Assembly: GCF_000833025.1 (NCBI RefSeq)
Contig: NZ_CP010817.1
Span: forward strand, 806,001 to 870,000
Direction: 5' to 3'
DNA from: Myroides profundi
Lineage (GTDB): Bacteria > Bacteroidota > Bacteroidia > Flavobacteriales > Flavobacteriaceae
Length of the DNA stretch: 64,000 nucleotides
The notes beneath the pieces were generated by a model. That model saw only the letters and a program-made list of their open reading frames with translations. It made no database searches and was not told the DNA's origin. Below, in pieces: positions 1 through 64,000 of this stretch (position 1 is the stretch's first letter; the number at the start of each line of letters is the position of its first letter). The translations under genes and the position numbers were made by a program.

Positions 1-828
1 CATCAGTATACTCTGTGCCGCGATATAACTCTTGCCGTATCCTGTGGCATAAGCATTAGCTAAATATATGGCTACATTAAGTGTTGCAGTACGAATAATA
101 AAGTTAAAGCTCATAATGATTAATGGCTTTAGAGAAGGATTAATCGTTCTTCTTACTCTTAGGTTAAAAGGAGTATGTTTAAAGAAGTAATAGAATGCCA
201 TAAGCAACATAATCGTTTGTGCAATCACACTAGCATAAGCTGCTCCTTTGATATGCATAGCTGGTAATATCCCTTCTATACCAAAGACAAAGTAGTACGT
301 TAATACCACATTGATAATAGCTCCCGTTAAGCTACATTTCATTGCCCACATTGTATTCTGTAACCCTCTGAAAACTCCATATAGAGCAAAGGTGATTAGG
401 GTAAGTGGGAACCCCCAAGCGCGTATTAAGTAATATTCTTTAGCATAGGTTAGTAATAAGCCTTCTGCATTATACGCAATAAAGATTTCGTGTACGAAGA
501 AAGTAGTGAATATGAATAGCAATACACTGAGACAAAAGTTAAACAGTATAGCCTGTGGCACTAGGGTCTTTACAGCGAATATTCTATTGGCTCCTAGGTG
601 TTGTGATACGGTAGCAGATATAGAAGTTTTAGTTTGTGCTACGATCCATATTATAGCAGATAGAAAAGACCCCACTAACCCTACTGCACCTAGTGCCTCT
701 ACACTATTTTCTTTCACATTACCGATGATGGCGATGTCAGTTAGAGAGATTAATGACTCTGATACTCCTGCAAAAATAGCGGGTATAGCTAGTTTATTAA
801 TTTCTTTAAAACTGATTTTGGCTTGCAT
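1..828 (-). CDS. MATE family efflux transporter (DinF-like), C-terminus beyond the window
   Basis: This is an open reading frame of 276 codons without a stop that runs off the left edge. The start is the ATG at 826-828, giving the N-terminus MQAKISFKEINKLAIPAI. The protein is a chain of hydrophobic helices. Near the N-terminus are phrases typical of multidrug and toxic compound extrusion proteins of the DinF/NorM type, such as SLISLTDIAIIGN, and a later GAIINVVL-type helix. Such proteins export drugs or metabolites across the inner membrane in exchange for H+ or Na+. MATE proteins are about 440-460 residues, so roughly 40 percent is missing. The substrate cannot be told from sequence. Confidence 0.85.
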   Translation of the reverse strand, partial: MQAKISFKEINKLAIPAIFAGVSESLISLTDIAIIGNVKENSVEALGAVGLVGSFLSAIIWIVAQTKTSISATVSQHLGANRIFAVKTLVPQAILFNFCLSVLLFIFTTFFVHEIFIAYNAEGLLLTYAKEYYLIRAWGFPLTLITFALYGVFRGLQNTMWAMKCSLTGAIINVVLTYYFVFGIEGILPAMHIKGAAYASVIAQTIMLLMAFYYFFKHTPFNLRVRRTINPSLKPLIIMSFNFIIRTATLNVAIYLANAYATGYGKSYIAAQSILM

Positions 829-889
829 ATCTTATTGTTTTCAATAAAGTTGCAAAGGTCGGTTAAATAATAGACAATAAAAAACCAGC

Positions 890-920
890 CTCCTATGTAG
901 TACATAGAAGGCTGGTAAAA
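890..920 (-). terminator. Terminator of the OmpW-like gene
   Basis: Arms ACCAGCCT and AGGCTGGT, extended by CTATGTA/TACATAG with a single mismatch, lie at 894-916. A T-run follows on the reverse strand, and an A-run on the other side would let it work in both directions. Confidence 0.75.
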
Positions 921-940
921 AAAAATGTCTCATTAAATAA

Positions 941-1645
941 TTAAAAACGCATTCCTACACCAAAACCAATTAACATTGGATCTAATTTTACTTTTGCAGG
1001 AATTGGTAATGTTATTCCTGCAGGTGTTCCTTCAGGTAATAAGTTTGTTGCATCAACTGTAACGTCTGTTTTCAAGAATAACTTTTTGAAATCAACGTTG
1101 ATGAAGAATTTCTCTGTTAAATCAATATCAAAACCGAATTGGTAACCCCAACCAAATTTGTTGTCATATTTAATGTCTTGAGCTACACCTGATTTTTCGT
1201 TATAGAAAATAGTGTAGTTCACCCCAACCCCAACATAAGGTTTAAATACTTCACCAAATTTGTGGTGGTATTGGAACATTAATGTAGGAGGTAATAAGTA
1301 TACACTTCCTAAATCTACGTTAGCAGTACTAGGACCATTAATAGCTGTTAAATCTGAACCTAGAGTACCTACTGTATGTCTAGAAGTACCTAAGATTAAC
1401 TCGGCAGCTAAATTTTCTGTGAAGAAGTAAGTAAAGTCTAATTCTGGGATAAAGTTGTTATTTACATCAATTTGTCCACCTATTTTGTCAATATCTGCTC
1501 TGTTATGAGGAATAACACCTACTCCACGTAGACGCATTTGCCATTTGTAATTTTGTTTCTCAGGTGCACTAGTAGTTTCTTGTGCGAATGTAGAACCGCT
1601 TACGAATAATGCAGCTCCTAAAATTGAAAGTAGTAACTTTTTCAT
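941..1645 (-). CDS. OmpW family outer-membrane beta-barrel protein
   Basis: The 234-residue precursor has a clear Sec signal peptide ending in FVSGSTFA-Q. The mature part has alternating amphipathic strands and ends in an aromatic residue (GVGMRF), as outer-membrane barrels do. The segment around residues 35-85 (WQMRLRGVGVIPHN, then PELDFTYFFTENLAAEL) and the later YHHKFGEVFKPYVGVGVNYT fit the OmpW family, an eight-stranded barrel that forms a narrow hydrophobic channel. Family members are linked to passage of small hydrophobic molecules and to stress responses, but the substrate is unknown. It is a single-gene unit with its own terminator. Confidence 0.88.
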   Translation of the reverse strand: MKKLLLSILGAALFVSGSTFAQETTSAPEKQNYKWQMRLRGVGVIPHNRADIDKIGGQIDVNNNFIPELDFTYFFTENLAAELILGTSRHTVGTLGSDLTAINGPSTANVDLGSVYLLPPTLMFQYHHKFGEVFKPYVGVGVNYTIFYNEKSGVAQDIKYDNKFGWGYQFGFDIDLTEKFFINVDFKKLFLKTDVTVDATNLLPEGTPAGITLPIPAKVKLDPMLIGFGVGMRF

Positions 1646-1874
1646 AATTGAGATTTTAAATTTCTAGAGTAAAATTACTGTTAAATTTATATCTGAAATA
1701 TGACTTTTATCATTTATATACTTTTTGTTGTAAAAAAAGTTTAAATATTAGCTAAATTTATAAAATATAATTGATTAAATTGAGTAGGTTAGCTTCTAAA
1801 CTTAATATGTTTTGATATATAAATTGTTTTAGTTGTGTTTTTGTGTGATTAATCTGTTAAAAATATAAAAAATT

Positions 1875-2231
1875 ATGAAAACATTAGTTATAGGTGCTTC
1901 TTTGAAAGAAGAAAGGTATTCTAATAAAGCAATAAAGATGCTTAGAGAATATGGACATGAGGTAGTAGCTCATGGGCTGAGAACAGGTATGGTAGAGGAT
2001 GTGACTATTCATACAGACTGGTATACAGGTGGAGATATCGATACAGTGACTCTATATCTTAATCCTGTTAGACAGCAAGAGTATTATGAAGAGATTATAA
2101 AACTAAAGCCTAGACGTGTAATCTTTAATCCAGGTACAGAGAATAATGAGTTTGTTCAACGATTATCTGATGCAGGTATAGCGTCAGAAGAAGCGTGTAC
2201 ATTAGTATTACTGCGTACAGAACAGTTCTAA
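1875..2231 (+). CDS. Small CoA-binding-domain protein (CoA_binding_2)
   Basis: The 118-residue protein is one Rossmann-like domain. It opens with MKTLVIGASLKEERYSNKA, the dinucleotide/CoA-binding loop of the small CoA-binding proteins such as E. coli YccU. HEVVAHGLRTG and the late RVIFNPGTENNEF loop are also typical. There is no catalytic CoA-ligase partner nearby. The family is assigned by fold and its cellular role is not established. It is convergent with the symporter gene and the two share a palindromic terminator. Confidence 0.8.
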   Translation: MKTLVIGASLKEERYSNKAIKMLREYGHEVVAHGLRTGMVEDVTIHTDWYTGGDIDTVTLYLNPVRQQEYYEEIIKLKPRRVIFNPGTENNEFVQRLSDAGIASEEACTLVLLRTEQF

Positions 2232-2236
2232 TGATA

Positions 2237-2279
2237 AAACAATAAAGGTCTTATGTATGCATAAGACCTTTATTGTTTT
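2237..2279. terminator. Bidirectional terminator between convergent genes
   Basis: The hairpin is perfect, with 19-bp arms at 2237-2255 and 2260-2278 and a TATG loop. A/T runs on both sides let it serve both convergent genes. The right arm touches the symporter's stop codon. Confidence 0.9.
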
Positions 2280-3780
2280 AATTTATTTTGTTTAATACTT
2301 TAGATTGACTAGTGCAAAGTAATAATAGCACTGTGATTAGTCCATTGACAAGTATTAATTCATTGTCAAAAACATATCCACCTAATAAAGTAGCAGAGTT
2401 ATTACTTAACCATAATGTCAAAAAGGGAGCTAGTATGCATATAATAGGGACTAACTTATCTTTGACAGTTCTATTATTAAATAGAATGGCGAAGGCGAAT
2501 AGACCTAATAGTGGTCCGTATGTATAAGAGGCTATCTTGAAGATCATACTTACTACAGAGGCATCGTTAATAGCATTGAATAATATAATCACTAAGAACA
2601 TTAATAAAGAGAACACTAAGTGTACTACCTTTCTCTTCCACACATTAGAGGCATCGTCTTTCTTCTTATCCATGTGTAAGAAGTCTATACAGAATGAGGT
2701 AGTCAATGCCGTCAGAGCTGAGTCTGTAGTAGCAAATGTAGCCGCTGTCAATCCTAGTAAGAATATGATAGCAGGTACTATACTTAGGTAGTTAAAAGCA
2801 ATCTCTGGGAATAGTAGATCTGTTCTTGGCTTACCCGTCGCTAGATCTAGTGGTACTTGGATACCATTTTTCTCTGCATAGATGTATAATAACGCTCCTA
2901 CACCTAAGAAGAATAGGTTAATCACCACAAAGATAGCTGTGAAAGAATACATGTTTTTTTGTGCTTCTTTGATGTTCTTACAGCTTAGATTTTTTTGCAT
3001 AAGATCTTGATCTAATCCTACCATCGCTAGCGTTACAAATATTCCTCCTATAAACTGCTTTAAGAAATGGTATCTAGAAGAGATAAAATCCTCAAAGAAG
3101 AATATCTTAGAATAGTTACTGTTTTTTATGGTTTCGAAGGCTTCTACAGCCGATAGGTCTAGACTGTGACAGATAAAAATAATGGTGAATATAACAGAGG
3201 CAACTAAGAAGAAGGTCTGTAACGTATCTGTAACGATAATGGTTTTTAACCCACCTTTATAAGTATAAGCATAGATCAGTAAGAGGGCAATCAGTACTGT
3301 AGCAAAGAAAGGTATTCCGAAATAATCGAATACATATCGTTGTAAAACGATAACGACTAGGTATAGTCTAAATGCAGAACCAATCGTTCTACTTAATAGA
3401 AATATAGAGGCAGCAGATTTATAACTATAATGACCAAGCTTCTTCTCTATATAGGTATAGATAGAGACTAAATTATACTTATAATATAAAGGAAGTAAAA
3501 CAGAGGCAGTTAATAGAAAACCAACAGCATTACCTAAAACAAATTGAAAATACTTAAACTGTTCACCGTTAGGCGAGCCTACTTCTCCTGGTACAGATAT
3601 AAAGGTTACCCCTGATAAGGCTGTCCCTATCATCCCAAAAGCGACTAAATACCATTTAGCATTTTTATTAGCACTGAAGAATGCGTCATTACTACTATCT
3701 TTTTTACTGATGTAATGAGATATACCTATCAGTATTCCGAAGTAGATAATAATGATGGTGATAATGGTTATTGGAGTCAT
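2278..3780 (-). CDS. Sodium:solute symporter family transporter
   Basis: The 500-residue protein has about 13 hydrophobic helices and no signal peptide. It shows solute:sodium symporter traits: FFSANKNAKWYLVAFGMIGTALSGVTFISVPG near residues 35-67 and GLDQDLMQKNLSC near residue 255. In this family the first region contributes to Na+ binding in helix TM1. Bacteroidota have many paralogues, so the solute (sugar, amino acid, sialate or other) cannot be assigned. It is a monocistronic gene divergent from recR. Confidence 0.88.
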   Translation of the reverse strand: MTPITIITIIIIYFGILIGISHYISKKDSSNDAFFSANKNAKWYLVAFGMIGTALSGVTFISVPGEVGSPNGEQFKYFQFVLGNAVGFLLTASVLLPLYYKYNLVSIYTYIEKKLGHYSYKSAASIFLLSRTIGSAFRLYLVVIVLQRYVFDYFGIPFFATVLIALLLIYAYTYKGGLKTIIVTDTLQTFFLVASVIFTIIFICHSLDLSAVEAFETIKNSNYSKIFFFEDFISSRYHFLKQFIGGIFVTLAMVGLDQDLMQKNLSCKNIKEAQKNMYSFTAIFVVINLFFLGVGALLYIYAEKNGIQVPLDLATGKPRTDLLFPEIAFNYLSIVPAIIFLLGLTAATFATTDSALTALTTSFCIDFLHMDKKKDDASNVWKRKVVHLVFSLLMFLVIILFNAINDASVVSMIFKIASYTYGPLLGLFAFAILFNNRTVKDKLVPIICILAPFLTLWLSNNSATLLGGYVFDNELILVNGLITVLLLLCTSQSKVLNKIN

Positions 3781-3933
3781 AGTAAGTCAATTGTTTTATA
3801 TCCTAAGAATCCAAAAGTAATTCTTTTTTAGAAATAACAACGATTGGTTTTTCACCTATCCTGTATAGAATAAGTAGAACAGGTCGTTATGGTAGTAGTT
3901 TATAGGAGTAGAGTTATTTATTAGTTTATTTTT

Positions 3934-3941
3934 TATCTTTG
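3934..3941 (+). promoter_or_regulatory. Bacteroidota -7 element of recR
   Basis: TATCTTTG fits TAnnTTTG and ends five bases before the recR ATG. Initiation about 4-6 nt downstream would leave almost no leader. No clear -33 TTG was seen. Confidence 0.55.
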
Positions 3942-3946
3942 CAGTT

Positions 3947-4567
3947 ATGGAATTCCCGTCAAAATTATTAGAAAAAGCAGTCGAAGAAGTATCACAATTG
4001 CCTGGGATAGGTAAGCGTACAGCATTACGACTAATGTTACATATATTAAAACAGCCAGAGGAGCAAACTCTGCATCTAACTGAGGCATTATTAAAGCTTA
4101 GAAAAGATATTATCTTCTGTAAGAGTTGTTATAATATATCAGATACAGAACTATGTGATATCTGTGCTAACGAAGCACGCGACCACCAGACAATATGTGT
4201 GGTAGAAGATGTACGTGATGTAATGGCACTAGAGAATACTCAGATATTTAAAGGAATATACCATGTGCTAGGAGGTAAGATTTCTCCTATAGATGGTATC
4301 GGACCTAGTCAGTTAAATATTCAATCTCTAGTAGAAAAGGTAAAAGCAGGGGAGGTAAAAGAAATCATCTTTGCGTTGAGTTCTACTATGGAGGGAGATA
4401 CGACCAACTTTTATATCTATAAACAGATAAAAGATACAGGTGTCATCACCTCTACTATCGCTAGAGGTATAGCAGTAGGGGATGAGTTAGAGTATGCAGA
4501 TGAAGTGACATTAGGTAGAAGTTTAGTACATCGTGTACCTTTTGAGAATGCATTTAAGGCTGTATAG
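3947..4567 (+). CDS. recR: Recombination mediator RecR
   Basis: RecR works with RecO (and RecF) to load RecA on single-stranded DNA at gaps. The 206-residue protein has the family's full length. An N-terminal helix-hairpin-helix ([12 protein letters not shown], residues 18-29) is followed by a C4 zinc finger (Cys58, 61, 70 and 73) and a Toprim domain from about residue 82 with the acidic [12 protein letters not shown] stretch. The C-terminal [16 protein letters not shown] is characteristic. It is monocistronic with its own terminator. Confidence 0.97.
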
Positions 4568-4595
4568 TAGTACAATCTTTAAAAATTAATCATAG

Positions 4596-4634
4596 AAGAG
4601 TAATTAGTAGTTCATACCAATTACTCTTTTTTTA
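4596..4634 (+). terminator. recR terminator
   Basis: Arms AAGAGTAATT (4596-4605) and AATTACTCTT (4619-4628) are followed by a T-run. Confidence 0.8.
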
Positions 4635-4774
4635 TGGATTTAAGTCTGAGATGTATATTGTCTCGTTTAGAAATGTTTTTTTAGAGCATAGATACATTGA
4701 GACCAGTAAGTAATAATATACCCTACTCTAACTTTATATAGGCTATTTTGTAGATCATAAGATTATAAAACAAG

Positions 4775-4813
4775 TGTACAGTTAAAAATGGGATTATAAA
4801 CAATAACTGTACA
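4775..4813. repeat. Inverted repeat left of repeat array 1
   Basis: TGTACAGTTA at 4775-4784 is an exact reverse complement of TAACTGTACA at 4804-4813, separated by 19 nt. The right arm runs into the CTGTAC-type flank shared with array 2. It may be the edge of the repeat element or an operator-like dyad. Nothing else recognisable lies between 4635 and 4774. Confidence 0.6.
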
Positions 4814-4846
4814 GCTATAGTAGGACGAGACCCTATTTTTTAGGCG

Positions 4847-4949
4847 GTGGTCGCATAGTGGTCGGCTTGTGGTCGCATAATGGTCGCATAATGGTCGCAT
4901 AATGGTCGCATAGTTTTGGCTATTTTTAATGCGACCACTATGTGATCAT
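4847..4949. repeat. Repeat array 1: 11-bp tandem units plus inverted units
   Basis: Six head-to-tail 11-bp units fill 4847-4912. The consensus is RTGGTCGCATA; unit 2 is diverged (GTGGTCGGCTT). After a 15-nt core (4913-4927) come two inverted units at 4928-4938 and 4939-4949. The second inverted unit is diverged, yet both of its differences against its partner become G-U pairs in a plus-strand RNA. It lies in the 622-bp gene-free gap between recR and feoA. A second copy is at 46.57 kb. Eleven base pairs is close to one helical turn, so every unit would face the same side of the DNA. Confidence 0.9.
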
Positions 4950-5153
4950 TATCCTATAAGTATGGTATAATATAAAGTGGCTTTGTAATGATGTGTATAA
5001 TAGCAGAGTAATAAATTGTATTATAATAAGATAGTATGAAAGGCTTGTTTATGTTAGCTGTATTGGCTTTCAAGCTTATAAATAGACTCATAACCTTAAA
5101 TTAGAATGTTTTTATATAGAGGTTTTAACACTAAATTAATTGTTAGGCTTGTC

Positions 5154-5161
5154 TAATTTTG
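5154..5161 (+). promoter_or_regulatory. Probable -7 element of feoAB
   Basis: TAATTTTG matches TAnnTTTG, 28 bases before the feoA start. No correctly spaced -33 TTG was found, so this rests on one box. Confidence 0.45.
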
Positions 5162-5189
5162 TAATTTTACACATCTAAAGAAAATTGTA

Positions 5190-5423
5190 ATGAATTTATC
5201 AGAACTAGCTAAAGGAGAAAAAGCTACTATACAAGGTATAAAGCGAGGGTGTCCTGTGGAGGTACATCAGCGTTTCTTAGACTTAGGGTTTGTTCCTGGT
5301 GCTGAAATATATATCCATAATATCAGCCCATTAAAGGACCCTGTAGCTTATTCTATCTATAATACCATCATTTCGTTGAGAAAAGAGGATGCAGAGATGG
5401 TATTAGTGACTTTAGCTAATTAA
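5190..5423 (+). CDS. feoA: Ferrous iron transport protein FeoA
   Basis: FeoA is a small SH3-like cytoplasmic protein that assists FeoB in Fe2+ uptake. The 77 residues have the usual length, with the family phrase HQRFLDLGFVPGAEIYI near residues 27-43 and an ISLRKEDAEMVLV end. It lies 24 bp ahead of feoB on the same strand, which implies one transcript. No feoC follows. Confidence 0.95.
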   Translation: MNLSELAKGEKATIQGIKRGCPVEVHQRFLDLGFVPGAEIYIHNISPLKDPVAYSIYNTIISLRKEDAEMVLVTLAN

Positions 5424-5447
5424 ATTATAAAAGAAGGGAAAAAAATT

Positions 5448-7625
5448 ATGGCGCAATCAGCCTGTGATATTTGTGATCTTAATGCAACAGCAGAATTAAA
5501 AAAACTAGGTGAGTCATCTGGTAAGTTTGATTATACTATCGCTCTAGCAGGAAATCCAAATACAGGTAAGAGTACAATCTTCAATGCTCTTACTGGTCTA
5601 AAACAACATACTGGAAACTGGCCAGGAAAAACAGTTACACGTGCAGAAGGAAACTTTCAGTTTAAGGATAGTAAGTATAAGATAATCGACCTTCCGGGTA
5701 CTTACTCACTGATGTCTACTTCTGAAGATGAAGAAGTGGCACGTGATTTTATTTTATTTGGTCGTCCTGATGTCACTGTAGTAGTGGTAGATGCTGGTCG
5801 ACTAGAACGTCATCTTAGCTTAGTAGTACAGATACAAGAGATTACGAATAAGGTGGTGGTGTGTCTAAACCTGATGGATGAGGCTCAGCGCCATGGTGTA
5901 GAAATAGACGTGAGAGGGTTATCTCGTGATCTAGGAGTACCTGTGATCCCTACTTCTGCAAGAAGAAAAGAAGGTATTACAGACTTATTAGTAGCGATAG
6001 ATCAAGTAGCAACAGGTAAATATGTGCCTGAGCATAAGACAATATCTGGTATATCTGGAGAATCTAGAGAGGCAGTACAGCAGGTAGCTTCTAAGTTATT
6101 AGCTATAGATGCGGATTTGCCTAGTCCGTCATGGCTAGCGATGAGATTAATACAACAAGATACTACTATTCAGTCTGCTTTAGTGAATCAAACTTTATCT
6201 ACTAAAGTCAATAATGAGAATATAAAAGAGGTGATAACATTAGCAGCTCATTATCATGAGAAGCTAGGATTAGACTATTCTGATAATGTGGCTGGGGCTA
6301 TCTTCACTCAAGTATCTAAGACAGTGAAGAGCACTGTGAAATCAGATATGAATCAGCGCGCGTTCAGAGTAGACCGTATGATCGATAATGTGGTGACGAG
6401 TAAGCGATTTGGCTTTCCTATTATGTTATTGATGCTCGGAGGTATTCTATGGCTGACTATTATCGGGTCTAACTATCCATCTAGTGCATTATCAACATTG
6501 TTATTAGAAGAGTTATATCCTATATTAAAGAGTGGAGCAGAGAGTCTGCATTTTCCATGGTGGTTATCAGGGTTTTTAGTAGATGGAGTATATCTAGCTA
6601 CAGCTTGGGTTATAGCAGTGATGTTACCACCTATGGCTATATTCTTCCCTCTGTTTACTTTATTAGAAGATTTTGGGTATCTACCAAGAGTAGCATTTAA
6701 CCTAGATCGACTTTTTAAAGGAGCAGGAGCACATGGTAAGCAAGCTTTGACAATGAGTATGGGCTTCGGGTGTAATGCTGCTGGAGTAGTCTCTACTCGT
6801 ATTATTAACAGCCCTCGAGAAAAACTAATTGCTATCATTACGAATAACTTTTCGTTGTGTAATGGTCGTTGGCCTACACAGATATTGATGGCAAGTATCT
6901 TTATCGGGGCCTTAGTACCATCGTATTTGTCTAATACTATCTCTACGCTTGCAGTAGTGGGGATCGTGGTATTAGGAATAGGATTTACATTCTTTACTTC
7001 ATGGATGCTGTCTAAGACTATGCTAAAAGGGCAGGCTTCATTCTTTACCTTAGAATTGCCTCCTTATAGACCTCCGAGAGTATTACAGACGATCTACACA
7101 TCCTTAATAGATAGAACACTAATCGTATTGTGGAGAGCTATTGTATTTGCAGCACCTGCAGGAGCAGTTATTTGGTTGATCTGTAATATTGATATAGGAG
7201 ATAAGAGTATAGCATTATGGACTATCCAAGGTTTAGATCCTGTAGGAGTGTTCTTAGGATTAAATGGAGTTATTCTATTAGCTTATATCGTAGCTATTCC
7301 TGCCAATGAGATTGTTATCCCGACAGTGTTAATGTTGACAGCTATGGTATTAGGAGATGCATCTATCGGTGAAGGAGCAGGTGTGATGTTTGAGGTGTCT
7401 GATGGAGAGATAGCGACTATCTTACACATGGCAGGTTGGACTACATTGACAGGAGTGAACTTGATGTTGTTTAGTTTACTACACAATCCATGTAGTACTA
7501 CGATATATACAATCTATAAAGAAACCAATAGTGTGAAGTGGACTACTGTAGCTTCATTATTACCAGTTCTTTTTGGAGTTATTGTGTGTTTTGTCGTAGC
7601 GCAGTTATGGTATTTATTTACCTAA
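5448..7625 (+). CDS. feoB: Ferrous iron transporter FeoB
   Basis: FeoB is the inner-membrane Fe2+ permease with an N-terminal G domain. The 725-residue protein shows G1 GNPNTGKS at 35-42, G3 DLPG at 81-84 and G4 NLMD at 141-144, then a helical linker. From about residue 325 come the membrane domains, which include the gate motif GFGCNAAGV and a second Gate repeat near NEIVIPTVLML. A short extension ahead of the G domain carries a CDIC pair. The gene follows feoA and ends at a strong terminator, so feoAB is a two-gene operon. Confidence 0.97.
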   Translation: MAQSACDICDLNATAELKKLGESSGKFDYTIALAGNPNTGKSTIFNALTGLKQHTGNWPGKTVTRAEGNFQFKDSKYKIIDLPGTYSLMSTSEDEEVARDFILFGRPDVTVVVVDAGRLERHLSLVVQIQEITNKVVVCLNLMDEAQRHGVEIDVRGLSRDLGVPVIPTSARRKEGITDLLVAIDQVATGKYVPEHKTISGISGESREAVQQVASKLLAIDADLPSPSWLAMRLIQQDTTIQSALVNQTLSTKVNNENIKEVITLAAHYHEKLGLDYSDNVAGAIFTQVSKTVKSTVKSDMNQRAFRVDRMIDNVVTSKRFGFPIMLLMLGGILWLTIIGSNYPSSALSTLLLEELYPILKSGAESLHFPWWLSGFLVDGVYLATAWVIAVMLPPMAIFFPLFTLLEDFGYLPRVAFNLDRLFKGAGAHGKQALTMSMGFGCNAAGVVSTRIINSPREKLIAIITNNFSLCNGRWPTQILMASIFIGALVPSYLSNTISTLAVVGIVVLGIGFTFFTSWMLSKTMLKGQASFFTLELPPYRPPRVLQTIYTSLIDRTLIVLWRAIVFAAPAGAVIWLICNIDIGDKSIALWTIQGLDPVGVFLGLNGVILLAYIVAIPANEIVIPTVLMLTAMVLGDASIGEGAGVMFEVSDGEIATILHMAGWTTLTGVNLMLFSLLHNPCSTTIYTIYKETNSVKWTTVASLLPVLFGVIVCFVVAQLWYLFT

Positions 7626-7655
7626 TTTCTTAAGAGTATAATTATATTTATTATA

Positions 7656-7697
7656 GTATCCCCTTCTTCATTTGATATGGAGGAGGGGACTTTTTTT
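7656..7697 (+). terminator. feoAB terminator
   Basis: Arms 7659-7669 and 7679-7689 (TCCCCTTCTTC / GGAGGAGGGGA, two G-U pairs) are followed by a run of seven T. Confidence 0.85.
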
Positions 7698-7890
7698 ATA
7701 TAATTACAGAATAACTTTATTATTAGGCGAATCATGAGATTATATGATAGATAATATAGATTCTCTTAGTGTAAGTACATATTTTATGTGAATTAACTCT
7801 TTATGTTTGTCACCTTGTATGCGAATTGTTTTATTTGACTAATGATCTTTATAGAGATAAAGGTTATTCTTTAATTAAAAAAAATGAGCT

Positions 7891-8421
7891 ATGAGAAGAG
7901 TTTTGGTTTTAGGGACTTTATTATTAGTTACTGGTCTATACGCACAATCACCTAAGAAAAATAAACAGGTAGAGTATGAGATAAGTACTTCAGAGTTATT
8001 AGATAGAGGAGAGTATTATGACCTTACAGCAGAGCAGAGAGCTAATATTATAGAGCGCAAGCGTAGGATAGGTAGAGAGTTTGAGGCAATAGGTAGAGAC
8101 CGTTCTCTATCTGGAAGGGAAAAAGGATTAAAAAAGAGAGAGTTAGCTATTAGTTTCAGACAAGATATTTATATTATTCTAAATGACTCTCAGAAGGTGA
8201 AGTGGGATAAGGCATCTCATCATAAGTATCAAAATAAAAGAAATAAGGAGGATATAGAATACCAATTAGATTTGCTAGAAATAGAGTATGAACGAGATAT
8301 TAAAAATATCGAAATCATTTATAAGAATAACGACTCTAAAAGAAAGATAGCAAAAAACAATAGAAAAGCAGAGTATAAGCAACAGAAAGCAATACTTAAG
8401 AGACAAAAGGATAAGCTGTAG
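7891..8421 (+). CDS. Small secreted, highly charged protein of unknown function
   Basis: The 176-residue precursor starts with a signal peptide (MRRVLVLGTLLLVTGLYAQ). The rest is rich in Lys, Arg and Glu and predicted helical. DLTAEQRANIIERKRRI near residues 48-65 resembles the LTxxQ-type helical motif of periplasmic CpxP/Spy-like proteins, but the likeness is short and I do not assign the family. The C-terminal 60 residues look like a basic coiled coil. It is monocistronic with a strong terminator behind it. Confidence 0.7.
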   Translation: MRRVLVLGTLLLVTGLYAQSPKKNKQVEYEISTSELLDRGEYYDLTAEQRANIIERKRRIGREFEAIGRDRSLSGREKGLKKRELAISFRQDIYIILNDSQKVKWDKASHHKYQNKRNKEDIEYQLDLLEIEYERDIKNIEIIYKNNDSKRKIAKNNRKAEYKQQKAILKRQKDKL

Positions 8422-8451
8422 TATCGCTTTATTAAGTGAGTATAGCATAGG

Positions 8452-8496
8452 ATACCCCCTAATAGACAATATGTTTATTAGGGGGTATTTGTTTTT
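8452..8496 (+). terminator. Terminator of the charged secreted protein gene
   Basis: Thirteen-bp arms ATACCCCCTAATA (8452-8464) and TATTAGGGGGTAT (8476-8488) are followed by a T-rich run. Confidence 0.88.
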
Positions 8497-8500
8497 ATAA

Positions 8501-8533
8501 AAAGAGCTCAAGGTTATTTATCTTGAGCTCTTT
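8501..8533 (-). terminator. Terminator of the SanA-like gene
   Basis: Arms AAAGAGCTCAAG (8501-8512) and CTTGAGCTCTTT (8522-8533) overlap the end of the reverse-strand gene. T-rich sequence follows on that strand. Confidence 0.8.
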
Positions 8534-9179
8534 CTTGTATTATACCTTCTCCTATTTGAACAGGAGCTCCTAGATGTTTAGGCTTTTTGTTGATTAGGTT
8601 ATCTAGTAATACTTTAACTCTAGCGAATTTTTCTCTAAGCATGGTTTTAAAACCAAAGTTACGAGAGACATCTTGCGCATTATAAGCAACTGTATTAAGG
8701 TCTAGATGATTAGCAATGTATACAGCTCTTTCATTGTGAAACGGTTGAGAGATAATCGTAAAACTATCTTGTCCGAATATAGCTTGCATTCGATAGACAG
8801 AATCTAATGTACGTAGTCCTGCATAATCTAGGTATATCTTTTCTTTAGGAACACCCTGTTCTATTAGGGCTTGTTCCATATCTTTAGGTTCGTTATAGTC
8901 ATTGCGACTGTGGTCACCACTTACTACAATATAATCTATTTTACCTGCCTTGTAGAGAGCTGCTGTAGCTTCTATTCGATAAGTGAAGTAATAGTTCAAA
9001 TAGCCTCCTGCAAGTAATTTAGTAGTTCCAAGTACCATACCCACTTTGTTGTGAGGTATTTCATGTACAGAGCTGTACAGTTGGTCTTTGGTTGTATTAG
9101 TTACCCTATAATTCGCAAACCATATAAGGAATAAAGCGAGTAGTGCTAAGTAGAAAGTGTATTTAAAGATCTTTTTCAT
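8514..9179 (-). CDS. SanA/ElyC/YdcF family (DUF218) envelope protein
   Basis: I place the start at the ATG at 9177-9179 (MKKIFKYTFYLALLALFLIW), because longer versions would run into the helicase gene without sounding like the family. This gives 221 residues: one N-terminal membrane anchor, then a periplasmic domain. VGMVLGTTK, YRIEATAALYKAGKIDYIVVSGDHSRNDYNEP and ISQPFHNERAVYIA match SanA, which in E. coli affects envelope barrier function and vancomycin sensitivity. The biochemical activity of the family is unclear. It follows the helicase gene by about 50 bp and may be cotranscribed. Confidence 0.85.
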   Translation of the reverse strand: MKKIFKYTFYLALLALFLIWFANYRVTNTTKDQLYSSVHEIPHNKVGMVLGTTKLLAGGYLNYYFTYRIEATAALYKAGKIDYIVVSGDHSRNDYNEPKDMEQALIEQGVPKEKIYLDYAGLRTLDSVYRMQAIFGQDSFTIISQPFHNERAVYIANHLDLNTVAYNAQDVSRNFGFKTMLREKFARVKVLLDNLINKKPKHLGAPVQIGEGIIQERAQDK

Positions 9180-9231
9180 AGTTGTATAATAGCAATTGTT
9201 AAGATCAAATATAAAGCAAAAAACGTTAGTA

Positions 9232-10488
9232 CTAATACCAACGTTTTTTATTCTTTTTAGAGTTTTCTGATTTACGAGAATTGCTCTGACCAGGTTTTTT
9301 TCTATAATCTTTTTTAGGAGTTTGACCATCTTTAGTGGTAGTCTCTTTCCAAGGGAAAGGATGATCCGTAACAATCTTTGGTTGTAATCTACCGAACTTA
9401 CAAATAGCCTCCCAATAGGTCTTCTCAGATTTATCACAGAAAGAAATAGCTACTCCATCATTACCAGCTCTACCAGTACGACCTATACGGTGTACAAAGG
9501 TTTCAGGGATATTCGGTAAGTCGTAGTTAATTACAACAGGTAGATTATCTATATCGATACCACGAGCAGCTATATCAGTAGCTACTAGTACTTTTGTTTC
9601 TTTGTTTTTAAAGCTATCTAAAGCAGCTTGTCTAGCTGTTTGTGACATATCTCCATGGAATGGCTCAGCATTGACACCGTTCTTTTTAAGTGATTCTACT
9701 ACAGTATCAGCACCTGCCTTTGTACGAGTAAAGACAAGTACATCAGATAACTTTTCGTTACGAATGATATGGTATAATAACTTTTTCTTGTCTCCTTTCT
9801 CTACGAAGTACACTTTTTGTTTAACAGATTGTGCCGTTGAAGAGATAGGATCTACTGCTACATATTCTGGCTTTTGTAAGAATTCATGAGCTAACTCTCT
9901 AATAGGAAGTGGCATCGTAGCAGAGAATAATAGGGTCTGTCTATTAGAAGGAGTAAGTTGTATTAACTTTTTGACATCATCAATGAATCCCATATCTAAC
10001 ATTAAGTCTGCTTCATCTAATACTAAAAAGTGTAGATGATCTAGGTCTAAGTGTTTTTGTTTATATAAGTCCAATAGACGACCAGGAGTACCAATGATCA
10101 CATCTGCACCTTTGTTTAATTGTTCTATTTGGGGCTTGATAGACATACCTCCATATAGTGTGATATACGTCACATTAGTATACTTAGCATATTTTTCGAA
10201 GTTATCGCCTATCTGAACAGCTAGTTCACGAGTAGGAGTAACGATAAGTACTTTAGCTTTCTTTGCTTTTTTAGTATTTCCAAGTTTGTGTAAATAGTGA
10301 ATAATAGGCATTGCAAAGGCAGCTGTTTTACCTGTACCAGTCTGTGCACATCCTATTAGATCTTTTTCAGCTAAGATAAAAGGGATTGCTTTTTGTTGAA
10401 TAGGAGTAGGTTCTTTGTAACCTAACTCATCTATGGCACGTAATATATTCTTATTTAATTGTAAGTCTTCGAATGTCATATACTTCAT
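9232..10488 (-). CDS. DEAD-box ATP-dependent RNA helicase (RhlE-like)
   Basis: The 418-residue protein has every core motif in order: Q motif with PTPIQQKAIP (residues 27-36), motif I AQTGTGKT, Ia PTRELA, GG, TPGRLLDL, motif II DEAD, motif III SAT, motif V with ATDIAARGID and motif VI HRIGRTGRAG. The roughly 50-residue tail is Lys/Ser/Gln-rich and basic, as in RhlE/CsdA-type helicases that act on rRNA or mRNA structure. The start may be Met1 (10486-10488) or Met4 (10477-10479). Confidence 0.93.
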   Translation of the reverse strand: MKYMTFEDLQLNKNILRAIDELGYKEPTPIQQKAIPFILAEKDLIGCAQTGTGKTAAFAMPIIHYLHKLGNTKKAKKAKVLIVTPTRELAVQIGDNFEKYAKYTNVTYITLYGGMSIKPQIEQLNKGADVIIGTPGRLLDLYKQKHLDLDHLHFLVLDEADLMLDMGFIDDVKKLIQLTPSNRQTLLFSATMPLPIRELAHEFLQKPEYVAVDPISSTAQSVKQKVYFVEKGDKKKLLYHIIRNEKLSDVLVFTRTKAGADTVVESLKKNGVNAEPFHGDMSQTARQAALDSFKNKETKVLVATDIAARGIDIDNLPVVINYDLPNIPETFVHRIGRTGRAGNDGVAISFCDKSEKTYWEAICKFGRLQPKIVTDHPFPWKETTTKDGQTPKKDYRKKPGQSNSRKSENSKKNKKRWY

Positions 10489-10680
10489 CTATTTATTGAT
10501 ACAAAGGTACTTCATTTTATTTTTATTACATGAAGTGCTATTGATAAGCTTTTTCTTTTTGTATTGTATGTATAGTAGTGCTCCTTGTTGTCAGTATATA
10601 TAGTAACTAGTCTATTTTCTAAGTATCTATTTTTCGTATTAATAAAAAAATGATTAAATTGTAATGTAAATTACTTTATT

Positions 10681-11280
10681 ATGGTTAGACAACTTGAAAA
10701 AATATACTATCCTGTGGCAATTATTATGATTGTCATAGTTATCTATGCTGCTATTCAGGATATGATTTATCTATTATTATTTATACCTGTATTGCTACTT
10801 TTAGCAATGATTAAGGTTTACACCACTAATCAACGTTTAAAATATGCAGGGATAACTACAACTGCTAAAATAGTGCAATATGAATCATACCTAAACTTCG
10901 ATGAAGACCTAGCTACTAGCCGTAGAGGAGATGTGAAAAAAGAGATTCTTATTGTGGAGTTCACTACTAAAGACAACAAAATAGTGCGTGGTAAACCTAT
11001 GCAGTATAAATTGAATAAACCAGAACTAGAAGATACTGACTTCGAGTATCCTTATAATGAAAAATACATAGCTCTACGAGACTATAACCCTGTAGGAGAA
11101 GAGTTCGATATTACTTACGATAGAGATAGACCTGATACTTTTACAGCAAAACAGTTTGTAATGGAAGATTTAGGATGGATGCTTAAGTTTATCTATATCT
11201 TAAGTGTTATCGTAGTGATATGCTTAGTCTCTGTATTGATAGAATATAATGTAGTAGATACTATAAAAGGTCTTTTCTAA
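10681..11280 (+). CDS. Membrane protein with a DUF3592-like domain
   Basis: The 199-residue protein has two N-terminal membrane helices (about 10-45), a soluble domain of some 110 residues, and one C-terminal helix (about 165-185). The middle part (TTAKIVQYESY, then EEFDITYDRDRPDTFTAKQF) resembles DUF3592-type modules that fold as small beta domains between helices. Function is unknown. The small membrane protein downstream is probably in the same transcript. Confidence 0.7.
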   Translation: MVRQLEKIYYPVAIIMIVIVIYAAIQDMIYLLLFIPVLLLLAMIKVYTTNQRLKYAGITTTAKIVQYESYLNFDEDLATSRRGDVKKEILIVEFTTKDNKIVRGKPMQYKLNKPELEDTDFEYPYNEKYIALRDYNPVGEEFDITYDRDRPDTFTAKQFVMEDLGWMLKFIYILSVIVVICLVSVLIEYNVVDTIKGLF

Positions 11281-11347
11281 AGAAGGTGATCAGGGATACA
11301 ATCTATTAGTACTGTAAAGCCATAACTACTAGTATAATATTTATTTT

Positions 11348-11731
11348 ATGAAAGACTTATTCTACGCTGTAGTTTATGTACTATTATTCTACTTACTTGT
11401 TATCGTTAGTTTTATACTTGGTCTTAGTGTCTTTGTTGAGGCATCAGGTATACTTTTTTGTTTATTGCTTACATTAGTGGTAAGTGTGGTTATTCTAACC
11501 CTATATAAACTTAACAAAAAGTACCTCGTCTATAGTCTGGCAAAAGCATCAATGAAAAGAAGATGGCTGTGGATAGCTGTATTATTATCTCCATTTATAG
11601 TTGCAATTATTTTGGCTATAATACAGTATAAAATTTTAGTCATACTGATATATACAAGTCCATTGTTTATCACGAATATAGTTTTTATTCGGATGAATTA
11701 TAAAAAAGTAAAAGCTCTTCAGAATCACTGA
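11348..11731 (+). CDS. Small integral membrane protein, unknown
   Basis: The 127 residues form four hydrophobic helices (about 5-30, 33-55, 72-93 and 97-118) joined by short basic loops. No motif was recognised. It lies 67 bp behind the DUF3592-like gene on the same strand, and its stop codon sits inside the following terminator. Confidence 0.65.
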   Translation: MKDLFYAVVYVLLFYLLVIVSFILGLSVFVEASGILFCLLLTLVVSVVILTLYKLNKKYLVYSLAKASMKRRWLWIAVLLSPFIVAIILAIIQYKILVILIYTSPLFITNIVFIRMNYKKVKALQNH

Positions 11732-11748
11732 AGAGCTTTTGTTTTTTT
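11710..11748. terminator. Bidirectional terminator
   Basis: Thirteen-bp arms (11710-11722 and 11728-11740) contain AGCTCTTCAG / CTGAAGAGCT, with A and T runs on the two sides. It separates the membrane gene from the convergent mutase operon. Confidence 0.9.
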
Positions 11749-11763
11749 ATAATCTTATGACGA

Positions 11764-13893
11764 TTAAGTTTCGTCACCTAATAATATTTCTAACATTGTT
11801 ATCGCTGCGTCACTGATTTTAGTACCAGGACCAAATACAGCTACTGCACCAGCATCGAATAAGAACTGGTAATCTTGAGCTGGAATAACACCACCTACGA
11901 TAACCATAATATCATCTCTACCGTATTTCTTTAACTCCTCTATTACTTGAGGAACTAATGTCTTATGACCTGCAGCTAGAGAAGAAACTCCTAATGCGTG
12001 CACATCATTTTCTACAGCTTGTTTAGCAGCTTCTGCAGGCGTTTGGAATAACGGACCTATATCCACATCAAATCCAACGTCAGCATAACCCGTAGCTACT
12101 ACTTTTGCACCGCGGTCATGACCATCTTGCCCCATCTTCGCAATCATAATACGAGGACGACGACCTTCTACTTCAGCGAATTTATCAGCTAGTTCACGAG
12201 CTTTCTTAAAGCTCTTATCATCTTTTATTTCTTTGCTATACACACCACTTACAGATTGGATTTGTGCTTTAAATCTTCCGAATACGCTTTCTAACGCGTC
12301 ACTTATCTCTCCTAATGTAGCTCTATGTGTAGCAGCTTCTACAGCTAGAGCTAATAGGTTACCTTCTCCAGTCTTAGCCGATTGTGTTAATGCAGCTAGT
12401 GCTTCAGCTACCTTAGTATTATCACGAGTAGCTTTAATATGGTTTAGACGGTCTATCTGAGCCTTGCGCACAGTCTGATTATCTACTTCTAAGATATGTA
12501 ATGGATCTTCTTTTTCAAGACGATACTTATTTACTCCTACGATAACATCTTGTCCACTGTCAATACGAGCCTGTTTACGAGCAGCTGCTTCTTCTATACG
12601 AAGTTTAGGAATACCTGCTTCGATAGCCTTAGTCATCCCACCTAACTCTTCTACTTCTTCTATCAGCGCCCATGCTTTCTCAGCGATCTCTTGTGTAAGG
12701 CTCTCTACATAATAGCTACCTGCCCAAGGATCTACTGTTTTACATATTTTAGTCTCTTCTTGTAAGAATATCTGTGTATTACGAGCAATACGCGCAGAGA
12801 AATCCGTTGGTAAGGCGATAGCCTCATCTAGCGCATTCGTATGCAGAGATTGTGTCCCACCGAACGCAGCAGCAGCAGCCTCTATAGCAGTACGAGCCAC
12901 ATTGTTAAACGGGTCTTGCTCTGTAAGACTCCATCCTGATGTCTGACAGTGTGTGCGCAGTGCTAATGACTTATCAGATTTAGGTTCGAACTGTTTTAAT
13001 AACTTAGCCCATAACATACGACCTGCACGCATCTTAGCAATTTCCATGAAGTGATTCATTCCTATCGCCCAGAAGAATGACAGTCGAGGTGCGAAGTCAT
13101 CTATCTTCATACCAGCATTAAGTCCAGTACGGATATATTCTAGTCCATCTGCCAAGGTATAAGCTAACTCAATATCTGCTGTAGCACCTGCCTCTTGCAT
13201 ATGATATCCAGAGATAGAGATAGAGTTAAACTTCGGCATATGATTACTCGTATAGTCAAAGATGTCAGCGATGATCTTCATAGAAGGAGTAGGTGGGTAG
13301 ATGTATGTATTACGCACCATAAACTCTTTTAGAATATCATTCTGTATCGTACCTGACAATAGTTTTTTATCTACTCCTTGTTCCATAGCAGCTACAATGT
13401 AGAAAGCCAGAACAGGAAGTACGGCTCCGTTCATCGTCATAGATACAGACATCTCGCCTAGAGGTATCTGATCAAATAAGATCTTCATATCTTCTACGCT
13501 ATCTATTGCTACACCAGCTTTACCTACATCACCTACTACACGTTCGTGATCTGAGTCATATCCGCGGTGTGTAGCTAAGTCGAAGGCTACAGATAGTCCT
13601 TTTTGTCCAGCAGCCAAGTTACGTCTGTAGAAAGCATTACTCTCTTCCGCAGTAGAGAATCCCGCATACTGACGTATCGTCCATGGACGGCGTACATACA
13701 TGGTAGCATAAGGGCCACGTAAGTTAGGCGCAAACCCTGCTCCGAAGCCTATGTGCTCTACTTTATCCAAGTCAGCTTCACTGTAGACTTTATTTATATC
13801 AATACCTTCAGCAGTAGTGAAGTCAGATGCTTCTGACTGAGTTCTCACTGTTGAGGTATTTATAGTCAAATGTTGTAAGTCCTTTCTTTTCAT
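11764..13893 (-). CDS. mutB: Methylmalonyl-CoA mutase, large (B12-binding) subunit
   Basis: This adenosylcobalamin enzyme interconverts methylmalonyl-CoA and succinyl-CoA. The 709-residue subunit has the (beta/alpha)8 substrate domain ([32 protein letters not shown] near residue 53; [13 protein letters not shown] later). The C-terminal cobalamin domain carries DGHDRG (about residues 589-594), whose His ligates cobalt, and the later GGVIPAQD loop. It starts 3 bp behind the small-subunit stop. A cobalamin adenosyltransferase is encoded at 53.9 kb. No meaB/argK chaperone gene is seen in the window. Confidence 0.96.
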
Positions 13894-13896
13894 GCC

Positions 13897-15267
13897 TTAT
13901 TGTTTAGTTGATTTTTCTTCCTCTAATCTATTTTGTTCATAGCTTTCTGCCAGTCGTTTCTCTATAATCGGAACGATAAGCGTCTTACGAGGATTCTGTT
14001 TAACAAAAGGGAATAACTCAAGGTCGTGACTCATCATATCTTGAGGATTAGGATACTTATTAGTACCTAATAGGACTTCTTTACCATTGTTGAAAAGCTC
14101 TTGTTCTTTTTGAGCACTTTCATTTATTTTTTTCTGGATTGTTCCTTCGATTAGAGAAGTGATTAATCCATCTGCTTTTTCTATTGATTTAAACAGCTCT
14201 AATGCTTTCTCAGCTAGTTGATTAGTAAGTGATTCGATATAGTATGCCCCTTCAGCAGGATTGTCCACTGCATCGAAATAACTTTCTTGTTTTAAGATTA
14301 AGAGTTGGTTACGAGATATACGATCTCCGAATTCATTCTCTTTGTGATAGATAGCATCATAAGCTAAGTTACTAATCAAGTCAGCACCTCCTAATACAGC
14401 ACTCATACACTCCGTAGTAGTACGTAGCATATTCACATTATAGTCATATAATGTTTTGTTTCGTTTAGTAGGGATAGCGATGATGTGTATCTTCGTATCG
14501 GTGTTGTATTCTTTAGTTACTAGCTCTGCTAGTAAGCGAAGTGCACGTAGTTTTGCTATTTCGAAGAAATAGTTAGTTCCTACAGCCGTTTCTATATAAA
14601 TAGGAGTATTCTTTAACTCTATTCTGTTGAGGTACTCATTTAGATGAGCTAGTGCGTATGCTAACTGCTGTGTCATATTAGCACCAGCATTTTGGTACAC
14701 AGTAGCATCTACATGAATAGCTACATTATTAGCTATACCTACACATTCATTTAGATTACTTAGGTCGCTGTTCAGGTTAGTGTGCCAGTTACCATCAGTT
14801 GTTAGTTGGTGTATAGGGTCTAATAAGATTGTTATCTTATATCCATTGCTAGTAGCATACGTAGATAACTTTCTAGCATATGCAGTATCTAGGAAGTTAA
14901 ATACGAAGAAGTATTGGTGCGTTTTTGGTAGTGCAGTTAATAATTCTGTAGCATCTATAGAAGGATTGTCTATCGTGAAGTAGATCACTTCAGCTCCTCT
15001 ATTAAGTGTATCAAGCGTCTTTGCTATCGATCTCTCAATATCAAAAACGTATACCCTCTGTACAATGTTAAAATGAGAGGTACTAGTCTGTACAGGAATC
15101 GGACGGTGATCAGCATCATTGTGATAGAATGGCTTTACCTTAATTCCCTCTAAACTTTCCCAAACAAGTGTTTCATTGTAGTCAGCGCCTTTTAACTCAA
15201 ACTGTATTTGGTTTTTCCACGCCTTAGAAGAAACTTTTTCAAATTCTTCGAATAATTGGTTAGTCAT
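13897..15267 (-). CDS. mutA: Methylmalonyl-CoA mutase, small subunit
   Basis: With the start at 15265-15267 (MTNQLFEEFEKVSSKAW) the product has 456 residues. A further-upstream ATG at 15312 would overlap the divIC-like gene. The substrate-barrel half is recognisable (AWKNQIQFELKGADYNETLVWESLEGI and NQLLILKQESYFDAVDNPAEGAYYIESLT). It stops after the barrel, without the cobalamin-binding DxHxxG domain. That is expected for the non-catalytic subunit, and this short form is usual in Bacteroidota. Confidence 0.93.
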   Translation of the reverse strand: MTNQLFEEFEKVSSKAWKNQIQFELKGADYNETLVWESLEGIKVKPFYHNDADHRPIPVQTSTSHFNIVQRVYVFDIERSIAKTLDTLNRGAEVIYFTIDNPSIDATELLTALPKTHQYFFVFNFLDTAYARKLSTYATSNGYKITILLDPIHQLTTDGNWHTNLNSDLSNLNECVGIANNVAIHVDATVYQNAGANMTQQLAYALAHLNEYLNRIELKNTPIYIETAVGTNYFFEIAKLRALRLLAELVTKEYNTDTKIHIIAIPTKRNKTLYDYNVNMLRTTTECMSAVLGGADLISNLAYDAIYHKENEFGDRISRNQLLILKQESYFDAVDNPAEGAYYIESLTNQLAEKALELFKSIEKADGLITSLIEGTIQKKINESAQKEQELFNNGKEVLLGTNKYPNPQDMMSHDLELFPFVKQNPRKTLIVPIIEKRLAESYEQNRLEEEKSTKQ

Positions 15268-15289
15268 AATTTTTGGTTGGTAGTGAAAC

Positions 15290-15613
15290 TTATTGTGCAG
15301 ACAGTGTGTCAAACTCTATAATAAAGACATCTTCATTCTCCCGCTTCATATAATAATTTTCACGAGCATATTTTTCTGTAGCGTCTCCACTTTTTAGACC
15401 TTTGATAGCCTGTCTATCTTTTGCTATTTCGTTTTCGAAGTACTTCTTATTGTCCTCCAGCTTGTTAATCTCTTGATCTATAACCCGCTGTTCTAATAAA
15501 GAAGAACTGTCAAAAAATATTATCCAAATTACAAATAAAAGACCTACTAAAAAAAAAGGATTTTTTAGTAGGCTTACATATTTATAATTTTTTAGGGTCT
15601 CAACTATTTTCAT
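15290..15613 (-). CDS. FtsB/DivIC family septum formation initiator
   Basis: The 107-residue bitopic protein has one membrane helix (about residues 20-36, FFLVGLLFVIWIIFF) followed by a coiled coil (residues 40-75, with regular Leu/Ile/Glu/Lys heptads) and a short C-terminal segment. KSGDATEKYARENYYMKRENEDVFII is the conserved end of FtsB/DivIC proteins, which join FtsL and FtsQ/DivIB in the divisome. It sits between udk and mutA with gaps of 17 and 22 bp, so one transcript is likely. Confidence 0.88.
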   Translation of the reverse strand: MKIVETLKNYKYVSLLKNPFFLVGLLFVIWIIFFDSSSLLEQRVIDQEINKLEDNKKYFENEIAKDRQAIKGLKSGDATEKYARENYYMKRENEDVFIIEFDTLSAQ

Positions 15614-15630
15614 AGCCTAAAGATAGTAAA

Positions 15631-16239
15631 TTAACCGATTTTTTCATTAATAACTGTACGAACAATATCGATGGCAACAGTATTATAGGTATCATTAGGG
15701 ATAATGATGTCTGCGAATGCCTTAGAAGGCTCGATAAACTGGTCGTGCATCGGCTTTAAAGTTGTTTGATATCTGTTTACCACTTCCATCATATCTCTAC
15801 CTCTATCAGCTATATCTCTCTTTAATCTTCTAATCAGACGCTCATCAGAATCTGCGTGAACGAATATCTTAATGTCACACATATCGCGTAGCTCTGGATG
15901 ACATAGAATAAGAATACCTTCTACGATCATTACTTTACGAGGGTGAGTTAAGATATAATCATCAGTACGATTGTGTTTCACGAACGAGTAAACAGGTTGG
16001 TTAATACTGTTTCCTTCTTTTAATTCTTTTAGGTGTTTTACCAATAATTCAAAGTCAATTGAACGAGGGTGGTCAAAGTTAATTAACGTTCTTTCTTCTA
16101 ACGAAAGATTATCAGTCGCCTTGTAGTATGAATCCTGTGATATAACTCCAACTTCGGTTTCCGGTAGTTCATTTATAATTTGTTGAACTACTGTAGTTTT
16201 ACCACTTCCAGTACCTCCTGCAATTCCTATAATAAGCAT
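15631..16239 (-). CDS. udk: Uridine kinase
   Basis: The enzyme phosphorylates uridine or cytidine to the monophosphate in pyrimidine salvage. I choose the ATG at 16237-16239, so the Walker A loop GGTGSGKTT lies at about residues 8-16, as is usual, for 202 residues in all. SQDSYYK, NFDHPRSIDF and the lid segment with RLIRRLKRDIADRGRD are diagnostic. It heads the reverse-strand operon with divIC and mutAB. TACTTTTG, a fair TAnnTTTG box, lies about 15 bases upstream. Confidence 0.95.
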   Translation of the reverse strand: MLIIGIAGGTGSGKTTVVQQIINELPETEVGVISQDSYYKATDNLSLEERTLINFDHPRSIDFELLVKHLKELKEGNSINQPVYSFVKHNRTDDYILTHPRKVMIVEGILILCHPELRDMCDIKIFVHADSDERLIRRLKRDIADRGRDMMEVVNRYQTTLKPMHDQFIEPSKAFADIIIPNDTYNTVAIDIVRTVINEKIG

Positions 16240-16260
16240 GTTATAATATATTTTTAGCAA

Positions 16261-16960
16261 AAGTATAAATTAATAATCTTGCATAGAAACATTTTTTATT
16301 GATTCACTGTTTTTTGGCTTTTATTATCAAAAGTTTAATAAGCTTCTATACGCTGATTCAGACTACTTATATTGATCTGTTTTCTAAAAAAAAGATATTG
16401 TTTTTTTATTTTCACCTCCTTTTTTAGTTTTAAAATCTTCTTTTTATAGAATGTATACCCTCTTTTTTTTCTAAAAAGTAGTTTTTAGCGGTCAATATGA
16501 TTGTTTTTCAAAATAAATGATATACTTTTTTTTAAGTACATTTTTTGTTAATTGATTGATTTATAGTTGCTTGTTTTGTTTTTGTGTTTTTTTACTGTAT
16601 TGATTATATGTTGCTTAACCCTTGTAAAATATAGGGTTGTATAGAGATTGCTCGACAATACATGGACAATAAGCCGAGTTTAGTGGAGCTGAGGTGTTGT
16701 TTGTCGAAGGAGTGATCTTTTAATATCCAAGTATTCTCCTCTAAGAATTATATAAGAGATACGATATGGAAAATAGTGGTAATTATAAGGCAGTATAGTA
16801 ATGTCATTAAGGATAGGGATAGAAAAAAAGAAGAATAGATTAGAAGGGGAGTCAGCGTGTATGCTGATGTTAGCAAAAATAGGAGGATACTGGTAGTACT
16901 TCCATATTAGAATTAATTGGACAATAAGTGGTTAGTATTGGATAAAATACTGATTTAACT
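16261..16960. other. Gene-free 780-bp intergenic stretch
   Basis: The gap between divergent udk and the siderophore-reductase gene is very AT-rich on the udk side, with many T-runs, and holds no credible ORF. AACCCT / AGGGTT at about 16617-16638 could form a weak hairpin. I see no tRNA, riboswitch or mobile-element signature. A small RNA cannot be excluded. Confidence 0.5.
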
Positions 16961-16971
16961 AACTGTTTATA

Positions 16972-16999
16972 TTGAATCTAAATAAAAAAGTTATATTTG
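16972..16999 (+). promoter_or_regulatory. Promoter of the siderophore-interacting protein gene
   Basis: TTG (16972-16974) and TATATTTG (16992-16999) are 17 bp apart, a good Bacteroidota promoter. The start codon is 40 bp downstream. Confidence 0.7.
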
Positions 17000-17039
17000 T
17001 GTGATTTAAAGAAATAGAACCAAAGAATAAAACAACAAT

Positions 17040-17867
17040 ATGGCAAAGAAAGGTAACATACAGCGCAAAGTATTTACATTAAAGAATAGAGAGTATATCA
17101 CGCCACATTATATACGTATTACACTAAGCGGAAATGATGTAGCTGATTTTAAGGATACAACGATAGGAGTTAATAATAAAATATTTATCGCTCCAGAAGG
17201 ATGTGCTGAGGTACACCTACCAGAGTTTGACTTCGAGAAAGGGGCATGGAAGCCTCAAGAGGAATCAATCAAACCTTATGTACGTACTTATACACATAGA
17301 GGAATCGATTTAGAAAAGAATGAGTTATACATAGATTTCGTAGCACATGGTGATGAAGGGCCAGCTTCTAACTGGGCTATTAATGCTGAGATCGGTGATC
17401 CACTAGGTGTAGCTATGGGATGTGATCCTAGTGAGCTATATCCTGAGGCTGCATGGTATATCCTAGTAGGAGATGGTACAGCTATACCAGTACTAGGAGC
17501 TATATTAGAGTCTCTACCTGTAGATGCTAGAGTGAATGCTGTGATAGAGGTAGAAAGTGTAGAGGATATACAAGAACTACCTACTCATGCAGAGTCTAAA
17601 ATAGAATGGCTGATCAATCCTACTTCTGGGCAAAACTCGGAATTAGCGAAGAGAGCAAAAGAAATCATAGCAGAGCACAGTGATGAGATGTCTAAGTTCG
17701 GATATGTGGCAGCTGAGTTTGATACAGTAAAAGAATTGAGAAACTACCTTCGAAAAGAATTAAACTGGACAAAGGATGAGTTGTACGCTTATTCTTATTG
17801 GAAGTTTGGTAAGGCAGAGTCTGCTTCTGAAGCTGACCGTAGAGCTGAAAAAGCGAGCTTAGAATAA
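17040..17867 (+). CDS. Siderophore-interacting protein (ferric-siderophore reductase)
   Basis: The 275-residue cytoplasmic flavoprotein has an FAD-binding barrel at residues 1-125 (HYIRITLSGNDVADF; KPYVRTYTHRG, where RxYTxR binds FAD; HGDEGPASNWA) and an NAD(P)H-binding half from about 130 (YILVGDGTAIPVLGAIL). The C-terminal YWKFGKAE-type end is typical of the ViuB/SIP family. Such enzymes reduce Fe3+-siderophore complexes to release iron. No siderophore receptor is adjacent. Iron control is plausible, but I see no clear Fur box. Confidence 0.93.
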   Translation: MAKKGNIQRKVFTLKNREYITPHYIRITLSGNDVADFKDTTIGVNNKIFIAPEGCAEVHLPEFDFEKGAWKPQEESIKPYVRTYTHRGIDLEKNELYIDFVAHGDEGPASNWAINAEIGDPLGVAMGCDPSELYPEAAWYILVGDGTAIPVLGAILESLPVDARVNAVIEVESVEDIQELPTHAESKIEWLINPTSGQNSELAKRAKEIIAEHSDEMSKFGYVAAEFDTVKELRNYLRKELNWTKDELYAYSYWKFGKAESASEADRRAEKASLE

Positions 17868-17914
17868 TCAGTTTTTGATAGAAATACTTCATCTTTGTTG
17901 TCTTAAAAAATAGA

Positions 17915-18379
17915 ATGATGAAAAGAAGTGTTGTGGTAATATTAACCGCTTTATTAGGTGTGTTTTTCTCACAGTGTAAGGATCGTAAAGAAGTAGAGCA
18001 GACTATAGAAGTGCCTACTCCATCAGAACAAAGTAGTATAACTCCTACTGAAGAAGGAGTAGAGGAGAAGGAGGTCATATATGGTACTTATGATGGAAGG
18101 TTTCCTTGGACTGAGGAAGGAGAAGATATGGAGGTACTCCAAGTATCTGCTCAGATCAAAGAAGATAATAAGTATGTGTATAGAGTCATTAGCTCCACAG
18201 GTACACATCATGAAGAAGGAGAGTGGGAGCTAGAGCAAGATAGACTGTACCTGAGAGAAGATGAGTATAGTGCTGCACATGCGTTCTTAGTAAAAGAAGG
18301 CAAATTATACTTTCTAGATAGTGAAGGAGATGTGGTGAATGAGCATGAATCTGGAGATTATATATTAGTGAAGAAATAA
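17915..18379 (+). CDS. Lipoprotein with a small C-terminal beta domain
   Basis: The 154-residue precursor has a lipobox (VFFSQ-C, Cys at about residue 22) followed by an acidic, Pro/Thr/Glu-rich linker. From about residue 55, YGTYDGRFPWTEEGEDMEVLQVSAQI and a GEWELEQDRLYL strand give a repeating beta pattern, loosely like the N-terminal NlpE/lipocalin-type domain. The CxxC pair of classic NlpE is absent. The likeness is weak, so function is left open. It lies 47 bp behind the SIP gene and may share its transcript. Confidence 0.72.
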   Translation: MMKRSVVVILTALLGVFFSQCKDRKEVEQTIEVPTPSEQSSITPTEEGVEEKEVIYGTYDGRFPWTEEGEDMEVLQVSAQIKEDNKYVYRVISSTGTHHEEGEWELEQDRLYLREDEYSAAHAFLVKEGKLYFLDSEGDVVNEHESGDYILVKK

Positions 18380-18404
18380 AATAGTTTTCCATAAATTGAA
18401 CAAG

Positions 18405-18443
18405 AAGAGATGATACGATATTATTGTATTGTCTCTTTTTTTT
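18405..18443 (+). terminator. Terminator of the SIP-lipoprotein unit
   Basis: Fourteen-bp arms with three G-U pairs (18405-18418 and 18424-18437) are followed by at least eight T. Confidence 0.75.
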
Positions 18444-18596
18444 GTTTTAAAGAGGGTAGTACTTTATTAACTAAGAGTAAGGTTATTCTTTATAGTCATC
18501 TCTTATATGAGAATAGAGAAGAGATATTATGGTAAGATTTTTTAAAACAGAGATGATTGAGCTTTACAGTTTGTTTAAAAAAGTTGTTTTAAAGTA

Positions 18597-18625
18597 TTGG
18601 TTATTAAATAAAGTGTTTATATTTG
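18597..18625 (+). promoter_or_regulatory. Promoter of the lysC leader
   Basis: TTG (18597-18599), 18 bp, then TATATTTG (18618-18625). Initiation near 18630 leaves only a few bases before the leader ATG at 18636. Confidence 0.7.
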
Positions 18626-18635
18626 TCCCAAATCA

Positions 18636-18701
18636 ATGAAGAAAATGTTTATATCAATTATAAAGAAGGGAAAGAAACAGTACTTACGTCCGACGTCGTG
18701 A
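18636..18701 (+). CDS. Lysine-rich leader peptide of lysC-lysA (21 aa)
   Basis: This short ORF opens directly behind a good promoter and reads MKKMFISIIKK, then GKKQYLRPTS, ending in TGA. Six of 21 residues are Lys, four of them packed around codons 10, 11, 13 and 14 (18663-18677). It is followed by a terminator and then by aspartate kinase and diaminopimelate decarboxylase, the entry and last steps of lysine synthesis. This is the layout of a ribosome-mediated transcription attenuator that reads lysyl-tRNA supply. Translation itself is inferred. Confidence 0.75.
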   Translation: MKKMFISIIKKGKKQYLRPTS

Positions 18702-18772
18702 GCAGCTTTCCTATGGATATGAACTAAAGATATACTAAAGGGGCTTGTCATCACGACAAGCCCCTTTTTTTT
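18695..18772 (+). promoter_or_regulatory. Transcription attenuator ahead of lysC
   Basis: The terminator has 13-bp arms at 18737-18749 and 18755-18767 (GGGGCTTGTC / GACAAGCCCC) and then eight T. GTCGTGA at 18695-18701, which includes the leader stop codon, is an exact complement of TCACGAC at 18751-18757 in the terminator loop and 3' arm. AGCTTT at 18704-18709 can add pairs with GGGGCT at 18740-18745. GGAAAG inside the Lys codons (18669-18674) is complementary to CTTTCC at 18706-18711 and could act as the competing early hairpin. Confidence 0.75.
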
Positions 18773-18855
18773 GGTTTATGGTCAGAGGGTATTACAGAAT
18801 AGTATAGTTTTTGATCAGAGTAAAGAGAATACATTTAATAACAAATTAATTTTAT

Positions 18856-20175
18856 ATGAAAGTTTTAAAATTTGGAGGTACTTCAGTAGGAAGCCCAGAA
18901 AGGATGCAACAGTTGTTGCCGATTATTCATTCGCAGCAAAGCGATCGTCATTTAGTAGTCTTATCTGCTGTGTCAGGTACTACTAATGCCTTAGTAGGAA
19001 TAGCAGAAGCGTATACTAATGGCAAAAAGGAGGATGCAAAGAAACAAATCGATAACCTATATGCTACTTATAAAACTTTCATAAAGCAATTATTTAAAAC
19101 AGAGGAGGGTCTGCGGATGGCGACAGAAGTAATAGATCACCACTTTAATTTGTTAGAGTCTTTTAGCAATGATCTATTTACTGCTATAGAAGAAAGAATA
19201 GTATTAGCACAAGGAGAGTTACTATCTACTACGCTATTTCACTTTTACTTAAAAGAGATTGGGGTAAGCTCTGTGTTACTTCCTGCACTTGATTTTATGC
19301 GTATCGATGAAGAACAGGAACCTAATCTTGACTATATCCGTACTCAAGCAAGTACTCTATTAGCACAGTATCCTAAAGATACTTTATTTATTACTCAAGG
19401 ATATATTTGTCGCAATGCTTTTGGTGAAATAGACAACCTTAGAAGAGGTGGGTCTGACTATACAGCTTCTCTAATAGGGGCAGTGTTACAAGCAGAAGAG
19501 ATACAAATCTGGACAGATATAGATGGATTCCATAATAACGATCCTCGTTATGTGCCGAATACCAAGCCTATTGCTAATCTGAGCTTTGATGAGGCAGCAG
19601 AGTTGGCTTATTTTGGAGCAAAGATTTTACACCCACAGAGTGTATTCCCTGCGAAGAGATTTAATGTACCAGTACGATTATTAGATACGATGGAGTTAAG
19701 TGCACCAGGTACTTTAATCTCAGATAACTGCCAGAATGATGATCAGATCGTGGCGATAGCAGCTAAGGATGGTATTACGGCTATACGTATTCACTCTTCG
19801 CGTATGTTATTAGCATACGGATTTTTAAGAAGAGTTTTCGAAGTATTCGAACGATATAAAACGCCGATAGATATGATCACTACGTCTGAGGTAGCTGTAT
19901 CACTAACCATAGATAATACGCAGTATCTAAAAGAGATTATAGAAGAACTAAACTTCTTCGGTCATGTAGAGGTAGATACAGATCAGGCTATCATCTGTAT
20001 CGTAGGAGATTTTAGAAATAATAAATTAGGACATGCTACTATTGTTTCTGAAGCAGTAAAGCACTTGCCTATCCGTATGATATCGTATGGTGGAAGTGAG
20101 CATAATATATCTATTTTAGTTTCAGCTAGTCAGAAGTTAGAAGCATTGAGATCATTACACAGTAGATTATTTTAA
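18856..20175 (+). CDS. lysC: Aspartate kinase
   Basis: The enzyme phosphorylates L-aspartate, the first step toward lysine, threonine, methionine and diaminopimelate. The 439-residue monofunctional form begins MKVLKFGGTSVGSPERM (the KFGGTS nucleotide motif), has GRGGSDYTAS-like RRGGSDYTASLIGA near residue 198, and ends in ACT regulatory repeats (IDMITTSEVAVSLTID, near residue 337). No homoserine dehydrogenase is fused. It is 12 bp ahead of lysA and lies behind a lysine-type attenuator. Confidence 0.96.
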   Translation: MKVLKFGGTSVGSPERMQQLLPIIHSQQSDRHLVVLSAVSGTTNALVGIAEAYTNGKKEDAKKQIDNLYATYKTFIKQLFKTEEGLRMATEVIDHHFNLLESFSNDLFTAIEERIVLAQGELLSTTLFHFYLKEIGVSSVLLPALDFMRIDEEQEPNLDYIRTQASTLLAQYPKDTLFITQGYICRNAFGEIDNLRRGGSDYTASLIGAVLQAEEIQIWTDIDGFHNNDPRYVPNTKPIANLSFDEAAELAYFGAKILHPQSVFPAKRFNVPVRLLDTMELSAPGTLISDNCQNDDQIVAIAAKDGITAIRIHSSRMLLAYGFLRRVFEVFERYKTPIDMITTSEVAVSLTIDNTQYLKEIIEELNFFGHVEVDTDQAIICIVGDFRNNKLGHATIVSEAVKHLPIRMISYGGSEHNISILVSASQKLEALRSLHSRLF

Positions 20176-20187
20176 ACAAGGAATAAG

Positions 20188-21354
20188 ATGACAAGAGAGA
20201 TAATACAAGAATTAGAAGGAGTAGAGACTCCTTTATATTACTACGATTTACCACTTTTAAGAGAAACGCTATCTGTCGCTAAAAGTGCAGCAGATCGTTT
20301 TGGTTATCATATTCACTATGCTATAAAGGCTAATAATAATCCGCGAATCTTAAGAGAGATTAGTGCTCACGGCTTCGGTGCAGACTGTGTGAGTGGGCTA
20401 GAGATAGAGCGCTCTATAGCAGAAGGCTTCTCTCCATCAGATATCGTGTTCGCAGGAGTAGGTAAGACAGATAGAGAGATATTAATCGGGTTAGAGAATC
20501 AGATTATGTCGTTTAATGTAGAGTCTGTACAAGAGCTACAAGTGATTGGTGATTTGGCTACTAAGCATCAGTTAAAAGGGCGTATCGCTTTGCGTATAAA
20601 CCCTAATGTCGATGCAAAGACGCATCACTATATCACTACGGGATTAGATGAGAATAAGTTTGGTATCATGATGCATGAGTTAATGAACTGTATTGAGATC
20701 ATCAATAAGAATGAATATTTAGAATTAATAGGATTGCACTTTCACGTGGGATCACAGATCACGGACCTGAATGTGTTCAAACGTCTATGTCTAAAAGTAA
20801 ATGAGTGGAATACTTGGTTCTATGAGAGAGGACATGATGTACCTGTGTTAAACTTAGGTGGAGGATTAGGAATTAATTATAGTGAACCTGATGAAGAAGC
20901 TATTGTTAACTTTTCTAATTTCTTCTATTTATTCCACGAGTTTTTAGACGTGAGACCACATCAGCAAATTCACTTTGAACTAGGGCGTTCTATCATTGCT
21001 AATAGTGGGACTCTGATCAGTAGAGTGTTATATATAAAGGAAGGGTTAAAGAAGAACTTTGCTATTCTAGATGCAGGTATGACAGAATTATTACGACCAG
21101 CCTTATACCAAGCGTATCACAAGGTAGAATTACTATCTGATAAATATACAGATGAGGTGACTAACGAAACAGAAGTGAAGTATGATGTAGTAGGACCGAT
21201 CTGTGAGAGTAGTGACTGTTTTTGCAAAGATGTTTTACTTCCAAAATTAAAAAGAGGAGATCTTATTGCTATTCGTTCTGCGGGAGCTTATGGAGAGGTG
21301 ATGTCATCGCGTTATAACTTGAGACAAGAGTTAGAATATTTTTTCAAAGAATAA
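20188..21354 (+). CDS. lysA: Diaminopimelate decarboxylase
   Basis: This PLP enzyme converts meso-diaminopimelate to lysine. The 388-residue protein has the PLP-lysine motif HYAIKANNN (near residue 46), HFHVGSQI, the phosphate-binding GGGLGINY and the intersubunit CESSDCFCKD loop with the active-site Cys. It lies close behind lysC, so lysine supply and the cell-wall precursor pathway are controlled together. Confidence 0.96.
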   Translation: MTREIIQELEGVETPLYYYDLPLLRETLSVAKSAADRFGYHIHYAIKANNNPRILREISAHGFGADCVSGLEIERSIAEGFSPSDIVFAGVGKTDREILIGLENQIMSFNVESVQELQVIGDLATKHQLKGRIALRINPNVDAKTHHYITTGLDENKFGIMMHELMNCIEIINKNEYLELIGLHFHVGSQITDLNVFKRLCLKVNEWNTWFYERGHDVPVLNLGGGLGINYSEPDEEAIVNFSNFFYLFHEFLDVRPHQQIHFELGRSIIANSGTLISRVLYIKEGLKKNFAILDAGMTELLRPALYQAYHKVELLSDKYTDEVTNETEVKYDVVGPICESSDCFCKDVLLPKLKRGDLIAIRSAGAYGEVMSSRYNLRQELEYFFKE

Positions 21355-21437
21355 CATTAAAATAGTTTCATATTAAGAATAGTTTGTTAAATTTGAGTTC
21401 GAACAATAGAAAGTTATAAATTTAAAAAAGAGTAATA

Positions 21438-21674
21438 ATGACATTAGGAGACATTGATGTAGCAGGAGAAATAATTGATTTAAATTTTCAATTATTAAGA
21501 ACACAGATTTTATTAGAAGAAGTTTTAAAGCACAATGCAGAAACAATGAAATTGCCTTCACCAGAAGCAATGAATGAAATCAATGAGTTCGCTTTGAAAT
21601 CTATTCAACAAAAATTCCCAAATATGAATATTGGAAGAAAAGAAGACGAGCCTCAAGCAGAGCAAGCTGAATAA
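21438..21674 (+). CDS. Small conserved hypothetical protein
   Basis: The 78 residues are soluble and helical, with an acidic Glu/Gln-rich end. No motif was recognised. It sits 83 bp behind lysA on the same strand and ends ahead of a strong terminator, so it could be the last gene of the lys transcript or an independent unit. Confidence 0.6.
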   Translation: MTLGDIDVAGEIIDLNFQLLRTQILLEEVLKHNAETMKLPSPEAMNEINEFALKSIQQKFPNMNIGRKEDEPQAEQAE

Positions 21675-21687
21675 GCTAAATAATACA

Positions 21688-21724
21688 AAAAAAGTCATAC
21701 TATGTAAGTATGACTTTTTTATTA
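21688..21724. terminator. Bidirectional terminator
   Basis: Arms of 13 bp (21688-21700 and 21708-21720, AAGTCATAC / GTATGACTT) have A and T runs on the two sides. Confidence 0.85.
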
Positions 21725-21754
21725 TAGTTAATTGAGGTAATGTGTATCTATATA

Positions 21755-22234
21755 TTATAAGCAGTAATCAGCTCCCCAGTCTTGGTGACCTCTGTCTTTC
21801 CAGCACTGGTAGCTTTCTTTAATACCTAGTACTCTAAAAGTGTCTTTCTTTTTCTCTACAGTCATGATTACTTTCAAAGCTTTTAAAGAATCATCATTGA
21901 TCCCATCTTCTAATAAAGAAAGGGTAAATTTATTAGGATCTGTTGTAGTTGCCTTTGTGATGATGTAAGTATAGTTCCCTTCTGCTTCCGTATCTTCTGG
22001 AGCATACTCTTGCATAATCTTCTCGATAGAGTTTAGATTCTGCTCTAAAATAGTTTTATTCAGGGTGTTGATTTCACTCTGTTCGATTATTCTAAACTCT
22101 CTATCTTCTGCTGTAACTGAAGTCAATAAATTAGGTTGGTCTAAAGGAGCATTGCCTGCCGTAGCACTATTATTACCACAGCTTATAGCATTGAAAGCAA
22201 AAATAAAACCTACTACAACGATAATCTTTTTCAT
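21755..22234 (-). CDS. Lipoprotein, unknown
   Basis: The 159-residue precursor has a lipoprotein signal (FIFAFNAIS-C, Cys near 19) and a low-complexity Asn/Ala linker. The compact C-terminal domain ends with several Cys (SYQCWKDRGHQDWGADYCL), which may form a disulfide outside the cytoplasm. The family was not recognised. It is a monocistronic reverse-strand gene. Confidence 0.68.
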   Translation of the reverse strand: MKKIIVVVGFIFAFNAISCGNNSATAGNAPLDQPNLLTSVTAEDREFRIIEQSEINTLNKTILEQNLNSIEKIMQEYAPEDTEAEGNYTYIITKATTTDPNKFTLSLLEDGINDDSLKALKVIMTVEKKKDTFRVLGIKESYQCWKDRGHQDWGADYCL

Positions 22235-22384
22235 ACTTACTTGATTTTAGCTTTGAATTATGTTTCAAAAGTAAACAATAAGAACTTAAAGTTTGGTTAT
22301 AGTAGGTTTGATAAATTACTAAATAATAGTTAATTATTTAGAGATTGTATTTTTGATAATAATAATTTATTGACATATTTTTTA

Positions 22385-23617
22385 TTATATTCCTATTTCA
22401 AACTGTACTCTAAAGTACCAGTTGTTCTTCGTAGGACCTTGGTAGAACTCTTGTTTATCATACGTTAGTTCTGCTTGTAACTTAAAAGTATGCTCCCAAA
22501 GGTATTTGTTTGCTCCTAAACTAAATTGTGTAGTATTAGGCATATTTAGAGTTTCGTGTAATTGATCTTTCATTTTCTGACTAGACACTCTACCAATGAT
22601 TTCATAGTTACTTGGGAAGATATAACTTAATTGGTAATCCATACCACGTCCTGCAAATACGGCAGATGTTCCTGTTTGAACATTATTTGCGTCATAGCTA
22701 TAAGTGATAGCATCATCTAAAGTTCTATCCATGTATGAAATCATACCTGCCCATCCGTTGTACTTAACGATACCATCTAACATAAGAGAGTTAAATGATT
22801 TAGGATCGTATAGTTTGCTACCTGTTTGCCCTTGAGTTTTTTGAGCATTGTTATTTCGGTGATATGTTCCTGATAACATTAATTTAGGTGTTGCTTCTCT
22901 AGCTAAGTCACCTTCAAAGAATGCTCCATTCTTAGAGAAACTACCTAAAGGAAATAACTCTACTCTACCTGTTAATGCATAACTATCGCTTTCGCTACCT
23001 GAGAAGTTACGACCTCTACCTGTAGATACAGCAGTCTTAATATTATATCCGAACTCATTCTTCTTTTCGTGTAAATAATAAGCTTGGATACCGAAGTCAC
23101 GGTCAATATTAAATTTAGCGTTATTAATAGAACGGTCTGTTAACTGAAGCGCTCCTGATGAGTTAATACGTTGTCTGTTACCAGGTAGCTTAGTCTGTCC
23201 GAAGATAAAGTTCCAGTTTTCGTTAGGACGATACGTTAAGGCAGCATCACGGATGATATTAATAGGTTCATTCTCTTTGGTTGTTCCTAAATCTTTAGGA
23301 GCGAATGAAAGCTGAATTACATATAAGAACTTAGGGCTACCTACGAAACCGTCAAGTCTTAGACGTAATCTTCTAATTTCTCCTTCATAAGTATTTTTCT
23401 CACCATCGTTTTCATTGAAGGTTAATCTGTTCTGCATTCTGAATCGGATATTCAGCTGGAAGATACTGTCTGCAGAAGTCATTCCTAGTCCTTTACCATA
23501 GCTATAGTACGGTAGTTGTTCTAATTTTAATTCATTACTAGTGGTTTCATGCTTAATTTCCTGTGCCATTATCAGCATTGGACAAAGCAAAAAAAGACAT
23601 TGTAAAAGCTTTTTCAT
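22385..23617 (-). CDS. OprO/OprP-type (phosphate-selective) porin
   Basis: The 410-residue precursor has a signal peptide (CPMLIMAQ) and a mature beta barrel. The family phrases are GMTSADSIFQLNIRFRMQNRL (residues 45-65), RRLRLRLDGFVGSPKFLYVIQLSFAPKD, WNFIFGQTKLPGNRQRINSSG and an LQAELTYDK...NWYFRVQFEIGI C-terminal strand. In Pseudomonas these porins select phosphate or polyphosphate. In Bacteroidota the substrate is often unknown, and no phosphate gene is adjacent. Confidence 0.9.
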   Translation of the reverse strand: MKKLLQCLFLLCPMLIMAQEIKHETTSNELKLEQLPYYSYGKGLGMTSADSIFQLNIRFRMQNRLTFNENDGEKNTYEGEIRRLRLRLDGFVGSPKFLYVIQLSFAPKDLGTTKENEPINIIRDAALTYRPNENWNFIFGQTKLPGNRQRINSSGALQLTDRSINNAKFNIDRDFGIQAYYLHEKKNEFGYNIKTAVSTGRGRNFSGSESDSYALTGRVELFPLGSFSKNGAFFEGDLAREATPKLMLSGTYHRNNNAQKTQGQTGSKLYDPKSFNSLMLDGIVKYNGWAGMISYMDRTLDDAITYSYDANNVQTGTSAVFAGRGMDYQLSYIFPSNYEIIGRVSSQKMKDQLHETLNMPNTTQFSLGANKYLWEHTFKLQAELTYDKQEFYQGPTKNNWYFRVQFEIGI

Positions 23618-23738
23618 AGTGTGTTGTATTTATTTGTGCAAAAATAACATTAGTTTTGCAATAGGAATACTTATGTTATTACTTCAATGTAAAGATAGTG
23701 TTACCAAAAGGTTAAGGAAACAGATTTAATAAGAAATT

Positions 23739-24572
23739 ATGGTATATATAGGTTATCATTTTAATGTGGAACCAAGAGAACTTGGTACAGAAATACTGAT
23801 TGCGGAGTTAGGAGAAAAGGCATTTGAGAGTTTTGAAGAGACAGCAACAGGTGTTAGTGCTTATGTTCAAAAGGATTTGTGGACAGAGGATATCTTAGAA
23901 GATGTTTTTATTTTACAGTCAGAACAGTTTACGGTTACTTATAGAAAAGAGGAAATAGCTCAGGTAAACTGGAATGAAGAGTGGGAAAAGAATTTTGACC
24001 CAATCGATGTAGATGGTATATGTTATGTTAGAGCACCATTTCACGAGAAAACAAGTGCTCAGTATGATATCGTTATAGAACCAAAGATGAGCTTCGGTAC
24101 AGGACATCACGAGACTACCTTTATGATGATTCGCCAAATATTAAATAATGATATGCAAGATAAGGTAGTGCTAGATATGGGATGTGGTACAGCTATCTTA
24201 GCGATACTGGCTTCTATGCGTGGTGCAAAACATGTAGATGCTATCGATATAGACAACTGGTGTTATCTTAATTCTATAGAGAATGCTGAGAGAAATAACT
24301 GTGCTAACGTAGAGGTGTTCGAAGGAGATGCTTCTATCATTAGTAAAGAGCCTAAGTACAATGTAATCTTAGCTAATATCAACAGAAACATCCTATTAAA
24401 TGATATGGACAAGTATATTGCAAGTTTATATAAAGGAGGTGAGATCTACTTCAGTGGATTCTATACAGAAGATATTACAGCGATAAAAAATTGTGCAGAA
24501 AAGATTGGTTTGGTTTTTGAAAGTTCTTTAGAAAAGAATAATTGGGTATCTTTGAAGTTTATAAAAGCATAA
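23739..24572 (+). CDS. prmA: Ribosomal protein L11 methyltransferase
   Basis: This SAM-dependent enzyme trimethylates ribosomal protein L11. The 277-residue product has an N-terminal L11-recognition domain and a class I methyltransferase core: WNEEWEKNFDPI, FGTGHHETT (near residue 115), motif I VLDMGCGTAILAI and the NPPY-like ILANINRNIL. It is 24 bp ahead of clpS, a pairing common in Flavobacteriaceae. Confidence 0.95.
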   Translation: MVYIGYHFNVEPRELGTEILIAELGEKAFESFEETATGVSAYVQKDLWTEDILEDVFILQSEQFTVTYRKEEIAQVNWNEEWEKNFDPIDVDGICYVRAPFHEKTSAQYDIVIEPKMSFGTGHHETTFMMIRQILNNDMQDKVVLDMGCGTAILAILASMRGAKHVDAIDIDNWCYLNSIENAERNNCANVEVFEGDASIISKEPKYNVILANINRNILLNDMDKYIASLYKGGEIYFSGFYTEDITAIKNCAEKIGLVFESSLEKNNWVSLKFIKA

Positions 24573-24596
24573 AATTTCATTACTATATAATATATT

Positions 24597-24872
24597 ATGA
24601 GTACACAAGAACAAATTCAGGAGAATGTAGATGTATCTGAATTACTGAATGGAAACAGTGAAATTGTTTTGTATAATGACGATGTAAATACATTTGACCA
24701 TGTAATAGATACACTGATTCGCGTATGTGATCATACGTCTGAACAAGCAGAGCAATGTGCTGTATTAGTACACTATACAGGTAAATGTACGGTTAAAACA
24801 GGAGAATTTAAGAAACTTAAATCTCAGTGTTTACAATTATTAGATGCAGGCTTAAGCGCTGAAATTATCTAA
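24597..24872 (+). CDS. clpS: ATP-dependent Clp protease adaptor ClpS
   Basis: ClpS brings N-degron substrates to ClpAP/ClpCP. The 91-residue protein has the usual flexible N-terminal arm and the core VLYNDDVNTFDHVIDTL (residues 24-40), whose DDxxxT patch binds the N-terminal residue. The family ending GLSAEII is present. Behind prmA in the same operon; ends at a strong terminator. Confidence 0.94.
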   Translation: MSTQEQIQENVDVSELLNGNSEIVLYNDDVNTFDHVIDTLIRVCDHTSEQAEQCAVLVHYTGKCTVKTGEFKKLKSQCLQLLDAGLSAEII

Positions 24873-24923
24873 TACTTATGATGTAAAAGAAGAGTAACAG
24901 TACTAAAGTACTGTAGAGAATAT

Positions 24924-24960
24924 AAAAAGGCTACTCATATCATATGAGTAGCCTTTTTTG
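24924..24960. terminator. Bidirectional terminator between clpS and prfH
   Basis: An almost uninterrupted palindrome (arms AAAAAGGCTACTCA / TGAGTAGCCTTTTT) lies in the convergent gap. Confidence 0.9.
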
Positions 24961-24963
24961 TAT

Positions 24964-25584
24964 TTATTTATCTCTAAATTTTATGCCAATGAAAGTTCGA
25001 GTAGGGTTACCTCTCTCTATTTTCGTTTGGTTTAGCCATGTGTTCTTTTCTTCTAGTTTGACTTCATTTAATGCCATATTTTGAAGTTTTTCGACTAGTC
25101 GTTCAGTGGCTAGTTTTTTGTTTTGGTGCTGAGATCTACTATCCATAGCTAATACAGTAATACCTGTAGGCAGATGAGTAGCTCTTACAGCGGAGCTAAC
25201 TTTATTGACATTCTGTCCGCCAGCTCCAGAACTGCGTACAGCTTGGTATTGAATATCACGGTCAAGAATCGCAGGATCACTTGCTTTAGTGCTTTCAAAA
25301 ATACCGATGTACCAATTCTTTCTTTTGTGTTTAGGTCTAAAGGGACTTTCGCAAATCCACTGTATTGTACCTAACCAAGTTTTCAAAAAAGTATCAACTT
25401 CTTTAGACGTTTCGACGATTTGGATAAAGACCGACGCGCCATGTGCGTCGGTTTCATCCTGTATTGGATCAACTTTAATATTGGATTTGACTGCGTCGTC
25501 TATAAAAAGTTGTGCGATCTTCTTAACGGCAAAATCACACTCTTGGGGACCTCTACCTGATGTAATCTGAATAACTTTAGCCAT
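24964..25584 (-). CDS. prfH: Peptide chain release factor homologue PrfH
   Basis: PrfH is a class I release-factor relative that keeps the GGQ peptidyl-tRNA hydrolysis loop (RSSGAGGQNVNK, GGQ at residues 122-124) but lacks the stop-codon recognition domain of RF1/RF2. At 206 residues it has normal PrfH length. The gene lies 2 bp behind rtcB. In other bacteria RtcB2-PrfH pairs have been shown to release peptides from ribosomes cut at the 16S decoding centre so that the rRNA can be religated. The same job is inferred here from the pairing. Confidence 0.93.
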   Translation of the reverse strand: MAKVIQITSGRGPQECDFAVKKIAQLFIDDAVKSNIKVDPIQDETDAHGASVFIQIVETSKEVDTFLKTWLGTIQWICESPFRPKHKRKNWYIGIFESTKASDPAILDRDIQYQAVRSSGAGGQNVNKVSSAVRATHLPTGITVLAMDSRSQHQNKKLATERLVEKLQNMALNEVKLEEKNTWLNQTKIERGNPTRTFIGIKFRDK

Positions 25585-25586
25585 AA

Positions 25587-26978
25587 TTACTTATCCATTC
25601 TTACAAATTTAGGGGTAAAGCTTCCCAATACTTTTACTAATTCGCTTTGAGCTTGCATCACTGCATTGATGTCTTTATAAGCCATTGGGGCTTCATCTAC
25701 GCTACCTCCTATAAGTTGAACACCTGTAGAGCTAAGCTCTTTCTTAATCTCACTCTTGGTAAACTTCTGTTTACATGTTGTGCGTGAGTGTAGGCGTCCT
25801 GCTCCATGAGAGGCAGAATTTAAGCTCTCTGCATTTCCCAGACCTTCGACTATATAGCCATTAGTAGTCATCGATCCTGGGATTATTCCTAATTGTCCTT
25901 CTGCAGCAGGAGTAGCTCCTTTGCGGTGAACAATTAATTCTTTGTTATTAATCACTTCTTTCCAAGCGAAGTTATGATGGTTTTCGATAGTGAAAGCTAT
26001 CTGCTTACCTAATGCTTTCGCAATGCGACGGTGTATATCATCGTGGCATGCCTTCGCATAATCTCCTGCAAGATTCATGGCTAACCAATACTCTTGCCCA
26101 TCATGTGTGTTGAGGTCTAACCAAGCTAAATGTTGTGCATTGCTTGGTAGAGGGCATTGTTTAGTTGCTAAATATGTATAGTGCTTAGCGATATTAGCTC
26201 CAAGACCTCTTGATCCACTATGTGAAAGAACTGCGATATATTCTCCAGGTTCTAATCTCCACTCGGGTTTAGTCTCCGTTAATCTAACGATTCCAAACTC
26301 TACGAAGTGGTTACCACTACCTGATGTTCCTAATTGTTTATACGCTTTATCTAATAAACCTTTTACAAAAGGAATGTTTTTAAATTCCTCTCTACTGAAT
26401 ACTTCATGATCAGCTTTGACTTTATGTGTGTCATACATCCCGAACTTAGTATGTTCTGATAATATGTTTAACAACATATGGTCTTTCCCTTTTAGGAAGC
26501 TGGCAGGTAGATTAAAGACTGACATACTCATACGGCATCCTATATCTACACCTACTCCATAAGGAATAACAGCATTATCAGTAGCTAATACTCCTCCGAT
26601 AGGTAATCCATAACCGTAATGAGCGTCAGGCATTAATGCCCCCTGTATTGCTACAGGTAATTTTAAAGCAGTGAACAGTTGGTACTTCGTCTGTTCGTCT
26701 ATAGCGTCTTCTCCATAGATAGAGAATGGAACTCTATTGGTATTCAGTTGATGCTTTTTGACTTCTACTTGCTTTATCATACTCTCTGCTACTTTGCCCC
26801 AGATACCGTCTCCTATGTAAGAATCAGGGTTCTTTAGTACAAGCTTAGCTTCTTCAAGTATGTTGTTTTTGTTTTCTTTTTTCTTATATCTATTTACTTG
26901 CCCTAAGGCGATGTTTATTGTATTATTTTGAGGAAAGCCTATTTTAATAAAGTCTCTCCCAGAAAGTTTCCTTCCCAT
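25587..26978 (-). CDS. rtcB: RtcB-family RNA ligase (PrfH-associated type)
   Basis: RtcB joins RNA 2',3'-cyclic phosphate or 3'-phosphate ends to 5'-OH ends, using GTP and Mn2+. The 463-residue protein has GVGVDIGCRM (metal-binding Cys), GTSGSGNHFVEFG, the SHSGSRG loop, IENHHNFAW and the guanylated His in SASHGAGR (His391). Together with prfH it forms the ribosome-repair pair. Archease, tRNA splicing partners and RtcA are absent nearby. Regulation is probably by the upstream leader described separately. Confidence 0.93.
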   Translation of the reverse strand: MGRKLSGRDFIKIGFPQNNTINIALGQVNRYKKKENKNNILEEAKLVLKNPDSYIGDGIWGKVAESMIKQVEVKKHQLNTNRVPFSIYGEDAIDEQTKYQLFTALKLPVAIQGALMPDAHYGYGLPIGGVLATDNAVIPYGVGVDIGCRMSMSVFNLPASFLKGKDHMLLNILSEHTKFGMYDTHKVKADHEVFSREEFKNIPFVKGLLDKAYKQLGTSGSGNHFVEFGIVRLTETKPEWRLEPGEYIAVLSHSGSRGLGANIAKHYTYLATKQCPLPSNAQHLAWLDLNTHDGQEYWLAMNLAGDYAKACHDDIHRRIAKALGKQIAFTIENHHNFAWKEVINNKELIVHRKGATPAAEGQLGIIPGSMTTNGYIVEGLGNAESLNSASHGAGRLHSRTTCKQKFTKSEIKKELSSTGVQLIGGSVDEAPMAYKDINAVMQAQSELVKVLGSFTPKFVRMDK

Positions 26979-27006
26979 GATGTAAAATTTAAATTGACTA
27001 AATGCT

Positions 27007-27026
27007 CAATTGTTAGTTCACAATTG
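27007..27026. repeat. Small inverted repeat in the rtcB leader
   Basis: CAATTGT (27007-27013) and ACAATTG (27020-27026) can form a 7-bp hairpin a short way upstream of the rtcB start. It might affect translation, but it is AT-rich and could be chance. Confidence 0.4.
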
Positions 27027-27104
27027 ATCTGTTTTTTACTGAAGATCTTTAGCATCTATCAGTCAATTCGGGTTTTAATGACGTTAAGGCTCCGGAATAA
27101 ACAC

Positions 27105-27136
27105 AAAAAAGCCCGAATTTAAATCTTCGGGCTTTT
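27105..27136 (-). terminator. Terminator in the rtcB-prfH leader
   Basis: Arms AAAAGCCCGAA and TTCGGGCTTTT (27126-27136 and 27107-27117 on the plus strand) are perfect 11-bp partners, followed on the reverse strand by a T-run. It sits between a leader ORF and rtcB, about 130 bp before the gene, so it would end transcripts before they reach it. Confidence 0.85.
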
Positions 27137-27160
27137 CATTTATATATAAAATTAGATATT

Positions 27161-27241
27161 CTAAATAAAAGTAGCACGAAGATACACCCCAGCAATCCCT
27201 GCTGATGCGAATGATGTAGAAGTATAATTTAGTACAAACAT
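27161..27241 (-). CDS. Candidate 26-aa leader peptide ahead of rtcB-prfH
   Basis: The short ORF starts with ATG about 35 nt behind a plausible promoter and stops 24 nt before a terminator. It reads MFVLNYTSTSFASA, then GIAGVYLRATFI. The composition is mixed (Ala, Ser and Thr are common), with no run of one amino acid, unlike biosynthetic leaders. Codons 21-25 (plus coordinates 27167-27181) are complementary to the terminator's first arm. Translation is inferred, not shown. Confidence 0.6.
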   Translation of the reverse strand: MFVLNYTSTSFASAGIAGVYLRATFI

Positions 27242-27252
27242 TTTTTCTTCGT
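27167..27252 (-). promoter_or_regulatory. Possible antiterminator and protector segments, rtcB leader
   Basis: On the reverse strand CTTCGTGCTACTTTT (27167-27181) pairs with the terminator arm AAAAGCCCGAAG (27125-27136), giving CTTCG, GCT and TTT helices. ACGAAG (27247-27252), just upstream of the leader ATG, is an exact complement of CTTCGT and could hide the antiterminator when no ribosome has started. A CAGCA / TGCTG hairpin (27190-27204) lies within the leader. Downstream, AAAACCCGAATT (27065-27076) can pair 8 bp with the terminator's second arm. Confidence 0.55.
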
Positions 27253-27279
27253 TTTTAATTGTTAAACTTTATTTCAGTG

Positions 27280-27311
27280 CAAAGATTGTATAAAAGATTT
27301 GAATTGTGCAA
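27280..27311 (-). promoter_or_regulatory. Promoter of the rtcB-prfH leader
   Basis: On the reverse strand, TTG (27309-27311), 21 bp, then AATCTTTG (27280-27287). The last box has one mismatch to TAnnTTTG. Confidence 0.55.
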
Positions 27312-27700
27312 GAGAAATGAGAAAAATATTTTGCAAATAAAATATTTATAAGGTATTTAGATACTAATATCCTAAATTTGGGAGGGAGCAGCTGATACTG
27401 TTTTTTTGTGTAAATGGTTTTAAGATAGGTTGTTAATTTAGTTTTATTGTGAAAAGTATCAATAAAGATCAGCAGCGATTACTTTGAATTTTATAAAAGC
27501 AGGTGAAGGAATAGATCAATTTTATCCTCATCTTATTATAAATAGAGGACTTAAAAATAGAGAGATCCTAAAACAGTAAAATAGTCTATTCTATAAGAAA
27601 TTAAAAACGAGTAGAATTAATAATATACTTTATTAAAGACAGTAATAAGTCAGATTGATTTGTTGCTGTTTTTTTATGCTTATACTTTATCAGTGGTTTA
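27312..27700. other. Gene-free AT-rich stretch
   Basis: About 390 bp between the divergent rtcB promoter and the next lipoprotein gene. I see no credible ORF, RNA gene or repeat here. Confidence 0.5.
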
Positions 27701-27706
27701 AAAGTT

Positions 27707-27714
27707 TACCTTTG
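27707..27714 (+). promoter_or_regulatory. -7 element of the lipoprotein gene at 27.7 kb
   Basis: TACCTTTG matches TAnnTTTG, 22 bp before the start codon. No clear -33 TTG was seen. Confidence 0.5.
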
Positions 27715-27736
27715 TGTATAAAAAAAAATAAAACAA

Positions 27737-28489
27737 ATGAAAAAGATTTATTTATTCCTTCTAGGATTGAGCTTATCACTTCAGTCATGTGTGACAAAAG
27801 AAGAATTATACGTAAAAGATAATGGTGCAGTAGATTACACCTTTAAGATGGACTTTAAAGAGTTGTTACAAAATGTGCCTGATAAGAATGCTATTTTTAA
27901 AGGAGATGCTGAGAAGTTAGAATTGATTAGTGGACAGGAGTTAAGCATAGATCAGATACTTGATTTCGCTATGTTAAAAGAAAAGAATGGAGAGCAGAAG
28001 AAAGATAGTATTATTAAAGCAAACAAAGAGCTGTTTGACAATACTAAGAATGTGCGCTTTATGATTAATATGAAAGACTCTTTGGCTGATTTTAATTTAA
28101 AAGTGATTGCAAAAGATATGGCAGACTTGAATCAATCACTTATTAATATCAATAAGATAACAGATAAAACAAGTGAACTAGATAAGAAACAGAATGGAAA
28201 GAAACAACCACCTTTATTAGTTGATAGTCAGTATAGTTTAGACAGTAAACAATTCGAAAGAAAGGTGAGTGTAAAAGATACTGAGGAAGCTAAGAAATCG
28301 AATGAGATGGGAGGAATGGAAGCGATGTTTACTTATGTTCTAAAAACAAGTTTTGACAAGAAGATTAAATCTGTGTCTTATGAAGATGCCGTAATCAGTA
28401 AGGATGGTAAATCTTTTGAAAAGAAATTCTCTATGTCTGATATTATAGCTAATCCTAAAGTGTTAGAATATAAAGTGGAATTCAAATAA
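27737..28489 (+). CDS. Lipoprotein, unknown
   Basis: The 250-residue precursor has a lipobox (LSLSLQS-C, Cys at 18). The mature part is very rich in Lys, Asp and Asn, with alternating helix and strand. VDYTFKMDFKELL near residue 33 and KVLEYKVEFK at the end look like edges of one beta-containing domain. No known family was recognised. It is monocistronic, with its own promoter and terminator. Confidence 0.7.
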   Translation: MKKIYLFLLGLSLSLQSCVTKEELYVKDNGAVDYTFKMDFKELLQNVPDKNAIFKGDAEKLELISGQELSIDQILDFAMLKEKNGEQKKDSIIKANKELFDNTKNVRFMINMKDSLADFNLKVIAKDMADLNQSLININKITDKTSELDKKQNGKKQPPLLVDSQYSLDSKQFERKVSVKDTEEAKKSNEMGGMEAMFTYVLKTSFDKKIKSVSYEDAVISKDGKSFEKKFSMSDIIANPKVLEYKVEFK

Positions 28490-28515
28490 AACCGTAAAGT
28501 TGAACATCTAAAAAT

Positions 28516-28554
28516 AAAAAGAGGAATTTACTGATCAGTAAATTCCTCTTTTTT
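28516..28554. terminator. Bidirectional terminator
   Basis: A long perfect palindrome (GAGGAATTTACTGA / TCAGTAAATTCCTC) with A and T runs sits between convergent genes. Confidence 0.9.
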
Positions 28555-28557
28555 GTA

Positions 28558-28950
28558 TTATAATTTATTCATATTTCCAGCTAAAGCTTCAATGAATTTA
28601 CCGATAGGTCCTTTTACCATCATCGCCATCATTGGGTTAAAGCTACCTTCGAATTGAAGTTGTATCTCAGAGTTATTAGCATCTACTTCTGTGATATTTC
28701 CAGTTAATGTAAAAGGAAGTTTATCACTAGCAGCACCTAAAACAACTTTAGAATTAGGAGTTTTGTCCTTTTGTTTTAATTTAATCTCTGGCATTCCTTT
28801 TAATGCAAAGATAAAAGAGTCATCTCCTATAACTTCAAACTTAGCAATAGATTCAGGCATTAGTTTCTCGAAGTTTTTAACATCTGTCAATGCGTTGAAG
28901 ATATATTCAGCTGATTTAGCAACAGTTACTTTTGGGCTTTCTAAATTCAT
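28558..28950 (-). CDS. SRPBCC (START-like) domain protein
   Basis: The 130 residues form one helix-grip domain: VTVAKSAEYIFNALTDVKNFEKLMPESI at the start, central beta strands and a C-terminal helix after the Met-rich FNPMMAMMVKGPIGKFIEAL. Proteins of this fold bind lipids or other hydrophobic ligands, but the ligand is unknown. It lies 22 bp behind pyrE, a pairing I associate with Flavobacteriaceae. Confidence 0.8.
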   Translation of the reverse strand: MNLESPKVTVAKSAEYIFNALTDVKNFEKLMPESIAKFEVIGDDSFIFALKGMPEIKLKQKDKTPNSKVVLGAASDKLPFTLTGNITEVDANNSEIQLQFEGSFNPMMAMMVKGPIGKFIEALAGNMNKL

Positions 28951-28972
28951 ATATTCTAGTATTAGGATATTA

Positions 28973-29614
28973 TTATTGATTCCATTCAGCAGGATTCTTT
29001 CTCCACTCTTGTAGTGTGTCTAGATCGCTATCTGAAATATATTTTTGGTTTACTGCATTTTCTAATAAAGAAGAATAGTTACTTAATGTAGTTAGTTCAA
29101 TTCCTGCATTTTTGAAGTTGTCTTCAGCTACTTGGAATTCATAAGTAAAGATAGCAGCCATACCTAGGATATTAGCTCCGTTCTCTTTTAGTGCGTCAAC
29201 GGCTTGTAAGCTACTTTTACCAGTACTGATAAGATCTTCGATAACAATAACTGATTTACCAGCTTCTAATTGTCCTTCGATTTGATTTTGTCTTCCGTGT
29301 TTTTTAGGTTCAGGACGTACATAGACAAAAGGTAATTCTAATGCTTCTGCTACTAGAAGGCCTATACCGATAGCTCCTGTAGCTACTCCTGCGATTACAT
29401 CTGGTTTGCCATATTTAGCTACGATGTTCTCAGCAAATTCTTTTTGTAAGAATTTTCTAATCTCTGGATAAGACAATGTGATACGGTTATCGCAATAAAT
29501 AGGTGATTTCCATCCTGAAGCCCAAGTAAAAGGATTTTTAGGATTTAATTTAATTGCGTTAATTTGCAGAAGTGACTCGGCAGTTTTGTGTGCTGTTTCT
29601 TTATTAAAAATCAT
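28973..29614 (-). CDS. pyrE: Orotate phosphoribosyltransferase
   Basis: The enzyme makes orotidine 5'-phosphate from orotate and PRPP in pyrimidine synthesis. I choose the ATG at 29612-29614 (MIFNKETAHKTAESLLQINAIKL), giving 213 residues. FTWASGWKSPIYCDNR, KPDVIAGVATGAIGIG, YVRPEPKKHGRQNQIEG and the PRPP loop VIVIEDLISTGKSS are diagnostic. Its start is only 7 bp from that of the divergent NUDIX gene. Confidence 0.95.
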   Translation of the reverse strand: MIFNKETAHKTAESLLQINAIKLNPKNPFTWASGWKSPIYCDNRITLSYPEIRKFLQKEFAENIVAKYGKPDVIAGVATGAIGIGLLVAEALELPFVYVRPEPKKHGRQNQIEGQLEAGKSVIVIEDLISTGKSSLQAVDALKENGANILGMAAIFTYEFQVAEDNFKNAGIELTTLSNYSSLLENAVNQKYISDSDLDTLQEWRKNPAEWNQ

Positions 29615-29618
29615 AATA

Positions 29619-29648
29619 CAAATGTATAAAGTTTTTGTAAACGACAAA
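29619..29648 (-). promoter_or_regulatory. Promoter of pyrE, inside the NUDIX gene start
   Basis: On the reverse strand, TTTG (29645-29648), 18 bp, then TACATTTG (29619-29626): a near-perfect Bacteroidota promoter. The -7 box covers the ATG of the divergent gene (29622-29624) and ends five bases before the pyrE ATG, so pyrE mRNA would be nearly leaderless. Confidence 0.7.
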
Positions 29649-30230
29649 CCATTGTTCTTAACAGATAAAATCGAGAAAGAAACCGATTTTCAACTGTTCT
29701 TATTAGATAGTGTCGATATTGACAAAATTATCATTAAATATTTTCAAAATAAAATTGAGAAGGCTTTTTTATATCATCCTGATGAAAAAGAGATCTTAAA
29801 GAAGATAAAAGAAAAGATACCTGTACAGAAAGCAGGAGGTGGAGTTGTGTTTAATCCAAAGGGAGAAATTCTTTTTATTCTTAGAAGTGGTAAGTGGGAC
29901 TTACCAAAAGGAGGAATAGAGAAAGGAGAAGAAATGGAGGAAACAGCTATACGAGAGGTAGAGGAAGAAACAGGTGTGTCTAAACTAAAGATAGTGCGTA
30001 AGTTGCCTAAAACGTATCATATCTTTAAACGAAATGGTAAGTATAGACTAAAGATCACTACTTGGTATGAGATGACTTCTACTTTTGACGGACCATTAGT
30101 AGGGCAGATAGAAGAGGACATAGAACAAGTGGCTTGGTTAAATAAAGAACAAATCCGAGAGGCAATGAATAACTCTTATGAGAATATTAAGTTGCTTATA
30201 GATGAACTAGGAATATTAAAAGATGAATAA
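29622..30230 (+). CDS. NUDIX hydrolase
   Basis: I choose the ATG at 29622 (MYKVFVNDKPLFLTD); an upstream start would overlap pyrE. The 202-residue protein has an N-terminal extension of about 70 residues and then a NUDIX fold. The Nudix box is GGIEKGEEMEETAIREVEEE followed by TGV, a full match to Gx5Ex7REUxEExGU. Such enzymes hydrolyse nucleoside diphosphates linked to another group; the substrate is not evident. It is convergent with coaD. Confidence 0.9.
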   Translation: MYKVFVNDKPLFLTDKIEKETDFQLFLLDSVDIDKIIIKYFQNKIEKAFLYHPDEKEILKKIKEKIPVQKAGGGVVFNPKGEILFILRSGKWDLPKGGIEKGEEMEETAIREVEEETGVSKLKIVRKLPKTYHIFKRNGKYRLKITTWYEMTSTFDGPLVGQIEEDIEQVAWLNKEQIREAMNNSYENIKLLIDELGILKDE

Positions 30231-30233
30231 TTT

Positions 30234-30271
30234 AAAAAGCCTATCTAAATCGATTTAGATAGGCTTTTTTA
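30234..30271. terminator. Bidirectional terminator
   Basis: A perfect palindrome of 17-bp arms (GCCTATCTAAAT / ATTTAGATAGGC) with A and T runs lies between the NUDIX gene and coaD. Confidence 0.9.
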
Positions 30272-30287
30272 GATTCTATATTGTGGA

Positions 30288-30740
30288 TTAGAATTTTACG
30301 GTAGGAGGGACTAGTTTAGAATAGTCTCCTTTATTACGGATAACATCTCTTACTATACTAGAGCTAATAAATGAAGTACTAGCAGCTGTTAGTAAAAAGA
30401 CAGTTTCTATTTTTGTCAAGAAACGGTTTGTATGTGCAATTGCTTTCTCAAACTCGAAGTCAGCAGGGTTTCTTAGTCCTCTAAGAATGAACTGTGCATC
30501 TACTTTAAAACAGAAATCTGTAGTTAGTCCTTCATAAGTAGCTACTTTAATTTTAGGTTCATCTTTAAATGTTTCTTCTATAAAACGCTTTCTGTCTTCT
30601 AGTGAAAACATATATTTCTTATCTGAGTTTACTCCGATAGCAACAATAATTTCATCAAATAGCGGTAATGCTCTTTTGATAATATCATAATGGCCATTTG
30701 TAATAGGATCAAAAGAACCTGGCAAAACTGCTCTTCTCAT
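30288..30740 (-). CDS. coaD: Phosphopantetheine adenylyltransferase
   Basis: CoaD adenylates 4'-phosphopantetheine, the penultimate step to coenzyme A. The 150-residue protein has the nucleotidyltransferase signature GSFDPITNGHYDII (TxGH, residues 8-21), the RGLRNPADFEFE loop and the ISSSIVRDVIRNKGD motif. It lies 11 bp behind ddl. Confidence 0.96.
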   Translation of the reverse strand: MRRAVLPGSFDPITNGHYDIIKRALPLFDEIIVAIGVNSDKKYMFSLEDRKRFIEETFKDEPKIKVATYEGLTTDFCFKVDAQFILRGLRNPADFEFEKAIAHTNRFLTKIETVFLLTAASTSFISSSIVRDVIRNKGDYSKLVPPTVKF

Positions 30741-30751
30741 AGTATCTAAAA

Positions 30752-31732
30752 TTAATTTGCTTTCTGCAAAGCTAAAACAATTGCATTGTCAAACAAGTCA
30801 GCTAGGGCAATATTAGCCGCTTTTGCTTGTTGTGGAAGTATACTTTCGTTCGTTAAACCTGGTACGGTATTCATTTCTAATAAAAATGGAACTCCATCTA
30901 CAATGATAAATTCACTGCGTGAGAAGCCTTGCATATTTAATATTGTATATACTCTACTAGCTATATCCGCTACTTTATCCCTAATCTTATCATCTATTCT
31001 AGCAGGAGTTATCTCTTGAGACTTACCTAAGTATTTAGCTTCGTAGTCAAAGAAGTCGTTTTCAGAAACTATTTCTGTCATAGGTAGTACTTTTATTTCT
31101 CCTTGATAGTCAATAACCCCGACAGATACCTCTGTACCATTTAAGAAGCTTTCGATTATAATCTCGTTATCTTCTTTATATGCTAGGTCTATGGCAGTAA
31201 GTAGTTCCTCTGTAGTTTTTGCTTTTGAGATACCAAAGCTAGAACCAGATCTATTTGGTTTTACAAAACAAGGCAGTCCAACACGTTGAATAATTTCTTC
31301 TGTATTGATAACATCTCCTTCATTTAGATAATAAGAGATAGCTGTTTTAATACCAAATGGTTTTAAGACAGAAAGCATATCTCTTTTATTCATCGTTAAA
31401 GCAGCTTGATAGTAGTCACATGAAGTATGAGGCATTCCGATAAGAGAGAAATAAGCTTGCATTAATCCATCTTCTCCAGGAGTACCATGTATAGCGTTAA
31501 ATACAACATCAAAAGTGATTTTGTTGCCTTTATAGTTTACCGAAAAGTCATTTTTATCAATAGGGAATTCATCATTTTTATCATCTACATACACCCATTT
31601 GTTTTCAAAGATATGTATTGAATAAGGAATATACTTAGAGCGGTCTAGTGTTTCGCATACCACTTTACCACTAGTCAATGAGATTTTGTATTCACTAGAA
31701 TATCCCCCCATAATTACTGCTACGTGCTTCAT
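30752..31732 (-). CDS. ddl: D-alanine--D-alanine ligase
   Basis: Ddl makes the D-Ala-D-Ala dipeptide of peptidoglycan. The 326-residue ATP-grasp enzyme has the N-terminal MGGYSSEYKISLTSG, HGTPGEDG, CFVKPNRSGSSFGISK, EVSVGVI and the Mg/ATP-binding EMNTVPGLT with the substrate-binding Ser nearby. It is cotranscribed with coaD and divergent from the PASTA gene. Confidence 0.95.
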   Translation of the reverse strand: MKHVAVIMGGYSSEYKISLTSGKVVCETLDRSKYIPYSIHIFENKWVYVDDKNDEFPIDKNDFSVNYKGNKITFDVVFNAIHGTPGEDGLMQAYFSLIGMPHTSCDYYQAALTMNKRDMLSVLKPFGIKTAISYYLNEGDVINTEEIIQRVGLPCFVKPNRSGSSFGISKAKTTEELLTAIDLAYKEDNEIIIESFLNGTEVSVGVIDYQGEIKVLPMTEIVSENDFFDYEAKYLGKSQEITPARIDDKIRDKVADIASRVYTILNMQGFSRSEFIIVDGVPFLLEMNTVPGLTNESILPQQAKAANIALADLFDNAIVLALQKAN

Positions 31733-31832
31733 ATAGAGCTAAATTTTAATACATTAGTATGAATTACTAGTTTGTATTTGTTCAAAACAAATTTATAATA
31801 AAACATAGAAACAAAAAATGTTTTCGATTTTA

Positions 31833-31840
31833 TATCTTTG
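31833..31840 (+). promoter_or_regulatory. -7 element of the PASTA-rluD unit
   Basis: TATCTTTG matches TAnnTTTG, 16 bp before the PASTA gene. The -33 element is unclear. Confidence 0.5.
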
Positions 31841-31856
31841 CTCAAAATAAGTAGAT

Positions 31857-32492
31857 ATGAAATTAATGGATTTTCTAAAAAGTAGAGCCTTTTTTATTTC
31901 CTTAGCGAGTGCAGTCGTAATCGTTATACTAGGTGTATTCTTAGCGCTTAAGTGGTTGGCACATACGACTAATCATGGAGAAAAGATAGAAGTACCGAGT
32001 TTAATTAAGTTAGATACTGACCAGGCATTACAACTGTTAGAGAAAAACGAGTTGAATATGGTTGTGTTAGATACACTTGATTATGATAAAGATTTCCCTC
32101 CGTTAAGTATTGTAGAGCAGGATCCTGCTCCGAAGACGGGTGTGAAAACGAATAGAAAGATATATGTGAAGATTAATGCGTCGGGTTATGGTAATGTAAA
32201 ATTGCCAAAGTTAGAAGAGTTGACTTACCGCCAGGCCTTAGCTACTATTAGATCATTAGGTTTAAAAGAAGGAACGATTACATACCAGACTTTCATTGGA
32301 AAGGATGTTGTGCTTAAAGTTTATCAAAAAGGTAAAGTCTTAAATGAAGGGGATAAAATAGCAAAAGACTCTAGAATTGACTTTGTTTTAGGAGATGGTA
32401 GAGCGGGTTACTCAGAAGAAGAGCTTGACGTAGCTCCAGCTATCGAAGATGCGAATGGCAATTCTAGTAATTCTAGTGAATTTGATTTTTAA
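31857..32492 (+). CDS. PASTA domain membrane protein
   Basis: The 211-residue protein has a short cytoplasmic start, one membrane helix (about residues 10-31) and two extracytoplasmic PASTA repeats: KIEVPSLIKLDTDQALQLLEKNEL with IVEQDPAPKTGVKTNRKIYVKI, then NVKLPKLEELTYRQALATI with KGKVLNEGDKIAKDSRIDFVLGDG. PASTA modules bind cell-wall fragments or mediate wall contacts. Here there is no kinase or penicillin-binding domain. It lies 18 bp ahead of the RluD-type gene and next to ddl. Confidence 0.88.
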   Translation: MKLMDFLKSRAFFISLASAVVIVILGVFLALKWLAHTTNHGEKIEVPSLIKLDTDQALQLLEKNELNMVVLDTLDYDKDFPPLSIVEQDPAPKTGVKTNRKIYVKINASGYGNVKLPKLEELTYRQALATIRSLGLKEGTITYQTFIGKDVVLKVYQKGKVLNEGDKIAKDSRIDFVLGDGRAGYSEEELDVAPAIEDANGNSSNSSEFDF

Positions 32493-32510
32493 AAGATTTA
32501 AATAAGATTA

Positions 32511-33566
32511 ATGCAAGAAGATAATGTAGAAATGTTCGATGACTTAGAAGGTGAGTTATTTGAGCATTATAGATTTGAAGCAGGGAAAGGACAAGCTCCT
32601 TTAAGAGTGGATAAGTTTTTAATGAATTTAGTAGAGAATGCTACACGTAATAAAATACAGCAAGCAGCTACTAATGGCAATATATTCGTGAATGATATAC
32701 CTGTAAAATCAAATCACAAAGTAAAAGCTAATGATGTGGTGCGTGTGTTGATGAAACAACCTCCATTCGAGAATATCATTATACCAGAGAATATTCCTCT
32801 TGATATAGTGTATGAGGATGATTCATTATTAGTAGTGAATAAACCAGCAGGTCTAGTGGTACACCCAGGACATGGTAACTATACAGGAACTCTAGTAAAT
32901 GCTTTAGCCTATCACTTTGAGAATTTACCACTGAATAGTAGTGAAAGACCAGGACTAGTCCACCGTATTGATAAAGATACTAGTGGTCTGTTAGTGGTAG
33001 CAAAGACAGAATGGGCAATGACTGAACTGCAAAAGCAATTTGCAGAGAAGACATCTGAGCGTGAGTATGTTGCTATGGTATGGGGGAATGTAGAAGAAGA
33101 TGAAGGTACAATAGAGAGTTATATCGGTCGTCACGTCAAAGATAGAATGCAGATGGCAGCCTTCGATGATGAGAGTATGGGTAAATGGGCTGTGACGCAT
33201 TATAAAGTACTTGAGCGCTTAGGATATGTTACTTTAGTATCTTGCCGTCTAGAGACAGGTCGTACCCATCAGATACGTGTTCACATGAAACATATTGGAC
33301 ATACGCTGTTTAACGATGAACGTTATGGTGGTAACTTAATTCTTAAGGGAACGACATTTACGAAATATAAGCAGTTTGTAGATAATTGTTTTGCTGTTCT
33401 ACCTAGACAGGCATTACATGCCAAAACACTTGGATTTACACATCCTATAACTAAAGAAAGAATGAGGTTCAACTCTGATATACCTACAGATATGGTAGAG
33501 TGTATAGAGAAATGGAGAACGTATGCTCAAGCTTCTAATTTCGGTAATAAAGTAGATGGACTATAG
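32511..33566 (+). CDS. RluA/RluD family 23S rRNA pseudouridine synthase
   Basis: The 351-residue protein has an N-terminal S4 RNA-binding domain (RVDKFLMNLVENATRNKIQQAATNG) and a catalytic domain. The active-site motif GLVHRIDKDTSGLLVVAK carries the catalytic Asp, followed by KQFAEKTSEREYVAMVWG and LETGRTHQIRVHMKHIGH. The length and S4 domain favour RluD, which modifies helix 69 of 23S rRNA, but the target is not certain. Confidence 0.93.
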   Translation: MQEDNVEMFDDLEGELFEHYRFEAGKGQAPLRVDKFLMNLVENATRNKIQQAATNGNIFVNDIPVKSNHKVKANDVVRVLMKQPPFENIIIPENIPLDIVYEDDSLLVVNKPAGLVVHPGHGNYTGTLVNALAYHFENLPLNSSERPGLVHRIDKDTSGLLVVAKTEWAMTELQKQFAEKTSEREYVAMVWGNVEEDEGTIESYIGRHVKDRMQMAAFDDESMGKWAVTHYKVLERLGYVTLVSCRLETGRTHQIRVHMKHIGHTLFNDERYGGNLILKGTTFTKYKQFVDNCFAVLPRQALHAKTLGFTHPITKERMRFNSDIPTDMVECIEKWRTYAQASNFGNKVDGL

Positions 33567-33582
33567 TCTGTTTTAATATATC

Positions 33583-33614
33583 AAAGCCTCATCATCAGAT
33601 GAGGCTTTTTTTAT
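33583..33614 (+). terminator. Terminator behind the RluD-type gene
   Basis: Arms AAAGCCTCATC (33583-33593) and GATGAGGCTTT (33598-33608) are followed by T-rich sequence. Confidence 0.88.
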
Positions 33615-33743
33615 TTGCTTTATTTAAGTTGTTGTAAAAACTCATTTAAAAAAGAAGAAGAAAGCCTTAATCTAGGTTAAAAAAACATAAATAGAGGGAA
33701 AGTAATTAAATTATTTTAGTTACTTTGTTGACTTTACGAGAAG

Positions 33744-35063
33744 ATGTTTAATCAGTTTAAATTACATATAGAGAATAACTTCAGAGAGTTATTAGAAGAA
33801 CCATTATTATTAGCAGTAAGTGGAGGGATAGATAGTATCGTTTTAGTGCATTTATGTCATAAGTTAGGACTAGATATAACGATAGCTCACTGCAATTTCC
33901 ATTTAAGAGGAGAAGATAGTAATGGAGATCAACGGTTTGTAGAAGAGTTAGGTACTAGATTAGGTGTTCCCGTTTTTGTAGCAGAGTTTGATACAGAACT
34001 ATATGCCACAGAGCACAAGGTGTCTATACAGATTGCAGCTAGAGAATTGCGATATGATTGGTTTAGAGAACTAGCTACACAACAGAAGAAGACCTATCTA
34101 TTAACCGCTCATCACTTAGATGATTCTATGGAGACTTTCTTGATTAACTTATCTAGAGGTACAGGTATAGAAGGATTATTAGGGATACCTGCTAGAAATG
34201 GCTATATCAGAAGACCCTTATTGCCATTTACTAGAGAGGATATCGCTCATTATGCAGAAGAGAATCAGATTACTTGGAGAGAAGATATAACAAATAGTCA
34301 GACAAAATATTTGCGTAATAAAATTCGTAGGAATATATTGCCACTTCTAAAAGAGACGAATGAACATTTTTGTCAGTCTTTTTTACAGACAATAGAGTAT
34401 TTACAGCAGTCAGTAGATTTGAGTGAAGATGCTAGTAAATATTATTACAGTCAGGTAGTTACAGAACATGGCGGTGAGGAGATAAGTATTAACTTAGAGA
34501 AGTTAAAAAGTCTTTCGTCACCTAAAGCATATTTGTATAAGTGGTTATCTCCTTTAGGATTTACAGCTTGGTCTGATATCGAAGACTTAATTAATGGAGC
34601 ATCAGGGAAGATGATTTATTCATCTACTCATGTACTGTTGAAGAATAGAGGAGAGTTTATTATAAAACCTCTTCCACAAGAAAAAGAGAATAAAGAACAA
34701 ATATATTTATTAGAGAACAAACAAACATTAACCCAACCACTAACGATTAGTATAACACCTTATGAAGAAAAACAGTTAACAAGCGATGCTTCGACCATTT
34801 ATGTAGATGGGGATTTATTGACTTTTCCATTGACTATACGTAAATATCGAAGTGGCGATAGATTTATCCCATTTGGGATGAAAGGAACAAAGAAAGTGAG
34901 TAAGTTTTTTAAAGACGAGAAGTTTAGTCTATTTGATAAAGAGAACACTTGGCTTTTATGTTCAGACAATAAGATTGTATGGGTTATCGGTAGTCGAATG
35001 GATGAACGATTTAAGATAAAAGATACAACAACAAACATTATTAAAATTCAAATTAATCTATGA
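33744..35063 (+). CDS. tilS: tRNA(Ile)-lysidine synthase
   Basis: TilS converts C34 of the CAU-anticodon tRNA-Ile to lysidine so that it reads AUA. The 439-residue protein opens with the PP-loop AVSGGIDSI (residues 24-32), then TIAHCNFHLRG, TAHHLDDSMETFLINLSRGTG and RRPLLPFTREDI. Substrate-binding C-terminal domains carry YRSGDRFIPFGMKGTKKVSKFFKD. Its stop overlaps the dsbD start by 4 bp (ATGA). Confidence 0.95.
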   Translation: MFNQFKLHIENNFRELLEEPLLLAVSGGIDSIVLVHLCHKLGLDITIAHCNFHLRGEDSNGDQRFVEELGTRLGVPVFVAEFDTELYATEHKVSIQIAARELRYDWFRELATQQKKTYLLTAHHLDDSMETFLINLSRGTGIEGLLGIPARNGYIRRPLLPFTREDIAHYAEENQITWREDITNSQTKYLRNKIRRNILPLLKETNEHFCQSFLQTIEYLQQSVDLSEDASKYYYSQVVTEHGGEEISINLEKLKSLSSPKAYLYKWLSPLGFTAWSDIEDLINGASGKMIYSSTHVLLKNRGEFIIKPLPQEKENKEQIYLLENKQTLTQPLTISITPYEEKQLTSDASTIYVDGDLLTFPLTIRKYRSGDRFIPFGMKGTKKVSKFFKDEKFSLFDKENTWLLCSDNKIVWVIGSRMDERFKIKDTTTNIIKIQINL

Positions 35064-37045
35064 GAAAATTAGCTTATTTGCTACTTTTTTTATTGTCATT
35101 TATATCAGTGCAGGCTCAGATTACTAATCCTGCTAAATGGCAATCTAAAATTGAGAAAAAGTCTGATACAGAATACACCATTACTTGGGATGCTGTAATA
35201 GAAAAGAACTGGCATTTATACTCCCAATATAACCCAGAAGGAGGTTCGTTGCCTTTAGAGTTTATTTATAATAATCAAGAAGGAAATTATACATTAGAAG
35301 GCAAGGCAAAGGAGAGTGAAACAAAGACTTCATTTAATGATGTCTTTGGTGTGGATGAAATCTACTTCGTAGACTCTGCTAAACTAGTTCAAGACATTAA
35401 GATAACCAATTCTGCTGTGGAAACTATCCAAGTAGAATTAGCTTATCAGGTATGTGATGAAATGTGTATTAGTCAGAGTAACTTATTTGTTTACGATTTA
35501 AAGACACTTGAAACCAGAGAAGTAAAGAACTTCGAAGATTTAGCAACTACTACTGTAGATACTAAAAAGGACAGTGATACAACTGATACAACAGTAGCTA
35601 CAACAGGAAATACTAAAGAAGAGAAAAAAGGATTGTTTACTATTTTCTTCTTAGCCTTCTTATCAGGGTTTGCAGCATTACTTACGCCATGTGTATTCCC
35701 AATGATTCCGATGACAGTGAGTTTCTTCACTAAACAGTCTAAGACTAGAGCAAAGGGAATTAAGAATGCAATTATCTATGGATTATCTATCATTCTTATC
35801 TATGTAGTATTAGGAACGATAGTGACTGCAATATTTGGAGCAGATTCATTAAACGCACTTTCTACGAATGTGTATTTTAATATTATCTTCTTCTTATTGT
35901 TAGTGATATTCGCTACTTCATTCTTAGGAGCATTCGAGATTATGCTACCTAACTCATGGGCTAATAAAGTAGATTCTCAAGCAGACAGAGGAGGTATTAT
36001 AGGTATCTTATTTATGGCATTAGCACTTGCTATAGTATCATTCTCATGTACAGGACCTATCGTAGGAACACTATTAGTAGAAGCAGCATCTAAAGGAGGT
36101 ATAGCACCTATCGTAGGAATGTTAGGGTTCTCTCTAGCATTAGCATTACCATTTATGTTATTCGCTATGTTCCCTGGATGGTTAAACTCTATGCCACGTT
36201 CAGGAGGATGGTTAAATACTGTGAAAGTGTCTTTAGGATTCTTAGAGTTAGCTTTAGCGTTTAAATTCTTGTCTAATGCAGATCTTGTATTACAAGCACA
36301 TTGGTTAGAAAGAGAAGTATTCTTAGCGATCTGGATTGCTATCTTTGGAGCATGGGCATTATATTTATTAGGAAAGATCAGACTACCACATGATAGCCCT
36401 ACAGATAGTATATCAGTAGGAAGATTATTTATGGCTTTATTAGTATCTGTATTTACGATTTATATGATACCAGGACTATGGGGAGCACCACTTAAGATTA
36501 TCTCAGGTTTCCCTCCACCGATGACGTATTCAGAAAGTCCTTATGGTGTTGGAGGAAAAGGTGGTAATGCAGGAGGAGTAGCTACTGCTATTCCAGACGG
36601 AGCTAAACTAGGAGCGCATGATATTATTGCCTTTACAGATTATGAGAAAGGTATGGCTTATGCTAGGTCTGTAAATAAACCAGTCTTACTTGACTTCACA
36701 GGATTTGCATGTGTGAACTGTCGTAAGATGGAAGATTATGTATGGTCAGAAGCAGAAGTATTATCTATCTTAAAAAATGAAGTTGTTTTAATTTCATTAT
36801 ATGTAGATGATAAGAAAGAGTTGCCTGAGAACGAACAATATATTTCTGAAACTACAGGTAAGAAAATAAAAACAATTGGTAATAAATGGAGTGATTTCCA
36901 AATGAAACATTACCAAGCGAATGCACAGCCTTACTATATCGTATTAGATAAAGAAGGTAATCGCTTAAATGAAGCTGTTGGTTATATGCCAGATGCACCA
37001 GAGTATAAAGCTTGGTTAGAAAGCGGAATTAATAAAGTGAAATAA
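35060..37045 (+). CDS. dsbD: Thiol:disulfide interchange protein DsbD
   Basis: DsbD carries reducing power from cytoplasmic thioredoxin to the periplasm. The 661-residue protein has a signal peptide and an N-terminal DsbD-alpha-like domain (CDEMC, Cys near 132 and 136). The central domain of about eight helices holds LLTPCVFPMIPMTV and SFSCTGPIVG, which contribute the membrane Cys pair. A C-terminal thioredoxin-like domain carries CVNC (Cys551, Cys554). Bacteroidota copies are often annotated as cytochrome c biogenesis proteins. It overlaps tilS. Confidence 0.92.
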   Translation: MRKLAYLLLFLLSFISVQAQITNPAKWQSKIEKKSDTEYTITWDAVIEKNWHLYSQYNPEGGSLPLEFIYNNQEGNYTLEGKAKESETKTSFNDVFGVDEIYFVDSAKLVQDIKITNSAVETIQVELAYQVCDEMCISQSNLFVYDLKTLETREVKNFEDLATTTVDTKKDSDTTDTTVATTGNTKEEKKGLFTIFFLAFLSGFAALLTPCVFPMIPMTVSFFTKQSKTRAKGIKNAIIYGLSIILIYVVLGTIVTAIFGADSLNALSTNVYFNIIFFLLLVIFATSFLGAFEIMLPNSWANKVDSQADRGGIIGILFMALALAIVSFSCTGPIVGTLLVEAASKGGIAPIVGMLGFSLALALPFMLFAMFPGWLNSMPRSGGWLNTVKVSLGFLELALAFKFLSNADLVLQAHWLEREVFLAIWIAIFGAWALYLLGKIRLPHDSPTDSISVGRLFMALLVSVFTIYMIPGLWGAPLKIISGFPPPMTYSESPYGVGGKGGNAGGVATAIPDGAKLGAHDIIAFTDYEKGMAYARSVNKPVLLDFTGFACVNCRKMEDYVWSEAEVLSILKNEVVLISLYVDDKKELPENEQYISETTGKKIKTIGNKWSDFQMKHYQANAQPYYIVLDKEGNRLNEAVGYMPDAPEYKAWLESGINKVK

Positions 37046-37067
37046 GTTTTTATAATTATAGTTAAAG

Positions 37068-37098
37068 AAGCCACGTGAGATCACGTGGCTTTTTTTAT
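37068..37098 (+). terminator. tilS-dsbD terminator
   Basis: Arms AAGCCACGTG / CACGTGGCTT (37068-37091) are followed by seven T. Confidence 0.9.
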
Positions 37099-37289
37099 GA
37101 TGGTAGTATAAAAAAACAAAGGTGTTTTGATTTAATTTTAAGAAGAAAGTTAATACATTTGATAACCTTCTGAAGTAAGGAAACAAAACACAATATTTAA
37201 TTTAAGTACCTTTTGTTAATCAATACTAGAGAATGTATTCTTCAGAATATTAGATGATTAATTAGAGCGTATAAAATAAGCTAAGAAAA

Positions 37290-38135
37290 ATGAAAAGAAG
37301 TTTAGTTGCATTATCATTTGCATTGTTTACACTGTGTACACAAGCACAAGTTCACACTCCACCTACAAGTACAAAAGCAGAATCACATCAAGTAGTAGGG
37401 CTTACGGATATCAAGATTGATTATTCAAGACCGAATATGAGAGGGCGTTTAGTATTTGGTGATTTAGTTCCTTATGGAAGAATGTGGAGAACAGGAGCGA
37501 ATATGAATACCGTAGTTACTTTTGGTAATGATGTAGAGATCGGTGGTAAGAAATTAAAGAAAGGATCGTATGCATTATTTACTATTCCTAAAGTAGAAGA
37601 ATGGGAAGTAATATTCTATGCAGACACGAATAACTGGGGATTACCAGAGAAATGGGATGAGAGTAAAGTAGCTTTATCGACTAAGGTTAAACCTATTGGT
37701 TCTGATCGCAAGTTTGAGACATTAACTGTAGCGGTGAATAATGTGAACATAGACTATGCGGACTTAGAGATTATGTGGGAGAAGACAGTTGTACCTGTTC
37801 GTTTTAAAGTACCAACAGATCAATTGGCAATGCAGAGTATAGATGAGACATTTGAAGGACCTACAATCGTTGATTATTACGGAGCAGCAGAATATTACTA
37901 CCTAACGAATAAAGACCTTGTAAAAGCTCTAGATTGGGTAAATAAGGCTATTGAGAAATCAGGAGAGAAAATACCTTACTACTTTGTACGCTTAAAATCA
38001 CAGATCCAAGCTAAAGGAGGTGATAAAATAGCCGCTGTAGAAACTGCTAAATGGGCATTAGAGTTAGCAGAGAAAGCGAATAACCTTGATTATATCAAGA
38101 TTAATAAAGACGCTATCAGAGAGTGGAGCAAGTAA
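37290..38135 (+). CDS. DUF2911 domain secreted protein
   Basis: The 281-residue precursor has a signal peptide (FTLCTQAQ). Residues 30-150 match DUF2911, with IDYSRPNMRGRLVFGDLVPYGRMWRTGANMNT, KKLKKGSYALFTIP and WEVIFYADTNNWG. Residues 180-281 are helical with a TPR-like look (YYGAAEYYYLTNKDLVKALDWVNKAIEKSG). The biochemical function of DUF2911 is not known. It is monocistronic, and a heptamer repeat starts 5 bp behind its stop. Confidence 0.88.
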   Translation: MKRSLVALSFALFTLCTQAQVHTPPTSTKAESHQVVGLTDIKIDYSRPNMRGRLVFGDLVPYGRMWRTGANMNTVVTFGNDVEIGGKKLKKGSYALFTIPKVEEWEVIFYADTNNWGLPEKWDESKVALSTKVKPIGSDRKFETLTVAVNNVNIDYADLEIMWEKTVVPVRFKVPTDQLAMQSIDETFEGPTIVDYYGAAEYYYLTNKDLVKALDWVNKAIEKSGEKIPYYFVRLKSQIQAKGGDKIAAVETAKWALELAEKANNLDYIKINKDAIREWSK

Positions 38136-38139
38136 TTTT

Positions 38140-38216
38140 AATTAAGAATTAAGAATTAAGAATTAAGAATTAAGAATTAAGAATTAAGAATTAAGAATTA
38201 AGAATTAAGAATTAAG
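38140..38216. repeat. Heptanucleotide microsatellite (AATTAAG)11
   Basis: Eleven perfect head-to-tail copies of AATTAAG fill 77 bp between the DUF2911 gene and its downstream hairpin. Tracts of this kind gain and lose copies by slippage. It is outside any ORF. Confidence 0.97.
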
Positions 38217-38266
38217 ATTGTACTTAAAATGCTGATTTCTGAAAGCTTATAGCTGAATATATAAAG

Positions 38267-38299
38267 AAAAAGATAGTTCTAATGAACTATCTTTTTTTG
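38267..38299 (+). terminator. Terminator behind the DUF2911 gene
   Basis: Arms AAAAAGATAGTTC (38267-38279) and GAACTATCTTTTT (38284-38296) are separated by TAAT. Confidence 0.85.
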
Positions 38300-38320
38300 T
38301 TTCTATGAAGTTGTCTTTTT

Positions 38321-38376
38321 GTGAAATCGTGAAGTTGTGAAACCGTGAAGTTGTGAAATTGTGAAGTTGTGAGCTG
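38321..38376. repeat. Degenerate 8-bp / 16-bp tandem repeat
   Basis: Seven adjoining octamers of the form GTGAARYY (the last diverged) alternate GTGAAAYY with GTGAAGTT, giving a 16-bp higher-order unit repeated three times. It is intergenic, about 180 bp before purB. Confidence 0.85.
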
Positions 38377-38501
38377 TAACCCTTCAACTGTCAATTAATC
38401 ATATCTCTAATTTCCATTACGCTATGTTGTAGGCAAACTACAGAAAAACACCATCACAAAAAAACAAACCTACTATCAACTATCTTTTTTATTTAAGATA
38501 C

Positions 38502-38531
38502 TTTGATTCTGTATCGAATGCTTTATCTTTG
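38502..38531 (+). promoter_or_regulatory. purB promoter
   Basis: TTTG (38502-38505), 18 bp, TATCTTTG (38524-38531): a consensus Bacteroidota promoter 24 bp before the ATG. Confidence 0.75.
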
Positions 38532-38555
38532 TGTCTTAACAACACAATCTAAAAT

Positions 38556-39905
38556 ATGCTAACAGAATTAAATGCTATTTCGCCTATCGATGGGCGTTAT
38601 AGAGGTAAGACCAATGCACTAGCTAATTATTTCTCAGAAGAAGCATTAATCAAGTACAGAGTATTAGTAGAAGTAGAGTACTTTATTTCTCTATGTGAGC
38701 ACAATGTCCCTCAATTAGCCAATGTCCCAAGTTCTATCTTTCCTGAATTGCGTAAACTGTATCAAGAGTTTACCACAGAAGATGCTTTGTGGATCAAGGA
38801 GATGGAGAAAACGACGAATCACGATGTGAAAGCAGTAGAGTACTTTCTGAAAAGCGCATTTGACATTTTAAAGTTAGAAGAATATAAAGAGTTTATTCAC
38901 TTTGGACTAACTTCTCAGGATATTAATAACACCTCTATACCTTTATTGACTAAAGAAGCGTATGAGGATGTGTATAAACCATCTTTAGTCACTGTTATCA
39001 ATAGATTAAAAGAGTTGAGCATAGAGTGGAAGGATGTACCTATGTTGGCACGTACACATGGTCAGCCTGCTTCTCCTACACGTCTAGGTAAAGAGATTTA
39101 CGTATTCGTGGAGCGTTTAGAACAGCAGTTAGCATTATTAGAACAAGTACCTTTTGCTGCTAAATTTGGTGGTGCTACAGGTAACTTTAATGCGCACCAT
39201 GTAGCTTACCCAAAACAAGATTGGAAACAGTTTGGAACTGACTTCGTAGAATTGACTTTAGGTCTTAAACATTCTTTCCCGACTACACAGATAGAGCACT
39301 ATGATCACTTCGCAGCATTCTTCGATGGATTAAAACGTATAAACACGATACTGATAGACTTAGATAGAGATATCTGGACATATGTATCGATGGATTACTT
39401 TAAACAGAAGATTAAGGCAGGAGAGATAGGTTCTTCGGCTATGCCTCATAAAGTAAATCCTATTGACTTTGAAAACTCAGAAGGAAATTTAGGTATCGCT
39501 AATGCAATTTTTGAACATTTAGCGGCTAAGTTACCGATATCACGTCTTCAACGTGACTTGACAGACAGTACAGTGTTGCGTAATGTAGGAGTGCCTTTTG
39601 GACACACGCTTATTGCATTTGAGTCTACATTAAAAGGATTGAATAAGTTATTGCTGAATGCAGATAAGTTTGCTCAAGACTTAGAGAATAACTGGGCTGT
39701 AGTAGCAGAAGCTATTCAGACTATACTAAGAAGAGAAGGATATCCTAATCCGTATGAAGCATTAAAAGATTTGACTAGAACGAATACAGTGATTAATAAA
39801 GAATCAATGCATAATTTCATCGAGACATTAAATGTATCTGATGCAATTAAAGCAGAGCTTAAAGCAATCACACCAGCTAATTATTTAGGAGTAGATATTC
39901 TGTAA
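38556..39905 (+). CDS. purB: Adenylosuccinate lyase
   Basis: PurB acts twice in purine synthesis, releasing fumarate from SAICAR and from adenylosuccinate. The 449-residue protein has SPIDGRYRGKTNALANYFSE, TNHDVKAVEYFL, HFGLTSQDINNTS, ARTHGQPASPTRLGKE and the fumarase-superfamily signature GSSAMPHKVNPIDFEN, whose Ser is the catalytic acid/base. Monocistronic. Confidence 0.96.
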   Translation: MLTELNAISPIDGRYRGKTNALANYFSEEALIKYRVLVEVEYFISLCEHNVPQLANVPSSIFPELRKLYQEFTTEDALWIKEMEKTTNHDVKAVEYFLKSAFDILKLEEYKEFIHFGLTSQDINNTSIPLLTKEAYEDVYKPSLVTVINRLKELSIEWKDVPMLARTHGQPASPTRLGKEIYVFVERLEQQLALLEQVPFAAKFGGATGNFNAHHVAYPKQDWKQFGTDFVELTLGLKHSFPTTQIEHYDHFAAFFDGLKRINTILIDLDRDIWTYVSMDYFKQKIKAGEIGSSAMPHKVNPIDFENSEGNLGIANAIFEHLAAKLPISRLQRDLTDSTVLRNVGVPFGHTLIAFESTLKGLNKLLLNADKFAQDLENNWAVVAEAIQTILRREGYPNPYEALKDLTRTNTVINKESMHNFIETLNVSDAIKAELKAITPANYLGVDIL

Positions 39906-39928
39906 TAAGAATTTACCATAAAATGAAT

Positions 39929-39965
39929 AAGCGAGTCTTTTGAAAGAAGGACTCGCTTTTTTATT
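39929..39965 (+). terminator. purB terminator
   Basis: Arms AAGCGAGTC (39929-39937) and GACTCGCTT (39950-39958) are followed by T-rich sequence. Confidence 0.8.
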
Positions 39966-39996
39966 AATTTTAATATTAATTCGAAATGATTTAAAA

Positions 39997-40752
39997 ATGA
40001 CGGATACCATTAATTTTGAAGAACACCTTTTTAAGGATCAGCTAGCTATATATATCAGTTCTGTATGGGTATTGAATAATACTAGTTCTTTTGGACATGA
40101 GATTGTTTTAATTCCTGATGGAATGATAGATATGTGTTGTTTTTACGATTTGGAAGGGAATATGCAGAAGATGTTGTTCGGTTTGTGTACTAAGCCAGAA
40201 ATGACTGTCATTCCTCCTCATAGTGAGATGAGAGTGATTAGTTTCACTCCACTTGGTATAGAGTATCTCTTGAAAATTAATATTAATGATATTGTAGATA
40301 GTCAATGTTGTTTACCTTCAGATTTTTTGCCTCAAATTGATTTTAGTAGAGGAAATATTCAAAAGCTAATAACTTCTGCTTATATGTGGGTTACTTCTAT
40401 TGGTGTAGAAGATATTGAGCAGAAGAAGATTGACTTATTTGATATTGTTACTAAGAATAGGGGGAATATTGTGATTAAAGAGTTGGAATCAACTATTTTT
40501 TGGAACCAAAGACAAATGAATAGATATTTTAATAATAGTTTTGGCATATCCTTAAAGAAGTATTGTAATGTTTTGAGGTTCTATTCTAACGTAGCAGGGG
40601 TTAAGAGAGGAAGTTTCTTTCCTGACATAGGTTTTTCAGATCAGGCTCATTTTATTCGTGAAACGCGAAAGTTATGTGGGGTGACACCAAGAGAATTATT
40701 TCAAAATAAAAATGACCGTTTTATTCAATTATCAAAGTTCTCTGATATTTAG
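39997..40752 (+). CDS. AraC family transcriptional regulator
   Basis: I choose the ATG at 39997 (MTDTINFEEHLF); a TTG further up falls inside the purB terminator. The 251-residue protein has an N-terminal DUF6597-like ligand domain (SSVWVLNNTSSFGHEIVLIPDGMIDMC, then FTPLGIEYLLKI) and a C-terminal double helix-turn-helix. The latter includes WNQRQMNRYFNNSFGISLKKYCNVLRF and GFSDQAHFIRETRKLCGVTPREL. It lies 31 bp ahead of the YjdF-family gene and may regulate it. Confidence 0.88.
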   Translation: MTDTINFEEHLFKDQLAIYISSVWVLNNTSSFGHEIVLIPDGMIDMCCFYDLEGNMQKMLFGLCTKPEMTVIPPHSEMRVISFTPLGIEYLLKININDIVDSQCCLPSDFLPQIDFSRGNIQKLITSAYMWVTSIGVEDIEQKKIDLFDIVTKNRGNIVIKELESTIFWNQRQMNRYFNNSFGISLKKYCNVLRFYSNVAGVKRGSFFPDIGFSDQAHFIRETRKLCGVTPRELFQNKNDRFIQLSKFSDI

Positions 40753-40783
40753 TTTTGTCTTTTTAATCAAAAGAAATAAATAA

Positions 40784-41212
40784 ATGATAACAGAACAAAT
40801 GGTAACAGTGTATTTTGATCAACCTTATTGGGTTGTTTTATTTGAGAAGACAGAGGGTGAACAGTATTCTGTAGCTAAGGAAGTTATAGGAACAGCAGAA
40901 CCAGATTACTCTACCATTAATAAGTTTCTGTGTGAACTTGACTTTAATGAATTGAAATATACCTTTAGTATTAAAGGAGCTTGTAAGAAGAACAAGTATA
41001 GATTTAAGAAACAAGTTAAGAAAAATCGTTTATTACAAAGTGATTTAAAAGTGAAATATGTTTTTACAAAAGCACAACTCATGTTGAAAGAGCAACTAGA
41101 GATAGATAAGAGTGAGCGCAAAAAAGAGAGTAGATTGCTAAAAGAAGAACGTGAGCAGTTTAAGTATGTCTTAAGGCAAAAGAAGAAAAAAGAAAAACAT
41201 AGAGGGCATTAA
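40784..41212 (+). CDS. YjdF family protein (DUF2992)
   Basis: The 142-residue protein fits YjdF: VTVYFDQPYWVVLFEKTEGEQYSVAKEVIGTAEP at the start, a middle FSIKGACKKNKYRFKKQVKKN, and a very basic, helical C-terminal half with Lys/Glu repeats. In Firmicutes yjdF is controlled by a riboswitch that binds azaaromatic compounds; the protein's action is unknown. Here the gap ahead is too short for that riboswitch, and an AraC regulator takes its place. Confidence 0.85.
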   Translation: MITEQMVTVYFDQPYWVVLFEKTEGEQYSVAKEVIGTAEPDYSTINKFLCELDFNELKYTFSIKGACKKNKYRFKKQVKKNRLLQSDLKVKYVFTKAQLMLKEQLEIDKSERKKESRLLKEEREQFKYVLRQKKKKEKHRGH

Positions 41213-41246
41213 TTTTTAAAGTATAAAAGAAGTAAGGATAAATAAA

Positions 41247-41276
41247 AAACGGGCTACCCTAAGATAGCCCGTTTCT
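41247..41276. terminator. Terminator of lpdA
   Basis: Arms AAACGGGCTA (41247-41256) and TAGCCCGTTT (41265-41274), with a T-run on the reverse strand. Confidence 0.82.
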
Positions 41277-41297
41277 ATATATTGAATAATCTAATTC

Positions 41298-42689
41298 TTA
41301 TAAGTGGATTACTTCACCGTAAGCATCAGCTACAGCTTCCATCACAGCCTCACTCATAGTAGGGTGTGGGTGAACAGCTTTAAGGATTTCGTATCCAGTA
41401 GTTTCTAATTTACGAGCAACTACAGCCTCAGCGATCATATCTGTAACACCAGCTCCGATCATGTGGCATCCTAACCACTCACCGTATTTAGCATCGAAGA
41501 TAACTTTAACGAATCCATCAGGAGTACCAGCAGCTTTTGCTTTTCCAGATGCAGAGAATGGGAATTTACCTACTTTAAGTTCATAACCAGCTTCTTTCGC
41601 TTTAGCCTCAGTCATACCTACAGAAGCGATCTCTGGAGTAGCATAAGTACATCCTGGGATATTTCCGTAATCTAATGGTTCTACATGGTGTCCAGCGATT
41701 TTCTCAACACATAAGATACCTTCAGCAGAAGCCACGTGAGCTAACGCTTGTCCAGGTACTACGTCACCGATAGCATAGTATCCAGGTACGTTAGTTTGGT
41801 AGAAGTCGTTTACTAAGATTTTATCTCTATCTGTAGCGATACCTACTTCTTCTAATCCGATGTTCTCGATATTCGTTTTGATACCTACAGCAGATAATAA
41901 GATATCAGCTTCTAATACCTCTTCACCTTTAGCTGTTTTTACATATGCTTTTACTCCTTCACCTGTAGTGTCGATACGCTCTACAGAAGAGTTAGTCATA
42001 ATGTTGATACCGTTTTTCTTTAAAGAACGCTCAAATTGTTTAGAGATATCTTCATCCTCTACAGGAACGATATTTGGCATAAACTCAACAATAGTTACAT
42101 CAGTACCCATTGATTTATAGAAGTAAGCGAACTCAACTCCAATAGCTCCAGAACCAACAACAATCATTTTCTTAGGTTGTTGAGGTAATGTTAATGCTTG
42201 TCTGTATCCGATTACTTTTTTACCATCTTGAGGTAAGTTAGGTAACTCTCTAGAACGAGCACCTGTAGCGATGATAATATGGTCAGCAGATAGTTCAGTT
42301 ACTTTTCCATCTTTGTCAGTAACGTCTACTTTCTTACCTGGTTTTACTTTTCCGAATCCGTCGATAACTTCGATCTTATTCTTTTTCATTAAGAATTGAA
42401 CTCCTTTGCTCATTCCTTCAGCTACGTTACGAGAACGTGCGATAACAGCATTGAAATCTTTATCTACATCACCATTGATAGTCAATCCGTAGTCAGAAGC
42501 GTGTTTAAGGTACTCAAACACCTGTGCCGATTTAAGAAGAGCTTTCGTTGGGATACATCCCCAGTTTAAGCAGATACCTCCTAAATTTTCTTTTTCAACA
42601 ACTGCAACTTTAAAACCTAACTGAGAAGCTCTAATCGCAGTAACGTAACCTCCAGGGCCACTTCCTAAAACAATAATATCGAATTTCAT
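41298..42689 (-). CDS. lpdA: Dihydrolipoyl dehydrogenase
   Basis: This is the E3 component of 2-oxo acid dehydrogenase and glycine-cleavage complexes. The 463-residue flavoprotein has the FAD motif VLGSGPGGYVTAIRA, the redox disulfide GGICLNWGCIPTKALL (Cys about 41 and 46), the NAD motif VVGSGAIGVEFA, an FAD-binding YYAIGDV and the His-Glu pair in AVHPHPTMSEAVMEA. Monocistronic here; E1/E2 genes are not in the window. Confidence 0.96.
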   Translation of the reverse strand: MKFDIIVLGSGPGGYVTAIRASQLGFKVAVVEKENLGGICLNWGCIPTKALLKSAQVFEYLKHASDYGLTINGDVDKDFNAVIARSRNVAEGMSKGVQFLMKKNKIEVIDGFGKVKPGKKVDVTDKDGKVTELSADHIIIATGARSRELPNLPQDGKKVIGYRQALTLPQQPKKMIVVGSGAIGVEFAYFYKSMGTDVTIVEFMPNIVPVEDEDISKQFERSLKKNGINIMTNSSVERIDTTGEGVKAYVKTAKGEEVLEADILLSAVGIKTNIENIGLEEVGIATDRDKILVNDFYQTNVPGYYAIGDVVPGQALAHVASAEGILCVEKIAGHHVEPLDYGNIPGCTYATPEIASVGMTEAKAKEAGYELKVGKFPFSASGKAKAAGTPDGFVKVIFDAKYGEWLGCHMIGAGVTDMIAEAVVARKLETTGYEILKAVHPHPTMSEAVMEAVADAYGEVIHL

Positions 42690-42990
42690 ATATCTATATA
42701 TTTCTATATTTTATGCTACGAAAATAATCATTTATTTCTGTTATTGAAACTTTCAATACGAAAAGTTGATAGGCTGTAACTAAGGTAATTGCAAGGAGTG
42801 TGGCTTATTTGGCTATTAGGACGTGACAATTATTATCAAAAAGGCAATATTGTTGATAATCTTTTAAAAAACTAGGAGAGAATAGCGTACTAAAAAATAT
42901 TCAAATTTTAGAACAAAAGTATTTCTACTCTTCAGAAGTTTTCGCCTAATTCATTTTGAGTAGAGAAACCATCTCTATAATGAACAATAA
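42690..42990. other. Gene-free stretch with a small inverted repeat
   Basis: About 300 bp upstream of lpdA. ATTATCAA (42832-42839) and TTGATAAT (42853-42860) form an 8-bp dyad of unknown meaning. Nothing else was recognised. Confidence 0.45.
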
Positions 42991-42992
42991 AA

Positions 42993-43020
42993 AAGCGATA
43001 GATGTGAATCTATCGCTTCT
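42993..43020 (-). terminator. Terminator of the truA-ABC exporter operon
   Basis: Arms AAGCGATAGAT and ATCTATCGCTT (42993-43018) are followed by a T-run on the reverse strand. Confidence 0.88.
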
Positions 43021-43030
43021 GTATATTGAA

Positions 43031-44779
43031 CTATATTTGTTTGTTAAACTGTGACTCGTGTAGGTTTTTATAGTATCCGTTTTGGATTTCTAATAGGTCT
43101 TTATGAGTTCCTTTCTCTACTATTTTACCTTTATCCATTACGATGATTTGATCAGCGTTTACTATCGTTGCTAATCGGTGTGCTATAATGATAGACGTTC
43201 TATCTTTAGTCAGATAGTCAGTCGCTTTCTGTAGTAATTCTTCTGAATGTGTATCGATAGAAGAGGTAGCCTCATCTAGTATTAGAATACTAGGATTACT
43301 AACATATGCACGTAAGAAAGCGATCAACTGACGCTGTCCAGATGATAGCATGACACCGCGTTCTTTCACATTATAATCATATCCACCAGGGAGTTGTAAG
43401 ATGAAGTCGTGTATTCCTATTTTCTTAGCAGCTTCGATGACAGTCTCTCTTGTGATGCTCTCATCGTGTAGTGTGATATTGTTGTATATCGTGTCACTAA
43501 ATAAGAATACATCCTGAAGTACTACTGCTACTTGTTTGCGCAGTGTAGCTAGTTTATATTCATTGATATTGACACCATCGATACAGATCGTACCACTGTC
43601 TATATCGTAGAATCTATTTAATAGATTGATGATAGTAGACTTACCAGCTCCAGAACTTCCTACGATAGCAATGGTGCTACCAGCAGCTATATCTAGGTTA
43701 ATCCCTTTCAGTACTTCTGTTCCTTCGATATAACTAAAGCGAACATCTTTTAGCTCTATTTTACCGTCAAATTGTGGAGCAGTGACTGTACCGCTATCGT
43801 CTATCTGTTCTTCTGTTTCTAATACTTCGAATACACGCTCTGCTGCGATAATCCCCATTTGCATGACATTGAACTTATCAGCTATCTGTCTCAATGGGTT
43901 AAATAGCATGGTGATCAACATCGTATAAGCGAATAAATCTCCGAAAGAAGTAAGGTTGTCTCCTTGTACGATAGACATCCCTCCATACCAAATCACAAAA
44001 CCAAGTGTAAGAGAAGATACTATATCCGCTATCGGAAAGAAGATAGAGTTATACAGAATGTTCTTTAGCCAAGCCACATTGTGCTTATGGTTAATCTCTT
44101 TGAATTTTTCGTATTCTATTTCTTCTCTCGTAAAGAGTTGTACGATCTTCATTCCTGTTAATCGCTCTTGTACGAATGTATTTAGATTAGATATCTGTGT
44201 ACGTACTTCTTGGAATGCAGTTTTCATGTGTCGTTGGAACTCTCGAGTAGCATATAATAGAATAGGCATAGCTATCAATACGATACAGCTCAACTTCCAG
44301 TTCATGTAGAACATGATACACAGTACCACGAACATCTTTAGTAAGTCACTGACGATCATAAAGAGTCCTTGACTGAAGATACTAGCGATAGATTCTATAT
44401 CAGATACTGCACGTGTCACTAATTTTCCTACGGGTTCATTATCGAAATAGCGCATTCTGAAGTTGATGATTTTATCAAATAGTTTCTCTCGAATGTCTTT
44501 TACGATATCCTGTCCTAACCAGTTCGCCCAATAGGTAAAGAAGAATTGTGAAGATACTTCTAGTACGAGTACTAATCCCATCAGTAGGATATAGAGTAGT
44601 AGTCCAGATTGATCTTGTTTCTGTACGTATTCATCTACAGTTATCTTTAGCATATACGGACGTATGGCAGCGAATATAGAAAGGGAAATCGCAAATACAA
44701 CTACCCAATTAAATCGTTTTTGATACGGCTTAGTATATTGTAATAATTTCTGTAGAGATAATGATTTTAGTTTTTTCAT
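43031..44779 (-). CDS. ABC exporter, fused permease and ATPase (MsbA-like)
   Basis: The 582-residue half-transporter has six membrane helices in its first 320 residues and an ATPase domain with Walker A GSSGAGKST, Q loop, signature LSSGQRQLIAF, Walker B ILILDEATSSID and a switch His in IIAHRLAT. The fused layout is that of MsbA/lipid or multidrug exporters working as homodimers. The substrate is not evident. It overlaps truA by 4 bp. Confidence 0.92.
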   Translation of the reverse strand: MKKLKSLSLQKLLQYTKPYQKRFNWVVVFAISLSIFAAIRPYMLKITVDEYVQKQDQSGLLLYILLMGLVLVLEVSSQFFFTYWANWLGQDIVKDIREKLFDKIINFRMRYFDNEPVGKLVTRAVSDIESIASIFSQGLFMIVSDLLKMFVVLCIMFYMNWKLSCIVLIAMPILLYATREFQRHMKTAFQEVRTQISNLNTFVQERLTGMKIVQLFTREEIEYEKFKEINHKHNVAWLKNILYNSIFFPIADIVSSLTLGFVIWYGGMSIVQGDNLTSFGDLFAYTMLITMLFNPLRQIADKFNVMQMGIIAAERVFEVLETEEQIDDSGTVTAPQFDGKIELKDVRFSYIEGTEVLKGINLDIAAGSTIAIVGSSGAGKSTIINLLNRFYDIDSGTICIDGVNINEYKLATLRKQVAVVLQDVFLFSDTIYNNITLHDESITRETVIEAAKKIGIHDFILQLPGGYDYNVKERGVMLSSGQRQLIAFLRAYVSNPSILILDEATSSIDTHSEELLQKATDYLTKDRTSIIIAHRLATIVNADQIIVMDKGKIVEKGTHKDLLEIQNGYYKNLHESQFNKQI

Positions 44780-45513
44780 AAATAAGGGTAACTAACTTGA
44801 GTTAAATAAAGACCTTTTCCAGGTACAGAAAAGCCAGCTTTGCCTCTGTCTTTACTTTCTATTATCGTTCTGAAGTCATCTAGTGTTATTTTTTCATGCC
44901 CTACATTGACTAAGGTACCCACTATCGCTCTGACCATATTGCGCAGGAAGCGATTAGCAGAGATGGTGAATACTAGTCTGTTATCAGGTAGAATGTCCCA
45001 ATGTGCTTTATAAATAGTACAATTGAAGGTGAATACATCTGTATGTGTCTTAGAGAAACATTCGAAGTCTTCATACTCAAATAAGATTTGAGCAGCTTGA
45101 TTCATTAATTCTACATTCAGCGGTCTAAAGTGGTAGTAGCTACCCGCGTTACAGAACGCATCTTTATACTGATGAATGTGATACTCGTAGGTACGTGCTG
45201 TCGCATCGAAGCGTGCGTGGGCATCATCTGCTACCGTATGTATATTATAAATAACAATGTCTTCAGGTAAAAAAGAATTCATTCGCTGTACTAAAGAATC
45301 TTTGTCAAAAGGTAACTCGTGATCAAAGTGTGCATACATCTGTTTAGCATGTACTCCAGCATCTGTCCTACCTGCTCCCACTAGTTCTATAGGGGTGCGT
45401 AGTAGAGTAGAAATTGCTTTAGTCAGTACTTCCTGTACTGATATAGCATCAGGTTGTAATTGCCATCCGTGATAATGTGTTCCGTTATATGCGAATTCTA
45501 AAAAGTATCTCAA
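44776..45513 (-). CDS. truA: tRNA pseudouridine(38-40) synthase
   Basis: TruA makes pseudouridine in the anticodon arm. The 245-residue protein has YFLEFAYNGTHYHGWQLQP at the start, the catalytic-Asp motif GAGRTDAGVHAKQM, FDATARTYEYHIHQ and the C-terminal NRFLRNMVRAIVGTLVNVG. Family length is normal. First gene of the operon with the ABC exporter. Confidence 0.95.
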   Translation of the reverse strand: MRYFLEFAYNGTHYHGWQLQPDAISVQEVLTKAISTLLRTPIELVGAGRTDAGVHAKQMYAHFDHELPFDKDSLVQRMNSFLPEDIVIYNIHTVADDAHARFDATARTYEYHIHQYKDAFCNAGSYYHFRPLNVELMNQAAQILFEYEDFECFSKTHTDVFTFNCTIYKAHWDILPDNRLVFTISANRFLRNMVRAIVGTLVNVGHEKITLDDFRTIIESKDRGKAGFSVPGKGLYLTQVSYPYL

Positions 45514-45614
45514 TGTAATTCTCTTTGTTTTGTAAAACGCAAATATACTTTAAAATCGGGACTAGGTAGTTGATGTTATTATAAAATTAGGAATATGGAG
45601 TGAATGAAAAATCG

Positions 45615-46430
45615 TTATAGAATCGTAATAAAATTAGACGATACCCAGCCTTTGATGTTTTGTAGCTCATTATGGATAGCATGAGAGGCAAAGTTAGTAG
45701 ATAGTTGTTTAGATTCTACTTCTACATAATACCACTTGCGTTCTTCACTATATCGCTCTCCTATAATCTTTATTTTTGAATTTTTCTTTAGTTTTCCTAG
45801 TAGATTGTCTGAGAAGTAATTGTAGAAGTCATCACTATCTGGGTACTTGTTTTCTACAGAGGGATAAAGGCGTAGGTTGTATTCTTCGTTCTGAACAACT
45901 CCCCATAAAGTAGAATGAATTAATTCGTTTTTTTGAATATCTGATTCAGGAATATCAAGGTTTACTATTGCGTAATTTTCTTTGATTTCAACACCTTTTT
46001 CATTTAATTCTAGAACTACATTTCCTTTTAAAGGACTTTCTCCACAACAGCTCGTTTCTGTATAAGTTATTGTACGATAACGAGGAGATAAGTAAAAATA
46101 GTTAAAGAAACTAGTTGTAACTAATGAATAATTTTCTTCGTTTTTGTCATAGTAAAATAAAAAGAAACAGTCTTGCTCTCCATAAGCCAGTATATAAAGG
46201 AGGTCTTTTTTGGATTTAGTGAATCGTGTATAGGTTTTAGTATAGCCAGCCATATAAGTATCACCAACAAGTTCATCAAAATAACGATCAATATCTTTTT
46301 CTGTTTTAAATGTATATTCTTCTATTTTATTCTCGTAATACTCATCATAAAAAGTGTTTGTTTGAGCACTAGAATGAATGAAAGAGAAAAGAGAGAGAAG
46401 TGTAAACCAAATAATTTGTCTTGTTTTCAT
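45615..46430 (-). CDS. Secreted protein with a C-terminal SH3-like segment
   Basis: The 271-residue precursor has a signal peptide (LFSFIHSSAQ). The middle part is rich in Tyr, Phe and acidic residues, with a CC pair (ETSCCGES). The last 60 residues (KIKIIGERYSEERKWYYVEVESK, then IKGWVSSNFITIL) look like a bacterial SH3 domain, a fold often used for wall or peptide binding. The family was not recognised. Divergent from the M64 peptidase across repeat array 2. Confidence 0.68.
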   Translation of the reverse strand: MKTRQIIWFTLLSLFSFIHSSAQTNTFYDEYYENKIEEYTFKTEKDIDRYFDELVGDTYMAGYTKTYTRFTKSKKDLLYILAYGEQDCFFLFYYDKNEENYSLVTTSFFNYFYLSPRYRTITYTETSCCGESPLKGNVVLELNEKGVEIKENYAIVNLDIPESDIQKNELIHSTLWGVVQNEEYNLRLYPSVENKYPDSDDFYNYFSDNLLGKLKKNSKIKIIGERYSEERKWYYVEVESKQLSTNFASHAIHNELQNIKGWVSSNFITIL

Positions 46431-46539
46431 GCTTTTTGAATTAAAGATAAGGAAAAATAAGAAATTGATTGATAGGTGATTATTGTGTTTTTAGTGGATT
46501 AATGGAGGTGTGGTTTTTTAATGTTGTTTATAAGTATAT

Positions 46540-46658
46540 CTGTACTGCTAGAGTAGTGATCATAGTTTTATCGCATAGTGGTCGCATAGTGGTCGCATAG
46601 TTTTAGCCCCTTTTTATGCGACCACTATGCGACCACTATGCGATCACTATGCGACCAC
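46540..46658. repeat. Repeat array 2: inverted 11-bp units with shared left flank
   Basis: Two full direct units GTGGTCGCATA (46578-46588, 46589-46599) follow a third, diverged one. After a 15-nt core (46600-46614) come four inverted units TATGCGACCAC (46615-46658; the third reads TATGCGATCAC). The perfect inverted repeat is 30 bp long (46570-46599 with 46615-46644). The flank at 46540-46556 matches 15 of 17 bases of the flank left of array 1 (4807-4823). The gap of 486 bp separates two divergent genes. Confidence 0.92.
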
Positions 46659-46916
46659 CTCAAAAAAAATCTCTTTTTCGATCAGTTCTAATTATGTGCT
46701 TAATATGTGTGACTATAGTATGAACGGTGGATTAGGGAGATGGCTCTGATAAATTTGCGTTGGTTATATTAGAAAAACTAGTTCTAAAGAGAGGTCAATT
46801 AAATCGACCTGAAGTAAACAACGTTAAAAGCAAGAGATAGTTTAGAAATATGTTTATTTTTACGACTTGACTTGTTGTGACAAGTAACTAACCCAATTAA
46901 CCTAACTATATTAATA

Positions 46917-48185
46917 ATGAAAAAACTACTAGTATTACTGGGCTTGTGTATAGGCTCTTATGTACAGGCACAGGATTTTAATCAATATTTTGAAGACAAA
47001 ACATTGCGTCTAGATTATGTATTCGGAGGAAATAATGAGAGACAATTTATCTTATTAGATGAATTAATTTCTTTGCCTTCATGGGCTGGACGTACGCATA
47101 ACTTAGGAGAGAATGCCTTAAAAGGAAATGGACAAGTGCGCGTATATGATGAGCAAACAAATACATTAATCTATACTAATAGCTTCAGTACACTATTCCA
47201 AGAGTGGTTATCTACAGAGGAAGCGCAGAAGAATACCAAGAGCTTTGAGAATGTATTCTTAGTACCGTTTCCGAAAGATAATGTGCGTATAGAATTAATC
47301 CTATTTGATGCTGATGGAAAAGAAAAAGATAAATTAGTACATCATGTAGATCCTAAAGATATATTAATCCATACTAAGGGTGCTAAGGATGTGACTAAAC
47401 ATGAATATGTACATAAAGCGAAAGACAATGCTAAGGCTATCAATGTAGTATTCGTAGCAGAAGGATTTAAGGAAGAAGAAATGGGAAAATTTATGGATGC
47501 TGTAAAGGTGTCTATAGAACAATTATTAGCGCATAAACCTTTCGATAAATTTGCTGATAATTTTAATTTTATTGCTGTACAGAGTGCTTCTAAAGACTCA
47601 GGGGTAAGTGTCCCAAGACAAGGAGATTGGAAAAAGACAGCTGTAGAGTCTAATTTTGATACTTTTTATTCGGAGCGTTATTTGACTACGAACAGAATTA
47701 AGAAATTACACGATGTACTAGCAGGTATTCCTTATGAGCACATTATCATTCTTGCGAATACAGATGTGTATGGAGGAGGAGGAATCTATAATTCCTATAC
47801 ATTGACGACTACAGGACATAAGGATTTTAAGCCTGTGGTAGTACATGAGTTTGGGCATAGTTTCGCAGGATTAGCAGATGAGTATTTTTATCCTAATGAT
47901 GTGTTGAGTGATTTAATTTCTAATCAGACAGAACCTTGGGAGCAGAATATAACTACGTTAGTAGACTTCGATAGCAAGTGGAAAAAAATGCTTAAAAAGG
48001 GAACTCCAGTACCTACATTAGAAAAAGACAGTAAGAAATACCCATTAGGAGTATATGAAGGATTAGAAGGACGCAAGGTGTATAAGGGTACGTTAGACTG
48101 TAGAATGAAAACGAATCAGTATCCAGAGTTCTGCCCTGTTTGTCAGAATGCAATAGAAGAATTAATTTTGTTTTATACAGAGTAA
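46917..48185 (+). CDS. Peptidase M64 family (IgA-peptidase-type) zinc metalloprotease
   Basis: The 422-residue precursor has a signal peptide (GSYVQAQ). An N-terminal beta domain is followed by the M64 catalytic domain: AINVVFVAEGFKEEEMGKF (near residue 175), then VVVHEFGHSFAGLADEYFYP (near residue 310), with the HExxH zinc motif in HEFGH and a following Asp/Glu. A Cys cluster (CRMKTNQYPEFCPVC) lies near the end. No type IX sorting domain is seen, so a periplasmic or surface site is open. The name-giving IgA cleavage is not implied. Confidence 0.9.
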   Translation: MKKLLVLLGLCIGSYVQAQDFNQYFEDKTLRLDYVFGGNNERQFILLDELISLPSWAGRTHNLGENALKGNGQVRVYDEQTNTLIYTNSFSTLFQEWLSTEEAQKNTKSFENVFLVPFPKDNVRIELILFDADGKEKDKLVHHVDPKDILIHTKGAKDVTKHEYVHKAKDNAKAINVVFVAEGFKEEEMGKFMDAVKVSIEQLLAHKPFDKFADNFNFIAVQSASKDSGVSVPRQGDWKKTAVESNFDTFYSERYLTTNRIKKLHDVLAGIPYEHIIILANTDVYGGGGIYNSYTLTTTGHKDFKPVVVHEFGHSFAGLADEYFYPNDVLSDLISNQTEPWEQNITTLVDFDSKWKKMLKKGTPVPTLEKDSKKYPLGVYEGLEGRKVYKGTLDCRMKTNQYPEFCPVCQNAIEELILFYTE

Positions 48186-48237
48186 TCATAGTATAGCCTC
48201 TCTTAGTGAGAGGCTATCTTATTATAAATAGATAGAG

Positions 48238-48750
48238 GTGAAAAAAATATTATTATTATCAGATACGCACGGCACTATAGATGAGTCTATCCTGAAGTAT
48301 GTCAGACAGGCAGATGAGGTATGGCATGCAGGAGATATAGGAGACTTAGTAGTGACCGATACCATAAAGGCGCTAAAACCGCTTAGATGCGTATGGGGAA
48401 ATATAGATGGTAAAGAGGCTCGATTAGAATTTTCTGAAGAGTTATTCTTTGAGTGTGAAGGGATGAAGGTCTATATGATCCATATAGGTGGATATCCAGG
48501 GAAATATAGAGCTAATGTAAGAGAGCGAATCAAGCAAGAGAAGCCTGCTATCTATATCTGTGGGCACTCGCATATACTGAAGGTGCAGTATGATCAGATG
48601 ATGGGGGTACTACATCTAAATCCTGGTGCAGCTGGTATAAGTGGTTTTCATCAGGTGCGTACGATGTTGCGCTTTGCGATAGATAACGGAGCGATAAAGG
48701 ATATGGAAATTATCGAATGGCCTAAAAACAAAAAAGCCGAACTCATATAG
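48238..48750 (+). CDS. YfcE/MJ0936-type metallophosphoesterase
   Basis: The 170-residue protein, starting at GTG, has the calcineurin-like metal motifs in order: LLSDTHG, HAGDIGD, WGNIDG, MIHIGGYPG and CGHSHILKV. Proteins of this class are Mn2+-dependent phosphodiesterases with uncertain natural substrates. The stop codon lies in the following terminator. Confidence 0.9.
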   Translation: MKKILLLSDTHGTIDESILKYVRQADEVWHAGDIGDLVVTDTIKALKPLRCVWGNIDGKEARLEFSEELFFECEGMKVYMIHIGGYPGKYRANVRERIKQEKPAIYICGHSHILKVQYDQMMGVLHLNPGAAGISGFHQVRTMLRFAIDNGAIKDMEIIEWPKNKKAELI

Positions 48751-48763
48751 GTTCGGCTTTTTT
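48731..48763. terminator. Bidirectional terminator
   Basis: Arms AAAAGCCGAAC (48732-48742) and GTTCGGCTTTT (48751-48761) lie between convergent genes and overlap the phosphoesterase stop. Confidence 0.88.
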
Positions 48764-48791
48764 AACGCACTAATAAACTAAGATGTTAGGT

Positions 48792-49208
48792 TTATCGTAA
48801 ACGATCCACAGATTTTACGAGATCTTCATCCTTCTTAATGGCTCTGTTCGCTAAGACAAGGAACAGGATAGAAATAATAGGGAGGAACATCCCAATACCT
48901 TTCTCAGAAATAGCTTCCGCAGTTTCTCCAGATACTGTTAGCGCACGATATACAAATAATCCTAATAGTATAAAGTTTGATATTATATTCAATCTATTAA
49001 TTACAAACTGTCTCTTTCTATTTTTATACCCCATAATAGCTACTACTGTAAGAGCAGTAGATAATCCGAATAGGATAGTAGATGAAGGCATCATCATGAA
49101 ATAGATAGGTTCATTCGCACCATTTGTCCATAATGGGATGAAAAAAGGTAGCACTCCCATAATGATAAAGACAAGAATCAAATAAACAGTCTGTATTCTC
49201 TGTAACAT
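48792..49208 (-). CDS. DUF4293 family membrane protein
   Basis: The 138 residues form four membrane helices. MLQRIQTVYLILVFIIMGVLPFF is the characteristic opening of the Bacteroidota DUF4293 family, and it ends with a basic tail ANRAIKKDEDLVKSVDRLR. Function unknown. In this phylum it commonly stands beside rho, as here (divergent). Confidence 0.88.
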   Translation of the reverse strand: MLQRIQTVYLILVFIIMGVLPFFIPLWTNGANEPIYFMMMPSSTILFGLSTALTVVAIMGYKNRKRQFVINRLNIISNFILLGLFVYRALTVSGETAEAISEKGIGMFLPIISILFLVLANRAIKKDEDLVKSVDRLR

Positions 49209-49397
49209 AATTGTAAAAATGTATGAAGTACAAAAATAGTGTTTCTTTTTTATAAAAACCTATTGTTTATAAAATTTTATTCGTAATATTGCAACAGTAC
49301 TGTCGTAAGTTCTTCATAATACGGCAATTCTATTTTAAATTTCCATTCTTATTTAAAATTACACAACTCAATATTTTTATAATCTATAAACATTTAT

Positions 49398-51308
49398 ATG
49401 TTTGAAATTTCCGAACTAAAAAAAATGAAGGTCGCAGATCTTCAGGAGATTGCTAAAAAAGCAAAAATTGCTAAGGTGGCTTCTTTGAAAAAAGACGAAC
49501 TTATAGGGCAGATATTAGAACATCAACAAGCGACAAATGCAGAGGAGAAAAAAGCACCTGTAAAAGCTAAACCTGTGGATAAAGCTCCTTTAGAGGAAAA
49601 GAAGGCTCCTGCAGTAGCTAAAAAAGTAGCTGTGGATAATGCTAATAATGATGTAAAAACAGATAAAACAGTTAAACAAAATACAACTCCTACTACTGAG
49701 AAATCAAGAAGACCTAGACTAGGTAAGCCTAATGAGGATGAGGGTAAGGTAGAGAGTAAAGTGGAGCAGGCTTCTCGTGTATTAGCAGATAATACACAAC
49801 GCAAAACAACTCACCAGAGAAATGAAGAAGCTCCTGCGAAACAAGAACAAAAGAAAGAAAACGTAAGTGAATCAACTGCTGAAGAAAAAGTAGGTTCTAC
49901 AAACGAGAATAGAAGGGATTTCAAAAAGAGACAACCTGATAATAATAGACGTGATGGGCAAAAACGTGATTTCAAATCTCGTCAGCAACAGTCACAGCCT
50001 AAGAATAATGCTTCTACTGAAGTAACTAATGCAGCAGTAACAGATAGAGAGCCTGTAGCGAAAGAGGAAATATCTACTGTAGATAATACTGCTCCTCAAC
50101 AGTCTGAAAACGACAATCAAAAAAGAAATAACAATCAACAGAATAGAAATAATAACAACAAAAAGAATAATTTCAGAGAACCTGATTATGAATTTGATGG
50201 TATTATAGAGAGTGAAGGGGTATTAGAAATGATGCCTGATGGATATGGATTCTTGCGTTCTGCGGATTACAACTATTTATCTTCTCCAGACGATATTTAT
50301 TTATCTCAGTCACAGATTAGATTATTCGGTCTTAAGACTGGTGATACTGTAAAAGGAGTGGTGCGCCCTCCGAAAGAAGGAGAGAAGTTCTTCCCATTAG
50401 TAAAGGTGTTGAAAATTAATGGTCACGATCCTCAGTCTGTTAGAGATAGAGTTTCTTTTGAGCATTTGACTCCTTTGTTTCCGAATGAGAAGTTTAATCT
50501 AGATGCGAAGAGTAGTACTATTTCTACTCGTCTAATGGATATGTTTGCTCCTATCGGTAAAGGGCAACGTGGTATGATCGTAGCTCAACCAAAGACAGGT
50601 AAGACTGTTCTTTTAAAAGAGGTAGCGAATGCTATCGCTGCTAATCACCCTGAGGCATACTTAATCGTGTTACTTATAGATGAGCGTCCTGAAGAGGTGA
50701 CAGATATGCAGCGTAGTGTGAATGCTGAGGTAATTGCTTCTACATTCGACGAACCAGCAGAGAGACATGTGAAGGTAGCTAATATCGTATTAGAGAAAGC
50801 AAAGAGATTAGTAGAGTGTGGTCATGATGTAGTAATCTTATTAGACTCTATCACGCGTTTAGCAAGAGCTTATAATACCGTACAGCCAGCATCTGGAAAG
50901 GTGTTAAGTGGTGGGGTAGATGCTAATGCATTACAAAAACCAAAACGTTTCTTCGGAGCAGCTCGTAATATAGAAAATGGAGGATCTCTTAGTATCATTG
51001 CTACAGCTTTAGTGGATACGGGATCTAAAATGGACGAGGTGATTTTCGAAGAATTTAAAGGTACTGGTAATATGGAGTTACAGTTAGATCGTAAGTTGGC
51101 AAATAAACGTATTTTCCCTGCGATAGACATTACTTCATCAAGTACACGTAGAGATGATTTATTATTAAACGAATGGGAGCTTAAGCGTGCTCTTATGGTT
51201 AGAAGATATATAGATGATATGAACTCTGTAGAGGCGATGACATCTATCATTGACAATGTGAAAAATACGACGAATAATGACGAGGTATTAAAAACATTAA
51301 GCAAGTAA
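49398..51308 (+). CDS. rho: Transcription termination factor Rho, with long disordered insert
   Basis: Rho is the hexameric RNA helicase that ends transcription. The 636-residue protein is about 200 longer than E. coli Rho. Residues 1-45 are the Rho_N/SAP-like domain ([34 protein letters not shown]). Residues 50-260 are low complexity (Lys, Glu, Gln, Asn, Arg). After that come the RNA-binding fold ([23 protein letters not shown]) and the ATPase with QPKTGKT (about 398-404) and [16 protein letters not shown]. Such inserts are known from Bacteroidota Rho. Confidence 0.96.
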
Positions 51309-51331
51309 AAATAACCTGTATGTATATTGGA

Positions 51332-51372
51332 AAAGAGGACATTTATAATTTATAAATGTTCTCTTTTTTTTA
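51332..51372 (+). terminator. rho terminator
   Basis: Arms GAGGACATTTATA (51335-51347) and TATAAATGTTCTC (51351-51363) have one G-U pair and are followed by eight or more T. Confidence 0.88.
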
Positions 51373-51569
51373 TAAATAGTTTCTTAATTGTTATATAAAT
51401 GCGTAATTTTCAATACTAAATGTTTTGAGAATAAAACAAAAGTTGTTTCTTTGACTCAGTTTTAATGACAGAAGAAATGACGATATAAAGAGAAGGCTGT
51501 AGTAGAATGCTATATCGGTTTTTATCTAGTTGTTTTTTGTCAGAGTATAGGGTGTAAAAGAAGAAGATT

Positions 51570-51899
51570 ATGTATGAACTAACAATATTTATAGTAGTAG
51601 CTATACTAGCCTATTTTATCGTTAGAAGGTTTTTCTCTATTAAGCGTTTTAATACCAAGGAAGAATATCTTCAGTATAAACGGGAACAAGAGGAAATGTT
51701 GAGAGAAGAAGAAGAGGAATGGGACGATGATTTAATCGATAAAAAGAGTTTTGACTTCTTATTTATAGGAGTTGTGGCAACTGTGTTGTTTTTGGTCTGT
51801 GGTCTTTTTACAGGTAATCCATTCTATTTTGTTTTGATGATTTTCGTTATTACAGCGATATTATTCTTGCACTATTTTCCCTCTAAAGGAGATTTTTAA
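51570..51899 (+). CDS. Small membrane protein, unknown
   Basis: The 109 residues have one N-terminal helix (about 4-20), a strongly charged segment (KREQEEMLREEEEEWDDD, about residues 38-55) and two further helices at the end (about 62-80 and 83-103). Family not recognised. Its promoter was not identified. Confidence 0.6.
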   Translation: MYELTIFIVVAILAYFIVRRFFSIKRFNTKEEYLQYKREQEEMLREEEEEWDDDLIDKKSFDFLFIGVVATVLFLVCGLFTGNPFYFVLMIFVITAILFLHYFPSKGDF

Positions 51900-52135
51900 A
51901 GTTTTCTTTGTTGCTAATACTGTCTGTGATGTTCGATATAGACTCACTTTTGACTCGTTTTTCTCTTATAGATTTAAATAAATATTACCTAAGAAATGAA
52001 AGAAGCTGGGGTTTTAGTAGAAAAGGTCAAATAAAAGAGATGTTAAAATTACTTTTTTTTAAATCATTAAACGATTAATAGTAAGAAAGTTAAAATATAG
52101 GGGTGAAAATTAATTGATATTTTTTGATTGCTGAG
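51900..52135. other. Gene-free stretch ahead of the tRNA genes
   Basis: AT-rich sequence without a credible ORF, hairpin or repeat. Confidence 0.5.
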
Positions 52136-52166
52136 TTTGTATTTACGAAATATCGTCCTATATTTG
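52136..52166 (+). promoter_or_regulatory. tRNA-Arg promoter
   Basis: TTTG (52136-52139), 19 bp, TATATTTG (52159-52166): a full Bacteroidota consensus promoter ending 19 bp before the first tRNA. Confidence 0.85.
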
Positions 52167-52185
52167 CACTCGCAATTAAGCAATA

Positions 52186-52259
52186 GGCCACGTGGCGCAA
52201 CTGAATAGCGCATCTGATTACGGCTCAGAAGGTTGCAGGTTTGAATCCTGCCGTGGTCA
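52186..52259 (+). tRNA. tRNA-Arg (ACG), copy 1
   Basis: The cloverleaf is complete over 74 nt. Acceptor GGCCACG pairs with CGTGGTC, D stem GCGC/GCGC, anticodon stem TCTGA/TCAGA with loop TTACGGC (anticodon ACG), T stem GCAGG/CCTGC with loop TTTGAAT, and discriminator A. CCA is not encoded. A34 is presumably changed to inosine to read CGU/CGC/CGA. Confidence 0.97.
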
Positions 52260-52263
52260 CTAA

Positions 52264-52285
52264 AGTCTTGATTTGAATCAAGACT
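52264..52285 (+). other. Spacer hairpin between the two tRNA genes
   Basis: AGTCTTGAT and ATCAAGACT form a stem without a U-run, so it is more likely a processing or spacing feature than a terminator. Confidence 0.5.
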
Positions 52286-52311
52286 GTGATAGAAATAAAT
52301 AAAAGAATAAT

Positions 52312-52385
52312 GGCCGCGTGGCGCAACTGAATAGCGCATCTGATTACGGCTCAGAAGGTTGCAGGTTTGAATCCTGCCGCGGTCA
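52312..52385 (+). tRNA. tRNA-Arg (ACG), copy 2
   Basis: Identical to copy 1 except for one acceptor base pair: GGCCGCG pairs with CGCGGTC, a G-C in place of A-T at the fifth pair. Both members of the pair have changed, so structure is kept. Discriminator A; CCA not encoded. Both genes are expected on one transcript. Confidence 0.97.
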
Positions 52386-52387
52386 CT

Positions 52388-52420
52388 AAAAGCTTCTCAT
52401 TTGAGAAGCTTTTTTTATTT
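52388..52420 (+). terminator. tRNA operon terminator
   Basis: Arms AAAAGCTTCTCA and TGAGAAGCTTTT share one short loop and are followed by a T-run. Confidence 0.88.
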
Positions 52421-52457
52421 ATATGTATTTTTGTAGAAGAATCTTTACTATAATGCG

Positions 52458-52946
52458 ATGGCTAAGAAAGAAAACTATTTTAGATATTGGTGGAAGTCAA
52501 GTAATGAACACGGGGTGCATTCTCCATTTATATTTAATTTATTGACTAAAGGATTATATCCTAAAGATAGCAGATGGAGAGGAATGGCAAAGAAAGATGC
52601 TTTTATACTGCGCATGCTAAATTACTATCAGCCTCAGTCTCTCGCTGTACATGGGACACTCTCTGTGGAGGTGGCTTGTGCTAAATCATTAAAAGAATCT
52701 TCTGATGCAGTAGATATGATCTATATGTCTAGTGTGAACGATATTGCTATAACTGATGTATGTACTCATATGCATAATGATAGCGTCCTTGTAATCGATA
52801 GAAGAGAAGGACGAGAAGAGGTAGAGACTTTCTGGGAGCAGATCGTGTTAGATGAGCGCTTCAGTGCTACGATCGATTTCTATTATTACGGTGTAGCATT
52901 TATTAGATCAGAACAATTAAAACAACATTTTATTCTACGTATGTAA
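52458..52946 (+). CDS. Shortened class I methyltransferase-like protein
   Basis: The 162 residues open with WWKSSNEHGVHSPFIFNLLTKGLYP, the hallmark N-terminus of a Bacteroidota SAM-dependent methyltransferase group of about 240 residues. The end (HMHNDSVLVIDRREGREEVETFWEQI, then ATIDFYYYGVAFIRSEQLKQHFILR) matches the end of that group. In between, about 80 residues including the glycine-rich SAM loop are missing or reduced, so catalysis is doubtful. The frame is intact. It may be a decaying gene or a repurposed binding domain. Confidence 0.7.
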   Translation: MAKKENYFRYWWKSSNEHGVHSPFIFNLLTKGLYPKDSRWRGMAKKDAFILRMLNYYQPQSLAVHGTLSVEVACAKSLKESSDAVDMIYMSSVNDIAITDVCTHMHNDSVLVIDRREGREEVETFWEQIVLDERFSATIDFYYYGVAFIRSEQLKQHFILRM

Positions 52947-53066
52947 TTTGTTCTGTTAGATAGTTAGTAAGTAGATGTATTATTTCTAGTAATTTATTTA
53001 TCTTAGAAGAGTCTTTCGGATTATTAGAAAAGATAATGAACTAAAAGCATAACTAAACTATCTATT

Positions 53067-53756
53067 ATGTCTACTCATATTATTCAAGTAAAAGATATTA
53101 AACGCGATTTTAAATTGGGATCTGAAACAGTGTATGTGCTGAAAGGTGTGAATTTAGAAATAGCAAAAGGAGATTATGTTGCTCTAATGGGGCCTTCAGG
53201 AAGTGGTAAGTCTACCTTAATGAATATCTTAGGGTGCTTAGATACGCCTACTTCAGGTAGTTATTACTTAGATGGTAAAGATGTTAGTGCTCTAAAAGAT
53301 GATCAACTAGCAGAGATTCGGAATAAGCATATTGGTTTTGTATTCCAGACTTTTAATTTATTGCCTAGAACGACTGCGTTAGACAATGTGGCGCTACCTA
53401 TGGTATATGCTGGTAATTCTAAAGCAGATCGCAATGCGCGTGCAAAAGAAGTGCTAGATCAGGTGGGATTAAGTGATCGTATAGATCATCATCCTAATCA
53501 ACTCTCAGGAGGGCAGAGGCAACGTGTAGCTGTAGCTCGTGCTTTAGTAAATAAACCAGCTATTATATTAGCTGATGAGCCAACAGGAAATTTAGATACT
53601 AAGACTTCTGTAGAGATTATGAGTCTATTCGATGAGATACATGCGAATGGGAATACAGTTATACTAGTAACACATGAAGAAGATATAGCTGCGCATGCAC
53701 ATCGTATCATCAGGCTGAGAGATGGAGTGATAGAGAGTGATGAACGTATTAAGTAG
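53067..53756 (+). CDS. ABC transporter ATP-binding protein (LolD/MacB type)
   Basis: The 229-residue ATPase has Walker [10 protein letters not shown], the Q-loop [25 protein letters not shown], signature [15 protein letters not shown] and Walker [16 protein letters not shown]. The [12 protein letters not shown] phrase is typical of the LolCDE/MacB/FtsE group, which drives lipoprotein release or mechanical work across the envelope. No permease gene is next to it in the window, so its partner is encoded elsewhere. Confidence 0.9.
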
Positions 53757-53922
53757 ATGTTGATATTCGATGTTTAAAAGTAACTAGCTTTAGGGATAGC
53801 TTTGTTTTATCTAGTAAGTATAAATCTTTGGTTAGAAATAATAGCTATTTGATTATAGAATAAATATTATACAATTCTTTTTTTGTTGTACTTTGTGAGT
53901 TAATTAAACCAAGAACAATATT

Positions 53923-54498
53923 ATGAAAGTATATACAAAAACTGGAGATAAGGGAACAACAGCGTTATTTGGTGGTACACGTGTGCCAAAACATCACATT
54001 AGAATAGAAAGTTATGGTACCGTAGATGAATTGAATTCGTATATCGGTTTAATTCGCGATCAAGAGATGAATCCCTTGTATAAAAAAGTATTGATAGAGA
54101 TTCAGGATAGATTATTCACTGTGGGAGCTATATTAGCAACTGATCCAGAGAAAGCAATTTTAAAAAACGGAAAAGAAAGACTAAATATTCCAAAAATAAG
54201 TGTGGCTGATATAGAACTGTTAGAAAATGAAATTGACCGTATGGAAGATTCATTACCACAGATGACTCATTTCGTTTTGCCAGGTGGACATACTACTGTG
54301 TCATATTGTCATATCGCTAGGTGTGTTTGTCGTAGAGCAGAGCGTTTGTCAGTGAGTCTGAATGAGTCAGAGCCTGTAGACGAGTCAGTTTTGAAGTATT
54401 TAAACCGACTTTCTGACTATCTTTTTGTGTTGGCACGAAAGTTGACTTTTGATTTACAGGCTGAAGAAGTGAAATGGATTCCAAGAAAAGAAGACTAA
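53923..54498 (+). CDS. Cob(I)alamin adenosyltransferase, PduO type
   Basis: The enzyme makes adenosylcobalamin, the cofactor of the methylmalonyl-CoA mutase at 11.8-15.3 kb. The 191-residue protein has KVYTKTGDKGTTALFGGTRVPKHHIRIESYGTVDELNSYIGL at the N-terminus (ATP-binding), a FVLPGG segment, HIARCVCRRAERLSVSL with the conserved RxxxRRxER helix, and KYLNRLSDYLFVLAR. Monocistronic. No other B12 gene is nearby, so corrinoid is probably taken up. Confidence 0.94.
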   Translation: MKVYTKTGDKGTTALFGGTRVPKHHIRIESYGTVDELNSYIGLIRDQEMNPLYKKVLIEIQDRLFTVGAILATDPEKAILKNGKERLNIPKISVADIELLENEIDRMEDSLPQMTHFVLPGGHTTVSYCHIARCVCRRAERLSVSLNESEPVDESVLKYLNRLSDYLFVLARKLTFDLQAEEVKWIPRKED

Positions 54499-54577
54499 AA
54501 AAGTGTTATTTTTCTTAAAATCTGTAGATTTTAAAAAGCTACGTTCTTGAAAACAGCTGAAATAAATAAAAAAAAGC

Positions 54578-54607
54578 TTGATAATTTCATAATAAAAATT
54601 ATTTTTG
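54578..54607 (+). promoter_or_regulatory. Promoter of the DUF2795 gene
   Basis: TTG (54578-54580), 19 bp, TATTTTTG (54600-54607), 25 bp ahead of the start codon. Confidence 0.72.
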
Positions 54608-54632
54608 CATTAAAAATTTAAAACGAATAGAG

Positions 54633-54854
54633 ATGTATTGGACATTAGAATTAGCATCTTACCTAAGTGATGCTCCATGGCCTGCGACGAAAGATGAGCT
54701 TATTGATTATGCAATTAGAACAGGTGCTCCTCTAGAGGTAGTAGAAAACCTTCAATCTATAGAAGATGAGGGAGAAATCTATGAATCAATGGAAGAGATA
54801 TGGCCAGACTATCCGACTGACGAAGATTACCTTTGGAACGAGGATGAGTATTAA
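54633..54854 (+). CDS. DUF2795 family small acidic protein
   Basis: The 73 residues match DUF2795: ELASYLSDAPWPATKDELIDYAIRTGAPLEVVENLQSI (residues 6-43) and a strongly acidic end with several Tyr and Trp (EEIWPDYPTDEDYLWNEDEY). The family is small, helical and uncharacterised. It stands directly ahead of secA, but with its own promoter and terminator. Confidence 0.85.
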   Translation: MYWTLELASYLSDAPWPATKDELIDYAIRTGAPLEVVENLQSIEDEGEIYESMEEIWPDYPTDEDYLWNEDEY

Positions 54855-54866
54855 GATATAGATAAG

Positions 54867-54897
54867 AAAAAAGCCTCTAAAAAGGCTTTTTTTTTAT
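54867..54897 (+). terminator. Terminator of the DUF2795 gene
   Basis: Arms AAAAAGCCT / AGGCTTTTT around CTAAA are followed by eight or more T. Confidence 0.85.
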
Positions 54898-54944
54898 TTA
54901 ATTTTACGATTTGACAGTAATAAAAAAATAAACCACATAAATTT

Positions 54945-57900
54945 ATGAGTATCATAAACAGCATATTAAAGGTGTTTGTTGGAGATAAATCAGAAAGAGA
55001 TATCAAAGACATCAAACCTTTAATTGAGAAAATAAAAACGTATGAAGGAGCTTTATCTAGCCTTTCAAACGATGAACTAAGAGCGAAAACAATTTACTTC
55101 AAAGAAAAGATACAGCAATCTAGAGCAGATCAAGATGCTAAAATCGCTTCTTATAAAGAAGAAATTGAGAAAACGCAAGATATCGATAAGAGAGAGTCTA
55201 TCTACGCTAGCATTGATAGCTTAGAAAAAGAGGCTTATAACAACTCTGAGAAATTGCTATTGGATATTCTACCAGAAGCATTCGCTGTAGTAAAAGAAAC
55301 AGCTCGTCGATTCAAAGAAAATGAAACAGTAATCGTTACTGCAACAGAACAAGATAGAATCTTCGCAGAGACTAAACCTTATGTGACTATCGTAGAAGAT
55401 AAGGCACACTGGGCGAATACATGGTCTGCTGCAGGAAAACAAGTTACTTGGGATATGATCCATTACGATGTACAGTTAATCGGGGGAATCGTATTACACC
55501 AAGGTAAAATTGCAGAGATGCATACAGGGGAAGGGAAAACGTTAGTAGCAACTTCACCATTGTACTTAAATGCATTAACAGGAAATGGAGTTCACTTAGT
55601 AACAGTGAATGACTACTTAGCAAAACGTGATAGTCAGTGGAAAGCTCCATTGTTTGAGTTCCACGGAATGACTGTTGATTGTATTGATAATCACCAACCA
55701 AACTCTCCAGGTAGAAAAGCGGCTTATGCTGCAGATATTACATACGGTACGAATAACGAATTCGGTTTTGACTACCTACGTGATAATATGGCGCATACTC
55801 CAGAAGAATTAGTACAGAGAAAACACAACTTCGCAATCGTGGATGAGGTGGATTCTGTATTAATCGATGATGCTAGAACGCCATTGATTATTTCTGGACC
55901 TGTACCACAAGGAGATCGTCATGAATTTAATGAATTAAAACCAGAAGTAGCTAACTTAGTAGAGATGCAAAGAAAGCTAGCTAATGGATTCTTAGCAGAA
56001 GCTAAAAAATTAATTCGTGAAGGAAATACTAAAGAAGGTGGATTCTTATTGTTTAGAGCATATAGAAGTTTACCTAAGAATAAAGCGTTAATTAAGTTCT
56101 TAAGTGAAGAAGGAGTAAAACAATTACTTCAAAAAACTGAGAACTACTATATGCAGGACAACAATAGAGAAATGCATAAAGTAGATGAGGCTTTATACTT
56201 CGTAATCGAAGAAAAGAATAACCAAGTACAGTTAACTGACTTAGGTATTCAATTCTTATCAAAAGATACAGATCAAAACTTCTTTGTACTTCCAGATATT
56301 GGTGTTGAAATCGCTAAGATTGAAGCGCTAAACTTATCTAAGGATGAAGAGGCTGAAGCAAAAGAGGTGTTGTTCCAAGACTTCGGAGTGAAAAGTGAGC
56401 GTATCCACACTTTAAGCCAGTTGTTAAAAGCTTATACTCTATTCGAAAAAGATACTGAGTATGTAGTAATGGATAACAAAATTATGATCGTAGATGAGCA
56501 AACGGGACGTATCATGGATGGTCGTCGTTACTCAGATGGATTACACCAAGCTATCGAGGCTAAAGAGAATGTGAAAATTGAAGCAGCTACTCAAACATTT
56601 GCTACAATTACATTACAGAACTACTTCCGTATGTATAACAAACTAGGAGGTATGACTGGTACGGCGATTACAGAAGCAGGTGAGTTCTTACAGATTTATA
56701 AATTAGACGTTGTAGAGATTCCTACGAATAGAGGTATCGCTCGTCATGACAAAGAAGATAAGATTTATCGTTCAGTACGTGAGAAATTTAAAGCAGTAAT
56801 CGAGGATGTAGTAGAGTTATCAAATGCTGGACGTCCAGTATTGATTGGTACAACATCAGTTGAGATTTCTGAGTTATTAAGTAGATCATTGAAAATGCGT
56901 GGTATTAGACACAATGTGTTGAATGCTAAATTACATAAACAAGAGGCTCAAATCGTAGAAGAAGCTGGACAATCAGGTATCGTAACTATTGCTACAAACA
57001 TGGCAGGTCGTGGTACGGATATTAAGCTTTCTCAAGAAGTAAAAGACTTAGGAGGTCTTGCTATCATCGGTACTGAGCGCCATGACTCTCGTCGTGTAGA
57101 CCGTCAGTTAAGAGGTCGTGCAGGTCGTCAAGGGGATCCAGGTAGTTCACAGTTCTATGTGTCACTAGAGGATAACTTAATGCGTCTATTCGGATCTGAT
57201 CGTGTAGCTAAATTAATGGACAGAATGGGATTAGAGGATGGAGAAGTAATCCAACACTCTATGATGACAAAGTCTATCGAAAGAGCTCAGAAAAAAGTAG
57301 AAGAGAATAACTTCGGTATTCGTAAGCGTTTATTAGAATATGATGACGTAATGAATGCACAACGTGAAGTAATCTATAAACGTAGAAAGCATGCCTTATT
57401 CGGAGAGCGTCTTAAAGTGGATATCGCGAATATGATGTATGACCTATGTGAGCGTATTGTAGAAACTAACAAATTAGCTAGTGACTATAAAAATTACGAA
57501 TTTGATATTATCCGTAATTTCGGTACGAACAATGTAGTTAGTGAAGAAGAATTTGCAAAAGGCGATGTAGTTGCTATCGCTAATAAGCAATACGATATCG
57601 TTTATAATGCTTATGCTGATAAATGTAAACGTAGTGCAACAGAAGCATTCAAAGTGATCAAAAATGTTTATGAGAACAATGCAGGTCAGTTTGAGCGTAT
57701 CGTAGTTCCTTTTACAGATGGTGTTAAAACGATAAATATCGTAACTAATTTAGAAGAAGCTTATGCAACAGAAGGAATGTCATTAATTAATGATTTTGAG
57801 AAAAACATTACTTTGACTATTCTAGATGAGGCATGGAAGAAGCATTTAAGAAAAATGGATGAATTAAAGCAATCTGTGCAGTTAGCTGTGCATGAGCAAA

Positions 57901-58046
57901 AAGATCCATTGTTGATCTATAAATTCGAAGCATTTGAGTTATTTAGAAAGACTATTTTCGAGATTGATTCTGAGGTAATGACATTCTTAACAAGAGCAGA
58001 TTTGCCACAACAAGAACAACCAGCAGAAGAGGTATCTGAAGCTTAA
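54945..58046 (+). CDS. secA: Protein translocase ATPase SecA
   Basis: SecA pushes preproteins through SecYEG. The 1033-residue protein has the DEAD-motor Walker A MHTGEGKT (about 192-199), the [20 protein letters not shown] segment (DEVD Walker B), preprotein cross-linking domain, [13 protein letters not shown] and [15 protein letters not shown] Bacteroidota-type insertion of about 100 residues lies at roughly residues 320-450. The C-terminus ends in an acidic stretch ([12 protein letters not shown]), and the CxCx8CH zinc motif of the E. coli protein is absent. Confidence 0.96.
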
Positions 58047-58081
58047 AAATAAATATGTCATTATAAAATGATATATGAAAT

Positions 58082-58113
58082 AAAAAAGACGTGTTTTAAG
58101 CACGTCTTTTTTT
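58082..58113 (+). terminator. secA terminator
   Basis: Arms AAAAAAGACGTG and CACGTCTTTTTT with a short loop. Confidence 0.88.
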
Positions 58114-58201
58114 GTTTCTATAGATTTTGTAGTTAGGAATGTTAAATGGTTTTATACAGTGCTAAATGAGTAAATAAGGAATGCTCTGGTATGTGGAAAG
58201 A

Positions 58202-58232
58202 AAAAAGGATTGACGTATGTCAATCCTTTTTG
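58202..58232 (-). terminator. Terminator of the nrnA-gldI-ppi operon
   Basis: Arms AAAAAGGATTGAC / GTCAATCCTTTTT with loop GTAT; T-run on the reverse strand. Confidence 0.88.
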
Positions 58233-58254
58233 TAATTTTAAATATCTCGGAATA

Positions 58255-59334
58255 TTACTTTTCAGTAGTCATTTCTAATTGGAAAACTAAATCAGTGTTA
58301 GGAGGGATAGGACCAACTCCACGTTCTCCATAAGCTAAATGAGAAGGGATAAAGATAATTGCTTTGTCTCCTATTTTCATTTGCTCTATTCCTTCGATAA
58401 AACCTGGTATTAAACCTGTTTTAGTACCATATTTAAAAGGGATAGGGATGTATTGGTTAGCGTTAGCTCTTCTTTGATCAAAAGTACCGAATAGTTTAGA
58501 TAACTCTTCATTACTTGAGTCAAACATAAGTCCGTTTTCAAAGAACCCTGCGTAATCAATCATAACATCTTGTCCGATATTAGGTTTTTTACCTTCTCCT
58601 TCATTAATGATAACATAAGATAGACCAGAGTGTGTTTTAGTAGCTTTTGCTTTTAATTCTGCGAATTTAGTAGCGTATTCTTTTTGAGCACCTTCTACTT
58701 TGTCTGCTTGATCTTTTTTAGCTTTGTCAGCGTCTTCAAAGTATTTTTTAAATACTTTAACTGCGTTGAATTTTTTAGCTTCTTTTCCTACTCTAATGAT
58801 TTTTACAGACTCCATTTTGTCTCCTTGAGTGATAGCATTAACAATGTCAAGACCTTTTACAGTATATCCAAAAACTGAATGCATTCCATCTAAATGTGGA
58901 GTAGCTTTATGTGTAATAAAGAATTGACTTCCGTTTGTAAAAGGGCCGCTGTTAGCCATAGATAAAGTACCTGCTTTATCATGTTTTAAACTTGGGTCAA
59001 ACTCGTCTTTAAATACATATCCTGGGCCACCAGAACCTGTACCTGTAGGATCTCCTCCTTGTATCACAAAATTAGGTTCTACTCTGTGAAATGCGATACC
59101 ATCAAAATAAGGTTTGTCTTTATATTGTTTGTCTACAAAAGGGTTGTTACCTTCTGCTAATGAAACGAAGTTAGCAACTGTTACTGGTGCTTTTTCATAT
59201 TCTAGTTCAACAACGATATTACCTTTTGATGTTTTGATATCAGCATATAAACCATCAGGTAAATCTGTCTTAGCTGAAGTACAAGAAGCAGCTAATGCTA
59301 CAATACTTAGAATTAAACTTGTCATTTTTTTCAT
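58255..59334 (-). CDS. Lipoprotein with fused cyclophilin and FKBP prolyl isomerase domains
   Basis: The 359-residue precursor has a lipobox (LAAS-C, Cys at 18). Residues 30-185 are a cyclophilin (KGNIVVELEYEKAPVTVANFVSLAEG, AFHRVEPNFVIQGGDPTGTG, ANSGPFTNGSQFFITHKATPHLDG). A charged helical linker follows. Residues 255-359 are an FKBP domain (DVMIDYAGFFENGLMFDSS, GLIPGFIEGIEQMKIGDKAIIFIPSHLAYG, GPIPPNTDLVFQLEM). Two unrelated isomerase folds in one chain are expected to help fold outer-membrane or secreted proteins. It follows gldI by 6 bp. Confidence 0.92.
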   Translation of the reverse strand: MKKMTSLILSIVALAASCTSAKTDLPDGLYADIKTSKGNIVVELEYEKAPVTVANFVSLAEGNNPFVDKQYKDKPYFDGIAFHRVEPNFVIQGGDPTGTGSGGPGYVFKDEFDPSLKHDKAGTLSMANSGPFTNGSQFFITHKATPHLDGMHSVFGYTVKGLDIVNAITQGDKMESVKIIRVGKEAKKFNAVKVFKKYFEDADKAKKDQADKVEGAQKEYATKFAELKAKATKTHSGLSYVIINEGEGKKPNIGQDVMIDYAGFFENGLMFDSSNEELSKLFGTFDQRRANANQYIPIPFKYGTKTGLIPGFIEGIEQMKIGDKAIIFIPSHLAYGERGVGPIPPNTDLVFQLEMTTEK

Positions 59335-59340
59335 ATTATT

Positions 59341-59892
59341 TTAGTTACTTTTTTCTATTGATTTTAGATCTATAGTGAATATTAAAGGTTGGTTTTTTCC
59401 TATTTTATTTCTATCTCCTAAATAGCTGTAAGCTAGTATAGAGGGACTAAGTACTTTTATTGTCTCATTGTTCTTCATGAGCTTAATAGAGTGTCTTAGT
59501 ACTGGAAGTATATCTTCTTTGTCTACGATATAGGATAGAACACCAATGTCATTGGTAGAGTATAGTAAACTATCTTGTAAAGTGCTTATTTCATAAGTAT
59601 ACATGACAGTATTACCTTCTGATGGTCTGATAGAGTCATGTATTTTTCTTTCTTTATAACTGTACCAAAAACCGTTTTTAGAATTAATATATGTATTTTC
59701 TTTATCTGTTTCTATGTATTGGCTTATGAGTTCTTCTTCACTTTTAACCATATCCATATTTTTCAAAGCAGAGCTTTGTATAATACTTTCTTTTGACTTC
59801 GATATCGGTTTTCTTGCTTCTTTATCTTGATTACAACTAGTAGCAAAAACAGCAAATAATGCTATACTTAGAAACTGAATAGATTTATACAT
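59341..59892 (-). CDS. gldI: Gliding motility-associated lipoprotein GldI (FKBP-like)
   Basis: The 183-residue lipoprotein (lipobox VFATS-C, Cys at 20) has the GldI opening KEARKPISKSKESI and a degenerate FKBP-type domain (NGFWYSYKERK; GNTVMYTYEIS; ILPVLRHSIKLMKNNETIKVLSPSILAYSYLGDRNKIGKNQPLIFTIDL). In Flavobacterium GldI supports gliding and is thought to aid folding of motility/type IX secretion components. Its presence does not prove gliding. It overlaps the phosphoesterase gene by 8 bp. Confidence 0.88.
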   Translation of the reverse strand: MYKSIQFLSIALFAVFATSCNQDKEARKPISKSKESIIQSSALKNMDMVKSEEELISQYIETDKENTYINSKNGFWYSYKERKIHDSIRPSEGNTVMYTYEISTLQDSLLYSTNDIGVLSYIVDKEDILPVLRHSIKLMKNNETIKVLSPSILAYSYLGDRNKIGKNQPLIFTIDLKSIEKSN

Positions 59893-60907
59893 AGAATTCT
59901 TTTTTATGCTTTTTAATGATGTCTGTAAATCGTGTTATTGTATCTTCTAGTGATAAAGTTGATTTACCACCTGCGGCATTTACGTGTCCTCCTCCTTCGA
60001 AATATTTACGAGCTAGTTGGTTTACGTCCATATTGCCTTGTGATCTTAGTGATATTTTTACAATGCCTTCATCTTTTCTTTCAATAAAGAAAAAGGTTAG
60101 ATCAATCCCTTTAATTGATAAACCGTAGTTAACAAAACCTTCTGTATCTCCTTTTTGATGTTGGAATTCGTTAAGTTCTTTATCTGTAAGAAATATATAT
60201 GATGTATTGTATTCAGGTAATATTACCATGTTTTGGAGTGCTTTACCTAATAACTGTAGTCTGTTATAATTACTGTTGTCAAATAAAGCATTGTGTATAG
60301 CAGGGTTGTCTATTCCTTTGTCTATCAGTTCTGCTATAACACGGTGAGTGTTAGCATTTGTTTTAGGAAATCTAAAAGAACCTGAGTCAGTTACAATACC
60401 TGTATATATACATGTAGCAGCATCTTTATCAACTAAATGAGTTAGTTTTAATGCTTGTATAATAGTGTATAGAAGTTCACACGTAGATCCAAACTCCGGA
60501 TTAGAAAAGGTTAATGTAGCATAATCACCAGGCATTTGGTGGTGGTCTATCATTACAAATGGAGCAGTCATTTTTTCAAGAACTTTCTCCATTTCATCTC
60601 CTGTTCTTAATAGAATATTAAAGTCTAATGTGAAGATGTAGTCACTAGAAGAAAGAATCTGATTAGCTAATTCTCTTTTTTTATCAAAGATGATTATATC
60701 TTCACTTGCAGGCATCCAGGCAAGGAAGTGTGGAAAATCATTAGGAGATATAATATACGCTTCATGTCCTAAAGCTTTTAATACATGGTAAAGCCCTAGT
60801 GTAGAACCAATGGCGTCACCATCAGGGTTTCTATGAGGGATAATACTTATCTTTTTTGGCGAGCTTAAAATAGATTGTAGCTGCTCTATATATTTTTCAT
60901 TCATCAT
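59885..60907 (-). CDS. DHH/DHHA1 phosphoesterase (NrnA-like oligoribonuclease/PAP phosphatase)
   Basis: With the start at about 60905-60907 the product has 340 residues. DHH motifs are clear: SIIPHRNPDGDAIGSTLGL (residues 19-37), FTLDFN, VMIDHHQMPGDYA (the DHH) and IYTGIVTDSGSFRF. The DHHA1 part ends in YFEGGGHVNAAGGKS. Relatives degrade short oligonucleotides and 3'-phosphoadenosine 5'-phosphate. It heads the operon with gldI and the double prolyl isomerase. Confidence 0.92.
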   Translation of the reverse strand: MMNEKYIEQLQSILSSPKKISIIPHRNPDGDAIGSTLGLYHVLKALGHEAYIISPNDFPHFLAWMPASEDIIIFDKKRELANQILSSSDYIFTLDFNILLRTGDEMEKVLEKMTAPFVMIDHHQMPGDYATLTFSNPEFGSTCELLYTIIQALKLTHLVDKDAATCIYTGIVTDSGSFRFPKTNANTHRVIAELIDKGIDNPAIHNALFDNSNYNRLQLLGKALQNMVILPEYNTSYIFLTDKELNEFQHQKGDTEGFVNYGLSIKGIDLTFFFIERKDEGIVKISLRSQGNMDVNQLARKYFEGGGHVNAAGGKSTLSLEDTITRFTDIIKKHKKEFYV

Positions 60908-60992
60908 GTTGCGAAAATACATTATTTTAAGAATATTAAATAATGATATCTAAGTTTAAATGATAAAAAGTTACGTTAAAGAATGAATGATA

Positions 60993-61676
60993 TTATTGAG
61001 CTAATGCTTTTAATTCGTTTTTGTCTTTTAGAATGATCTTTTTGCCTGATAATTCTATTATACCATCCTTTTTAAGTTCAGATAATAAACGAATACAACT
61101 TTCTGTGGCTGTACCTACCATATTAGCAAGATCTTCTCTTGATAATTGGATATTTAATGCATTGTTTTCAGGATTAATACCTCCTACTTCTTCAAGTTTT
61201 AGAAGTATAATAGCAAGGCGCTCTTTAACTGTTTTGTGAGTATGGTCAGCTAGGCCTTTATCTGCATCTTTTAAGTGGTTACAGATGTCTCTAGTTACAA
61301 GTAAAGAGAATTTATTGTTATCTGTGAAGTATTCCATCATTTCTTTCTTAGGGATAAAACAGATTTGCATATCCTCAATCGCTGTTGCGGTAAGATTTGA
61401 TGTTTCTTCATTAATGATAGAGCGTTGCCCTAGAAGGTCTCCATTCTTAGCAAGCTTAACAATAGTGTCTTTACCATTAGAGTTTAGTTTTGTTAATTTA
61501 CAAAAACCGTCTTTTATACAAAATACGCCATTAAGGTTATCTCCTTCAGTAAAGATGGTTTCTCCTTTTTTTACGATAAAGTGAGTTTTAGTTTCAGATA
61601 TTGTTAAAAGCTCTTCTCTAGTTAATGCTTTTAAAGAACTAAACTCTCTAATAATGCACTGTTCACATCTGCCCAT
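60993..61676 (-). CDS. Crp/Fnr family regulator, Fnr-like
   Basis: The ATG at 61674-61676 gives 227 residues. Residues 10-125 are a cyclic-nucleotide-binding-type barrel, and residues 150-220 a winged helix with ATESCIRLLSELKKDG as recognition helix. This keeps the Glu and Arg spacing that lets E. coli FNR read TTGA half-sites. Cys4 and Cys7 (CEQC) and Cys106 in MQICFIP align with three of the four Fe-S ligands of FNR; the fourth is not at the usual place. An oxygen/redox sensor is likely. It is divergent from ccoI. Confidence 0.88.
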   Translation of the reverse strand: MGRCEQCIIREFSSLKALTREELLTISETKTHFIVKKGETIFTEGDNLNGVFCIKDGFCKLTKLNSNGKDTIVKLAKNGDLLGQRSIINEETSNLTATAIEDMQICFIPKKEMMEYFTDNNKFSLLVTRDICNHLKDADKGLADHTHKTVKERLAIILLKLEEVGGINPENNALNIQLSREDLANMVGTATESCIRLLSELKKDGIIELSGKKIILKDKNELKALAQ

Positions 61677-61706
61677 GACCAAGTAGTTTTTGTTAAAATA
61701 ACCCTA

Positions 61707-61714
61707 CAAAGATA
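61707..61714 (-). promoter_or_regulatory. -7 element of the fnr-like gene
   Basis: On the reverse strand TATCTTTG fits TAnnTTTG exactly, about 31 bp before the start codon. Confidence 0.6.
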
Positions 61715-61724
61715 GTGTTTTTTT

Positions 61725-61738
61725 ATGATAAATGTCAT
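61725..61738. promoter_or_regulatory. Fnr-like operator between fnr and ccoI
   Basis: ATGATAAATGTCAT has 7 of the 10 fixed bases of the FNR box TTGATnnnnATCAA, with both TGA/TCA cores at the right spacing, and lies in a longer TATGA-N6-TCATA dyad. It would sit near -40 of the inferred ccoI start and over the -33 region of the fnr promoter. Confidence 0.5.
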
Positions 61739-61793
61739 ATATTCTCCATTATTAAACGTAGACCTTTGGTATAGGTAAAATGAGCAAAAATTT

Positions 61794-64000
61794 ATGGATA
61801 AAAATAAGTGTTATCACTGTGGTAATGAGGTGACAACCTTTAACCGCATTGACTTCGATGATAAAGAATTTTGTTGTAATGGATGTAAGACAGTTTATGA
61901 GATTTTTAGCGAGAATGATTTAAGCTGTTATTACGATATGGAAGCTACTCCAGGCGCTACTCCAGAAGAAGCTAATGGTAAGTATGACTTTTTAGAGAAA
62001 ACAGAAATTATTAACAAACTTCTTGAGTTCAATGAAGGGTCAACTAATATAGTGTCTTTATATATTCCACATATTCATTGTAGTTCTTGTATCTGGATAT
62101 TAGAAAACTTACATAGGTTAAATGATGGAGTGATTAGAGTATTAGTTAATTTCCCTGAAAAGAAAGCAACAATTACATTTAATTCAGAAAACGTTTCTTT
62201 AAAAGAGTTAGTTCTTCTACTAACTAAGATAGGTTATGAACCTTATATAAGCTTAAAAAATTACGAGGATAAGCCTCAAGCCGTAGACAGAAGTTTAATT
62301 TATAAAATAGGAATAGCATTCTTTAGTTTTGGGAATGTTATGATGCTTTCTTTCCCAGAGTATTTTAATATCGATGATATCTGGATGAGGGAGTATAAAG
62401 ACTTTTTTAGATGGCTTATATTACTAATTTCGTTACCTGTATTTTTTTATTCTGCTTCTCCTTACCACTTGGCTGCTTGGAAAGGGATTAAAACAAAAAA
62501 TTATACGATAGACATTCCTATGTCTTTAGGAATTATAGTGATGTTTATCCGAAGTACAATTGATATCCTATTTGATTTAGGGCCTGGTTTTTTTGACAGT
62601 ATGACTATGTTAGTCTTCTTTATGCTGTTAGGGAAACTGTTTCAACAACGTACATATAACTTCTTATCTTTTGAAAGAGATTATAAATCCTATTTTCCTA
62701 TTGCAATTACTAAGATTGGCGAAGATGGAGTAGAAGAACCTATTCAAGTCTATGAGGTTGTAAAAGGGGATCGTCTTCTGATTCGTAACCAAGAACTAGT
62801 GCCTGTAGATTCAATATTGATTTCAGAATCAGCTTTTATTGATTATAGTTTTGTAACGGGTGAAGCTGTTCCTGTAGAAAAGAAATCAGGAGATAAAGTT
62901 TTTGCCGGAGGAAAACAAGTAGGGGATGTTATCGAAATAGAAGCTGTGAATACTGTTTCTCAAAGTTATCTAACTCAATTATGGAGCAATGATGTCTTCC
63001 AGAAGAAAGTGGATATTAAGTATAAAACTATTACAGATACGATTAGTCATTATTTTACACCTGTATTATTACTTATATCTATAACTGCTTTTATAGGTTG
63101 GGCTTTTGTAGATATCAATGCAGCGTTTAATGTGTTTACAGCTATTCTAATCGTAGCTTGTCCTTGTGCGCTAGCGTTGACAGCCCCATTTACTTTAGGT
63201 AATGCTATTCGTATCTATGGTAGAAATAAGTTTTATTTAAAAAATGTTACTGTCGTAGAACAAATGGCAAAGGTGAATACTATTGTTTTTGATAAGACAG
63301 GAACTATTACTACTAATGCAAGTTCAACTATACAGTATGTCGGAGAGGAGTTATCTAGAGAAGAACAAGGCGATATTAGAAATATTATTAGAGCATCTAA
63401 TCATCCCTTGAGTAGAAAGCTGTATAACTTTTTGTCTACAAAGGTGGTTGTCAAACCTGAGATATTTGAAGAAATACCAGGAAAAGGACTGTTAGGTACA
63501 ATAAACAAAAAAAGTTATCTAATAGGATCTCCAAGTTTGTTAGGAATTCAAAGTGAACAAGTGTTAAATGAAACGTCAGTTCATATCCAAATTAATGGAG
63601 AGTATAAAGGGAAGTTTGTATTTGCTAATCATTATAGAGAAGGTGTTAGTAAATTGTTTGATAATTTAACAAAACTAGGTTATAAGCTAGCTATTCTTTC
63701 TGGAGATAATGATGGTGAAAGAGAAGTATTAGAAAAGTTGCTTCCTAGTTCTACTTCGTTGGTTTTTAATCAGAAGCCAGAAGAAAAATTAGAATATGTC
63801 AAAAAGCTACAAGAAAATGGAGGGAATGTAATGATGGTAGGTGATGGACTAAATGATGCTGGGGCATTAGCTCAAAGTAATGTAGGAGTGTCTGTTTCTG
63901 AGAATGTTAATGTATTTACTCCAGCAAGTGATGCTATACTAGATGCAAGAATGTTTGAAAGTTTAAAGTCGTTCTTAAATTATTCAAAGAAATCTGTTAA
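61794..64000 (+). CDS. ccoI: CcoI-type copper P-type ATPase (cbb3 oxidase assembly), C-terminus beyond window
   Basis: CcoI/FixI exports Cu+ for assembly of cytochrome cbb3 oxidase. The frame is open from the ATG at 61794 to the edge (735 codons). An N-terminal Cys-rich segment (CYHCG, then FCCNGCKTVYEIF) is followed by a heavy-metal domain (HCSSC, Cys96 and Cys99). The helices carry CPC (456-458), the phosphorylation motif DKTGTITT (Asp500) and GDGLNDAGAL. The full protein should be about 790 residues, so the end is missing. Neighbouring Fnr supports low-oxygen control; ccoS/ccoNOP may follow outside. Confidence 0.95.
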   Translation, partial: MDKNKCYHCGNEVTTFNRIDFDDKEFCCNGCKTVYEIFSENDLSCYYDMEATPGATPEEANGKYDFLEKTEIINKLLEFNEGSTNIVSLYIPHIHCSSCIWILENLHRLNDGVIRVLVNFPEKKATITFNSENVSLKELVLLLTKIGYEPYISLKNYEDKPQAVDRSLIYKIGIAFFSFGNVMMLSFPEYFNIDDIWMREYKDFFRWLILLISLPVFFYSASPYHLAAWKGIKTKNYTIDIPMSLGIIVMFIRSTIDILFDLGPGFFDSMTMLVFFMLLGKLFQQRTYNFLSFERDYKSYFPIAITKIGEDGVEEPIQVYEVVKGDRLLIRNQELVPVDSILISESAFIDYSFVTGEAVPVEKKSGDKVFAGGKQVGDVIEIEAVNTVSQSYLTQLWSNDVFQKKVDIKYKTITDTISHYFTPVLLLISITAFIGWAFVDINAAFNVFTAILIVACPCALALTAPFTLGNAIRIYGRNKFYLKNVTVVEQMAKVNTIVFDKTGTITTNASSTIQYVGEELSREEQGDIRNIIRASNHPLSRKLYNFLSTKVVVKPEIFEEIPGKGLLGTINKKSYLIGSPSLLGIQSEQVLNETSVHIQINGEYKGKFVFANHYREGVSKLFDNLTKLGYKLAILSGDNDGEREVLEKLLPSSTSLVFNQKPEEKLEYVKKLQENGGNVMMVGDGLNDAGALAQSNVGVSVSENVNVFTPASDAILDARMFESLKSFLNYSKKSV

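Follow-up and report, generated by a model that had tools for sequence, protein, structure and literature searches.

A probable ribosome-mediated transcription attenuator upstream of the rtcB-prfH genes of Myroides profundi and other Bacteroidota

How do bacteria recognize that their ribosomes have been cut? To our knowledge, this question is largely open outside the RtcR system. In Escherichia coli, rtcBA is under the control of RtcR and sigma-54 and is induced by damage to the translation apparatus, RtcR being, unlike the leader RNA considered here, a protein activator for which RNA ends are the presumed signal; the main text of that account does not use the word 'leader' (PMC12606134). In Myroides profundi, the 207 bases at positions 27105–27311 of the 64,000-nt stretch analyzed here (contig NZ_CP010817.1, positions 806,001–870,000; hereafter the window) probably place rtcB-prfH under ribosome-mediated transcription attenuation, the operon being switched on when a ribosome occupies the first ~4 codons of a short leader ORF. 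A first-pass annotation of the window had interpreted the region as an attenuator, and the comparative sequence analysis presented below supports that interpretation.

The locus was read on the minus strand, and rechecking the coordinates by script placed the promoter-like pair, the 26-codon ORF, the 11-bp terminator with its T-run and rtcB-prfH where the first-pass annotation had them. The promoter-like pair (27279–27311) comprises TTG at 27311–27309 and AATCTTTGC at 27287–27279, the latter near the flavobacterial promoter box consensus TAnnTTTG (PMC9723704), and the transcript would start near 27273. A TTTG-type box is found 37–75 nt (mostly 40–50 nt) 5' of the leader start in 148 of the 182 leader entries compiled below. 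Segment 1, the protector strand (ACGAAGA, 27246–27252), has a CGAAG core ending 5 nt before the ATG of the leader ORF (27161–27241; 26 codons, MFVLNYTSTSFASAGIAGVYLRATFI, TAG stop), and segment 2 (ATCTTCG-T-G, 27175–27183) lies within the ORF. The intrinsic terminator, P3 (27105–27136), is an 11-bp stem of AAAAGCCCGAA (27136–27126) and TTCGGGCTTTT (27117–27107) with a T-run to 27105; segment 3 (GCCCGAAGAT, 27123–27132) provides both its 5' arm and the 3' strand of the antiterminator P2. Segment 5 (CCCGAATT, 27065–27072) is complementary to AATTCGGG (27119–27112) on the 3' side of the terminator, a possible further helix, P4. Two complementarities that had been read from the sequence hold base by base: ACGAAGA at 27252–27246 matches TCTTCGT at 27182–27176, in the last codons of the ORF (the protector, P1), and ATCTTCG at 27183–27177 matches CGAAGAT at 27129–27123, in the first terminator arm (P2). 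The genes that follow are rtcB (25587–26978; PF01139, E 4.4e-86), a PrfH-linked RNA ligase gene whose product is 99% identical to the RtcB of M. odoratimimus CCUG 39352, and prfH (24964–25584), encoding peptide chain release factor H (TIGR03072, 206.5 bits, cut-off 166.65). The terminator does not serve the neighboring ORF at 27737–28489, since that ORF lies on the plus strand and is divergent.

Rfam 15 yielded no match to the leader at gathering score (best 28.1 bits against a gathering score of 90), and its sole two matches in the window are tandem tRNA-Arg(ACG) genes at 52186–52386. Directly 5' of the rtcB start, TTGACTGATAGATGC and GCATTTAGTCAA (27066–26994) could make a long hairpin. The source genome also encodes a second RtcB (G000:C1:3406127-3407512; 53% identical), in whose 7-kb surroundings the best match to the leader covariance model described below scored only 19.2 bits.

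The same gene pair is preceded by a leader peptide in Pseudomonas aeruginosa, where armZ (PA5471), described as RtcB-like, and prfH (PA5470) are reported to be controlled by transcription attenuation through the leader peptide PA5471.1 and induced by stalled ribosomes. According to these descriptions, the terminator is formed by segments 3:4 on complete translation, stalling results in antitermination, ribosome-targeting antibiotics act as inducers, and the Pseudomonas product also derepresses an efflux pump through MexZ (PMC12057347; PMC13041342). PA5471.1-armZ-prfH is the nearest known system and a direct precedent, and its layout is present in the window, with a leader ORF and terminator 5' of an RtcB-like gene and prfH. 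The two systems differ in phylum and, comparing the leaders by description, in codons 3-4, which are Gln-Phe in PA5471.1, whereas codon 3 is Val in 81 of the 91 distinct 27-codon ORFs of the genus. Searches of open-licence PMC papers showed no account of the leader or of rtcB-prfH regulation in Bacteroidota, although a list of 64 structured 5' regions of F. psychrophilum (PMC9723704 supplement) may include the leader; attenuation of this gene pair is already known in Pseudomonas, and the Bacteroidota leader is apparently newly described.

A PrfH search of the GTDB genus identified 131 of 398 genomes as positive (E <= 1e-40), and the 131 prfH loci analyzed comprised 130 fetched loci (129 genomes, one with two copies) and the window, a genome with a partial prfH (G171) being left out. 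The first-pass annotation had predicted a conserved short ORF upstream of rtcB-prfH in relatives, and 130 of the 131 loci indeed have a leader with an intact ORF 5' of rtcB (128 with ATG and two with GTG starts); in the one remaining locus, L256, the contig ends 773 nt upstream of rtcB. More than 600 nt separate leader and rtcB in 49 of the 130 cases, with an ORF of ~250 codons in between in at least 28 of those 49. A strict DNA pattern composed of segments 2, 3 and 4 occurred in 111 of 343 genus genomes, as a single copy save in the genome that has the locus twice, and the reversed pattern used as a control in 0/343. Pattern and prfH were jointly present in 109 of these genomes and jointly absent from 230, two having prfH without the strict pattern and two the pattern without prfH (Fisher p about 6e-85, relatedness uncorrected); in both of the latter the leader precedes an intact rtcB. 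Of the 131 fetched loci, 128 have the strict pattern 5' of rtcB; the exceptions are L256 and the variant leaders of G134 and G263. Across the class it matched 7/395 genomes (reversed control, one match), five of which are prfH genomes of the genus; in the other two, the leader lies ahead of rtcB (G738) and the pattern match 2.3 kb ahead of prfH (G040). The leader thus marks the rtcB-prfH operon, and its recurrence goes far beyond chance.

To extend the comparison, we used a covariance model built from 29 training sequences, which was run on 80 named RtcB loci from GTDB r220 and at E <= 1e-4 placed a leader 5' of rtcB, on its strand, in 69 of them; 11 of the 69 were among the training sequences, and two (L131 and L146) pass the cut only marginally. 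The 69 include loci of Flavobacterium, Myroides, Chryseobacterium, Kaistella, Epilithonimonas, Algoriella, Tenacibaculum, Polaribacter, Aquimarina, Zobellia, Lutibacter, Neptunitalea, Pustulibacterium, Sediminicola, Fluviicola and Sphingobacterium. The model found no match at 11 of the 80 named loci, of which L129 and L136 offer only ~200 and 143 nt of sequence 5' of rtcB, and L122 and L154 narrowly miss the cut. Among 68 further candidates, 16 were not parsed automatically, five of these (L352 and L361–L364) being without a leader; leaders that looked real by eye in L119, L123, L142, L144, L159 and L348 were excluded from the counts, and the divergent leaders L149, L151 and L152 have a P2/P3-like arrangement recognized by eye only. 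The resulting 182 leader entries represent 178 distinct sequences, 41 of them non-redundant at <80% ORF identity.

DNA similarity searches with the leader in 397 family genomes returned long matches outside its own genome only in G083 and G086, the other matches being short, mostly 25–60 bases. A covariance-model search of the family produced many weak matches of about 33–45 bits, of which the top 30 loci were checked by tblastn, eight were read and 40 stretches, some overlapping in place, were fetched. Among the weak matches listed, most show generic terminators without segment 2.

The three alternatives of protector, antiterminator and terminator proposed for the window depend on shared strands, P1 and P2 being mutually exclusive, as are P2 and P3, through the segments they have in common. 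We asked whether the pairs are maintained in relatives. Since a first MAFFT alignment had misplaced segment 1, a script excised the paired segments for the covariation counts from 181 of the 182 entries (one without a parsed terminator was omitted), and only pairs flanking the cores were taken as evidence, since the CTTCG and CGAAG cores had been required by the search. Significance was assessed with 2000 shuffles, which do not remove relatedness. Segment 1 is present in 36 of the 41 non-redundant leaders, and in the 171 entries where it is found its core ends 2–8 nt before the start codon. The outer flanking pair of P1 is kept in 30/36 leaders (AU 22, CG 5, and GU, UA and GC one each) and the inner one in 32/36 (AU 18, CG 6, UG 6, UA 2), values reached in 0/2000 shuffles for either pair. 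Four slid registers were tried and none stood out, the best being equaled by 175 of 2000 shuffles. P1 is short, as the next inner pair (22/36) and the next outer pair (3/36) are at chance level. Two of the leaders judged by eye show P1 with altered cores, CTGAAG against CTTCAG in L123 and CCGAAG against CTTTGG in L142.

P2 is likewise maintained, in a form that modifies the antiterminator originally described: the pairing itself was confirmed, its extent was not, since the helix is longer in most relatives and carries a single bulged base after CTTCG. In most relatives CTTCG, the bulged base and GGC or GAC pair with GCC or GTC followed by CGAAG; past the bulge, pairing holds in 141 of 164 cells, compared with 124.5 +- 2.3 for shuffled sets (0/2000 reach this value), and on the near side of the core 45 of 82 (33 and 12 of 41) against 30.6 +- 3.8 (again 0/2000), the second near-side pair being kept in just 12/41 leaders. 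In the window, the helix past the bulge is limited to G27175:C27130, the following pair being C against C. A bulge-free antiterminator register was discarded, as it performed at chance level in the shuffle test.

Over 29 leaders, the consensus helix of P3 has 10 pairs, of which three show changes in both strands. A single base of segment 3 has to pair in P2 as well as in P3; in 27 of the 41 leaders its two partners change along with it (C-G-G in 15, T-A-A in 12), the three-way pattern being broken in 14 (C-C-G 7, T-A-G 3, T-C-A 2, C-T-G 2). Since P1 and P2 both covary although they compete for one strand, we regard their joint conservation as the signature of a switch; the alternative stems that the first-pass annotation expected to covary in relatives do so, and the lack of conservation that would have counted against it was not observed. 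We accordingly give very little credence to the explanation that the region is a self-contained small gene or small RNA ending at a terminator of its own, with rtcB expressed from a separate promoter downstream. Promoter, ORF and terminator do make up a complete unit of about 170 nt, yet P2, which covaries, would have no purpose in it, and the strict pattern recurs upstream of rtcB in the 128 loci and in the two genus genomes without prfH.

A P4-type helix beat shuffled downstream sequence (p<0.05) in 21 of the 41 non-redundant leaders, with the partner segment mostly 20–45 nt past the T-run; L170, the Myroides-type member of the 41, is without a significant P4 helix. P4 may thus be optional and hold the ON, or read-through, state. 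Sequence 3' of the terminator (27105–27065 in the window) is also conserved, as TTCTAGACACTTC...CCCGAA in many Flavobacterium loci and as TTCCGGA...CCCGAATT in Myroides. The CCCGAA part alone of this conserved sequence has an explanation, P4.

Taken together, this anatomy suggests the following switch, its anatomy, conservation, covariation and operon specificity being observed and the ribosome positions, termination or read-through, ribosome-free state and signal being what we infer. In healthy cells, the ribosome would run through the leader ORF and pause on its last codons or UAG, where it would cover segment 2 and prevent P2, so that P3 would form and transcription would stop near 27105. 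With no ribosome loaded, P1, made first, would sequester segment 2, again leaving P3 to form and the operon OFF. Upon damage, a ribosome that has initiated but halts over the start and first ~4 codons would cover segment 1, blocking P1; segment 2 would then pair with segment 3, and P2 would break the terminator and let the polymerase continue into rtcB-prfH. The terminator arm released in this way could, in roughly half of the non-redundant leaders, pair with segment 5 in P4, holding the ON state. Because a ribosome footprint reaches about 15 nt upstream, segment 1 would be covered while the ribosome stands on codons 1–4.

Folding of the window leader up to segment 3 under ribosome masking agrees with part of this scheme. 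The first-pass annotation had argued that early-stalled ribosomes leave the antiterminator free, and P2 is indeed absent when codon 22 or the stop is masked and present with the start region covered (-25.7 kcal/mol); what folding does not reproduce is the dependence on a stalled ribosome, as P2 also forms with codon 12 covered and, in the pre-terminator transcript, without any ribosome (-28.4 kcal/mol). The complete transcript favors P3 in every case. The modeled energies thus support the OFF state for a ribosome near the stop, and leave P1, and induction by early stalls only, unexplained. P1 would have to act kinetically, by forming first, since energy favors P2 even without a ribosome; its role and the ribosome-free OFF state are suggested by the covariation of P1 and its earlier synthesis, and we hold the attenuator reading less firmly because ribosome-free folding also gives P2. 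The same folds are compatible with a plainer arrangement in which the operon is ON whenever segment 2 is free of ribosomes, through any upstream stall or lack of translation, segment 1 serving mainly leader translation. The absence of segment 1 from its usual place in 11 of the 182 entries, and the rise in ArmZ described upon deletion of the coding region of the Pseudomonas leader, would fit such an arrangement. We nevertheless consider it unlikely, as the covariation of the two variable P1 pairs (0/2000 shuffles) is not expected from selection on leader translation alone.

The ON position predicted for the preferred switch, a ribosome held on the first ~4 codons, can be compared with the behavior of damaged ribosomes. 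E. coli ribosomes cut by E3 are reported to initiate at ~75% of control and to bind the next aminoacyl-tRNAs at 50% and 40%, yielding ~15% pentapeptide, with essentially nothing expected past about eight residues (PMC2615495), and PrfH is described as freeing fMet from fMet-tRNA on E3-cut ribosomes (PMC9223846). Since cut ribosomes initiate and then halt within a few codons, the predicted ON position would approximately coincide with the place where they stick and PrfH acts. Ribosomes cut at the decoding center would in this way induce the enzymes that repair them, that is, induction by their own substrate.

In the classical trp, his and ilv attenuators, a leader ORF is combined with mutually exclusive protector, antiterminator and terminator helices. 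The Bacteroidota leader shares the ORF and the mutually exclusive helices with these systems, but it is without a regulatory codon run, the last codons of its ORF are themselves segment 2, and the proposed ON ribosome stands at the start codon rather than at a later control codon. At msrD, bmrCD and yxjB, ribosome occupancy of a short leader chooses between terminator and antiterminator in answer to drug-bound ribosomes stalled on it, whereas no arrest peptide is evident in the Bacteroidota leader and its genes, unlike theirs, repair rRNA.

The leader had been said to lack a run of one amino acid, and this holds across the collection: the longest single-residue run is three, in 7 of the 182 entries, and amino acid synthesis is not a function of the operon. 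Among the ATG-start leaders of the genus, the codons CTT (128/128) and CGT or CGC (128/128) are invariant because RNA pairing needs them. All but one of the 131 genus loci keep the frame open (leaders from other genera had been selected partly for an open frame), and single changes elsewhere in the ORF between nearest neighbors among the 91 distinct 27-codon ORFs were synonymous in 84 of 204 cases (0.41) against 0.28 expected, pointing to modest to moderate constraint on the leader peptide beyond the RNA. This under-representation of amino-acid-changing substitutions, and the LR kept in nearly all leaders, could also be expected of an amino-acid or nascent-peptide attenuator sensing one charged tRNA or a ligand-induced arrest at the conserved LRG/LRD end. 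That mode of action strikes us as quite improbable, given that LR is imposed by the RNA through these very codons, that L142 has CTT-TGG and a segment 1 that, by eye, still pairs with it, and that no residue run is longer than three and much of the peptide varies between genera.

The spacing of the elements is rigid: segment 2 ends 10–19 nt from the stop codon, with 16 nt in 154 of the 182 entries. Its 3' half would be covered by a ribosome waiting at the stop. As many as 122 of 128 genus leaders end in TAG, a stop used by only 19 of 268 long, uncurated ORFs in these stretches. With PrfH being a release-factor homologue, this bias could be taken as a sign that slow release at UAG sets the switch, which would then read PrfH or RF1 activity as a termination sensor or through PrfH autoregulation. 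We find this a shade more improbable again than a peptide attenuator: TAG falls to 24/41 in the non-redundant set, TAA is used in four Sphingobacterium leaders and in several other lineages, and a ribosome at the stop, by masking segment 2, would be predicted to turn the operon OFF, acting as a brake rather than an inducer.

The genes found behind the leader in relatives bear on the signal to which the preferred switch would respond. In different relatives, the leader is followed by a gene without Pfam or NCBIfam match and then rtcB; by PcfJ-like genes (PF14284) and then rtcB, with no rtcB seen behind them in L348; by a TPR gene and then a different RtcB (25% identical in L328); by prfH-TPR-RtcB; or by an operon of prfH, a gene that we take to be KptA-like, and rtcB. 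A ~250-residue protein without Pfam or NCBIfam match is encoded between leader and prfH/rtcB in L344 (462–1227, minus strand), and proteins similar to it sit between leader and rtcB in other genomes. Six variant leaders (L349, L350, L351, L353, L355 and L356), mostly encoding MSLFITYQ...MLRDYR, lack segment 1 at the usual position and are followed by a TPR gene (prfH and TPR in L355) and then an RtcB apparently of another class. The broken rtcB2-prfH remnant of E. coli K-12 is preceded by an ORF of 15 codons that has a strong Shine-Dalgarno sequence (MTNPLSMTLCRPFQD; L302:2720-2790) and could be another leader. In a single case, L347 (200–990), a copy of the leader (MTYVKLHIASVLPFCKVMLRVVSV, TGA stop) stands before a gene for an AAC(3)-I-like acetyltransferase (87.2 bits, under the 200-bit cut-off) and not before a repair gene.

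This last copy, together with the response of Pseudomonas PA5471.1 to ribosome-targeting antibiotics, makes it a tentative possibility, and one we take seriously, that the same switch has as its natural signal drugs that slow early elongation, aminoglycosides among others, and serves a general response to ribosome inhibition rather than to cut rRNA. Against this, save for L347, the copies with downstream genes read precede RNA-repair genes or their usual companions, a point limited in that the stretch of L348 showed a companion (PcfJ-like) only, and drugs may act as an additional inducer. On balance we lean slightly towards the view that the leader represents an RNA sensor of ribosome integrity that is widespread in Bacteroidota, its signal being a damaged ribosome unable to leave the start codon, with no protein regulator or specific codon involved, and that its regulon takes in rtcB-prfH, the TPR-associated second class of RtcB, the putative KptA-like operon and at least one aminoglycoside-acetyltransferase-like gene.

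If the switch works as proposed, a repair operon would be turned on only by the fault that its own products put right, and E3-cut ribosomes, not intact ones, should raise read-through at 27105 in coupled transcription-translation. The leader family also offers a marker for ribosome-repair operons in Bacteroidota and for their unknown companion genes.
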